Shown: positions 1 through 37,593 of the stretch, one piece after another
Numbering within the stretch: the stretch's first letter is position 1
Layout: each line of letters starts with the position of its first letter
Source: Desulfobulbaceae bacterium
GTDB lineage: Bacteria; Desulfobacterota; Desulfobulbia; Desulfobulbales; Desulfobulbaceae
NCBI GenBank assembly: GCA_024763055.1
Contig: JANTGH010000019.1
Span: forward strand, 1 to 37,593
DNA length: 37,593 nucleotides
Reading direction: 5' to 3'
Notes under the pieces: model-generated
Databases searched by the model: none
What the model saw: the letters and a program-made list of their open reading frames with translations, nothing else
Told to the model about the DNA's origin: nothing
Made by a program: the position numbers and the translations under genes

Positions 1-269
1 TTTATATGGTAAGCTCCTTTCAGCTTACAAGATCAGCCAGGCTTGGCCTGGCGCACCGTAAAAAGTCGAAACAACGTTTAAAGATGGCTAAGTAAAAACA
101 CAGATATACAAGGAGTAGTGTTCTGTGGCGGGTCTTAACTATACATATAGTATGCCCACGAATCGCCACAGAACACACGACGCAGTAGATCGAAGTTTTT
201 ACGACGCCATCTCCAATCATTAAAGCGAAAAACCCATTGCCCTGAGCTGCGGATACCTGTTGAATAAAC
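1..269. other. Leader region upstream of hrpA with three inverted repeats
   Basis: No convincing gene lies here. Three inverted repeats are visible: GTAAGCT/AGCTTAC at 9-15 and 22-28; GCCAGG/CCTGGC at 36-41 and 47-52; and a perfect 12-bp repeat TGTTCTGTGGCG/CGCCACAGAACA at 119-130 and 164-175, enclosing ACTAT/ATAGT at 138-142 and 147-151. None is followed by a clear T-run. Any hrpA promoter must lie here, but I could not assign -35/-10 boxes with confidence. Confidence 0.6.
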
Positions 270-3200
270 ATGAACTGGAACTACCCGGAAAATCTCCCGA
301 TAATCGCTGAAAGAAATCGGATCGTCCGCGTTATAAGGGAGAACCGGGTTTTGGTCATAGCCGGGGATACCGGTTCCGGAAAAACCACCCAGCTGCCCAA
401 GATGTGCCTTGAAGCAGGTCGAGGCAGGGAGAAAATGATAGGCTGCACTCAGCCCCGCCGCATTGCCGCCATATCTATGGCTCAGCGGGTGGCGGAAGAA
501 CTGCTGCGACCTGAGCTAATCGGCTATGCCGTCCGCTTCCAGGATAAAACCAAAAAAAGCAACCGGATAAAATTTATGACCGACGGCCTGCTCCTTGCTG
601 AGAGCAGAAAAGACCGCAATCTTCAACGCTATGACACTATTATTCTTGATGAAGCGCACGAACGCAGCCTGAACATTGATTTTCTTTTAGGTTACCTGAA
701 ACAACTGCAAAAAAAACGAAAAGATCTTAAGCTCATCATTTCTTCGGCAACCATTGACACGGAAAAATTCAGCACATATTTTGACAACGCGCCCATCATC
801 CGGGTTTCAGGTCGAACCTTTCCTATAACCCTTCAGTATAGTGATGAGACTTCTGCAACCGGACAGGAGAATTATGTTGACCAGGCATGCGATATTGTCC
901 ATTCCCTCTGTCGGCAGCCGGGTGGCGATATTCTTGTATTTATGCCCACCGAGCGTGACATTCTTGATGGAGTCTTGGCTCTTACCAACCTTGTTGATGC
1001 CGACCACCACCTGATACTCCCTTTGTTTGGACGACTCCAGGCAGCAGACCAGCGCAGGATTTTTCAGCCGTCTAAAAAAAGAAAAATTATTGTGTCGACC
1101 AATGTGGCCGAAACTTCAATCACCGTGCCCGGAATCCACTATGTTGTTGACACTGGTCTTGCGCGCACCCCAAAATACAATGTCCGGGCCAAAACTACCA
1201 GCCTGCGGGTAACGCGTATTTCCAAAGCTGCCGCCAAGCAGCGTGCGGGAAGGTGTGGTCGGGTCGGACCTGGTACCTGCATCCGCCTTTACAGCGAAGA
1301 CGACTACCTTGGCCGGGAAGAATTTACCCGCCCTGAAATTCAGCGCTCCAATCTGGCGGAAGTCATCCTGCAGATGATCGCCCTTGGCCTTGGCAATCCA
1401 CGCACATTTCCTTTTATAGATCCCCCTGCGCCCCGCGCGGTAAATGATGGTTTTCGCACGCTACGGGAATTAGGGGCAATAGATAACCATGATCGGCTGA
1501 CGGAAAGAGGCCGTATTATGGCGCAACTTCCCCTGGACCCGTGCATAGCCCGCATCATTCTTGAAGGGGCCGCACAGGGAGCATTGCGTGAAATTACTAT
1601 TATCTGCGCAGCGCTTTCCATCCAGGATCCCCGCACCCGACCCGCGGATAAAGAAAAACTCGCAGGTGAGGCACAACAGCAATTTATTGATAAACGATCC
1701 GATTTTTTAACTCTGTTAACACTCTGGAACTGCTGGCAGGAGTATTGTAGCGGCAAGTTCAGTAACGCAAAACTTCGTAAATTCTGTGCAACCTATTACC
1801 TTTCCTGGCAGCGGATGCGGGAATGGTTTGATATCCACGAACAAATCACCCGATTTTTAGGCCGAAACAAAAGATTTACGCCAAACAAACAGCCTGCATC
1901 TTATGATGCCATCCATCAGGCATTGGCCAGTGGATTTCTTCGTAACATTGGACGAAAAAAAGAAAAAAACAGCTATACGGTCAGCGGTGGGCGTGAAGTA
2001 ACCATTTTTCCCGGTTCATGTCTGTATAATATAAAAAAGGCGCAATGGATTGTGGCAGCAGATTTTGTTGAAACTTCACGACTTTTTGCCCGTACTGTGG
2101 CGATCATAAATGAGCGCTGGCTTGAAGATCTGGGAAAGGAGTTCTGCAAATACAGCTATTCAGAACCATATTGGGCCAAAAAAACCGGTCAGGTCCAGGC
2201 GCTTGAACGGGTTTCTCTTTTTGGTCTGCCTATTGTTGGCGGCCGGAGAATCAATTACGGCCGGTTGAATGAAAAAAACGCCCTTGAGGCACAGGAAATC
2301 TTTATTCATCAAGCCTTGATTGAAGGCGATCTCGGTGGTCAATACCCTTTCCTGCAGCATAATCTCGACCTAATAGAAAAATTTTCAACAATGGAAGAGC
2401 GGATACGCAGACGAAATATCCTTGTTGATGATCAGGTGCTGTACGAATTTTATACTAAGCGCATTGGGAAAGTTTATGATCGTTTCACCCTCAACCGTTT
2501 GCTGAAAAAACATAAAAATGATGATTTTCTGCGAATGCGTACGCAAGACATTTGCAGAGAAATGCCTGAAAGTGATGAACTGTATCGATATCCCAAGACC
2601 CTGCGTGCAGGTGGCTTTGAGCTGCCTCTGAAATACAAGTTTAAGCCCGGCACGAATAAAGACGGCGTAACCGTAGCACTGACACCCCATCAGCTTTCTC
2701 AGGTATCACCCGCTACCTTTGAATGGATTGTCCCTGGCCTGCTTGACCAAAAAATTCTCCATCTGCTGAAAAGACTACCGAAAAAATTCCGCCGCAGACT
2801 GGTTCCTCTGCCTAACGCCGTTGATCGACTCATGGATCGTCTTGTTCTGTACAACGGTTCACTGTACCAGGCCCTTGAGAAGGCGCTTATTCAGGAATTT
2901 CAACTCTCAGTCACGAGAAGCGACTGGCAAACTGATACCCTGCCCCGGCACTTCCTCATGCGCTATCAACTCGTAGACAGCCGTGGAAAGTCCATCATTA
3001 TCAGCAGAAATTTTTCAAAACTTCTGAGCTGTATGCAGGAAGCCCGGGCAGACAATACGAAATACGACCTCCAAAAAAATTGCGCCACGATACAACTTCC
3101 TGAAAAAAAAGGACTGACCGGCTGGAATTTTCAAAATCTGCCGGCCCGAATCTCAAGAAATTTAAAAACCGGAGAGCGCAGGCTCTACTTTCCGGCCCTG

Positions 3201-4025
3201 TCCATCAATAACCAGGGACTCATCGACCTGGGTTATATAGACGATGAACAAAAAGCCCGTCAACAGACCCGCCTTGGCCTGCATGTTCTCTACTGCCTCC
3301 AGTTTCCCGGAAGCAGCAAACAAATAGTCAAGGAATGCAAAGCATGCCTCGCCACCCACTCGGCATCCTGGCTCTCTCTTGGCATGCCCGGTTCCGCCCG
3401 ACAGCTGCGTGAAGCGTTGATGCAATTTGTTATGGATGGACTTTTCGAGACCAGCAAGGGGCTACTTCCCGAACAATCCCGTTTCAACGAAATCATCGCA
3501 ACACTACAAAAGGAGGGTATACACAGGAAGGCTGCAAATATCCTGAAAACGCTAATGAAGCTGCTCACTGTTCGCCGTCAGGTGTTACTGACTATTACCG
3601 CCTGGGCTGATCATTGCCGCACAAACAAAAACTTTGAGCCGATACTTGAAAACGAATTTAAAAAATGCCTGGAAAATATCCTGCCCTCTGATTTTCTGCT
3701 GACCATGGCGCACAAACAACTCACCCACACGGACCGTTACCTGCGGGCGCTGGCAATCAGGGTAGAGCGGGCCGGGCAGAATCCCATCAAAGACGAGCAA
3801 AAGAAAAAAAGACTAACAACAGCAGTCAACAGGCTGGCCCATATAGATGCTTTTTCTTGTGACAATGAGAACTGCCGTCAGGCTATTGCCCGTTACAGAA
3901 CAATGATTGAAGAGTTTCGGGTATCAATTTTTGCTCCTGAACTGGGCACCACCATGCCGGTTTCCGAAAAGCGATTAACAAAACTCTGGCAGGTAGTGGA
4001 AAATCAATGTCGCCAGGTTGAATAA
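270..4025 (+). CDS. hrpA: ATP-dependent RNA helicase HrpA (DEAH box)
   Basis: This 1251-residue protein is a DEAH/RHA-type RNA helicase that couples ATP hydrolysis to RNA or RNP remodelling in the cytoplasm. Visible motifs are Walker A GDTGSGKTT (residues 32-40), DEAH (127-130), SAT (159-161), then motif V TNVAETSITVPG and motif VI QRAGRCGRVGPG around residues 275-330. A winged-helix/helicase-associated region follows, then the long basic C-terminal half typical of HrpA (DUF3418-type), so it is close to full length. It lacks the roughly 75 N-terminal residues that E. coli HrpA has before the YPDNLP-like segment. An in-frame TGA at 261-263 shows that the ORF cannot extend upstream. No good Shine-Dalgarno precedes the ATG. 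It is transcribed towards a small minus-strand gene. Confidence 0.95.
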   Translation: MNWNYPENLPIIAERNRIVRVIRENRVLVIAGDTGSGKTTQLPKMCLEAGRGREKMIGCTQPRRIAAISMAQRVAEELLRPELIGYAVRFQDKTKKSNRIKFMTDGLLLAESRKDRNLQRYDTIILDEAHERSLNIDFLLGYLKQLQKKRKDLKLIISSATIDTEKFSTYFDNAPIIRVSGRTFPITLQYSDETSATGQENYVDQACDIVHSLCRQPGGDILVFMPTERDILDGVLALTNLVDADHHLILPLFGRLQAADQRRIFQPSKKRKIIVSTNVAETSITVPGIHYVVDTGLARTPKYNVRAKTTSLRVTRISKAAAKQRAGRCGRVGPGTCIRLYSEDDYLGREEFTRPEIQRSNLAEVILQMIALGLGNPRTFPFIDPPAPRAVNDGFRTLRELGAIDNHDRLTERGRIMAQLPLDPCIARIILEGAAQGALREITIICAALSIQDPRTRPADKEKLAGEAQQQFIDKRSDFLTLLTLWNCWQEYCSGKFSNAKLRKFCATYYLSWQRMREWFDIHEQITRFLGRNKRFTPNKQPASYDAIHQALASGFLRNIGRKKEKNSYTVSGGREVTIFPGSCLYNIKKAQWIVAADFVETSRLFARTVAIINERWLEDLGKEFCKYSYSEPYWAKKTGQVQALERVSLFGLPIVGGRRINYGRLNEKNALEAQEIFIHQALIEGDLGGQYPFLQHNLDLIEKFSTMEERIRRRNILVDDQVLYEFYTKRIGKVYDRFTLNRLLKKHKNDDFLRMRTQDICREMPESDELYRYPKTLRAGGFELPLKYKFKPGTNKDGVTVALTPHQLSQVSPATFEWIVPGLLDQKILHLLKRLPKKFRRRLVPLPNAVDRLMDRLVLYNGSLYQALEKALIQEFQLSVTRSDWQTDTLPRHFLMRYQLVDSRGKSIIISRNFSKLLSCMQEARADNTKYDLQKNCATIQLPEKKGLTGWNFQNLPARISRNLKTGERRLYFPALSINNQGLIDLGYIDDEQKARQQTRLGLHVLYCLQFPGSSKQIVKECKACLATHSASWLSLGMPGSARQLREALMQFVMDGLFETSKGLLPEQSRFNEIIATLQKEGIHRKAANILKTLMKLLTVRRQVLLTITAWADHCRTNKNFEPILENEFKKCLENILPSDFLLTMAHKQLTHTDRYLRALAIRVERAGQNPIKDEQKKKRLTTAVNRLAHIDAFSCDNENCRQAIARYRTMIEEFRVSIFAPELGTTMPVSEKRLTKLWQVVENQCRQVE

Positions 4026-4094
4026 TTTTTTTCAGGAGACTCCTCCCTGTCTACTCAACTGATAAGAATGAAGAATGTGTGATGTCATCGGTTG

Positions 4095-4355
4095 TTAACT
4101 GTAGATAAAAACAAAAGCATCCTTATTGACACTGATTCGCAATCGTCCGTCATGGTTACGACCATACACCTCCCAGCCCGGAGCACCCTTAATCTCACAT
4201 TGCAGACACTGGGGTGAATGGATGTCCCGTTCCCGGTCATTCCATGACACCAAAGTGGCCAACTCATTATCACGCTGGGCAAGCAGTTCCGCTATCTGCT
4301 TTGCCTGCTCAAAATCGATCCCATAGCCGATTATATCAACTGTAACATCCTGCAT
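4095..4355 (-). CDS. AF1514-family (DUF5619-like) small protein
   Basis: An 86-residue protein starting MQDVTVDIIGYGIDFEQAKQ. I chose this start because AAGGA sits 7 nt before its ATG. The longer reading frame to 4553 has no ribosome binding site and its extra N-terminus looks non-coding. The pattern is that of the AF1514/DUF5619 family: an N-terminal helix with Asp-x-Glu-x-Ala, a central W-x-D-R-E-x-x-x-x-SP-x-C segment, a GW-x-VY-x-x-NH turn and a terminal hydrophobic strand FVFIY. The function of this family is unknown. It is convergent with hrpA and divergent from the rhodanese lipoprotein gene. The family assignment rests on remembered pattern and not on an alignment. Confidence 0.7.
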   Translation of the reverse strand: MQDVTVDIIGYGIDFEQAKQIAELLAQRDNELATLVSWNDRERDIHSPQCLQCEIKGAPGWEVYGRNHDGRLRISVNKDAFVFIYS

Positions 4356-4567
4356 TTTTTCATCCTTATGCTGTAAAATTCGGTGACATGGATGGAACAA
4401 AATCTCAAATTCATCAGGGTAAAGTGTACCATGCCCACAGAGTGTGGGTTTTTCCTTTCCATGATTAAGGTTTGCTTGCAAGGAAAATAATTTCTCCTTT
4501 TCCTGACGGGTGAATCCTGTTACTACTTGGCTGCAGACTATTTGACTGATCATTACGGAGGCTTCCG

Positions 4568-5860
4568 GTGATAAAAACTATTATTCACTTATTTTTACTT
4601 CCTTTATTTACTTGTGCTTTTATCTTTGGCTGTGCCGGAAATCAAGGGACCGAGCATCAGGAAAAAGCACCATCTGCTCTGCAAGCAAAGATGTACCAGG
4701 GGAAAATTTTACAAAAATTAAACCGATCCCAAATCATCAGAATACAAATCACTGAAAATAACCATTCCAAAACCATTGCGATTCCTTTTGATCACCGAAC
4801 CAGGGGTCTTGAGTATGTCGTCAAGGGAAAACAGGTTATTCTCACCTGCAAGGTTACAGCCGGCCGCAATAAAATAGTATCCATTGAGCCCGGAGACACA
4901 GGCTATGCCGATGGGGTGACAGGTATTTCGGTTAGAGATCTCAAAAAAATGATGCTCACCAAGAAAGAATTTATCCTTATCGACACCCGGCCAACCAAGG
5001 AATATGAAACATCCCATCTGCCTTCGGCCATCTCTATTCCTGATTGTACAAGAGGTGGACACAGGACTCTCTCTTCAATAGATAAAGACGTTCCTCTGAT
5101 TTTTTACTGCGGATGGCCGGAGTGCAACAGAAGTATTGCCCTGTCCACCTTTGCCGCAGATGCCGGCTATCAAGACATAAGGGTGCTGGAAAAAGGGCTG
5201 GAAGGCTGGGTCAGGGCAGGATTCACAACCATTGCCGATGACGCATTTATACGCAGCGGCGATTGTATTCTTCTTGATCTGCGCCCAGCCCGTAAGGATA
5301 CGGTGCAGAGAATCCCGGGTTCCATATCTATTCCCCTTACTACACTTGAAGACCGCGTAGACGATATACCATTAGGTGCGCCGGTCGTCGTCTATAGTGA
5401 AAAATCCCGCGACAGTCTTGAGGCGCTTGCCACGCTCAGATCGGCAGGTTGTGTTCAAACGGCCATGGTTGAAGGTAATTTTAGCGGCTGGCAACAACGT
5501 GGGAATAGGGTAATCAGTGAACCCATAGTTTCGACAATACACTGGACACGAAAGCAGAAACAGGGTGAGGTTTCCATTGCCGATTTCAGAGCGGCACAAA
5601 AGGGAGGGAACAATGCGGTAATACTGGATGTGCGCACTGATAAAGAGGTTGCGCTCGGAAAAATTGACAACTCTATTCACATACCGCTTGGAGAACTCAA
5701 TAACCGGATGGATGAACTACCAAAAAATAAAATCATCTATTGCGCAGTCGGCCCGAGGGCGGATATTGCCAGCCGAGAGCTTAAGAAAAACGGATACACC
5801 TCGTTATTTCTGGTAGCGGAACTTGATTGTGACAAGAAAAAATGTAGAATCAAAAAGTAG
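4568..5860 (+). CDS. Triple-rhodanese-domain lipoprotein
   Basis: A 430-residue envelope protein with a GTG start; GGAGG lies 6 nt upstream at 4557-4561. The N-terminus is a hydrophobic signal ending in a lipobox-like IFGC (Cys22), suggesting a lipoprotein. After a small beta-rich segment (residues about 40-115) come three rhodanese-like domains. Domain 1 (about 120-220) has the active-loop cysteine C181 plus C186. Domain 2 (about 225-313) has Ser277 where the catalytic cysteine should be, so it is probably inactive. Domain 3 (about 335-418) has C392 in YCAVGPRA. The tail carries two further cysteines. Rhodaneses carry persulfide sulfur, so a periplasmic role in sulfur or thiol chemistry is plausible, but the substrate cannot be read from the sequence. 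Confidence 0.88.
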   Translation: MIKTIIHLFLLPLFTCAFIFGCAGNQGTEHQEKAPSALQAKMYQGKILQKLNRSQIIRIQITENNHSKTIAIPFDHRTRGLEYVVKGKQVILTCKVTAGRNKIVSIEPGDTGYADGVTGISVRDLKKMMLTKKEFILIDTRPTKEYETSHLPSAISIPDCTRGGHRTLSSIDKDVPLIFYCGWPECNRSIALSTFAADAGYQDIRVLEKGLEGWVRAGFTTIADDAFIRSGDCILLDLRPARKDTVQRIPGSISIPLTTLEDRVDDIPLGAPVVVYSEKSRDSLEALATLRSAGCVQTAMVEGNFSGWQQRGNRVISEPIVSTIHWTRKQKQGEVSIADFRAAQKGGNNAVILDVRTDKEVALGKIDNSIHIPLGELNNRMDELPKNKIIYCAVGPRADIASRELKKNGYTSLFLVAELDCDKKKCRIKK

Positions 5861-5884
5861 TTACCGATAAAGCTGACGGGTTGC

Positions 5885-6208
5885 CTACAGTTTCCCGCAT
5901 TCGCTCAACAACTCAGCCATATCTCCCTGTTTCTTGACCGCACAGTCAACGGAACCTTCCCTGGCCGCAGCTTCCATCTCCTGGGCCAGCAACCGTATCC
6001 CTTCTATACCAAGACTTGCTGAAGCTCCTTTGAGACTATGTGCTGCCGCAACCACGCCTTCAGTATCACCGGATGCGGCTGCCTGGCAGAGTTTTTCATA
6101 ATCTTGAGCGGAAGAATCTTTAAACAGTGTCAGCAGCTCTTCCAAAAGTTCTTCATCACCCGCGGTCTGTTCAAGAGCAAATTCACGCTTCCATAATAAA
6201 TCACTCAT
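5885..6208 (-). CDS. HPt-domain phosphotransfer protein
   Basis: A 107-residue single-domain histidine phosphotransfer protein. The phospho-acceptor motif AAHSLKGASASLG places the active histidine at residue 57 in an otherwise helical protein. It has no kinase or receiver domain, so it should relay phosphate between a hybrid kinase and a response regulator. GAGGAG lies 5 nt before the ATG. It is 103 bp downstream of tsaC on the same strand and convergent with the rhodanese gene. Its partner is not adjacent. The hybrid CheA and the orphan response regulator in this window are possible partners by inference only. Confidence 0.87.
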   Translation of the reverse strand: MSDLLWKREFALEQTAGDEELLEELLTLFKDSSAQDYEKLCQAAASGDTEGVVAAAHSLKGASASLGIEGIRLLAQEMEAAAREGSVDCAVKKQGDMAELLSECGKL

Positions 6209-6311
6209 TGCATCTCCTCTATAACTTTTTAATCACAGCCATCATTGTGGTAAGTGAAACAGCATAGTTGCAAATCCAGTAACAGGATACCTGTCATTGT
6301 GCTAAAAATAA

Positions 6312-6947
6312 CTACTCAGCAGCGGCCTGCACTGCAGAAAAAGGTATTTGTCCCTCACGCAGACAGAGCAATCTCTCTCCCCTGCAGGTAACCAGGGTAG
6401 AGCCCCTGCCACCTGGAGTTCGACCACCGTCAAGGATCATGTCAACCCCATGGCGCAAGCCAGCGGCAACACCCTTTGCCGTAGTAAATGCCCCGCTACC
6501 GGAAATATTGGCACTGGTTGCTGTTATCGGGCGGCCGAACCGTTCGACCAGGGCAGATGCCACAGGATTTGAAGAACAACGAACAGCAACTGTTGCAGTA
6601 CCGGCGGTGAGTTGTTGCGGCAAATCCGGCTGTCCTGAAAAAACGAGCGTTAACGGTCCGGGCCAGAATTTTTCCATCAAAATATGATACAACGGCGGAA
6701 TATTCCGGACAAGTGAATCCAGTTGCCCTATACCGGATACCAAAACAAGGATTGGCTTATCCAACGGACGTTGTTTGATAAAAAACAGACGATCCAGGGC
6801 TTCAGGATTGAATGGATCCACGGCCAACCCATACCAGCTCTCTGTGGGAAAGGCTACCAGGCCACCTTTTCCAAGTACGGCAGCCGCCCGGTCTATATCA
6901 CATTCCGAAACAGTGCTCCCTGTGTTGAAATGTTTTTTACCGTCCAA
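6312..6947 (-). CDS. tsaC: L-threonylcarbamoyladenylate synthase (TsaC/Sua5 family)
   Basis: A 211-residue YrdC/Sua5-domain protein that makes threonylcarbamoyl-AMP from threonine, bicarbonate and ATP for the t6A37 modification of ANN-decoding tRNAs. Diagnostic segments are FPTESWYGLAVDP, IKQRPLDKPILVLV, FWPGPLTLVF, VAVRCSSNPVA, RPITATSANISG and the C-terminal GGRTPGGRGSTLV. The length fits the short TsaC type without the Sua5 C-terminal domain. The start is TTG at 6947, inside the last codons of the purD-purE gene (11-nt overlap), with AGGAGA about 12 nt upstream, so translation is probably coupled. No ATG or GTG fits the family N-terminus as well. Confidence 0.93.
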   Translation of the reverse strand: MDGKKHFNTGSTVSECDIDRAAAVLGKGGLVAFPTESWYGLAVDPFNPEALDRLFFIKQRPLDKPILVLVSGIGQLDSLVRNIPPLYHILMEKFWPGPLTLVFSGQPDLPQQLTAGTATVAVRCSSNPVASALVERFGRPITATSANISGSGAFTTAKGVAAGLRHGVDMILDGGRTPGGRGSTLVTCRGERLLCLREGQIPFSAVQAAAE

Positions 6948-8709
6948 GTTGTTTATTCTTCTCCTGTACCTGTTGTATCATGGACAGACGGTGTTGTTCA
7001 AGAGCATTGGCTACCCGTGTATCAGTCAAGGCTATAATCCTTGCCGCAAGAATAGCCCCGTTTTTGGCGCCGGCCTTACCAATTCCCATGGTTGCCACGG
7101 GAATTCCCGGCGGCATCTGTACGGTGGATAACAGGGAATCAAGACCATTGAGCGAGGAAGCGTCAAGGGGAACACCAATAACCGGCAGGCTTGTATGGGA
7201 CGCTAACACACCGGCAAGATGGGCGGCCATACCAGCACCCGCGATAATGATATTCAGGCCGCGTTCAGCAGCTGTTCGGGCGTACCCGACGGCTTGATCC
7301 GGTGTCCGATGGGCGGAAGCAATACGAAATTCATGGCCGATACCAACTGATTTGAGAAAATCAGCGGCCGCCTGCATGACAGGCAGATCCGAATCACTGC
7401 CCATAACAATTCCCACCTGTGGTCCTTTCTTTTTTGTTGTCCGCTTCAAGGCACGATATCCGATATCCCGGCGAAAATAACACCCCTGCCAATGAATGAC
7501 CTTTACAGCCTTATAGGCACGATTAACGGCATCTCCGATACTTGGGCCGATAGCGGTGACTCCGAGTACACGACCACCGGCGGTGACGGTCCTTCTATTT
7601 TTTATCTTTGTTCCGGCGTGAAACACCACGACATCTTTCATCCTCGAAGCTGTTACCAGGCCCGTAATCGGTTTGCCGATGCTGTATTTTCCGGGATATC
7701 CTTCAGATGCCATAACCACACAAACAGCGGGACGTGGATCAATTGCAAGTTCAACCTGATCGAGGGTACCATCAATAACAGCATCAATAACCTCAACAAG
7801 ATCAGTCTGCATCCGCATGAGCAACGGCTGACATTCGGGGTCCCCGAAACGGCAGTTAAATTCCAGCACATTGAGGCGATCACCATCTATCATCATGCCG
7901 GCATAAAGCATTCCCTTGTATGGTCTCCCTTCATTCGCCATTCCGCGGATGGTGGGAAGCATGACCTCATTCATAACCCGCATCGCCACACCATCGGTCA
8001 CGACCGGTGCAGGCGAATACGCTCCCATACCTCCGGTATTGGGACCCCGATCTCCTTCAAATATGGCCTTATGATCCTGGGACGAGGGCAGGGGCAAAAC
8101 TGTTTCACCATCGGTAAAGGCTATAAATGAAGCCTCTTCTCCCTGGAGAAATTCTTCTACAATCACCCTGCTGCCGGCTTTGCCAAAAGCCTTTTCCTTA
8201 ATAATCAGATCCACGGCTTTTTTGGCTTCGGCTTTTGTCGCGGCAACAATAACCCCCTTGCCGGCAGCAAGACCGTCCGCTTTCACAACACAGGGGGCGC
8301 CAATTTTATCGATAAACTTTTTAGCAGCTCCCGCCTTTGTAAAAACCTTATAAACTGCACTGGGGATGGAATATTTTTTAAGAAAATCTTTGGTAAAGAC
8401 TTTACTGCCTTCAAGAATTGCACCCTGGGCTGAGGGTCCGAAAATACGCAGACCGTGCTCCTCAAAAACATCTACTATTCCTAATGTCAAGGGATCTTCC
8501 GGCCCGACAATGGTGAGTTGAATTTTTTCTTTCCTGGCAAAGGCGAGTAAACCATTAACATCATCGGCAGCGCAGTTGACACAGGTCGCCAATTTTCGAA
8601 TACCGGCATTTCCAGGTGCACAAAATATTTTTTTAACTTTTTTTGACTGCTTAAGTTTCCATACCAATGCATGTTCACGACCGCCCGCGCCAATGACCAA
8701 AACCTTCAT
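6937..8709 (-). CDS. purD-purE: Fusion of phosphoribosylamine-glycine ligase (PurD) and N5-CAIR mutase (PurE)
   Basis: A 590-residue bifunctional purine biosynthesis enzyme. Residues about 1-422 are an ATP-grasp GAR synthetase: KVLVIGAGGREHAL, KADGLAAGKGV, GPNTGGMGAYSPAP and LEFNCRFGDPE. Residues about 428-590 are a complete class I PurE: VGIVMGSDSDLPVM, then ASAHRTP, then AGAGMAAHLAGV and MPPGIPVATMGIG. A short basic linker with several Thr/Lys joins them and there is no stop or frameshift between. The start is taken at 8709, where AAGGAGAAGG lies directly upstream; an upstream in-frame ATG at 8739 lacks a site. PurD makes GAR (step 2) and PurE converts N5-CAIR to CAIR (step 6b), so the fused steps are not consecutive. 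It overlaps tsaC. Confidence 0.93.
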   Translation of the reverse strand: MKVLVIGAGGREHALVWKLKQSKKVKKIFCAPGNAGIRKLATCVNCAADDVNGLLAFARKEKIQLTIVGPEDPLTLGIVDVFEEHGLRIFGPSAQGAILEGSKVFTKDFLKKYSIPSAVYKVFTKAGAAKKFIDKIGAPCVVKADGLAAGKGVIVAATKAEAKKAVDLIIKEKAFGKAGSRVIVEEFLQGEEASFIAFTDGETVLPLPSSQDHKAIFEGDRGPNTGGMGAYSPAPVVTDGVAMRVMNEVMLPTIRGMANEGRPYKGMLYAGMMIDGDRLNVLEFNCRFGDPECQPLLMRMQTDLVEVIDAVIDGTLDQVELAIDPRPAVCVVMASEGYPGKYSIGKPITGLVTASRMKDVVVFHAGTKIKNRRTVTAGGRVLGVTAIGPSIGDAVNRAYKAVKVIHWQGCYFRRDIGYRALKRTTKKKGPQVGIVMGSDSDLPVMQAAADFLKSVGIGHEFRIASAHRTPDQAVGYARTAAERGLNIIIAGAGMAAHLAGVLASHTSLPVIGVPLDASSLNGLDSLLSTVQMPPGIPVATMGIGKAGAKNGAILAARIIALTDTRVANALEQHRLSMIQQVQEKNKQLGR

Positions 8710-9128
8710 TCCCTTCTCCTTTTTGTTCACATCATTCATATAGCAAGGTCCAAAGAAAACAGTAATCTTTCTGCCAAGACAACCATAGAATTTCCCTGGA
8801 TAAACCTGTATGTACAGCAGGTTCTGCGAGATTCCACCAACCCGTATATTTCACAGGGATCGACGCGAAAAGCCTGGAAGTACAGTGAATACGAGATACA
8901 GCGCCAAAAGAACCCGCAGGCAGACGGTACGTATGTCGAGAATGCTTTTGATGCTGTAACGAAGTAGACATACATAGTACTTCCCGATTTTGCAGCAGGT
9001 TCCTGTAAAATATATAGGTTCATTCACGTTAACAAAAAGCCTTGCTGCACTCAATAGAATAAAACAATCTTCACTATCCTTTCAACAAGGTAATACCACA
9101 AGGAAACTCAACAAATCCTTCATTTTTC
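8710..9128. other. Intergenic region between divergent purD-purE and tetR
   Basis: About 420 bp without a recognisable gene. Short open frames exist on both strands (for example 8671-8967 plus and 8732-8971 minus), but none has a ribosome binding site or a recognised protein pattern. The region should contain the purD-purE promoter on the minus strand. I could not assign it confidently. No PurR-like or guanine-riboswitch-like structure was recognised. Confidence 0.5.
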
Positions 9129-9180
9129 TTGACAGAAACAGAATCCATCTGCTAACATAATAAATGAGTATTCATTCATT
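9129..9180 (+). promoter_or_regulatory. tetR promoter with overlapping palindromic operator
   Basis: A sigma-70-like promoter is visible: TTGACA at 9129-9134, 18 nt, then TAACAT at 9153-9158. Directly downstream is AATGAGTATTCATT (9163-9176), an imperfect palindrome AATGA-N4-TCATT extended by a further CATT. Operators with the TGAATGAAT core are typical of TetR-family regulators of the FadR/AcrR type. Its position between the -10 box and the tetR start (9214) suggests autorepression. Confidence 0.65.
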
Positions 9181-9213
9181 TTCTGCCCTCGCACATTCAA
9201 AAGTTATCACCTG

Positions 9214-9819
9214 ATGAAATCGTCGGACAAGCACACCTCGGACAAGCACAGCAAGATAATAAAGGCCTCGACCAAAGTCTTTGCCAAGAAAGGTTTTTTC
9301 AACGCACGAATTTCCGATATTGCCAAAGAAGCCAAAGTTGCCGATGGAACGATTTACCTGTATTTCAACAACAAATTAGACATATTAATTTCTGTTTTTG
9401 AGCAGGAGATAGGCCGATTGATTGTCCAGGTAACAGCCCTGCTTGAGAAAGAAGACGATCCGAGAAAGATGCTTGAGATCTTTATAAGTAAACATCTTAC
9501 GGAAATGAAAAAAAACAGGAATCTTGCCGAAGTTATTCAAATCGAATTACGACAGACCAATAAACTGATTCGGGACTATAGAAACGACAAATTCAGTGAA
9601 TATCTGAATATTCTTTCCTCAATTATCAGGAAAGGCCAGCAGGAAAATATATTCCGGCAGGATATCATGCCCGGAATTGCCAAAAGGATTATCTTTGGCG
9701 GACTGGATGAAATTGCAAGGATCTGGAGCCTGAAACTCGATACAAAATACACGGTAAATGAAGCGACAAAGCAGATGTCCGACCTCTACCAGTTCGGCAT
9801 ACTCGCCCCTGATGACTGA
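9214..9819 (+). CDS. TetR/AcrR-family transcriptional regulator
   Basis: A 201-residue one-component regulator. Residues 13-58 form the TetR DNA-binding domain (KASTKVFAKKGF, then ISDIAKEAKVADGTIYLYF as the helix-turn-helix). The rest is a helical ligand-binding/dimerisation domain resembling the fatty-acyl-CoA-responsive FadR subgroup by general pattern. No target operon lies beside it: upstream is divergent purD-purE and downstream is a terminator. Autorepression is likely because an AATGA-N4-TCATT palindrome overlaps its promoter region. The stop codon lies within a perfect 32-bp tandem duplication. Ligand and regulon are unknown. Confidence 0.9.
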   Translation: MKSSDKHTSDKHSKIIKASTKVFAKKGFFNARISDIAKEAKVADGTIYLYFNNKLDILISVFEQEIGRLIVQVTALLEKEDDPRKMLEIFISKHLTEMKKNRNLAEVIQIELRQTNKLIRDYRNDKFSEYLNILSSIIRKGQQENIFRQDIMPGIAKRIIFGGLDEIARIWSLKLDTKYTVNEATKQMSDLYQFGILAPDD

Positions 9820-9852
9820 GCCAGTTCGGCATACTCGCCCCTGATGACTGAG
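9789..9852. repeat. Perfect 32-bp tandem duplication across the tetR stop codon
   Basis: Positions 9789-9820 and 9821-9852 are identical and directly adjacent. The unit includes the last codons of tetR and its TGA (9817-9819). Because the first copy keeps the stop, the protein is unchanged and the second copy is untranslated. This looks like a recent slippage or unequal-exchange event. Confidence 0.95.
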
Positions 9853-9945
9853 GCATCTTTTCAATACCAGAGCCAAGCTTTTCAGGTGTTGGCAATCATA
9901 TTAGAATGCTTTGAAAAATTAGCTATTTTGTTCGAGGACAAGAAA

Positions 9946-9998
9946 CAGTGAAAATAAAAAGCGCAGCATATTAGTCACATGTGAGCATTTTTTCACTG
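9946..9998. other. Nested inverted repeats downstream of tetR
   Basis: CAGTGAAAA (9946-9954) and TTTTCACTG (9990-9998) form a 9-bp inverted repeat. Inside the loop is the perfect 10-bp palindrome TCACATGTGA (9975-9984). It lies just before the bidirectional terminator. It may be a folded 3' end of the tetR transcript or a protein-binding palindrome. Confidence 0.5.
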
Positions 9999-10021
9999 TG
10001 ACGCAGTGTTGGTTATGGTTT

Positions 10022-10060
10022 AAAAAACCGGGCATGCATTTTACGCTGGCCCGGTTTTTT
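10022..10060. terminator. Bidirectional rho-independent terminator between tetR and dsrE-like gene
   Basis: AAAAAACCGGGC (10022-10033) and GCCCGGTTTTTT (10049-10060) form a perfect 12-bp stem with a 15-nt loop. The T-run on one strand and the A-run on the other let it terminate both the plus-strand tetR transcript and the minus-strand dsrE-like transcript. Confidence 0.9.
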
Positions 10061-10073
10061 AGTGTTTTGTAAC

Positions 10074-10424
10074 CTAAAAATTAAAGACTTTAGATTCTGC
10101 CGCCATATCTATCAGGTGAGGACCGCCGTCAAGAACCATATTGCTGTTAAATTGTGCTTCATCAAGATTTCTGTTTTGAGCGCAAGGAGTGCAAACTCCT
10201 GTTGTAACTTCATTTTCAATTAAATAAGGGAGATAGTCATCTACACAGTCACCAGTCGTGGTACGAATAGAACCGTCTTTATCACTAATGGCCCAATCAA
10301 CTCCATTGTCAATAAGGAACATATTGACTTGATGTCCTTTAGCATGGGCAATTTTTGCAAACTGAAAGCAACGAGTTGCTTTTTCATTGTCGTCGGATCG
10401 AAGTACAAATAAAAAATTTGCCAT
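10074..10424 (-). CDS. DsrE/DsrF-like family protein
   Basis: A 116-residue small cytoplasmic protein with the alternating strand/helix pattern of the DsrE/F (YchN-like) fold: an N-terminal strand FLFVLRSDD, a helix with AKGHQVNMFLIDNGVDWA, then a GVCTPCAQNR loop (Cys78, Cys81) that corresponds to the family's conserved cysteine region. Proteins of this family carry sulfur as persulfide or act in related redox roles. The individual role is not known. GAGGAT lies just before the ATG. It appears monocistronic: a strong terminator follows, and its leader has a TATAAT box (10450-10455 on the minus strand) next to an inverted repeat. Confidence 0.85.
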   Translation of the reverse strand: MANFLFVLRSDDNEKATRCFQFAKIAHAKGHQVNMFLIDNGVDWAISDKDGSIRTTTGDCVDDYLPYLIENEVTTGVCTPCAQNRNLDEAQFNSNMVLDGGPHLIDMAAESKVFNF

Positions 10425-10449
10425 TTTATCCTCACTCTTTTTACATAAA

Positions 10450-10505
10450 ATTATAAAAGCGTACGGTATACTGCTTCGTACGTGAAAAACATTTGCTCAG
10501 TATAC
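10450..10505 (-). promoter_or_regulatory. Putative promoter and operator of the dsrE-like gene
   Basis: On the minus strand TATAAT lies at 10450-10455, 26 nt before the start codon. No good -35 box is seen 17 nt upstream. Instead GTATACTG (10466-10473) and CAGTATAC (10498-10505) form a perfect 8-bp inverted repeat with a 24-nt spacer whose inner half touches the promoter spacer. CGTACG also occurs twice (10460-10465 and 10477-10482). Together this suggests an activator- or repressor-controlled promoter. Confidence 0.45.
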
Positions 10506-10849
10506 ATCTGCAGGTAGTAATCGCAAGAGGGTAATATGCGCTAAAGAGGCACGTCTTCATGCCGGCACGGAAGTAATATCTTTGTGCCTGCACCGGGGGG
10601 ATGATGCGTATGTTTGCAACAAAAAGTGGTACCGGAAAATAAGTATCGTTTAATTATATACAGCAGTCTGCCACTGAACTGTAAAAATTAAAAACCGGAA
10701 CAATAAACTTCTATTTTTTTCTTTGTGACCGATTTAATATCGAAATTCCAGTTCTGCTCACCCGCAACCATAAGGGTTGCAGGAACTATTTTGAATAAAA
10801 AGTTGGAACCAGACAGCCGCTAGATCCGCATAGTATTGATAGAAGAAGG
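10506..10849. other. Intergenic region between greA and the dsrE-like gene
   Basis: About 340 bp with no recognisable gene. A small hairpin GCAACC/GGTTGC (10764-10769 and 10775-10780), with weak outer pairing, lies about 75 bp past the greA stop and could end the greA transcript, although it lacks a clear U-tract. Nothing else in the stretch was recognised. Confidence 0.5.
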
Positions 10850-11335
10850 TTATACCTCCAGAGATATACTGATTTCAACCAGTTCAAACTCCCTGATACC
10901 TCCGGGAGTTTTAGTTATCACCTCGTCGCCGGGTTCTTTGCCGAGGATCGATCTTCCCAAGGGCGATAGAACGGAAATTGATCCCTTTTTAACATCCGCC
11001 TCTTCCGGTCCAAGGAGCTGATAGGTAATTTCTTCATCAGTATCCATATCCATCAGGGTAACAACCGTCCCGAAAACAGCTCTCTCGGTACTCACTTCTG
11101 AACAGTCAATGACCTCTGCCCGGCCAAGTTTATCTTTCAACTCCATGATACGCCCCTCAATCATACCCTGCCGTTCCTTTGCTGCGTGGTATTCGGCGTT
11201 CTCCTTCAGATCACCATGTTCCCGGGCGACCTCGATTGCCTTGACAACCGCATGTCTATCAACCCGTTCCAGCTGTTCAAGTTCAAGGCGCAATTTTTGG
11301 TTGCCCTGTATTGACATGGGAATACGTTCCACCAT
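10850..11335 (-). CDS. greA: Transcription elongation factor GreA
   Basis: A 161-residue GreA. It enters the RNA polymerase secondary channel and stimulates cleavage of backtracked transcripts. The N-terminus MVERIPMSIQGNQKLRLELE, the coiled-coil segment ending in DLKENAEYHAAKERQ (the acidic D/E tip pair typical of GreA), and the C-terminal FKBP-like domain with SPLGRSILGKEPGDEV are diagnostic. The length matches the family (about 158). GGGAG lies 6 nt before the ATG. It is 30 bp downstream of the TPR gene and probably last in an rpoH/aminotransferase/TPR/greA transcription unit. Confidence 0.97.
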   Translation of the reverse strand: MVERIPMSIQGNQKLRLELEQLERVDRHAVVKAIEVAREHGDLKENAEYHAAKERQGMIEGRIMELKDKLGRAEVIDCSEVSTERAVFGTVVTLMDMDTDEEITYQLLGPEEADVKKGSISVLSPLGRSILGKEPGDEVITKTPGGIREFELVEISISLEV

Positions 11336-11365
11336 CTTTTTCTCCCTTACAATCTGATATTTTAA

Positions 11366-12649
11366 TTACAATTTTTCTAACTCGTTATACCTGCCCTGTT
11401 CTTCAAGCAACGTCGCAAGTTCCTGATAAATCTGTTGATCACCGGGATGTTGCCGGTAAAGGAGCAACAGTACTTCGGTTAATTCTACCTGCTTACCCTG
11501 TTCCCTGAACCAATCCGCTAACTGCTGAAAAACACCTTCACGGTCACTGGTCATCTTTTGTAAATCTTTCCATAACTGCTCGACCTTCCTATTCTCAACA
11601 AGGGCAATAAGATTAAGTGCCATCTCTTTGCGTGTATGATTACGCTGCTTAATCACGTCCTGATTACCAGGAACTAATTCAAGATACAGATAAAAATAAT
11701 CAAGGGCCTTTCCGAAACGACCCATCTGGTCATAGAGGCGGGCCGCTTGAAGAATAAGATCAGCATTGCCGGGATCAAATTTTAGTTGACGCCGAACATG
11801 GACCAAGGCCATTTCAAGGTTCCCCAGTGCCTGATAATACTTTGACAACCAGGAATTGGCCTGGATATCGCCGGGCAGTAAAGCAACAAGCTGCTGATAG
11901 AAACAGGCAGCCTGACCGGGATTGTTTAAGCGTTCTTCAGCGTGTGCAAGTAGACGCAGAAGATCGACATCATCAGGATGCTCCCTTAGAGGCTTTAGGA
12001 GTAAATCTCTTGTTTTTCCGGCCTGCCCAAGCTCAAGAGACAGGCTCCCAGTACGCTTCAGCAGAGATAAATCGCCCGGCTTACGCAACAAGAGCTGTTC
12101 AAGAAGTGGCAATTGCGCTTCCTTGTTCCCCTGTTTGTCCAGGGCCGTAATGAGTCCGGTAAGGGCCTCAAGGGCGTCGGCACCTGCGGGGCGTCCCTCG
12201 TATAATTGTCCGTACTGCTTGATTGCCTGTTCAGTGAGTCCCTCCTGCAGAGAAACCCTGGCACGGGCCAAAAGATATTTCCGGTTTCCAGGGTCATGAA
12301 CAAGAAGCGTATCAAGCTCTTTCCCAGCCTGTTGCCAGCGCTTTTCCCGCACAAGAAGCGACGCATATTCCCATCTCGCCTCATCAACCGTGCTTTTTTC
12401 CTGCAACAAAAGCTCATACTGTACTAATGCCTGACCTATTTTTCCCTTTCGACACAAGGCGCGGGCCTGATCCCAATCAATTTTCCATTGAGGGAGCATG
12501 TTTTTTCCGGAATATTGAATATCACGATCCGGTACAGTCGTTTCCGGTGACAACAAACCTGTTTTTGCATCAACGCTCGTCCCGGCAGAAACAAAGGATT
12601 GGCTGATCAGCAAAACAGATACTACAAATATGAAACGAAGAAAAATCAC
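11366..12649 (-). CDS. Exported TPR-repeat protein
   Basis: A 427-residue protein with an N-terminal signal peptide (about residues 1-22, hydrophobic, ending in VSAG) followed by roughly ten tetratricopeptide-like repeats from about residue 50 to the C-terminus (recurrent A-x-x-L-x-x-x-PG-x-x-x-x-L patterns). TPR arrays are protein-protein scaffolds, so a periplasmic assembly or envelope role is likely. No enzyme domain is visible. The start is GTG with no obvious ribosome binding site, 24 nt after the aminotransferase stop, so translational coupling is possible. A 15-bp direct duplication lies in that junction. Confidence 0.8.
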   Translation of the reverse strand: MIFLRFIFVVSVLLISQSFVSAGTSVDAKTGLLSPETTVPDRDIQYSGKNMLPQWKIDWDQARALCRKGKIGQALVQYELLLQEKSTVDEARWEYASLLVREKRWQQAGKELDTLLVHDPGNRKYLLARARVSLQEGLTEQAIKQYGQLYEGRPAGADALEALTGLITALDKQGNKEAQLPLLEQLLLRKPGDLSLLKRTGSLSLELGQAGKTRDLLLKPLREHPDDVDLLRLLAHAEERLNNPGQAACFYQQLVALLPGDIQANSWLSKYYQALGNLEMALVHVRRQLKFDPGNADLILQAARLYDQMGRFGKALDYFYLYLELVPGNQDVIKQRNHTRKEMALNLIALVENRKVEQLWKDLQKMTSDREGVFQQLADWFREQGKQVELTEVLLLLYRQHPGDQQIYQELATLLEEQGRYNELEKL

Positions 12650-12655
12650 GTAAAT

Positions 12656-12683
12656 TGTTCAGGGCAATTATGTTCAGGGCAAT
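12656..12683. repeat. Short direct duplication at the aminotransferase stop codon
   Basis: TGTTCAGGGCAAT occurs at 12656-12668 and again at 12671-12683 (15-bp period). One copy contains the aminotransferase stop codon (12674-12676, minus strand). The other fills most of the gap before the TPR gene start. Confidence 0.85.
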
Positions 12684-13867
12684 GAGATGGATGCGTAAAA
12701 CGAGGCAATGGTATCGACAACAAAAGAGATTTGCTCCTCTGTAAGTTCAGGATAGATTGGCAGTGCAAGAGTTTCGCGGGCGGCTTTTTCAGCAACCGGG
12801 AAAACCTGATCATTATAATCTTTCACACATTCCTGCTGGTGCAGACAAAGCGGATAATAAATTTCACAGCCAATAGAATGGGCATGAAGATACGAACGCA
12901 GTGCATCTCGATCGGGAACCCGGATAATAAACTGATTATAAATATGATGGTTCTGCTCTTCCGCACCCGGGACATCAGCAAAACTCTCCACCGGTAATTC
13001 GACCGGAGCGTGAAACAACCCCTTATCCATAAATAACTTGCGATAGATCCGGCTGTTTGCCCGACGCATGTCGTGCCATTGTTCAAGATGTCGTAATTTA
13101 ATGGTCAGCACAACAGCCTGTACTGGATCGAGCCTGAAATTACCACCGACACGGGAATGATAATATTTAGGATTGGCTCCGTGATTCCTGCACGAGCGAA
13201 GAATTTCGACAAACTCCTCATCATTTGTGGTGACCAATCCACCATCACCGATCCCGCCTAAATTCTTGCTGGGAAAGAATGAAAAACAACCGGTCAATCC
13301 CATACTGCCGGCCTTTTTCCATTCAATATTACCCTGATCATCGGTAACAGGACAGCAGGCGCCTATCGCCTGGGCAGCATCTTCAACGACCGGCACCTCA
13401 TACTTTCGGGCAAGCTTAAGAATGCGGTCCATGTCAGCACACTGACCAAAAAGATGTATGGGAAGTATTGCTCTGATTCGACTGTTGGCATTCCGCTCCT
13501 GCCAAAGAGCATCCTCAAGAGCAGCCGGATCCATATTGAAGCTCTCCTGATCAATATCAACAAAAACAGGTTTAGCTCCTACCCGCAACACAGCTCCTAT
13601 GGTGGCAAAAAAAGTATAAGGGGTTGTTAAAACTTTATCTCCCGGACCGATACCCATAGCCATCATTGTCATTACAAGGGCGTCTGTACCACTGGAAACA
13701 CCTATCCCAAAATCAGCCTGACAGTACGCTGCAACATCACGTTCAAGGGATGTAACCTCAGGGCCTAAAATATATTGCGTAGAATCAATAACCTTTGTTA
13801 CTGCCTGGATAATATCGTTGCGCAATGTCTTTATCTGTGGGCCCAGATCAAGTAGGGGTACGTTCAT
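12674..13867 (-). CDS. DegT/DnrJ/EryC1/StrS-family PLP-dependent aminotransferase
   Basis: A 397-residue fold-type I aminotransferase of the sugar aminotransferase group, which usually aminates nucleotide-linked keto-sugars for LPS, O-antigen or glycoprotein synthesis. Visible features are the N-terminal PLLDLGPQ, the cofactor-phosphate site SSGTDAL (58-64), PIHLFGQCADM, the PLP ring contact VVEDAAQAIGA, and the Schiff-base lysine K201 in FSFFPSKNLGGIGDGG. The length is typical. No other sugar-nucleotide genes lie nearby, so the substrate cannot be predicted. It sits downstream of rpoH (about 220 bp, with a large hairpin between) and upstream of the TPR gene. An ordinary ribosome binding site was not seen. 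Confidence 0.92.
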   Translation of the reverse strand: MNVPLLDLGPQIKTLRNDIIQAVTKVIDSTQYILGPEVTSLERDVAAYCQADFGIGVSSGTDALVMTMMAMGIGPGDKVLTTPYTFFATIGAVLRVGAKPVFVDIDQESFNMDPAALEDALWQERNANSRIRAILPIHLFGQCADMDRILKLARKYEVPVVEDAAQAIGACCPVTDDQGNIEWKKAGSMGLTGCFSFFPSKNLGGIGDGGLVTTNDEEFVEILRSCRNHGANPKYYHSRVGGNFRLDPVQAVVLTIKLRHLEQWHDMRRANSRIYRKLFMDKGLFHAPVELPVESFADVPGAEEQNHHIYNQFIIRVPDRDALRSYLHAHSIGCEIYYPLCLHQQECVKDYNDQVFPVAEKAARETLALPIYPELTEEQISFVVDTIASFYASISLP

Positions 13868-14002
13868 TCTATTGCAAAATAGTAAAAGGTTAACTTTTTT
13901 ATATATAAATCTAACCAGTTCATCAAAAAGAAAACAAAAATATCACAAAACAACGGGGTTCTCTATTTGCCAACGGGTAACCGTCCACAGGGAGAGAACA
14001 AC

Positions 14003-14063
14003 TTTGCCCATTTGTGCCTGCGCAAGCATACGGGTGCTCCTCAAGCAGGCTCAAATGGGCAAA
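14003..14063. other. Long inverted repeat between rpoH and the aminotransferase gene
   Basis: TTTGCCCATTTG (14003-14014) pairs with CAAATGGGCAAA (14052-14063). After one T-T mismatch, GCCTGC (14016-14021) pairs with GCAGGC (14045-14050). The loop can form a further AGCA/TGCT pairing. This is an 18-bp stem in a 61-nt element, 27 bp past the rpoH stop on the minus strand. No long U-tract follows, so it could be a processing/stability hairpin or attenuator rather than a simple terminator. Confidence 0.75.
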
Positions 14064-14089
14064 AATGAGGTGTTGATGAACGCTTACGC

Positions 14090-15064
14090 CTACTGTTTAC
14101 CACTGCTGCGAACAACCATATTTTCAGCGCTGAACAAATCCTGTATGTCCGGCATATCTCTTTCCAGCTGCTTCTTGAGTTTTTTTAATAAATTTGCCTC
14201 TATCTGGCGAACCCGCTCACGGGAAATTCCAAATTGTTCCGCTATGGTCTGCAGGGTGAGAGGTTCGTCACTGAGAAGTCTGCTCTGTAAGATGACCTGC
14301 TCTTTTTCATTAAGATTGTTACGCATGCCTTCAAGAGTTTCACTAAGTCTGTCACGAATCTCCTGGCTGGCGACCATGTCTTCAATACCAGGGCCCCCCT
14401 GGGGTAAAAAATTCTTTTGCTGGTCTTCAGAATCACTGCGAACCGGAGCTTCAAGAGAAACGTCCCAATTGTCCATTCGCTGACTCATTTCAATAACTTC
14501 GCTTTCCTTGACATTAAGCCTATCAGCAAGCAATTTAATTTCAGGTTTGAATCCCTGAGCTTCCAGTAACTTTCGTTCCTTGTTTAATCCAAAAAACAAC
14601 TTGCGCTGGGCCTGAGTCGTACCGATTTTAACTAAGCGCCAATTGTCCATAATAAATTTTAAGATATATGCCCGGATCCAGTAGGCTGCGTAATAGGAAA
14701 ATTTCACCCCCCGGTAGGGATCAAATTTTTTCGTTGCCTGAACAAGGCCGACATTGCCTTCCTGAATCAGATCCATAAAGTTCTGCATCCAGTACTTCTG
14801 AAAATCCATCGCCACTTTGACCACCAGGCGAAGGTTGGCCGAAACCAGCCTGTATGCCGCATCTGGGTCACCGGTTTCCTGAAAACGGGTTGCAAGCTTT
14901 TCGGTTTCCTCACGGGAAAGCAACTCATATTGACTGATCTCCTGCAAATACCTGTGTAAAGCAGGGTTACTGACCGCAGGCAGGTTTTCCTGATCGGACA
15001 TGGCCACGAGAGGGTGATGCTGCTTTTCCGTCCGGGATGGTTTTATTTTATTTTTTTGGGTCAT
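14090..15064 (-). CDS. rpoH: RNA polymerase sigma-32 factor (RpoH-type)
   Basis: A 324-residue sigma-70-family factor that directs RNA polymerase to heat-shock type promoters. Region 1.2 (PALHRYLQEISQYELLS), region 2 (NLRLVVKVAMDFQ, DLIQEGNVGLVQATKKFDP, FSYYAAYWIRAYI) and region 4 (LTLQTIAEQFGISRERVRQIEANLLKKLK) are all present. The segment QRKLFFGLNKERK corresponds to the RpoH box that separates this group from RpoD. The N-terminal 22 residues are basic and unconserved-looking. The annotated ATG has no close ribosome binding site; AGGAG is 25 nt upstream and better placed for a three-codon leader ORF. It is divergent from lepA. Confidence 0.9.
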   Translation of the reverse strand: MTQKNKIKPSRTEKQHHPLVAMSDQENLPAVSNPALHRYLQEISQYELLSREETEKLATRFQETGDPDAAYRLVSANLRLVVKVAMDFQKYWMQNFMDLIQEGNVGLVQATKKFDPYRGVKFSYYAAYWIRAYILKFIMDNWRLVKIGTTQAQRKLFFGLNKERKLLEAQGFKPEIKLLADRLNVKESEVIEMSQRMDNWDVSLEAPVRSDSEDQQKNFLPQGGPGIEDMVASQEIRDRLSETLEGMRNNLNEKEQVILQSRLLSDEPLTLQTIAEQFGISRERVRQIEANLLKKLKKQLERDMPDIQDLFSAENMVVRSSGKQ

Positions 15065-15066
15065 AT

Positions 15067-15078
15067 TTATTTTGTCAT
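15067..15078 (-). promoter_or_regulatory. Three-codon leader ORF (Met-Thr-Lys-stop) in front of rpoH
   Basis: On the minus strand AGGAG is followed after 10 nt by ATG ACA AAA TAA, which ends 2 nt before the rpoH ATG. The only visible Shine-Dalgarno therefore serves the minimal ORF better than rpoH. This layout would allow reinitiation-coupled translation of rpoH. It is inferred from spacing alone. Confidence 0.4.
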
Positions 15079-15397
15079 AGAAAATATACTCCTGCTGAAC
15101 CTTTACTCATATACAGGACAATAACTTTTCAATATACTCCACTTAACTCTTTTTTTCACTTAAATATCCGGTAAGCAATAATTCTCGTCAGGCGGATTGA
15201 GCAAACCACGCCGGATTGTCTCCTTAAAAAATCGTCCGAGCGACGGATAATGCCTCAGGGAATAACTATTGACCAGTGTCATTTCAGGCAAGGTATGCTA
15301 ATTTATGGATCAATAGGCATGGTGGTTTGTTGGATACCAGCAAAACAGGAGAAGATCAAATCCTGACGAACTCGTAAAAATCACAACGTACTCCAAA
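15079..15397. promoter_or_regulatory. Divergent rpoH/lepA promoter region
   Basis: About 320 bp between divergent rpoH and lepA, with no gene seen. A possible lepA promoter is TTGACC (15269-15274), 19 nt, TATGCT (15294-15299). The spacing is slightly long. GGAG near 15347 is too far from the lepA ATG to be its ribosome binding site. No known riboswitch was recognised. Confidence 0.4.
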
Positions 15398-17206
15398 ATG
15401 ATGACGGAAAATATTAAAAATATACGAAATTTCAGTATTATTGCACACATAGACCATGGAAAATCCACCCTTGCCGATCGTATCATTCAAAGTTGTGACA
15501 TGGTGACAGATCGCGAATTTCAAAATCAATTGCTTGACAACATGGACATTGAACGGGAACGGGGAATTACTATAAAAAGCCAGACGATCTGCCTGCCGTA
15601 TACCGCTGCCGACGGAGAGACATATACCTTGAATCTTGTTGACACTCCCGGACACGTTGACTTCAGTTATGAAGTGTCAAGGGCATTGTCGTCCTGTGAA
15701 GGCGCATTGCTTCTCATTGACGCTGCCCAGGGCATTGAGGCTCAGACTCTGGCCAACCTCTATCTTGCCATGGAAAATGACCTTAAGATTATCCCGGTCA
15801 TCAATAAAATCGACCTGCCCGCGGCTGAACCGGAAAAAGTCGCGGCTTCCATTGAAGAAGACCTGGGACTTGAGGAAGAATCCATCCAAAAGTGTTCCGC
15901 TAAAACCGGCGAGGGCGTCGACAATCTGCTTGAAGCTATTGTCACCCTGCTGCCGCCTCCGGAAGGTGATCCTGATCAACCCCTTGAAGCGCTGATCTTC
16001 GATGCCCAATATGATCCGTACAGGGGAACAGTCATCTCAGTACGCATTATTAATGGTCGTTTAAAAGCCGGGGACACCATTATCTTCATGTCCAACAACG
16101 CCGATTACCGGGTAGAAGAAGTAGGGCTGTTTCATCTTGTGCGTACAAAGCAAAAAGAACTGTCCGCCGGGATGGTCGGCTATATTATTGCCGGGGTAAA
16201 AACCGTGTCCGACACCAGACCAGGCGACACCATTACCTTAAAGGAAAACCCCTGCCCTGCCCCTTTGCCCGGCTTTCGTGAGATCCAGCAGGTCGTGTTT
16301 TCCTCAATTTATCCGATAGCAACGGATGATTATGAAGACCTGGCAACAGCGCTTGAGAAACTCAAACTCAATGACGCCGCTCTTACCTTTCAAAAAGACT
16401 CGTCTGCCGCCCTCGGATTCGGTTTCCGCTGTGGCTTTCTTGGCCTCCTGCATCTTGAAGTCGTACAGGAAAGACTCGAACGGGAGTTTGGCATTTCCCT
16501 CATCCTCACCGTTCCCACGGTTAAATATATTTTCACCCTGCAGGACGGTACGATCAAGGAAGTCGACAATCCCTCCTATTTTCCGGATCCCGGCGCTATC
16601 GATCATGTTGAAGAACCTTTTATCAAGGCAACCATCCATATTCCGGAACGTTACATGGGAGTTGTCATGAACCTGTGCATGGAACGCCGCGGTGAAAACA
16701 CCAACTATCATTACCCCATGCCGGGCAGAATAGAATTTACCTGCGAACTTCCTCTTGCCGAGGTCATCTATGATTTTTATGATAAGTTAAAATCAGTCAC
16801 CCAGGGCTATGGCTCCTTTGACTATGAACTGCTCGATTATCGAAGGGCTGATCTCATTAAATTAGACATTCTGGTCAATGGTGAGCAGGTCGACGCCCTG
16901 TCGCAACTCACCCACCGGGACCGAGCCAGGGAAAGGGGCCTTAAAGCCTGTGAACGTCTGAAAGAGGAAATTCCGAGACAGATGTTTAAAATTGCCATTC
17001 AGGCAGCCATCGGCGGCACCATTATTGCCAGAACAAATATCTCCGCCCTGCGTAAGGACGTGACGGCTAAATGTTACGGGGGTGATATATCGCGGAAACG
17101 AAAACTGCTTGAGAAACAAAAGGCCGGCAAAAAACGGATGAAAACCGTGGGCAACGTTGAAATACCGCAGCGGGCCTTTCTTGCGGTGCTGAAGTCGGAT
17201 CAATAG
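15398..17206 (+). CDS. lepA: Translation elongation factor 4 (LepA)
   Basis: A 602-residue translational GTPase that acts on the ribosome (back-translocation or initiation-stage quality control). The G1 motif AHIDHGKST (16-24), the switch segment ERERGITIKSQTI, G3 DTPGHVDF and G4 NKIDLP are intact. EF-G-like domains III and V follow. The LepA-specific C-terminal domain ends in GGDISRKRKLLEKQKAGKKRMK. The length matches the family (about 600). Two adjacent ATGs are possible starts; neither has a good ribosome binding site. Confidence 0.98.
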   Translation: MMTENIKNIRNFSIIAHIDHGKSTLADRIIQSCDMVTDREFQNQLLDNMDIERERGITIKSQTICLPYTAADGETYTLNLVDTPGHVDFSYEVSRALSSCEGALLLIDAAQGIEAQTLANLYLAMENDLKIIPVINKIDLPAAEPEKVAASIEEDLGLEEESIQKCSAKTGEGVDNLLEAIVTLLPPPEGDPDQPLEALIFDAQYDPYRGTVISVRIINGRLKAGDTIIFMSNNADYRVEEVGLFHLVRTKQKELSAGMVGYIIAGVKTVSDTRPGDTITLKENPCPAPLPGFREIQQVVFSSIYPIATDDYEDLATALEKLKLNDAALTFQKDSSAALGFGFRCGFLGLLHLEVVQERLEREFGISLILTVPTVKYIFTLQDGTIKEVDNPSYFPDPGAIDHVEEPFIKATIHIPERYMGVVMNLCMERRGENTNYHYPMPGRIEFTCELPLAEVIYDFYDKLKSVTQGYGSFDYELLDYRRADLIKLDILVNGEQVDALSQLTHRDRARERGLKACERLKEEIPRQMFKIAIQAAIGGTIIARTNISALRKDVTAKCYGGDISRKRKLLEKQKAGKKRMKTVGNVEIPQRAFLAVLKSDQ

Positions 17207-17306
17207 AGATTAACCATTAGAAGTATCAAAAATAAAAATGGTGATGAACAAAAATCACCTGAAAGCCTTCTGTATTCCGGCTGGTGTGACGCAGAATTAA
17301 TTATAT
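17207..17306. other. Spacer after lepA
   Basis: About 100 bp between the lepA stop and the first repeat array, with no gene or convincing terminator. Confidence 0.4.
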
Positions 17307-17615
17307 GTCATTCCCGCAGTCTGTCCACTCCGTCATTCCCGCAGTCTGCCCACTCCGTCATTCCCGCGGTCTGCCCACTCCGTCATTCCCGCGGTCGTCC
17401 CACTTAGTCATTCCCGCGGTCGTCCCACTTAGTCATTCCCGCGGTCGTCCCACTTAGTCATTCCCGCAGTCTGTTGGGCGGGAATCCAGCATGTATCATG
17501 CGGTCGAGTATCTATCTGGATCCCCGATAACAGCACTCGGGGATGACGCCTTTTTCAGTCATTCCCGCGGTCGTCCCACTTAGTCATTCCCGCAGTCTGT
17601 TAGGCGGGAATCCAG
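17307..17615. repeat. 25-bp tandem repeat arrays ending in a complementary arm, plus CCCCGA palindrome
   Basis: The motif TCATTCCCGC recurs at 17308, 17333, 17358, 17383, 17408, 17433 and 17458, an exact 25-bp period (seven copies). Only the last copy runs into GGGCGGGAATCCA, so ATTCCCGC (17460-17467) can pair with GCGGGAAT (17478-17485). After a 30-nt spacer comes a second palindrome, TCCCCGA/TCGGGGA (17521-17527 and 17537-17543). A second array has two copies (17559 and 17584) and again ends in GGCGGGAATCCA. The spacer block recurs near 21.8 kb. These are dispersed REP-like elements with local expansion of one half. Confidence 0.93.
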
Positions 17616-17800
17616 TCTTTACCGGACCTTTTTCTTGTTACACCGCTGCGGTGTAACTGTGTAATCTTTAGCTTATAAACAAGGCTGCATACCCGCTTCT
17701 GCTGATAAACCGGGGTTCCTGAAATAGACTACATTTTCATAACAGCGCAGCGGTGTCATTGTTGTGCGGCAAGGCATGCTGGTTTATCCGGGAAGGCAAC
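17616..17800. other. Spacer between repeat array and terminator
   Basis: About 185 bp with no gene. CACCGCTGCGGTGT near 17641 forms a short inverted repeat and a related string, GCGCAGCGGTGT, occurs near 17745, so more dispersed repeat material may be present. Confidence 0.4.
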
Positions 17801-17834
17801 AAAAAAAGGGGCGCGCCTGCAACAGGCGCGCCCC
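17801..17834 (-). terminator. Rho-independent terminator of the FG-GAP-like protein gene
   Basis: GGGGCGCGCCTG (17808-17819) pairs perfectly with CAGGCGCGCCCC (17823-17834). On the minus strand the stem is followed by seven T (plus-strand A-run at 17801-17807). It lies about 30 bp past the stop codon. Confidence 0.93.
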
Positions 17835-17864
17835 GGATATATCAGAAACAAATACCATCATTCT

Positions 17865-19556
17865 TTATTCCTGCAGGGGCAGGATAAGAACTCGACTTGA
17901 ACCTTTGCTCTCGGAAAATATCCCCCCGCTGCTGACGGTCAAAACATAAAGTGCTCCGTTGGCTGCGCCTATCCCTTGAATATACTGGTCGTAATTACCA
18001 CCGATCTTGCCCTTTATGTACGAGCCGCTTTGGGTCTTTTTCAGCACGGATACCCAGGTTTTTTTAATATCGCTGGCGCCGCCAACGGTTGAAAAGACAG
18101 ACAAATCCGCACTCGGGACAAGTATCTCCCTGGTGCCGTCATTATCAATATCAACAGCCAGCGGCCGCACATCAATATTTGCATTAAAAAACAAAGGGTT
18201 TGCATCACCAGGATTCTGCACATAACGAACAGAGGACAAACTGCCGCCCATCTCTTTGCCACTCAGGTACACCTCCCGATGTCCTGTTGCCAAATGCAGT
18301 TTTTGGGCCAAGATATAGGCGGACACAGGTCCACTTTTCCCAACCGGTTGAAAAACAATCCCTCCGGTAACACGAAATGAAGTCGGGAGTGCAGTGCCGT
18401 ACTTCACAGTCTTTATGGTATTACCAGCGACTTTAACCTGATGTATTCCACCTCTGCCGAAAAAGGTATCCCGATCAAAATTCTGGGCCAACAGGGTTTC
18501 CGGCACACCATCACCATCAACATCACTGCTGCCTAAAATATAGGGAAATTGCCTTTGCACAGGAGTTATAGCTGCTTTACTGAAACGAAAAATTAATGAA
18601 CTTATATCATCTTCATCTTTATCATATCCGGTTATAGCAATATAAGGAGCTCCTGAATCCGGCTGCCACCAGCAGACAGACAACAGTTTGATCAGGGGCA
18701 TTTTAACCTTGGCTATATTCTGTAATCCCTTATCTGTTACCTGATAGACGGCAAGTGCATGTTGCTGGATCACGGCAAGATGCATTTTGCCATCCTTCAT
18801 AAGAAAGTCACCCATGACGGAGGAAAAGGGCAGATTGCCCCCCTGGTCATAGCCATAGGTCTGCATATCATAGCGTACTTTGCCGGTAGAGGAGTTAGCG
18901 GCAGCAACGGTAGCAACGCCTGCTCCGGCTGAATAAACAGGAGCATACGACTTCGCGGGTGCGGGTGATGGGGCAGCAGCTACCGGCTTTGCATCTAACT
19001 GATATTCCCTGACTTTCGCCCCATTTTGATTTTGAACAATAAGCAAATCACCTTTACGGATAAAGGTAAGTTCAACATCAGGTGTCTTTTTTTCCTGCCA
19101 GTTGAGGGCCTGCAACCCCTGTTGGAGACTGAAAAGAAAATGGCCCGAATGGCCTGTTTTATCGATAGCTGCAGCAGTGATTTCCTTAAAACGAACGAGT
19201 TTATCACCACGTTTGATCTTTAATTTTTGGTCAATTGATTTTGCATAGGAAAAAATTTTTTCAACCCGAGTTGCCTTAATAAGTCCGGCTCTTGATTCTA
19301 TTCGGCCAAGTACTTTACCGGTAATTGGATCGGTTAATTTTTTCCCGGCATGAAAAACCGTGAAAATGTCATCCTTGTGGACGCCGGCCTTACTGCCAAG
19401 ATCAATAATGATCTGTCCGTTGACCACATCCACCACGTACCCTTCAATGGGTTGCAGGTCATCTATAATATGAGTAAGGGTTGCGGCAATGGAAGTCCAG
19501 GCACTGCCGCAGACCAAGACAACGAAAAGACAACAGAGGCGGATAAAATTTTTCAT
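17865..19556 (-). CDS. Exported FG-GAP/beta-propeller-like protein of unknown role
   Basis: A 563-residue protein whose start is set by GGAGAG 7 nt upstream of the ATG at 19556. A signal peptide covers about residues 1-25 (ends SIAA). Residues about 30-110 form a small beta-domain with GYVVDVVNGQIIIDLGSKAGV and a KRGDKLVRF-type turn, resembling the FlgT-like/GW-type domains found in some envelope proteins. A Pro/Ala-rich linker follows (about 185-215). The remainder carries repeat blades with acidic DVDGDG and DIDNDG turns typical of FG-GAP/VCBS propellers. It is therefore probably periplasmic or surface-located. It lies downstream of the porin gene but each has its own terminator. A specific function is not recognised. 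Confidence 0.78.
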   Translation of the reverse strand: MKNFIRLCCLFVVLVCGSAWTSIAATLTHIIDDLQPIEGYVVDVVNGQIIIDLGSKAGVHKDDIFTVFHAGKKLTDPITGKVLGRIESRAGLIKATRVEKIFSYAKSIDQKLKIKRGDKLVRFKEITAAAIDKTGHSGHFLFSLQQGLQALNWQEKKTPDVELTFIRKGDLLIVQNQNGAKVREYQLDAKPVAAAPSPAPAKSYAPVYSAGAGVATVAAANSSTGKVRYDMQTYGYDQGGNLPFSSVMGDFLMKDGKMHLAVIQQHALAVYQVTDKGLQNIAKVKMPLIKLLSVCWWQPDSGAPYIAITGYDKDEDDISSLIFRFSKAAITPVQRQFPYILGSSDVDGDGVPETLLAQNFDRDTFFGRGGIHQVKVAGNTIKTVKYGTALPTSFRVTGGIVFQPVGKSGPVSAYILAQKLHLATGHREVYLSGKEMGGSLSSVRYVQNPGDANPLFFNANIDVRPLAVDIDNDGTREILVPSADLSVFSTVGGASDIKKTWVSVLKKTQSGSYIKGKIGGNYDQYIQGIGAANGALYVLTVSSGGIFSESKGSSRVLILPLQE

Positions 19557-19635
19557 GAAAGATCTCTCCGGTAAAATTGGACAGCAATATTTCTGATATT
19601 TATACCAATTCACCAATATTTTTCAATAGATTAAC

Positions 19636-19671
19636 ACAAAAAAAAAACGGTCGACTCAGAAAGTCGACCGT
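19636..19671 (-). terminator. Rho-independent terminator of the porin gene
   Basis: ACGGTCGACT (19647-19656) pairs with AGTCGACCGT (19662-19671) in a 10-bp stem with a 5-nt loop. An A-run on the plus strand (T-run on the minus strand) follows at about 19638-19647. It sits about 60 bp after the porin stop. Confidence 0.92.
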
Positions 19672-19728
19672 TGTATGCATCCTGCCCTGTTTCTTTTCAA
19701 ACAGAGCCGGAAGGGCTGAAATTTTAAA

Positions 19729-21138
19729 TTAGAATTTATACCGCAATCGTGCACCGACAGTATAAATATCCTCATCAGCAGTGCCGTTAAGATTACTCTC
19801 AAAGTAATCCATGGCATCTTCGGTAAAGAGATAACCAAAGCTCATGGACAGGCTGACATCCGGATACAGTTTGTATTTGACATAGGCCTGAATTTCAGTA
19901 CCGATTCCATCATCAGAAAAATGCTGACCTGCATCATTGCTATATGTGACATCTTCAGCGGTCATCATGTAGAGCAGTGCTCCGCCAACCTTCAACTTGT
20001 CGTTGACCTTGGTGTCAGCGGCAAGTTCGAAGAGATGCAGACCCTTATCCAGAATGTAGGGACGCTCGGTAAAGTAGTCATCCGAGGTAGGATGAACTCC
20101 CATCAGGACATAGGAGCCTGTAACATCAACATCAGTGGACAGGTAAGCGTTGACCTCATCATCGTTAGGATCGTCATCACCGGATGCATACCAGTAGGTA
20201 CCCGTGATCTTGGTGGCGCCCACCTTCACTCCGCCTTCGACATTGAGAAAATACGAGTTAACGTCATAATCATGGGCTGTGCTTTCAATACCATCCTGGT
20301 CAACATAGGTGGCGTTATCAATGGTACCACCCTGGTAGATGAAGTCGCCGCCAAAGAAGATATTGTTGATGTTGAACTTGCCGGTCAGACCCAGGGTATA
20401 GATACCGAGATCAACGCTGTCCTTCCATTTCTTAATTTCCCAGTTTGTCGCTTTAATGGGGTTATGGGCGTTGGGCTCCGCATCGTTTTTAATATAGGAG
20501 GCAAAGAAACCAACCTTGGATTTATCCATAGGCTTAAAGGAGACCTTGCCGATAAAGGCATCAACATCGCTGACATCAGGGCCTGCTGATCCGGCATCTA
20601 CCCGGTAGGGCCGTTCCCAGCCGACAAGATAACCGAAATTACCGACCTTGCCGTCCAGGTTGACGCCCATGATGGTCTCTTTCCAGAAGAACTTGTTCAG
20701 GTTAAAGGGCTGCAGACCGGTTTTCATGCGCATCTTCTCACTGACACCGGGAATCTGCACATCCAGATAGGCCCAGCGGGTCTCAACGTTGACGCCGTCA
20801 CCTGAGTACAGACCACCAACGGACTTGCCGACGGAGCCGTCCTTACCGAACTCAATTCCGCCGATTTCCATGGCATAGACGCCTTTGACGTTCTTGTTGT
20901 CACTGCCGGCCTCGAACCAGAAACGGTACTTGGCCTCTGCCCAGGAATCGTTGACATCCTTGCCATCGACATCTACCATGCCTTTCTTGAATTTATCATT
21001 GACCAGATAATCGACATGATTGGTGTACACATTAAAACGGTTATCCAGATCGCCATGAAAGGCAAAATCAGCGGCCGCTGCGACTCCAACGATACTCATG
21101 CTGGAAACAATGGCTGCTACAGCTAAGGTTTTCTTCAT
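19729..21138 (-). CDS. Outer-membrane porin-like beta-barrel protein
   Basis: A 469-residue protein beginning MKKTLAVAAIVSSMSIVGVA with a classical signal peptide cleaved after about residue 22 (AAA). The start at 21138 is chosen for AGGAGG 7 nt upstream; the longer frame has no site. The mature part consists of alternating amphipathic strands, many Asp/Gly turns, and a C-terminal strand DIYTVGARLRYKF ending in phenylalanine, the usual outer-membrane barrel signal. It resembles the trimeric porins of sulfate reducers. Substrate selectivity cannot be told; many loops are acidic. It has its own terminator and a long AT-rich leader. Confidence 0.87.
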   Translation of the reverse strand: MKKTLAVAAIVSSMSIVGVAAAADFAFHGDLDNRFNVYTNHVDYLVNDKFKKGMVDVDGKDVNDSWAEAKYRFWFEAGSDNKNVKGVYAMEIGGIEFGKDGSVGKSVGGLYSGDGVNVETRWAYLDVQIPGVSEKMRMKTGLQPFNLNKFFWKETIMGVNLDGKVGNFGYLVGWERPYRVDAGSAGPDVSDVDAFIGKVSFKPMDKSKVGFFASYIKNDAEPNAHNPIKATNWEIKKWKDSVDLGIYTLGLTGKFNINNIFFGGDFIYQGGTIDNATYVDQDGIESTAHDYDVNSYFLNVEGGVKVGATKITGTYWYASGDDDPNDDEVNAYLSTDVDVTGSYVLMGVHPTSDDYFTERPYILDKGLHLFELAADTKVNDKLKVGGALLYMMTAEDVTYSNDAGQHFSDDGIGTEIQAYVKYKLYPDVSLSMSFGYLFTEDAMDYFESNLNGTADEDIYTVGARLRYKF

Positions 21139-21470
21139 GATACATCCTCCTCTTCTTAAGTAATGTGAGAATATTGCCTGTCCGGGCTCCCAACCCGAAA
21201 TCAAGCTCAGTTTAATCTCTGATATTTGTTGATACAAAATTTTTTACACCTCGGCAAGTAAAAAATTAAATTTTTTGTATTTTCTTCTTTTTAAGATAAA
21301 GAAACAATAAGGATTTTGATATATCCGCCCTTTTCAGGGCAACCATGAGGATATAATTTTTTTAACCTGCAGATATTCATGGGACTCTGCATCAGGTTTG
21401 CGGAAGGAGGGACAGGGAGACAAACCTCCTCCCGGCTGTCCTCTCCAAGTCTTCCCGCAATCTTCCTTCT
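21139..21470. other. AT-rich region upstream of the porin gene
   Basis: About 330 bp without a gene. It is strongly AT-rich around 21235-21305, consistent with an UP-element-containing promoter for an abundant porin. GCCC/GGGC near 21328-21341 forms a small hairpin. No -35/-10 pair was assigned. Confidence 0.45.
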
Positions 21471-21966
21471 TGGTCATTCCCGCGGTCTGTCCACTCCGTC
21501 ATTCCCGCGGTCTGTTAGGCGGGAATCCATGGCTTGCTGCTGTGTCTCAACATATTTCATGGATCCCGACAACTCCATTAGGGCAAGACGGTACATAGAC
21601 CGTTCATTCCTGCATCCTTCTTATTTCATCGTCACCACTGTCTGCCCACTCCGTCATTCCCGCGGCCTGCCCACTCCGTCATTTCCGCAGTCGTCCCACT
21701 TCGTCATTCCCGCGGTCTGTCCACTTCGTCATTCCCGCGGTCTGTCCACTTCGTCATTCCCGCGGTCTGTTGGGCGGGAATCCAGCAGGTATCATGCGGT
21801 CGTGTATCTATCTGGACCCCCGATAACCCCATTAGGGGATGACGGTACATAGATCCTTCATTTTTGCATCCTTCTTATTTCATCGTCCCCGCGGTCGTCC
21901 CAATCAGTCATTCCCGCGGTCTGTTGGGCGGGAATCCATGGCTTGCTGCTGTGTCTCAACATTTTC
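21471..21966. repeat. Second cluster of 25-bp tandem arrays and palindromic repeats
   Basis: TCATTCCCGC-type units occur at 21474 and 21499 (array of two), at 21654, 21679, 21704, 21729 and 21754 (array of five), and at 21883 and 21908 (array of two), always 25 bp apart. Each array ends in a complementary GGCGGGAATCCA. The block after the middle array (21772-21843) is nearly identical to the block after the array at 17.47 kb. The blocks after the outer arrays (about 21518-21560 and 21926-21965) share a different tail beginning ATGGCTTGCTGC. Spurious reading frames across it are not genes. Confidence 0.93.
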
Positions 21967-22021
21967 GCCACGCACACTGAGCTTGGTGGTAATCAGGTAT
22001 CAACGGAAGCATCCAAAAAAC

Positions 22022-22053
22022 AAAAAGGCCGGGGCTGTGCAGCCCCGGCCTTT
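22022..22053 (-). terminator. Rho-independent terminator of the two-CW protein gene
   Basis: GGCCGGGGCT (22027-22036) pairs with AGCCCCGGCC (22041-22050), extended by AAA/TTT, with a 4-nt loop. On the minus strand a T-run follows (A-run 22022-22026). It lies about 30 bp beyond the stop codon of the upstream minus-strand gene. Confidence 0.9.
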
Positions 22054-22084
22054 GATTAACCAACTTACTTTTATCTCTGTATAC

Positions 22085-22357
22085 TCAGGTCGCTGATTTA
22101 AAATGGGTGCAATGATGATGGGTTACATCAATACCTTTCTGACACATAATACTCAAAATTTCCTCTTTACTGAAGATAGATTTTTTTTGATTGCTGATGT
22201 AGACGAGGCAATCTTTACAGATATTAAAGGAACACATATCAATCTCGCACATCACCTCCCAGCAGGGTTTTTCCGCCTTATATGCGGAACATTTCCCGGC
22301 TGCCTCCGGACTGCATTCCATAATTTCCCAGCAGGGCCATTCAGATCTCAACGACAT
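22085..22357 (-). CDS. Two-CW-type cysteine-rich small protein
   Basis: A 90-residue protein; the start at 22357 has GGAGG 7 nt upstream. It contains two CWE motifs: PCWEIMEC followed by KCSAY, then PCWEVM followed by C-x-C-spaced cysteines and KDCLVY. This is the pattern of the two-CW domain proteins common in Desulfobacterota, a probable metal- or cofactor-binding module of unknown function. The C-terminal 40 residues (SIFSKEEILSIMCQKGIDVTHHHC) are helical with His/Cys residues. It is monocistronic, ending in a strong terminator. The same cysteine pattern appears inside the second chemoreceptor at 32.0-32.2 kb. Confidence 0.75.
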   Translation of the reverse strand: MSLRSEWPCWEIMECSPEAAGKCSAYKAEKPCWEVMCEIDMCSFNICKDCLVYISNQKKSIFSKEEILSIMCQKGIDVTHHHCTHFKSAT

Positions 22358-22502
22358 CTCCTTCCCTCCTTGTATAAAAATAATAAAATAAAAAAATAGT
22401 AAAAAGATCAAAAAATCAGAATATGTGCCTGTAGTAAACGACGGTATAGACGGTTTAATTCGTTTAACAGGAAATTAATTTTCTTACTGCGTATAAAATG
22501 CA

Positions 22503-23090
22503 TTACCAGGAATCAACGCCAAATGCAAGCCTCCGACGCAGATCTTCGCAACCCTGACCTGTTTTTGACGAACAGATCAAGCGGTCATCCTTGCTGATAC
22601 CAAGGGCGGCATCAAGAGCGGCAGCATGTTTCATTTGTTTATTTTTCGATAACTTATCAGCCTTGGTGTACACAGGAAGAAAGGACAATCCCTGATAGCC
22701 AAGCCAATCTATAAGTTCCCTGTCCATTTTTTTTAACGGATGCCGCAGATCAAGAATTACAACAACAAGCTGTAATGTCCTTCGCTGCAGGAGATACTCG
22801 GTAATCAGCTGTTGCCAGCCTGCCTGCACCTTTTTCGCGACCCGGGCAAACCCGTACCCGGGCAGGTCAACAAAATATAAGGCCTCGTTAATGAGAAAAT
22901 AATTGAGTCCCTGGGTTTTCCCCGGCCTTGCGCTGGTTTTTACCAGATTTCTTCGACCAAGCAGCGCGTTCATCAAGCTGGACTTGCCCACATTGGACCG
23001 GCCGGCAAAAGCGACCTCCGGAAAATCAGGGGGAGGCAATTGTTTCAGGGAATGAACCGAGATGAGAAATCGGGTTTTGGTACTATGCAT
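22503..23090 (-). CDS. engB: Ribosome biogenesis GTP-binding protein EngB (YihA/YsxC)
   Basis: A 195-residue TrmE-Era-EngA-EngB-Septin-like GTPase needed for large ribosomal subunit assembly. The G1 motif AGRSNVGKSS (residues 29-38), the switch region KTSARPGKTQGLNYF, G3 DLPGYGFA, G4 TKAD and G5 CSSKTG are intact and the length is typical. The start at ATG 23090 is chosen because conserved EngB sequence (RFLISVHSLKQLPP) begins just after it. The frame extends upstream to a TTG at 23165 that lies inside a repeat hairpin. Neither start has a clear ribosome binding site. Confidence 0.93.
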   Translation of the reverse strand: MHSTKTRFLISVHSLKQLPPPDFPEVAFAGRSNVGKSSLMNALLGRRNLVKTSARPGKTQGLNYFLINEALYFVDLPGYGFARVAKKVQAGWQQLITEYLLQRRTLQLVVVILDLRHPLKKMDRELIDWLGYQGLSFLPVYTKADKLSKNKQMKHAAALDAALGISKDDRLICSSKTGQGCEDLRRRLAFGVDSW

Positions 23091-23127
23091 AGGGGATATG
23101 AAATTCAAGGCACAACGTTCAGAGTTA

Positions 23128-23171
23128 ATAATTGTTGGTGTCAGGGCTTTTTGCGATACCGACAATTATTA
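23128..23171. repeat. Dispersed repeat hairpin upstream of engB
   Basis: AATAATTGTTGGTGTC (23128-23143) pairs with GATACCGACAATTATT (23156-23171) over 16 positions with two wobble-type mismatches. The loop contains GGGCTTTTTGC. The string GCTTTTTGCGANACCGACAA recurs at about 25130-25150 and, more diverged, at 36046-36066. Confidence 0.75.
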
Positions 23172-23463
23172 AAAAATCATGTCTCATGTTTTTAGCTCAT
23201 TGCCCCAATCTTCCGGGCGGAGAACCAATAAACAGCTTTTGACCAACCATCTTTCATGGATCCCCGACTACTACCTCGGGGATGACGACCCGACCCCGAC
23301 AACTCCATTCGGGGATGACGAAACAAACCGTTATTTCCGCAGTTTTTAGACGGAAGGGAAGCAAGCCCGAAGTCTTCACTACCTTCCGCTTATTCGCGAG
23401 ACTCCGATCCAGTATAAATCCGCAAAAATCCGGCGTCCTGCGACGGAATACTTGATCAATCGT
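23172..23463. repeat. Palindromic repeats between hisG and engB
   Basis: Two hairpins of the CCCCGA type are present: TCCCCGA/TCGGGGA at 23261-23267 and 23276-23282, and CCCCGA/TCGGGG at 23294-23299 and 23309-23314, each followed by ATGACGA. The sequence before the first (GACCAACCATCTTTC) is repeated in reverse orientation near 36.0 kb. No gene is present in this stretch. Confidence 0.8.
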
Positions 23464-24336
23464 CTAAATAACCTTGTTCAAGGCATATTCAACGATTCCC
23501 TTGGCGCCAAGCTTTCTCAGCATCGGAACCAGATCGCGAACCTGATGCTCGGATATAACAGTCTCCACGGAAAACCAGTCCTGCTTATAAAGCTGGGCTA
23601 CGGTGGGAGCCGTCACGCTGGGAAGTTGTTTAATCAGGGTATCAAGACTTGCCTCGGGAATGTTCATCTTCAAACCGACTATTCGATCGGCCCTGAGCGC
23701 CCCCTGCAGCAGCATGGCAATGTTTTCAATCTTTTCCCGCTTCCACGGGTCCTGCCAGGCGTCTTTATTGGCTATCAGTTCTGTATTTGACTGCATCAAT
23801 TCGTGAATAATACGCAGTCCATGCGCCCGAATAGTTGATTCGGTCTCGGTCACTTCGACAATGGCATCGGCAAGCCCTGAAACGGCCTTGGCCTCGGTTG
23901 CGCCCCAGGAAAATGTGATAGCAACCTGTATTCCCCGCTGCTCAAAAAAATTCCTGGTCACGTTGACAAGCTCGGTGGCAATTCGTTTACCGTCAAGCTG
24001 CTCCACTGTTGTAATTTCAGAGTCTCCGGCAACGGCAATCACCCAACGGGTAGGTTTCTTACTGACCTTGGAATAGACCAGCTCTTCGACCACCTCAATA
24101 TCGGAACCGTTTTCCAGGGTCCAGTCATGACCGGTAATCCCGGCATCCAGCATCCCTGATTCCACATAATTGGACATTTCCTGGGGTCGACAGATTGAGC
24201 AGGATAACTCAGGGTCATCAATTTCAGGAAAATAATTCCTGGACATCAACTTGATCTTCCAACCTGATTTTTCAAACAGTTCGATGGTGGCCTTTTCCAG
24301 GCTGCCTTTGGGGATTCCGATTTTCAGCTGTTGCAT
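23464..24336 (-). CDS. hisG: ATP phosphoribosyltransferase, long form (HisG)
   Basis: A 290-residue enzyme catalysing the first step of histidine synthesis, ATP + PRPP to phosphoribosyl-ATP. The N-terminal IGIPKGSLEKAT, DAGITGHDW, KRIATELVNVTRNFF and the PRPP-loop region with EVTETESTIRAHGLR are clear. The length and the C-terminal segment after about residue 215 (MNIPEASLDTLIKQLPSV through VISEHQVRDLVPMLRKLGAKGI) show the long, hexameric form with a PII-like histidine-feedback domain, so no HisZ is needed. It is 87 bp downstream of hisI on the same strand. No strong ribosome binding site was seen. Confidence 0.97.
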   Translation of the reverse strand: MQQLKIGIPKGSLEKATIELFEKSGWKIKLMSRNYFPEIDDPELSCSICRPQEMSNYVESGMLDAGITGHDWTLENGSDIEVVEELVYSKVSKKPTRWVIAVAGDSEITTVEQLDGKRIATELVNVTRNFFEQRGIQVAITFSWGATEAKAVSGLADAIVEVTETESTIRAHGLRIIHELMQSNTELIANKDAWQDPWKREKIENIAMLLQGALRADRIVGLKMNIPEASLDTLIKQLPSVTAPTVAQLYKQDWFSVETVISEHQVRDLVPMLRKLGAKGIVEYALNKVI

Positions 24337-24423
24337 TTTAATCTGTAACTTTTAACTTTTTGATAACCACGAAAATTCACTAAGATATCTCATAATCAAG
24401 CCAAGTTTCAATGGTGATCAGAT

Positions 24424-24819
24424 TCAACTTTTACCTTTTGACTTTCCATAGACCTCTTCAGGATTAAACACGGGTTTTTGCTCAATGACAAGCTCATCAC
24501 CCTTCACCCGGCGGTAAAAACAACTCTGATACCCCTTGTGACAGGCGGCGCCGCCAAGCTGCTGCACCTGGAAAACAACCGTATCCTTGTCACAATCAAC
24601 GAGAATTTTTTTAATGAGCTGTACATGTCCGGAAGATTCCCCCTTCAGCCAAAGTGTGTTGCGCGACCGGCTCCAATAATGTGCCTTGCCTGTTTTCAGG
24701 GTTTTTTGCCAGGATTCCTTATTTATATAGGCCAGCATCAATATTTCGCCCCCGGCAAAGTCCTGGACAATGGCCGGCAACAATCCATTGGGATCTTTAC
24801 TGAAATCTAACTTGATCAT
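24424..24819 (-). CDS. hisI: Phosphoribosyl-AMP cyclohydrolase (HisI)
   Basis: A 131-residue enzyme that opens the adenine ring of phosphoribosyl-AMP in histidine synthesis. Diagnostic segments are [37 protein letters not shown], the Mg-binding DCDKDT and the Zn-binding [11 protein letters not shown]. It is the single-domain form without a fused HisE. AGGA lies about 10 nt before the ATG. It is placed between a small Cys protein gene (25 bp upstream) and hisG, probably as one operon. Confidence 0.96.
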
Positions 24820-24844
24820 GACATTTTCATCCTGTTACAAAAAA

Positions 24845-25030
24845 TTATTGCTCTTTTTTCTCTCTTTCATCCTTATCCGTGGCAATCGCCTTCTTCTCTT
24901 CCCTTTTGTTTTCTTTTTCCATAAAATTAATGATGCAGCCGGTCCTGTACTGACAAAAATCATTGGGATGGCGGCAGACCGGAGAGACGGAATCAACCTT
25001 TTCCTTGTACTTTTCACATTCAAGTTCCAT
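24845..25030 (-). CDS. Small cysteine-containing conserved-looking protein
   Basis: A 61-residue protein MELECEKYKEKVDSVSPVCR... with four cysteines in its first 40 residues (C-x14-C-x6-C-x5-C), then NFMEK and a highly charged Lys/Glu tail. I judge it real because the spacing to hisI is 25 bp, AAGGGA lies 5 nt before the ATG, and the Cys spacing (CRHPNDFCQYRTGC) looks like a metal-binding module. Function is unknown. The tail is low-complexity and may be disordered. Confidence 0.6.
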   Translation of the reverse strand: MELECEKYKEKVDSVSPVCRHPNDFCQYRTGCIINFMEKENKREEKKAIATDKDEREKKEQ

Positions 25031-25048
25031 GAGATTCCCTTAAATATG

Positions 25049-25150
25049 ATGGTGTCGCAAAGAGTATTAATCGGCATAAAAATACAACGCAGAATAAACA
25101 TGTTACACGATTTTCACCATCAGTGTCGGGGCTTTTTGCGACACCGACAA
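25049..25150. repeat. Inverted copies of the GCGACACC repeat upstream of the hisI operon
   Basis: GGTGTCGCAAAGAG (from about 25050) faces CTTTTTGCGACACC (to about 25145) across roughly 67 bp, like short terminal inverted repeats. The right copy is itself a hairpin, TGTCGG/CCGACA (25124-25129 and 25144-25149), matching the dispersed repeat at 23.15 kb. It lies in the leader of the small-Cys-protein/hisI/hisG unit. Confidence 0.6.
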
Positions 25151-25388
25151 ATATGCCTGTGCACATTTAGGCTGTAGCGTCTTCTTTGTCAAGACCGGTC
25201 AACAGGAATATTGTCCGCGCTGCTTCCTCCGATCTCTGTCCCCGTATAAAAAAACCTGCCCGACAAGAGATTGTTTTTTAATTCGAGGTCGACTACATTA
25301 CATGAAGTCCATGGAAACAGATCCGGTCCAAAATTACAGACCGGCACCACTATTATCATAACTATCCATATATACCAAGGTTTCATTC
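25151..25388. other. Region between the his unit and slyD-like gene
   Basis: About 240 bp; with the adjoining repeat this makes about 360 bp without a confident gene. A 65-codon minus-strand frame (25189-25386) was not accepted. Promoters for both divergent units should lie here but were not assigned. Confidence 0.4.
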
Positions 25389-25829
25389 ATGTGCCCAGTC
25401 GCCCTCACAGACACAGTAAGTATCAGCTATACCGTTACCCTTGAATCCGGTGAAGTTGTTGAAAAAGTTCCAGCCACCAAGCCCATCCACCTGAGCATCG
25501 GTTCGGGCAGGGTTTTAAAAGCCGTTGAGGCCAGCCTGTTAGGCATGAACCCCGGGGAAACCAGAACCGTGCGGATCCTGCCGGAAGACGCCTACGGGCC
25601 ACATCATACCAATCTTGTCCACGATATCAAGCTATCGGTTTTCAGCGGCAGGATTGCCCCCAAACCCGGAATGATCCTTTCCCTTACCGTGGAAAAGGAC
25701 GGCAGAGAGGAACAGGTTCCAGCCACAGTTCTCTCTGTAAACAGTGAAAATGTTACTGTTGATTATAACCATCCCCTTGCCGGCAAGGTCCTCACCTATG
25801 CCGTTACCCTCCATGCCATAGGGACCTGA
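25389..25829 (+). CDS. FKBP-type peptidyl-prolyl isomerase, SlyD-like
   Basis: A 146-residue cytoplasmic prolyl isomerase/chaperone of the SlyD/FkpB group. The N-terminal half has DTVSISYTVTLESGEVVEK, then the FKBP core GSGRVLKAVEASLLGMNPGE and VRILPEDAYGP. The insert-in-flap domain follows, and the chain ends with VTVDYNHPLAGKVLTYAVTL, the typical SlyD closing segment. It lacks the His/Cys-rich metal-binding tail of E. coli SlyD. Weak AAGG lies 8 nt before the ATG. It is convergent with a small minus-strand gene only 13 bp away. Confidence 0.93.
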   Translation: MCPVALTDTVSISYTVTLESGEVVEKVPATKPIHLSIGSGRVLKAVEASLLGMNPGETRTVRILPEDAYGPHHTNLVHDIKLSVFSGRIAPKPGMILSLTVEKDGREEQVPATVLSVNSENVTVDYNHPLAGKVLTYAVTLHAIGT

Positions 25830-25842
25830 GCACGCCGAAATT

Positions 25843-26067
25843 TTATCGGGATTCTTTTTCTCCCTCCGGCCACTCCCTGTCCTGTTCCGTAACAAAATAG
25901 CAGAACCTGGCCCAGTTAGCTTCAAATCCCGTCACCGGGCAACGCAGGCCGACTTTTTTTTCGTCAACGGATGTAACTTCCCAGTCGCCTTTACGTGGTC
26001 CATCGGTAATGTGGATCTTCTGGCCCACATGGAAGGGATACTGTGTAAATTTCTGAACGGTTACCAT
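25843..26067 (-). CDS. Small conserved-looking protein of unknown function
   Basis: A 74-residue protein MVTVQKFTQYPFHVGQKIHI...; the start at 26067 is chosen because GGGAG lies 8 nt upstream. It is a small beta-rich domain with FHVGQKIHITDGPRKGDWEVTSVDEKKVGLRCPVTG, reminiscent of KOW/SH3-like nucleic-acid-binding barrels, and has an acidic C-terminus. I do not recognise a named family. It is divergent from cheA. Confidence 0.65.
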   Translation of the reverse strand: MVTVQKFTQYPFHVGQKIHITDGPRKGDWEVTSVDEKKVGLRCPVTGFEANWARFCYFVTEQDREWPEGEKESR

Positions 26068-26285
26068 TGCCATTTCTCCCGTTGCAGCCGAGTTGATAAT
26101 TTTTCTCAATTTTTTTTCACAAATAAAAAAAACCTGTACAATCTCTTTTCGATCCGTACAATACCAATAGAGGATTAAGAAAGCAAACCGCCATGCAGAC
26201 GATGGTGGCGGCAGGGAACTATGGGTCGTTCCATCTGTTTTTTCCCTGTATATATTTTAACAATACTGCACTCTTGGAGAAAAAA

Positions 26286-29204
26286 ATGTCCATAGAAGAT
26301 GATGAAATTTTGCAGGGATTTATTGAGGAATCACTGGAACATCTTGCCGACATTGAAAATGACCTGCTGGCTATTGAGGAAGGCGGCGCCGACATTGATG
26401 TCGATCTGGTCAACAAGGTTTTCCGTGCCGCCCATTCGATCAAAGGCGGGGCCGGTTTCATGGGGCTTACGGTCATTCAGAACCTGGCCCATGCCGCCGA
26501 GAATGTTCTTGGTTTGATCAGAAGTGAAAAGCTGGTCCCTGATCCCGACATTGTCAATGTTCTCCTGCTCGCCTCCGATGAGTTGCAGCAGCTCATTGAG
26601 GATGTGGAAAACAGTAATGATGTTGACATCACTGAGCATGTCGAAGCCTTAAACACTATCTACGAAGGCGGCAATGCCCCTCAGAAACCTTCTGACCAGC
26701 AGGAAGAGAAGAAAGAAGCCCCGGCCGAACCTGAGCCGCCCGCAATGGAGGCCGAATCAACGCCGATCGCTGAAGAACAGGAACCGCCGAAAGCCGTCGC
26801 CGAACCCGCGGCTGAAAGCACACCCGAACCTGTTGTTGAACAGACGCCTGAGCCCACTCCGGAGCCTGCCCCGACAACAACGGCGGCGCCGGCGGCCGTC
26901 AGCAGCCCGGATGTAAAACCTGCGGCAAAAAAACCCGCAAAAAAGGCAAAAAGCAGCACTCATAAAACCGATACCTCCATTCGGGTAACGGTCAGTCTCC
27001 TTGACCAGCTGATGAACCTTGCCGGAGAGCTTGTCCTGTCCCGCAACCAGCTCTTACAGACCATCACCTCTGGAGATGTCCGCAATGCAGAAGCTGTCGG
27101 CCAGCGCATCGATCTGGTTACCTCGGAATTGCAGGAAGCCATCATGCTGACCAGGATGCAGCCCATCGGCAACGTGTTCAATAAATTTCCGCGCGTGGTC
27201 CGTGACCTGTCCAAGAAGCTCAGTAAGCAGATGGACCTGACCATTGTCGGCAAGGATGTTGAACTCGATAAAACCATTATTGAGTCGATCAATGATCCCC
27301 TGACCCATCTTGTCAGAAATTCCGTTGACCACGGGGTGGAATCCCCGGATGAACGGGCGAGAAAAGGAAAAAACCCCAAGGGATTAATCGTTCTCAAGGC
27401 CTACCACGCGGCTGGCCAGGTCGTGATCGAGATCAGTGATGACGGCAAGGGTCTTGACGGAAATATATTAGCCGAAACCGCGATCAACAAAGGGTTGATC
27501 ACGCCCGAGCAGGCCAAGGCCATGTCGGATAAGGAACGGATCAACCTGATCCTGCTGCCCGGATTTTCCACGGCAAAAAAGGTCACCGATGTCTCCGGAC
27601 GCGGCGTGGGCATGGATGTGGTCAAGACCAACCTTGATCAGCTTGGCGGTTCCATTGAAATCGAGTCCGAAATCGGCAAGGGAAGCACCATCAGTATTAA
27701 ACTTCCCCTGACCCTGGCCATTATTCCCTGCCAGATTGTTATGACCGGCGGCGAGCGGTATGCCATTCCCCAGGTCAATCTTGAAGAGCTGCTTCGCATT
27801 CCCGCCGCCAAAGTCAAGGAACGGGTCGAGCGGGTCGGCAATGCAGAGGTCGTCCGGTTGCGGGGCAACCTTCTGCCATTGATCCGGCTCTCCGACGTGC
27901 TTGATATCCCGCGAACCTATTATGACCCGACAAGCGATGAGGTCAATCCTGATCGCCGCCGTGTGGTGGCCGACCGCCGGTCCAAATCCAGCCCTCTTTC
28001 CGCCGGTCAGGCGCCGGAAGAGCGCAGCAAAGAGCAGGCCGAAACTCCAACCTGTAAACGGGAGGATAAAGATCGCAGGCAGAGTCCTGCCAGCGCTCTG
28101 AACATTGTGGTTGTTTCCACAGGTTCCATGAAATACGGCCTGATTGTCGACCGTCTTCAGGATTCCGAAGAAATTGTTATCAAACCGCTTGGCAGGCATT
28201 TGCAGCAATGCAAGGGCTACGCCGGCGCCACCATTATGGGAGATGGTCGTATTGCTCTTATCCTTGATGTCAGCAACCTCTCCCGCATGGCCGGACTCAC
28301 CTCGCTCGATGGCACTGAGCGCGCCAACGAACTGGCGGAAGCGGCCAAGGACGCCATTATCAAGGCCAAGGATAAACAGGCCCTGCTGACCTTTTCCAGC
28401 TCGCCGAATGAACAGTTTGCGGTTCCGCTCAATCAGGTGGAACGGGTGGAAAAAATCAAGCACAGCGATATTGAAGAGGTCGGCGGCAGACGGGTCATGC
28501 AATACCGAGGCGGCAGTCTGCCGCTGCTCGCTATTGATGAGGTTGCCATGGTGCAGCCGCTTGCCGATCAGGATGATCTGCTGGTCATTGTCTTTAATCT
28601 TGCCGGCAAAGACATCGGCCTGCTTGCCATCGGTCCGATCGACGCCATAGAAATTGCCGCCGATATCGACGATGTCACCTTAAAACAGACAGGAATCATG
28701 GGGTCTGCAATAATCAATGGTCACACCACCATGCTGGTTGACATTTTTGAAATAGTGCAGACCATCAATCCTGAATGGTTCGCCGACCACGCCATTTCCG
28801 AAACAGTAGCCGAAGAAGGTGAGGCCCCGACCATCCTCATTGTTGAAGACTCCAATTTCTTCCGCAACCAGGTACGCGGCTACATGGAAGAGGCGGGCTT
28901 TAATGTGCTGGAAGGCGAAGATGGCGTCGAGGCCCTGCAAGTCCTTGAGGACCATCTTGACGAGATCACCATGGTGGTCACCGATATTGAAATGCCCAAC
29001 ATGAACGGTTTTGAAATGACGGAGAAAATACGCCGGGATTCCAGATTCGCTCACCTGCCGGTCATTGCCCTGACCACCCTGGCCGGTGATGAAGACGTGG
29101 CCAAGGGCAAAGCCGTCGGCATTGATGAATACCATATCAAACTTGACAAGGAACGCCTGATGGAATGCGTGCACCGCTATGTCAAGGAAGCGGAAACGGT
29201 CTGA
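26286..29204 (+). CDS. cheA: Hybrid chemotaxis histidine kinase CheA with C-terminal receiver
   Basis: A 972-residue CheA; ATG 26286 is chosen because TTGGAG lies 6 nt upstream and the HPt domain begins there. Order: P1 HPt with phospho-acceptor His50 (AAHSIKGGAGF); a Pro/Glu/Ala- and Lys-rich linker (about 125-228) in place of a recognisable P2; P3 dimerisation (about 230-290); HATPase (about 330-470, NDPLTHLVRNSVDHGVE, SGRGVGMDVV); a CheW-like P5 (about 475-670) interrupted by a charged insert at about 545-600; a second CheW-like domain (about 698-830); and a receiver (about 848-970) with Asp900. It phosphorylates CheB and response regulators under receptor control. It is first gene of the chemosensory operon and is followed by an MCP after 19 bp. 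Confidence 0.95.
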   Translation: MSIEDDEILQGFIEESLEHLADIENDLLAIEEGGADIDVDLVNKVFRAAHSIKGGAGFMGLTVIQNLAHAAENVLGLIRSEKLVPDPDIVNVLLLASDELQQLIEDVENSNDVDITEHVEALNTIYEGGNAPQKPSDQQEEKKEAPAEPEPPAMEAESTPIAEEQEPPKAVAEPAAESTPEPVVEQTPEPTPEPAPTTTAAPAAVSSPDVKPAAKKPAKKAKSSTHKTDTSIRVTVSLLDQLMNLAGELVLSRNQLLQTITSGDVRNAEAVGQRIDLVTSELQEAIMLTRMQPIGNVFNKFPRVVRDLSKKLSKQMDLTIVGKDVELDKTIIESINDPLTHLVRNSVDHGVESPDERARKGKNPKGLIVLKAYHAAGQVVIEISDDGKGLDGNILAETAINKGLITPEQAKAMSDKERINLILLPGFSTAKKVTDVSGRGVGMDVVKTNLDQLGGSIEIESEIGKGSTISIKLPLTLAIIPCQIVMTGGERYAIPQVNLEELLRIPAAKVKERVERVGNAEVVRLRGNLLPLIRLSDVLDIPRTYYDPTSDEVNPDRRRVVADRRSKSSPLSAGQAPEERSKEQAETPTCKREDKDRRQSPASALNIVVVSTGSMKYGLIVDRLQDSEEIVIKPLGRHLQQCKGYAGATIMGDGRIALILDVSNLSRMAGLTSLDGTERANELAEAAKDAIIKAKDKQALLTFSSSPNEQFAVPLNQVERVEKIKHSDIEEVGGRRVMQYRGGSLPLLAIDEVAMVQPLADQDDLLVIVFNLAGKDIGLLAIGPIDAIEIAADIDDVTLKQTGIMGSAIINGHTTMLVDIFEIVQTINPEWFADHAISETVAEEGEAPTILIVEDSNFFRNQVRGYMEEAGFNVLEGEDGVEALQVLEDHLDEITMVVTDIEMPNMNGFEMTEKIRRDSRFAHLPVIALTTLAGDEDVAKGKAVGIDEYHIKLDKERLMECVHRYVKEAETV

Positions 29205-29223
29205 TTAGACAGGAGCAAAATCA

Positions 29224-30936
29224 ATGAAAAATCTAAGCATCAAGTGGAAAATTTTATTTCTGGTTGTTCTCGGCCCTGTCCTTGTGGGCTCGATCCTTGC
29301 CTGGCAGCGGGTCAATGACATCCGCAAGGGCGCTGAACATGCTATTATTTCAAAAAGCAGCGGAATTGTCCTGATGGCGGAGGCCACTCGTGACCGAATG
29401 GCAAAGAAGCTCAAGAGCGGTGTTATCACGCCCTTTGACCAGCTGAACGCAGACAACATTTTAGATGCCGTGCCGGTGGTAACCGCCCTCCAGGTCGCCT
29501 CAGACAAGGCCCAGGAGGCCGGTTATACTTTCCGGGCACCAAAAATGTCGCCGAGAAATCCGAAAAATACGCCCACCGCCCTGGAGCAGCAGGTGCTTGC
29601 CGAACTTAAAAATAAAAATCTATCTGAAAAGATCATTATAGAAAAGGACCAGATCAGATATTTCAAACCCATCCGGCTGACCAGCGAGTGTTTGTTCTGC
29701 CACGGCGATCCAAAAGGCGAGGCAGATGTGACCGGCGGCATCAAAGAGGGATGGAAAACCGGTGAAATACATGGCGCATTTGAAATCACCAGTTCCCTGG
29801 CCGAGGCCAACAGGGCGGTTGCCCGGGCCAGGATAAATGTCCTTCTCTGGCTGCTCGGAATCATCGGTTTTGTCGTGGCGGTTACCTGGATTATCCTGCA
29901 GCGTTCAATCGTTACCACCCTGCGCCAGGCCAATACCTTTATGGACACTGTTGCCCGGGGCGACCTGACAGGAACGCTCAAGGCAAAAACCGGGGACGAA
30001 ATCGGCCGGATGGTGCTCAACATGGGCGAGATGACCCGCAAGCTGAACGAACTGGTGAAGGACATCGGCTCTTCCAGCGCCACCCTGCTTGATTCTTCCA
30101 ATGAATTAGGGGCCACTGCCGATGAGTTCACGGAAAGCGCCGAAGATACCGCCGGTCGCACAAATTCGGTAGCGGCGGCGGCCGAGGAGATGAGCGCCAA
30201 CATGGCGACCGTTGCCGCGGCCACCGAAGAGGCGGCCACCAACATTGCCCTTGTTTCCACGGCAACCGATGAGATGACCTCGACCATCAACGGTATTGTC
30301 ACCTCTACGGAAAAGGCGCAGACCATTACCAAGACTGCCGTTGAAGAGGCCGGATCCGCCTCGGAAAAGGTTGATGAGTTAGGCATTGCCGCCAATGAAA
30401 TCGGCAAGGTAACCGAGACCATTACGGAAATCTCCGAACAGACCAACCTGTTAGCCTTAAATGCCACTATTGAGGCGGCCCGGGCCGGAGAGGCGGGCAA
30501 GGGTTTTGCCGTTGTTGCCAATGAAATCAAGGAACTGGCCAAGCAGACTGCCGAGGCCACAGGTGAAATCAAATCCCGCATCGATTCCATCCAGAATTCC
30601 ACCGAGGGCACAGTGGATCAGATCGGACAGATCACCAGGGTCATCAGCGAGGTGAATGAAATCGTAGCCTCCATTGTCACCGCGGTTGAGGAACAGTCGG
30701 CCACAACCGGCGAGATCGCCGAGAATATCAGCCAGGCCTCTATCGGTATCCAGGAGGTAACGGAAAACGTGGCCCAGGTCTCCACCGTGGCCGGCGAAGT
30801 AGCCCAGGATATCGGTGAAGTCAACCAGGCCTCGGAAGCTATTTCCAAAGGGTCGGCCGATGTCCGGACCAGTACTGATCGACTCAATGAAGTGGCAAGA
30901 CATCTCCGGAAAATGATAGATCGTTTTAAAGTCTAA
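29224..30936 (+). CDS. Methyl-accepting chemotaxis protein with periplasmic c-type haem motif
   Basis: A 570-residue transmembrane chemoreceptor. TM1 is about residues 9-26 and TM2 about 205-224. The periplasmic domain between them resembles DUF3365/Tll0287-like sensors and contains CLFCH (C156, C159, H160), a canonical covalent haem-c site, within a [16 protein letters not shown] context. HAMP follows (about 225-280), then a long signalling helix pair with the conserved hairpin [19 protein letters not shown]. The C-terminus RFKV lacks a CheR-binding pentapeptide. AGGAG lies 8 nt before the ATG. The likely stimulus is redox state or a small gas or ligand bound by haem, inferred from the family. 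Confidence 0.9.
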
Positions 30937-30941
30937 GACAT

Positions 30942-30968
30942 CTTGTAAAAACAAGTTTTACTTTTAAG
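30942..30968 (+). terminator. Weak intercistronic hairpin between the two MCP genes
   Basis: CTTGT (30942-30946) pairs with ACAAG (30951-30955) around AAAA, followed by a T-rich stretch TTTTACTTTT. The short stem suggests partial attenuation or RNA processing rather than full termination, because the next gene follows at 30983 without an obvious promoter. Confidence 0.35.
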
Positions 30969-30982
30969 CAGGAGAATCACCC

Positions 30983-33142
30983 ATGAATTTTCTTCGACGC
31001 ATTACACCCAAAAGGGTAAAAACCAGGACCCTGGTGGCCCTTGGGATCATTATCGGCTTGATGATCGCCGTTCCGGTCATCCTGATGTATCGGAGCACTA
31101 TAAATGATGCTCGCAAAAAGACCACGACAACGCTTGAATATGATGCTGCCGTGATCAATCAACAACTACTTGAGCGTAGCGCGACACAACTGCGACTCCT
31201 GGCCCATGCCATTGCCGATAGTCTCAAAGTGCAGGAATACTTTGGGCAGCGGGACAGGGTGGCTCTGCTTGGAGTGACCATGCCCATTTACCATGATCTC
31301 AAAAAGATTATTGACCTCAACGTATTTCACTTTCACCTGCCGCCGGCAACCTCCTTTCTCCGGTTGCAGAAGCCCGGCAAACACGGTGATGATCTCTCAA
31401 GCTTTCGCCACACCGTGCTTGCCGTCAACAGAACCCATCAGGACGCATTCGGTCTTGAGGTCGGCAGGGCCGGTGTCTCTGTACGCGCCGTTGTTCCGGT
31501 CAATTATGAAGGACAGCCGGTTGGATCGGTGGAGTTCGGCATGCCGATCAACGATACCCTGCTGAAAACCATCAAGGAAAAAGTCGGGGTTGATTTTTCC
31601 TTTGTCATCCCTGACGGCAACGGCTTTAAATATCAGGCTAAGACCATGGCCGGCAATCTGTTGCCGGAAACCTATCCCCTGTTAAGTAAAGTTATGCAAG
31701 ATGGGAAAGAGACTATTGTCGAAAGCAAAAAAGATGGCAGAGATGTTATATCCATATATACGCCCTTGCCTGATTACAGCGGCAAGCTGGTAGGAGTGAC
31801 AATCGTGCCGCTGGATATCACCGACAAACTGACTGCCGCAAAAAAATCCGCTCTTACCATTGTTGGAATGGGTCTGCTTGCCCTTGTGGCAGTTCTGGTT
31901 CTTGTCTTTTTCATTTTCAACTTTATGATTGACCGGCCGTTGCATGCAGTCAACAAGGTGCTTGAAGCTGCCTCTAGTGGTGATCTCAGCACCCAGGCCG
32001 ATACCTCGAAAATTGCCGGTGTCAACTGTTCCGAGACTCTACAATGCGGCAAAACCGACTGCTCCATGTACGGCAAAACCGGCTATTGCTGGGAAGAGGC
32101 CGGTTCTGCCTCTCCTAACATTCAGTGCCCGAAGATTCTTTCCGGTGAATACAATTCCTGCAGCGAATGCAAGGCCTGTTACGGGGCCGTTGTCCAGGAC
32201 GAATTTTCCGAACTCAATGTTTCGGTGCATGCCCTTATTGCCAATACCCGGAAAATGGTGCGGGATATTCGGGAGAACAGCAGCAACCTGAATCTGTCTT
32301 CGGACAACCTTTCCAGTGTTGCTGAGCAAATGAATTCCGAAGCCTCGAATACTTCCCAGCGGTCAGAGAGTGTTGCCGCGGCGGCTGAAGAGATGAGCAC
32401 CAACATGGGCAGCGTGGCCGCAGCCACGGAAGAGGCGGCAGCTAATGTCAACATGATGACCACGGCCACCGAGGAAATCGGCTCCACGGTTGGCGAGATC
32501 CAGCAATCCACGGCCAAGGCCAAGGATATCACCGACCAGGCGGTTAAGGAAGCTGTTGATATCTCGGCCAAGGTGGATGAACTGGGCGATTCGGCCCAGG
32601 ACATCGGCAAGGTCACGGAAACCATCACCGAAATTTCCTCCCAGACCAACCTGCTTGCCTTAAATGCCACCATTGAAGCGGCCAGGGCCGGTGAGGCAGG
32701 CAAGGGCTTTGCCGTTGTCGCCAATGAAATCAAGGACCTGGCCAAACAGACGGCCGAGGCGACCGGCGAAATCAAACAACGGATCGAAAGCATCCAGAAC
32801 TCAACGAGTGTCACTGTCGGCGGCATTAGAACCATTACCGAAATCATCAATGAAATTGACGAAATCGTCTCCAACATCGCAACCGCCCTTGATGAACAGG
32901 CCGGCACCATGACCGAGCTGACCGTCAATATCCAGCAGGCCGGTGAGGGAATCGGTGAGGTCGCGGAAAACGTGGCGCAAAGCTCGACTGTTTCCCAGGA
33001 AATTGCAACCGACATTACCCAGGTCAACCAGGCGGCTGGTGAAATCACGGAAGGAACCAGCCAGGTTAAGGAAAAGGCAAATGAGCTCAAAGGGTATGCC
33101 GCCAACCTGAGGACACTGATTGAAAAATTCAACCTTGGTTAA
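30983..33142 (+). CDS. Methyl-accepting chemotaxis protein with dCache-type sensor and Cys-rich cytoplasmic insert
   Basis: A 719-residue chemoreceptor. TM1 is about residues 17-35 and TM2 about 292-314. The periplasmic region matches the dCache_3 pattern (VFHFHLPPATSFLRLQKPGKHGDDLSSFR and GLEVGRAGVSVRAVVPV, which are separate strings in the protein). Between HAMP and the signalling domain is an insert with eight cysteines in about 51 residues (349, 355, 360, 369, 382, 393, 396, 399) including YCWEEAG and CSECKAC. The signalling hairpin [19 protein letters not shown] is intact and there is no terminal pentapeptide. AGGAG lies 8 nt before the ATG. The insert resembles the two-CW protein at 22.1 kb and may bind a metal or sense redox state. 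Confidence 0.92.
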   Translation: MNFLRRITPKRVKTRTLVALGIIIGLMIAVPVILMYRSTINDARKKTTTTLEYDAAVINQQLLERSATQLRLLAHAIADSLKVQEYFGQRDRVALLGVTMPIYHDLKKIIDLNVFHFHLPPATSFLRLQKPGKHGDDLSSFRHTVLAVNRTHQDAFGLEVGRAGVSVRAVVPVNYEGQPVGSVEFGMPINDTLLKTIKEKVGVDFSFVIPDGNGFKYQAKTMAGNLLPETYPLLSKVMQDGKETIVESKKDGRDVISIYTPLPDYSGKLVGVTIVPLDITDKLTAAKKSALTIVGMGLLALVAVLVLVFFIFNFMIDRPLHAVNKVLEAASSGDLSTQADTSKIAGVNCSETLQCGKTDCSMYGKTGYCWEEAGSASPNIQCPKILSGEYNSCSECKACYGAVVQDEFSELNVSVHALIANTRKMVRDIRENSSNLNLSSDNLSSVAEQMNSEASNTSQRSESVAAAAEEMSTNMGSVAAATEEAAANVNMMTTATEEIGSTVGEIQQSTAKAKDITDQAVKEAVDISAKVDELGDSAQDIGKVTETITEISSQTNLLALNATIEAARAGEAGKGFAVVANEIKDLAKQTAEATGEIKQRIESIQNSTSVTVGGIRTITEIINEIDEIVSNIATALDEQAGTMTELTVNIQQAGEGIGEVAENVAQSSTVSQEIATDITQVNQAAGEITEGTSQVKEKANELKGYAANLRTLIEKFNLG

Positions 33143-33169
33143 TCACAAAATTTGAGGATATAAACGACC

Positions 33170-33661
33170 ATGGAAACACAGACAAATCAAGATAAAAACA
33201 TCCTTGAACTTGCCACCTTTTATATTGGTGATGCCCTTTGCGGCATGGACATCTTGAAAGTTCAGGAAATCAATAAGTTGATGGAGATGACCAAGGTGCC
33301 ACAGGCCCCTGATTATGTAGATGGAATTTTAAACCTGCGCGGTCAGATTGTTACCATTGTTGATCTTGGGAAAAAATTAGGGCTTGGGGAAACCGATCTG
33401 GGCGATGATCCCCGCAACATCATAGTCAATGCGCCGGGAGAACATATTGGCCTGCTGGTCCGGCGTATCAGCGATGTGGTTATGGCCGATCCCGACCGCA
33501 TCGAATCCGCGCCGGCTAATATGAGCGGTATTCAGGGGACATTTTTTACCGGCGTCTATAAAACCGAAAATAAACTGATCGGTATTCTCAACGTCGAGGA
33601 GGTGTTGAAAATAGAGAAGGAAAGCCATCGCCATGGGCGGGCGGGAAATTTTGATAATTGA
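33170..33661 (+). CDS. cheW: Chemotaxis coupling protein CheW
   Basis: A 163-residue single-domain CheW that links receptors to CheA at the membrane array. Characteristic stretches are ELATFYIGDALCGMDILKVQEI, VPQAPDYVDGILNLRGQIVTIVDL and ILNVEEVLKIE. GAGGAT lies about 12 nt before the ATG. It directly follows the second MCP (27 bp). Confidence 0.96.
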   Translation: METQTNQDKNILELATFYIGDALCGMDILKVQEINKLMEMTKVPQAPDYVDGILNLRGQIVTIVDLGKKLGLGETDLGDDPRNIIVNAPGEHIGLLVRRISDVVMADPDRIESAPANMSGIQGTFFTGVYKTENKLIGILNVEEVLKIEKESHRHGRAGNFDN

Positions 33662-33842
33662 GCCATGGTTCAGGACATGAGCTCACGCATGCTGCGTGGT
33701 GTCACGAAAGTGAGCCAGACCGTCTGGTGGAGATAAAACACTGATCACCATCGCCACAGGCGCAAACTGAACCGTCTTCTGTCCTCTGTCCTCTGTCCTC
33801 TGTCCTCTGTCCTCTGTCTTCAGATAAAGATATCAGGTAATC
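33662..33842. repeat. Heptanucleotide repeat tract upstream of cheB
   Basis: TCTGTCC is repeated five times without interruption at 33778-33812, followed by a partial sixth copy ending in TCTGTCT. The tract ends about 25 nt before the cheB ATG, just upstream of AGGTAA. Copy-number change by slippage could alter the leader or spacing. CCAGACCGTCTGG (near 33715) is a small palindrome in the same 181-bp gap. No gene was seen. Confidence 0.85.
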
Positions 33843-34955
33843 ATGCTTGCAAAAAAAATAAAAGTGCTTGTTGTGGACGATACTATTGTATACCGCAAGG
33901 CCGTCAGTGATGTTCTACAAGAGATCCCCGGAGTTGAGGTGGTCGGAGTTGCTCATAATGGCAAAATTGCAATGTCGAAAGTCAAAACCCTCAAGCCCGA
34001 TCTTCTCACCCTTGACATTGAAATGCCTGAAATGAACGGCATTGAAGTGTTGGAGCATCTGCACAAAGAAGCGCCCGGAGTCAGCGCCATCATGGTCTCC
34101 ACCCTGACCTCCGAAGGTGGGGACATGACCATGAAAGCGCTTGAGCTCGGCGCCTATGACTTCCTGCTCAAACCAAATACAACCAACATTGCCGACTCAA
34201 AAAAACAGTTACGTGGACTCCTGACACCTTTGATCAAGGCCTTTCAAACGGGCAGAACAACAGTCGGATCCATGGGTGGTCGGCCTCCACGTCCACGCCC
34301 TTTGCCGGCAGCAGGCAGGCAACGAACTCCTGCCCGTCCCGCCAACGCAGTTGCAAGGGGAGCCGTTCGACGGGGTAAATCCGAGATAGTGACCATCGGC
34401 ATTTCCACCGGCGGACCCAACGCGCTTGCACGGATGATGCCCATGCTGCCCGGTGACCTGGGAGTGCCCATTGTTCTGGTCCAGCACATGCCGCCGGTCT
34501 TCACCAAATCACTTGCCGCCAGCCTGAATGCGAAATGCGCTCTGTCCGTCAAAGAGGCTGAAGATGGTGAACCAATCCGGGCAAATGTCGCCTACATCGC
34601 TCCGGGAGGAAAACAGATGAAGCTGGTTGCCTCAACCGACGGACAAAACCGGCTAATCAAACTGACCAATGATCCCCCGGAAAATTCATGCAGACCGTCG
34701 GTCGACTATCTCTTCCGCTCGGTTGCCGACTACTATGTGGGCCGGACTACTGCCGTCATTATGACCGGTATGGGCTCGGACGGGACAAAGGGGCTGGAAA
34801 TCCTGAAGAAAAAATCGGCCGTCATCATCGGCCAGGACAGGGCGACATGCGTTGTCTACGGCATGCCCAAAACGCCGGCGGAAAAAGGACTGATTGATGT
34901 GGTCGCCCCGCTTGACCGCATTGCCGCTGAAATCACCAAGACGGTGAAAGGATAA
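33843..34955 (+). CDS. cheB: Chemotaxis response regulator methylesterase CheB
   Basis: A 370-residue protein-glutamate methylesterase/deamidase that demethylates MCPs for adaptation. The receiver (1-120) has acidic pocket VDD at 11-13, phospho-acceptor Asp58 and Lys110. A basic Pro/Arg-rich linker spans about 140-178. The catalytic domain has Ser188 (GISTGGPNAL), His215 (LVQHMPP) and Asp313 (MTGMGSDGTKG). The length is typical. AGG lies 6-8 nt before the ATG. A heptamer repeat tract lies just upstream. cheR follows after 13 bp. Confidence 0.96.
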   Translation: MLAKKIKVLVVDDTIVYRKAVSDVLQEIPGVEVVGVAHNGKIAMSKVKTLKPDLLTLDIEMPEMNGIEVLEHLHKEAPGVSAIMVSTLTSEGGDMTMKALELGAYDFLLKPNTTNIADSKKQLRGLLTPLIKAFQTGRTTVGSMGGRPPRPRPLPAAGRQRTPARPANAVARGAVRRGKSEIVTIGISTGGPNALARMMPMLPGDLGVPIVLVQHMPPVFTKSLAASLNAKCALSVKEAEDGEPIRANVAYIAPGGKQMKLVASTDGQNRLIKLTNDPPENSCRPSVDYLFRSVADYYVGRTTAVIMTGMGSDGTKGLEILKKKSAVIIGQDRATCVVYGMPKTPAEKGLIDVVAPLDRIAAEITKTVKG

Positions 34956-34968
34956 GCAGACCCGGGCC

Positions 34969-35805
34969 ATGATCAAGATCACTCCCGAAGAACTCAAGAC
35001 AATAACCGGCTATATTCACGATATTTCCGGTATCCATCTCGAGGCTTCAAAAAAATACCTTCTTGAAACAAGACTTTCCAGTGTTGTCGAAGAACACGGT
35101 TGCGGCAGCTATCAGGAACTCTACCAGAAGGCGAAACGGGATGCCCGCAAGGTCATTGAAAAACAGATCATTGATGCTATTTCCACCAACGAAACACTGT
35201 TCTTTCGAGATAACGGGCCCTTTGAACTGTTACGCAACAAAATTCTCCCGGACCTGATTGATGCCCGCACACCGAGATCACCACGCCTGAAAACACCCCT
35301 GCGCATCTGGAGCGCCGCCTCGTCCACCGGCCAGGAAGTGTACTCCATTGCCATTGTCCTCAAAGAATTGTTAAACGATATTTCTAAATACAATATCAAA
35401 CTGTTAGGTACCGACATTTCCGATGCGGCGGTCAAACAGGCCAGTATGGGAAAATACAATAAATTTGAAATTGAACGCGGCCTGACCCGAGACAAGCTCA
35501 ATAAATATTTTACCCTGTCCGGTGGGTTCTGGAAAATCAAGGATGAAATCAGGGCAATGGCTAATTTTCGCAAACTCAATCTCATGCTGCCCTTTGCCGG
35601 ATTAGGCAAATTTGATATTGTTTTTTGTCGAAATGTGGCTATTTATTTTACTCTCGAAGACCGGAAAAAACTGTTTAACAAAATTGCGGATATCCTTGAA
35701 CCGGACGGCTATCTCATTATCGGTTCAACGGAATCATTGACTGGTATCTGCTCTCGTTTTACGCCCAAAAGGCATTTGCGCTCAATTTTTTATCAATTGA
35801 AATAA
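34969..35805 (+). CDS. cheR: Chemotaxis protein methyltransferase CheR
   Basis: A 278-residue SAM-dependent glutamate methyltransferase acting on MCP signalling helices. The N-terminal helical domain (1-70) precedes ISTNETLFFRD (71-81), the SAM site WSAASSTGQEVYSIA (114-128), GTDISDAAV and FCRNVAIYF. There is no TPR extension. Both MCPs here lack a pentapeptide tether, so this CheR probably acts without tethering. It is the last gene of the chemosensory unit before a repeat array. Confidence 0.96.
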   Translation: MIKITPEELKTITGYIHDISGIHLEASKKYLLETRLSSVVEEHGCGSYQELYQKAKRDARKVIEKQIIDAISTNETLFFRDNGPFELLRNKILPDLIDARTPRSPRLKTPLRIWSAASSTGQEVYSIAIVLKELLNDISKYNIKLLGTDISDAAVKQASMGKYNKFEIERGLTRDKLNKYFTLSGGFWKIKDEIRAMANFRKLNLMLPFAGLGKFDIVFCRNVAIYFTLEDRKKLFNKIADILEPDGYLIIGSTESLTGICSRFTPKRHLRSIFYQLK

Positions 35806-35854
35806 TGATGTTCTGCTGAAAAGTGTTATCCTTGGAAAGTCGTTGAATCCGTCA

Positions 35855-36000
35855 TTCCTGAGGTAGTACGTCATCTGCGGGTGTTGTTGTCGGGGACGAA
35901 TCGTCATCCCCGGGTGTTGTTGTCGGGGACGAATCGTCATCCCCGAGTGTTGCTGTCGGGGACGAATCGTCATCCCCGAGTGTTGCTGTCGGGGATCCAG
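35855..36000. repeat. 33-bp tandem repeat array with hairpin-forming units
   Basis: A 33-bp unit begins at 35881, 35914, 35947 and 35980 (last copy partial, ending CGGGGATCCAG). Each unit holds CGGGGACGAATCG then TCATCCCCG, so it can fold on itself or pair with neighbours. The right edge continues into sequence repeated in inverted orientation at 23.24 kb. No gene is present in the 293-bp gap. Confidence 0.9.
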
Positions 36001-36098
36001 AAAGATGGTTGACCGCAAGATGCACTCTGGATTTAGGTTTAAGACTTTTTACGAAACCGACAAATAATGGCGCTTTGTTTTACGTTGGAGGATTCTTT

Positions 36099-36662
36099 AT
36101 GAACATGTCAATTCTTGTTGCCGACGATGATCCTGTAATCCGTCGTCTGTTGGAAAAAAGACTTGGGGACGTGGGATACGGTGTGACAGTTGCCGTTGAT
36201 GGCGTTGAAGCGGCCGGGAAGTTGGCTTCCTCCCATTTCGATGTGGTTATAACCGACCTCGTCATGCCGGGAGATATCGGTGGAATTGAACTTTTGCAGA
36301 TTGCAAAAGATAAGGATATAATGACGGAAGTCATTGTCATAACCGCACATTCATCAATTGACACCGCTGTGGATGCCATGAAAAAAGGGGCCGTTGATTA
36401 TCTTGAAAAACCGGTCAATTTTGATGAACTGTTCCTGCGGCTTGAAAAAATTGCTCAGCTTAAATCTCTTGTCCGTAATGCTGATGACCTGCGAAATGCC
36501 ATGGATGTCACCGAGTCGTCAGCCGCGCAAACTATTCAGAACCTGGAAATTACCGCTGCTGATTTACAGTTGAAAATTGATCAAATCGATACATTCCTTC
36601 GCGATTCTCAGCTTAATGAGTATGATAAAATTGACAAGGCGCTGCAGGTTATCGGTTCCTGA
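36099..36662 (+). CDS. Response regulator with receiver domain and C-terminal coiled coil
   Basis: A 187-residue protein; the start at 36099 has GGAGG 7 nt upstream. Residues 1-118 are a receiver with acidic pair D10/D11, phospho-acceptor Asp53 (ITDLVMPGDIGG), the Thr in VITAHSS and Lys104 (YLEKPVN). Residues about 120-187 have a heptad-like, probably coiled-coil pattern and no DNA-binding or enzymatic output domain. Its position just past cheR makes it a candidate output regulator for this chemosensory system, though it has its own leader. It could also pair with the HPt protein at 5.9 kb. Both links are inference. Confidence 0.85.
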   Translation: MNMSILVADDDPVIRRLLEKRLGDVGYGVTVAVDGVEAAGKLASSHFDVVITDLVMPGDIGGIELLQIAKDKDIMTEVIVITAHSSIDTAVDAMKKGAVDYLEKPVNFDELFLRLEKIAQLKSLVRNADDLRNAMDVTESSAAQTIQNLEITAADLQLKIDQIDTFLRDSQLNEYDKIDKALQVIGS

Positions 36663-36792
36663 CCCAGACATTTTTTGTTTTGAATCCACCGCCTATCCTG
36701 CATTATTCCATTGCAGCACTGCTTACTCCCCCTGCATATCCGCGGGTTCCCCTCTCCCCATACCAATATCTTAAAGCGCACAATATTTTACC

Positions 36793-37197
36793 ATGATACA
36801 ATCCGACCAATTTATCAGACTCCTTGAAATTATTGCACGCCTGAGGGACAAAAATGGCTGCCCGTGGGACAGGCAACAAACCCCGGCCGGTATAAAAAAA
36901 TATCTTCTTGAAGAAACAAATGAACTTGCCGAGGCCATTGATGACGGTAATCCCGCACACATCTGCGAAGAAATTGGTGATCTCTTCTATATACTGACCA
37001 TGCTCTGCGAAATGTTTCGCGAACAGGGACATTTTAACACCGATGATGCCCTGCAGTCGATTATCGACAAAATGATCTACCGGCACCCTCATGTGTTCGC
37101 AGACACCCCGACTGGTAATGAACAGGAACTCAAGGAGCAATGGGAGGCTATTAAAAAGCTGGAAAAACTACAGCCGGAAGCCAAAAACCGAACATAA
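36793..37197 (+). CDS. MazG-like nucleotide pyrophosphohydrolase (single domain)
   Basis: A 134-residue MazG-fold NTP pyrophosphohydrolase. It carries the pattern LRDKNGCPWDRQQT (17-30), the metal-binding E-E-x-x-E (40, 41, 44 in LEETNELAEAI) and E-x-x-D (60, 63 in EEIGDLFYIL), and the downstream KMIYRHPHVFAD. E. coli MazG has two such domains (about 260 residues), so this is the short form. It probably removes non-canonical or excess NTPs. No strong ribosome binding site was seen. It precedes the rpsF promoter. Confidence 0.9.
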   Translation: MIQSDQFIRLLEIIARLRDKNGCPWDRQQTPAGIKKYLLEETNELAEAIDDGNPAHICEEIGDLFYILTMLCEMFREQGHFNTDDALQSIIDKMIYRHPHVFADTPTGNEQELKEQWEAIKKLEKLQPEAKNRT

Positions 37198-37240
37198 ACC
37201 TTGTCCATCAATACTCATACCGGACAGATCTTTTTTATTC

Positions 37241-37268
37241 TTGACACAAATACCTTCAATGGTAATAT
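37241..37268 (+). promoter_or_regulatory. Sigma-70-like promoter of the rpsF operon
   Basis: TTGACA (37241-37246), a 16-nt spacer, and TAATAT (37263-37268) form a near-consensus promoter about 80 bp before rpsF, as expected for a highly expressed ribosomal protein operon. Confidence 0.75.
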
Positions 37269-37347
37269 AGAAAGTTTTAAATCATAACCTTCTCGCTCTC
37301 TCCTGAAAAGACTGAAGCGAGGGCCACATTGACCACGAGGAGGAATC

Positions 37348-37593
37348 ATGCGTCATTACGAAACCACTTTTATTCTCCGCCCAAATCTGGGTGAAGATCA
37401 ATTCACGGAAATCATTGATCGGACCTGTGCCATTATCACCGATGACGGGGGATCAATTATCAACACCGACCGTTGGGGTATCAAACTGTTGGCCTATGAA
37501 ATTAAAAAAGAGGTTCAGGGATATTATGTATGTCTGAATTATGCCGCTCCCGGTAAGACTGTTAACGAGATCGAACGCATTTTCCGTATTGAC
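37348..37593 (+). CDS. rpsF: 30S ribosomal protein S6, 5' part (cut by window end)
   Basis: The first 82 codons of S6, MRHYETTFILRPNLGEDQ..., with the family-typical DRWGIKLLAYEIKKEVQGYYV segment that contacts 16S rRNA and S18. GAGGAGG lies 5 nt before the ATG. The gene is open to the window edge. rpsR and rplI would normally follow. A strong promoter lies upstream. Confidence 0.96.
   Translation, partial: MRHYETTFILRPNLGEDQFTEIIDRTCAIITDDGGSIINTDRWGIKLLAYEIKKEVQGYYVCLNYAAPGKTVNEIERIFRID

Follow-up and report, generated by a model that had tools for sequence, protein, structure and literature searches.

A haem-c type chemoreceptor of the sCache_heme kind with a rebuilt distal site in a Desulfobulbaceae chemotaxis operon, and signs of sensor exchange among its relatives

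Directly behind cheA in a chemotaxis operon of a Desulfobulbaceae bacterium lies the gene for a chemoreceptor (MCP) of 570 amino acids, the plus-strand ORF 29224-30936 of the window (the whole stretch of 37,593 nucleotides analysed here). By its sequence and predicted fold the receptor is of the sCache_heme/PF11845 kind. We consider it reasonably likely that it is a membrane-spanning receptor in which NO, the most likely candidate, or the redox state of the iron alters the distal ligation of a haem and thereby signals to the CheA of the operon. The receptor family is already described and established, and it is common in this order; the novelty is confined to the rebuilt distal site and to an exchange of sensor domains found in related genomes. 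The analysis also gives a haem-sensor family that was named only recently a place in a specific chemotaxis operon, one that encodes a CheA of its own. The features concerned are the following.

26286..29204, +, cheA: Hpt, H-kinase dimer, HATPase_c, CheW and C-terminal receiver domains (Pfam, homologue starts)
29224..30936, +, haem-c chemoreceptor gene (ORF list, translation, Pfam)
29245..29307, +, membrane helix 1, residues about 8-28 (hydropathy)
29329..29793, +, Tll0287-like (PF11845, sCache_heme) periplasmic sensor, residues 36-190 (Pfam, AF2 model, VIA)
29398..29400, +, Met59, putative distal haem ligand (74-row alignment)
29467..29475, +, Ala82-Val83-Pro84, at the Ala-Met-Ser place of other PF11845 members (alignment, profile comparison)
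29689..29703, +, CXXCH haem-c attachment motif, C156-L-F-C159-H160 (sequence, alignment)
29836..29901, +, membrane helix 2, residues about 205-226 (hydropathy)
29899..30048, +, HAMP, residues 226-275 (Pfam)
30304..30789, +, MCP signalling domain, best stretch residues 361-522 (Pfam)
30983..33142, +, second MCP: dCache_3 sensor, Cys-rich segment, signalling domain (Pfam, sequence, relatives' Cys counts)
33170..33661, +, cheW (Pfam)
33843..34955, +, cheB (Pfam)
34969..35805, +, cheR (Pfam)
36009..36662, +, receiver-domain protein, conserved at the operon end (Pfam, synteny)

The receptor ORF begins 19 bases 3′ of cheA, and AGGAG precedes its ATG. Its sensor matches PF11845 over residues 36-190 (E 8.6e-29; 101.3 bits against a cut-off of 24.1), in agreement with the Tll0287/DUF3365-like context proposed in an initial annotation. 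A HAMP match (26.8 bits, cut-off 25) and an MCPsignal match (E 1.1e-33, residues 361-522) with a conserved hairpin tip identify the protein as an MCP, and Pfam found no cytoplasmic PAS domain in it. The motif C156-L-F-C159-H160 is the sole CXXCH in the 31 non-overlapping window ORFs of at least 90 amino acids (10814 residues), where 0.034 would be expected from composition, and C156 and C159 are the only cysteines of the protein. Hydropathy (19-residue Kyte-Doolittle windows, threshold >1.4) places the motif between two hydrophobic segments, residues 3-31 and 198-233, with a peak of 1.06 in between, as expected from the annotated location of the motif in a periplasmic domain flanked by two membrane helices. 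CXXCH is kept in all 74 rows of the family alignment, which consists of the window protein and 73 of the 80 loci returned by a genome scan (L104, L107, L111, L118, L122, L137 and L158 were left out beforehand). Together with PF11845, HAMP and MCPsignal, this conservation upholds, at the level of sequence, the earlier designation as a haem-c type chemoreceptor.

The predicted fold leads to the same family. An AlphaFold2 model of residues 28-221 (pLDDT 94.0, pTM 0.86) finds the haem protein Tll0287 (5b82) as its top solved match in Foldseek (E 8e-7) and aligns with it by VIA at Z 14.5 and 3.3 Å over 149 residues, the next row having Z 8.4; 5b82 also ranks first in sequence searches of solved structures. 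The solved chains of GSU0582 and GSU0935 were not among the matches listed in the sequence searches or in either structural comparison of the window sensor. According to the available parts of a 2026 preprint by Deshpande et al. (PMC12889525), the DUF3365/Tll0287-like family, there named sCache_heme, has CXXCH in 99% of members and a Cache fold into which a haem helix is inserted; GSU0582 and GSU0935, the haem MCPs of Geobacter, are counted in it. The model has this hallmark: CXXCH 156-160 (model residues 129-133) lies within a helix (model residues 127-133) in an extra helix/loop that separates two strands of the Cache sheet (116-124 and 155-164). Motif and fold thus suggest that a c-type haem would be covalently held by C156 and C159.

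Maturation of such a haem is within the capacity of the genome, although by a different route from the ccm genes that the initial annotation had pointed to. PF01578 matches once, in a protein that is CcsB (E 2.6e-87); ResB adjoins it (E 2e-83), and a multihaem cytochrome ORF was seen by eye beside the two. Cytochrome c maturation in this genome is therefore by System II (ResB/CcsB) and not by Ccm. The presence of CcsB and ResB means that the genome does not lack cytochrome c maturation machinery, a lack that had been named as grounds for giving up the haem assignment. A Cache domain that holds no haem and keeps CXXCH as a relic is highly improbable here, given the maturation genes, the retention of the motif throughout the alignment and its near-universal occurrence in the family (PMC12889525).

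The distal side of the haem sets this clade apart. Because the only two cysteines both lie within CXXCH, the His/Cys ligation of the Tll0287 type is excluded, and with no distal Cys among the 570 residues we rejected assignment to that subgroup. In GSU0935 the ligands are Met60 and His144, a spacing of 84 (PMC8396549); a His/Met site of this type was likewise rejected, since residue 76, at that spacing, is Ala and the aligned column is Val83. The latter placement comes from comparing profiles: when the 74-row alignment is set against 27 other PF11845 sequences (27 of 31 translated loci from related genomes), A82-V83-P84 falls on Ala-Met-Ser of the other members (probability 99.4, E 1e-21). Met, a probable distal ligand, occurs there in 24 of the 27 sequences, 84-86 residues ahead of the haem His in those 24; its correspondence to Met60 of GSU0935 is one of equal spacing alone, not of compared sequences. 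Position 83 is occupied by Val in 70 of the 74 rows and by Ile in the other 4, and Pro follows it in every row. The scan was seeded on two motifs, one with AVP and the other with His183, so that the conservation of P84 and H183 over the 74 rows is partly built in. Met59, kept in 72 of 74 relatives, lies outside both seed motifs, and a set of ten sequences gathered without a motif seed (nine orthologues besides the window protein) shows no variation at P84, M51 or M59, while nine of the ten have His183. With neither a distal Cys nor a Met at the aligned place, the distal site of the Val-Pro clade would be either open (water) or closed by Met59, which could serve as the distal ligand; both arrangements would suit ligand switching. 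In six more distant relatives (L152-L157) the early part of the sensor domain has an additional Cys, close to where Met51 stands, which might act as distal ligand instead.

These observations can be combined in a mechanism. A periplasmic c-type haem attached to C156 and C159 would have H160 as its proximal ligand, as motif and fold suggest, and a distal side that, without Cys or the usual Met, would be either open to water or closed by Met59. The distal ligation would shift when the iron is reduced or oxidised or when it binds a small molecule, for which NO is the most likely candidate. Helix 2 and HAMP would relay this change to the tip of the signalling domain, where it would alter the activity of the CheA from the same operon; CheW, CheB and CheR would act as coupling and adaptation proteins. 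We infer both the signal, NO or redox, and the direction of the response. By analogy NO appears most likely: the one signalling-type sCache_heme member tested, which has no axial Cys, binds NO tightly and forms no stable oxygen complex in the account available (PMC12889525), and the Cys is missing here too. The work on Geobacter haem MCPs would instead favour a redox signal. In the passages of PMC8396549 and PMC3460858 that cover ligation, potentials and gas binding, GSU0582 and GSU0935 bind NO and CO, and they are read as redox switches, with potentials of -156 and -251 mV (PMC8396549); as DcrA has in turn been proposed as a redox or oxygen sensor, NO is not the sole candidate. Cultured Desulfobulbus also has the operon, which opens the choice between NO and redox to behavioural tests.

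A pure sensor of redox potential, in which reduction would put Met59 on the iron and oxidation would free it, so that the periplasmic redox state rather than a gas is reported, is a serious possibility but not a probable one. Sulfate reducers live across redox gradients, and the relatives of the receptor are, judged by name, largely sulfate-reducer-type organisms, which speaks for this alternative; the kind of organism also counts for the next one. The retention of Met59 in almost all relatives and the published model of GSU0582 and GSU0935, with its change of spin and ligation on redox at the potentials given above (PMC8396549), also count in its favour; against it, the canonical distal Met is absent, Met59 is a ligand by inference only, and the sole signalling-type member tested behaved as an NO sensor (PMC12889525). 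A different haem-binding molecule (CO or sulfide, for instance) or oxygen, as proposed for DcrA (oxygen or redox), is unlikely to be the signal: reduced GSU0582 and GSU0935 do bind CO (PMC8396549), but neither family member tested formed a stable oxygen complex (PMC12889525).

As to a source of NO, searches of this genome returned no match to NrfA and no NapA above cut-off, so that NO would arrive from outside or by an unknown route. The genome does hold a gene for the hydroxylamine reductase Hcp together with a divergent Crp-family regulator gene. Hcp with a Crp-family regulator is often tied to nitrosative stress, and the pair fits exposure to such stress.

Haem receptors of this kind had been described as uncommon, a view that the survey does not bear out: PF11845 was found in 88 of 96 related genomes (above cut-off in 87), and this genome has three copies, in the window MCP, a histidine kinase and a fusion to a Ser/Thr kinase. 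The fusion (L077, G000:C2:30001-50000, 16209-17915, +) joins a Tll0287-like haem-c Cache domain (E 4e-38) to a Ser/Thr protein kinase domain (E 1.2e-25), near the divergent Tll0287-like histidine kinase (L077:5859-8435, -); ORF pairs of similar sizes occur in other genomes, and the sCache_heme preprint (PMC12889525) does not mention a Ser/Thr kinase (Pkinase) fusion. A whole-protein search of 57 genomes, this one included, found full-length relatives of the haem MCP (55-86% identity) in five others, G001, G012, G020, G035 and G046, and one cut by a contig end in G005. G075, G077 and G095 entered through the PF11845 survey and neighbourhood reading, and G079, G096 and G097 through the survey of the interval behind cheA.

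The genes around the receptor form an operon whose order in relatives is FKBP, cheA, haem MCP, (second MCP), cheW, cheB, cheR, receiver. Terminator-like sites on the plus strand are absent from the cheA/haem-MCP and haem-MCP/next-MCP junctions, so that cheA, the haem MCP and the next MCP are likely to be co-transcribed. The listed ATG of cheA is at 26193; relatives start at MSIEDDEIL (26286), and the 31-residue leader added by the listed start is uncovered in most relatives' alignments. ATG 26286 is probably the true start. In G001, cheA has a stop codon within the matched stretch. A short tandem repeat with a unit of about TGTCCTC lies between cheW and cheB (33778-33820), and Rfam gave no match in the window. 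An orthologous cheA stands directly upstream in 9 of the 80 haem-receptor loci, including those of Desulfobulbus elongatus and D. rhabdoformis, many of the remaining loci being on contigs too short to show it.

We compared the interval between cheA and cheW across genomes. Of 145 related genomes searched, 58 have a strong CheA match, and the 38 with the closest version were used, which leaves aside G004 and G100 (contig ends) and 18 genomes with a more distant CheA. The interval has no receptor in 22 of the 38, the haem MCP alone in 6, the haem MCP with a Cys-rich MCP in 3 (this genome, G001, G005), an N-box PilJ MCP with the Cys-rich MCP in 4 (G011, G012, G022, G030) and the Cys-rich MCP alone in 3 (G002, G003, G006); the interval of G006 holds a run of N, and those of G005, G011 and G030 were each read across two contigs. 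The haem MCP is thus present in 9 genomes, and the Cys-rich MCP without it in 7. The Cys-rich MCP, the operon neighbour at 30983-33142, is kept in relatives as part of this slot; its Cys-rich segment is cytoplasmic, after the second membrane helix, and has no Pfam match. The initial annotation had recognised this neighbour correctly and had suggested that the two receptors make up a redox-taxis system. Since no more than 3 of 38 genomes have both in the slot, the pairing is not a conserved unit and lends that proposal no support.

The receptors that replace the haem MCP in this slot point to an exchange of sensors. The slot receptor of G022 has a PilJ domain (Pfam, E 1.4e-15) with the string INLAGRQRMLSQ, identical in G030, in agreement with the nitrate-binding N-box pattern given for McpN-type PilJ nitrate chemoreceptors in the part of PMC6381276 available. 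Against the window receptor it shows at most 30% identity per 30-residue block over residues 1-270 and 76-100% over residues 331-540, comparable to the 73-100% of the true haem orthologue in G012; the N-box receptor of G012 reaches only 46-93% there. When 101 signalling domains are placed in a tree, the N-box receptors of G022 and G030 fall inside a clade otherwise of haem receptors (21 of 23 haem, support 0.991; 32 of 34 haem, support 0.995). Block identities and tree placement together indicate that at least one lineage has a chimera, with a different sensor on the signalling body of the haem receptor; the nesting suggests that the haem receptor came first. Such a natural chimera speaks for an exchange of sensors on a common receptor body, and it offers a ready-made control in which the signalling part is the same and the input different. 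Elsewhere in this genome (L190, G000:C103) an N-box PilJ sensor belongs to an MCP that has PilZ as its C-terminal domain.

We offer only tentatively, as a possibility short of even odds, that the slot behind cheA takes interchangeable receptors for nitrogen-oxide or electron-acceptor cues, either a haem-c Cache sensor with a rebuilt site (Val-Pro, possibly a movable Met59) or, by sensor swap, a nitrate-binding N-box PilJ sensor. That the slot sensor tracks nitrate or nitrite respiration is not supported by the gene counts: of the 9 genomes with a haem slot 5 have a full-size NrfA match above cut-off, and of the 4 with an N-box slot none has one (G012, with an N-box slot, has a short partial match barely above cut-off), and NapA is above cut-off in 1 of the 9 and 1 of the 4. 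Literature searches, with most subscription journals outside their reach, returned no paper using "domain swap" on this topic and none joining Desulfobulbus, chemotaxis, heme and chemoreceptor.

Several known systems resemble the window receptor in part. It shares with the sCache_heme fusions described in the available parts of PMC12889525 the Pfam domain, a single CXXCH, two membrane helices, HAMP and a signalling output, and, as in the NO-binding Target 2 of P. azotoformans, the axial Cys is absent; unlike the proteins of that study, it has an MCP output, a Desulfobulbaceae-type genome and a distal Val-Pro, and is known from sequence. Tll0287 (5b82) is the best match of the sensor in both sequence and fold, but it is a stand-alone protein with His/Cys ligation (PMC12889525), whereas the window protein is a receptor without a third Cys. 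Like GSU0582 and GSU0935 as they are portrayed in the passages cited, the window protein is predicted to combine a haem-c type periplasmic sensor with HAMP and MCP domains, although the Met spacing of GSU0935 is not kept. DcrA of the sulfate reducer Desulfovibrio vulgaris, in the descriptions at hand, is also a haem-c type MCP; it additionally carries a cytoplasmic PAS domain, of a kind not found in the window protein. McpN-type PilJ nitrate receptors (PMC6381276, in part) differ in the sensor itself, a four-helix nitrate domain as against the haem Cache domain of the window protein, yet in related genomes the same slot is filled by an N-box PilJ receptor, which in one lineage has its signalling body in common with the haem receptor.

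Follow-up and report, generated by a model that had tools for sequence, protein, structure and literature searches.

A two-CW-like cysteine module predicted within the HAMP domain of a Desulfobulbaceae chemoreceptor

Why does a chemoreceptor with a periplasmic sensor domain carry a dense cluster of cysteines on its cytoplasmic side, and what might that cluster do there? The question is raised by a 719-residue chemoreceptor (MCP) encoded in the window, by which we mean the whole stretch of DNA analyzed here (37,593 nucleotides). The protein consists of TM1, a periplasmic dCache_3 domain (residues 58–282), TM2, a split HAMP domain with the cysteine module, and an MCP signaling domain (MCPsignal PF00015, residues 511–683, E = 4.5e-32), and its gene lies in a chemotaxis cluster (Table 1). 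The Pfam assignment of dCache_3 bears out the periplasmic dCache input proposed in a preliminary description of this DNA, and the position of the cysteines after TM2 agrees with the cytoplasmic location given there.

Table 1. Features of the window discussed in the text, with positions numbered from its first nucleotide.
Feature	Position	Strand	Residues or length	Remarks
Chemoreceptor (MCP)	30983..33142	+	719 aa	ORF translation, Pfam
HAMP first half: AS1 and the part of the connector before the insert	31931..32023	+	317–347, DRPLHAVNKVLEAASSGDLSTQADTSKIAGV	
Eight-cysteine module	32027..32179	+	C349 to C399	7/8 Cys kept in relatives
HAMP second half: D-E motif and AS2	32198..32269	+	406–429, DEFSELNVSVHALIANTRKMVRDI	
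Neighboring MCP, Tll0287-like sensor domain	29224..30936	+	unsplit HAMP 226–275	
CheA (Hpt, dimerisation, HATPase, CheW, receiver)	26193..29204	+		head of the MCP's chemotaxis cluster
CheW, CheB, CheR, response regulator	33170..36662	+		downstream of the MCP
Stand-alone two-CW-like protein P0002	22085..22357	-	90 aa	last gene of hisI-hisG-engB-P0002 run

The cysteine content of the receptor had been described correctly: the eight cysteines noted at residues 349–399, within positions 32015–32200, are the only ones in the protein (C349, C355, C360, C369, C382, C393, C396, and C399). They are spaced C-x5-C-x4-C-x8-CW-x11-C-x10-C-x2-C-x2-C, and the chance of eight randomly placed cysteines falling in so short a span is approximately 4e-8. 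A single CW dipeptide is present (C369–W370), and C349 is followed by S350. Relatives were sampled from 146 genomes of the order and 297 genomes of the phylum. In an alignment of 35 members, C349, C360, C369, W370, C393, and C396 are invariant, and C355 and C382 are each found in 34. The same six residues are invariant among 50 full-length MCPs and kinases, in which C355 is retained in at least 90%, and the cysteines together with the CW are the most conserved residues of the module. C399 is replaced by Val in 26 of the 35 relatives, and the alignment therefore indicates that seven, not eight, module cysteines are conserved, the eighth being lineage-specific.

The module had been placed between HAMP and the signaling domain. 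HAMP normally comes after TM2, and a Pfam search with the whole 719-residue MCP reported no HAMP. Read by eye, AS1 (RPLHAVNKVLEAASSGDL) precedes the insert and AS2 (DEFSELNVSVHALIANTRKMV) comes after it, with the GDL at the start of the connector upstream and the D-E motif downstream. The AS1 features are an RP at residues 318–319, which supplies the Pro expected near the start of the helix, and G333 at the boundary of AS1 and connector, the latter kept in 31 of 35 members. D406–E407 is present and conserved; the window motif reads DEFS, which lacks the G of DExG and stands in register with the homologous DEIG of the neighboring MCP. In a chimera, the DExG motif restored transmembrane input to HAMP (PMC3570549).

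Five comparisons bear on this assignment. In the intact receptor, positions 8–30 of the Pfam HAMP model align to the first half. Removal of the module in silico increased the match from 12.7 to 17.8 bits and extended it to model positions 8–52, a score that even after excision stays under the PF00672 gathering cut-off of 25 bits. The match improved in all five proteins tried, with partial matches becoming longer or joined; one relative rose from 30.2 to 34.2 bits, and the post-excision scores of relatives were 26.2, 34.2, and 33.5 bits. Among 35 diverse members, HAMP was detected in 21 intact sequences and in 26 after excision. The neighboring MCP provides a control for the insertion point within the window: its BLAST alignment to the 719-residue MCP runs for 313 residues ungapped and begins exactly at D406 (D258 of the neighbor), the residue that opens the AS2 motif and approximately position 35 of the HAMP model. 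In a MAFFT alignment, HAMP is uninterrupted at this point in four further MCPs encoded by the same genome. A search of the PDB with the family profile matched AS1 and the connector of the AF1503 HAMP before the module and the HtrII HAMP after it, both matches being weak (E 0.005 to 0.9); among solved structures, only these HAMP flanks were matched, and none was found for the module or for P0002. Finally, 47 of 82 members have both a G-[DNE]-L-like motif upstream of the module and a D-E-like motif downstream of it, compared to 0.76 expected with shuffled flanks, at near-constant distances (mostly 13–16 residues before the first cysteine and 3–4 after the module).

Because the excision, BLAST, own-genome, PDB-profile, and motif results agree, we conclude from these comparisons that the module interrupts HAMP where the connector meets AS2, just ahead of the D-E of the DExG motif, and does not follow HAMP as previously thought. 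The region shares with the PF00672 HAMP the order AS1, GDL connector start, D-E, and AS2 between TM2 and the kinase-control helices, but approximately 55 extra residues with the cysteine module intervene between connector and AS2. The predicted position, which joins a HAMP relay to a two-CW-like module, is more unusual than the one first proposed. An AlphaFold monomer model of the split HAMP (residues 300–440, built with five sequences) had a mean pLDDT of 46 and a pTM of 0.23, too poor for use, also with regard to the cysteine site.

The insert resembles the two-CW domain of NCBIfam (NF045718 two_CW_domain, curated cut-off 35 bits), an uncharacterized family. The two share the seven-cysteine order, the central CW, and the C-terminal C-x2-C, but the window insert has one CW instead of two and a displaced fifth cysteine, and it gives no match to NF045718 at E ≤ 5. 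L032, a histidine kinase whose HAMP is split in the same way, scores 38.7 bits against this model, over the cut-off, and an MCP relative (L024) scores 17.6 bits. The seven cysteines align with those of bona fide two-CW members in a single alignment, and a profile built from MCP inserts and the one kinase L032 retrieves more canonical two-CW kinases with E-values down to 1e-11. The suggested profile relationship to two-CW proteins is thus upheld for the family, whose profile matches two-CW kinases, and not for the window insert itself, which NF045718 does not recognize. By the strict test the insert is not an NF045718 member; we regard it as a divergent two-CW-like module, compact and cytoplasmic, with seven conserved cysteines, at the HAMP connector/AS2 junction. 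The Pfam near-matches (DUF116 over the C-terminal part, Vanabin-2, and DUF4165) of the insert or of P0002 fell below the cut-off and were taken to reflect composition.

Variants of the arrangement were also observed. One MCP (L115:1772-3076) carries in its HAMP region a canonical two-CW module, with two CW-type cysteines and a GTxC at the fifth position. The window MCP has the one-CW form instead, and the contrast suggests that chemoreceptors with a cysteine module in HAMP arose more than once. In two other such MCPs (L017 and L018) the first half of the module is rearranged, with the second cysteine lost and an extra cysteine nearby, a difference that should be useful for assigning cysteine partners.

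The module is common in related bacteria. A match was found in 61 of the 146 order genomes and in 95 of the 297 phylum genomes (68 of 199 genera); in the list of phylum matches, 99 of the first 105 entries span AS1, module, and AS2. By hand count among the matches listed, at least about 63 of the 297 phylum genomes encode proteins with this layout, MCPs as well as histidine kinases; in the survey of MCPs that the preliminary description called for, the insert recurs. The outputs identified by Pfam in 50 members divide equally between MCPsignal (25) and HATPase_c (25), and two of the 50 also carry CZB. The module is found in other settings as well: stand-alone, behind an XRE-type HTH (L037 from the same genome and L098, by Pfam; L095 and L097 resemble these proteins without a Pfam match), in proteins with a Ser/Thr kinase, and at the C-terminal end of kinases (L092 and L093). 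No relatives were found in the viral contigs searched. The range of outputs to which the module is fused suggests that it serves as a cytoplasmic sensor or signal-input module.

We lean, with modest confidence, toward a mechanism in which a metal-binding or redox-labile module in HAMP allows the receptor to sum its dCache_3 input and an intracellular input on the way to CheA. The module cysteines would bind a metal, either Zn or an Fe-S cluster, and the bound metal would hold the ends of the module together such that HAMP could still form. The metal occupancy or cluster state of the module, or the oxidation of its thiols, would be set by the cell interior, and a change in any of these could shift the conformational balance of HAMP at the point where the connector enters the output helix. 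The intracellular signal, probably redox or metal, would thereby be added to the periplasmic one at HAMP, and the combined input would pass to CheA. The layout of the protein suits the integration of a second signal, as had been argued earlier, and metal or redox sensing by the module is plausible.

Another possibility is that the module is a structural element only, a Zn-knuckle-like fold that stiffens a weak HAMP connector and senses nothing. The invariance of its cysteines resembles that of structural zinc sites, and the window HAMP scores weakly even after excision. We nevertheless consider this explanation unlikely, as the module is also found alone, with HTH domains or Ser/Thr kinases, and at kinase C-termini, where there is no HAMP to stabilize.

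A third explanation involves protein binding: the module could be a docking site for another protein, perhaps a two-CW protein similar to P0002, that tunes or localizes the receptor. Homologous stand-alone proteins do occur in the same genomes. P0002 has cysteines at positions 9, 15, 23, 32, 37, 42, 47, 50, 72, and 83 and two CW dipeptides (C9–W10 and C32–W33), and it gives no match to NF045718 at E ≤ 1. When the MCP inserts and the P0002 family were compared profile to profile, the probability was 82.6% and the score 31.0, above the maxima from shuffles of columns (17.2) and from shuffles with the Cys columns kept fixed (19.3); the signal was lost once the cysteines were masked. The probability increased to 94.4% when the canonical kinase and HAMP flanks were included. 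The closest 11 MCPs alone matched weakly (13.7%, score 20.5, just over the shuffle maxima), and the case for homology consequently rests on the wider family. On this profile evidence, which goes beyond the spacing of the cysteines, the insert and the P0002 family are likely homologous. The matching cysteine pattern claimed for the two proteins is shared except at the fifth position, at which no cysteine is conserved in the P0002 family; the C-terminal C83 is conserved there instead.

Homology and the profile match would favor docking, but the genomic distribution of P0002 argues against it. The gene order P0002-engB-hisG-hisI / FKBP-cheA-MCP-MCP-cheW-cheB-cheR-RR-mazG is kept in the window and in three other genomes (G001, G012, and G022), and because this whole order is conserved, the nearness of P0002 to the receptor is attributable to general synteny. 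A specific P0002–receptor pair inferred from proximity was rejected on these grounds. The P0002 family, found in 90 of 146 order genomes, has a much wider distribution than the MCP subfamily and is present in many genomes lacking the latter. Conversely, P0002 is absent from some genomes that bear the MCP (G005, G020, and G133); neither G133 nor G020 has its receptor in such a cluster, and P0002 was sought in both and not found. A special relationship between the receptor and this neighboring protein is therefore not supported, and we regard docking as improbable. Least likely is a thiol/disulfide switch without metal, in which oxidation would form disulfides that lock HAMP: many conserved cysteines do lie close to the HAMP control point, but seven conserved cysteines, a C-x2-C spacing, and an invariant Trp look more like a metal site, and the cytoplasm of anaerobes is strongly reducing.

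Returning to the metal- or redox-responsive module, the AS1–module–AS2 arrangement recurs in at least a fifth of the sampled related genomes, and such receptors may therefore sense both the inside and the outside of the cell. We tentatively propose, with somewhat less than even confidence, that chemoreceptors and histidine kinases of Desulfobacterota include a new dual-input class of HAMP with a metal/redox cysteine module at the connector/AS2 junction. HAMP is usually seen as a passive relay from sensor to output. If the proposal is correct, a sensor module in the connector makes HAMP an input point and offers a natural handle on the connector strain that sets HAMP state. Cytoplasmic signal input would also be a suggested function for the uncharacterized two-CW module, which recurs over chemotaxis, kinase, and transcription-factor outputs of anaerobes.

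In the open-access literature, which leaves most subscription journals outside, we found no paper on the two-CW module or on a split HAMP. Closest in function among published systems are the CZB chemoreceptors (TlpD and McpA), whose metal-binding sensing module is likewise cytoplasmic and includes Cys (PMC6715182, PMC13370339). CZB binds Zn via three His and one Cys (PMC13370339), and thus differs in ligands, as well as in position, from the seven-cysteine HAMP module; Pfam found no match to CZB (PF13682) in the window MCP. Redox-type sensing in related anaerobes is represented by the c-type heme MCP sensors GSU0582 and GSU0935 of Geobacter and by DcrA (PMC8396549, PMC3460858). Their cofactor is a periplasmic heme, whereas the window module is cytoplasmic and has no heme motif.

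Additional features of this genome and its relatives were noted. The same genome encodes, on contig C34 (L037:1495-1863), a 123-residue protein in which a two-CW module lies behind an XRE-type HTH; this protein and similar ones from other genomes of the phylum (L095–L098) look like one-component regulators. In three proteins (L073, L076, and L081), a two-CW module at the N-terminus precedes a cyclic-nucleotide-binding domain and then a Ser/Thr protein kinase. At least four genomes keep the hisI-hisG-engB-P0002 run (window positions 22085–25829) together with the che cluster beside it. Lastly, the neighboring MCP has a CLFCH motif (CxxCH-type, heme c) in its Tll0287-like sensor domain and is possibly a periplasmic redox receptor encoded beside the receptor with the cysteine module in HAMP.
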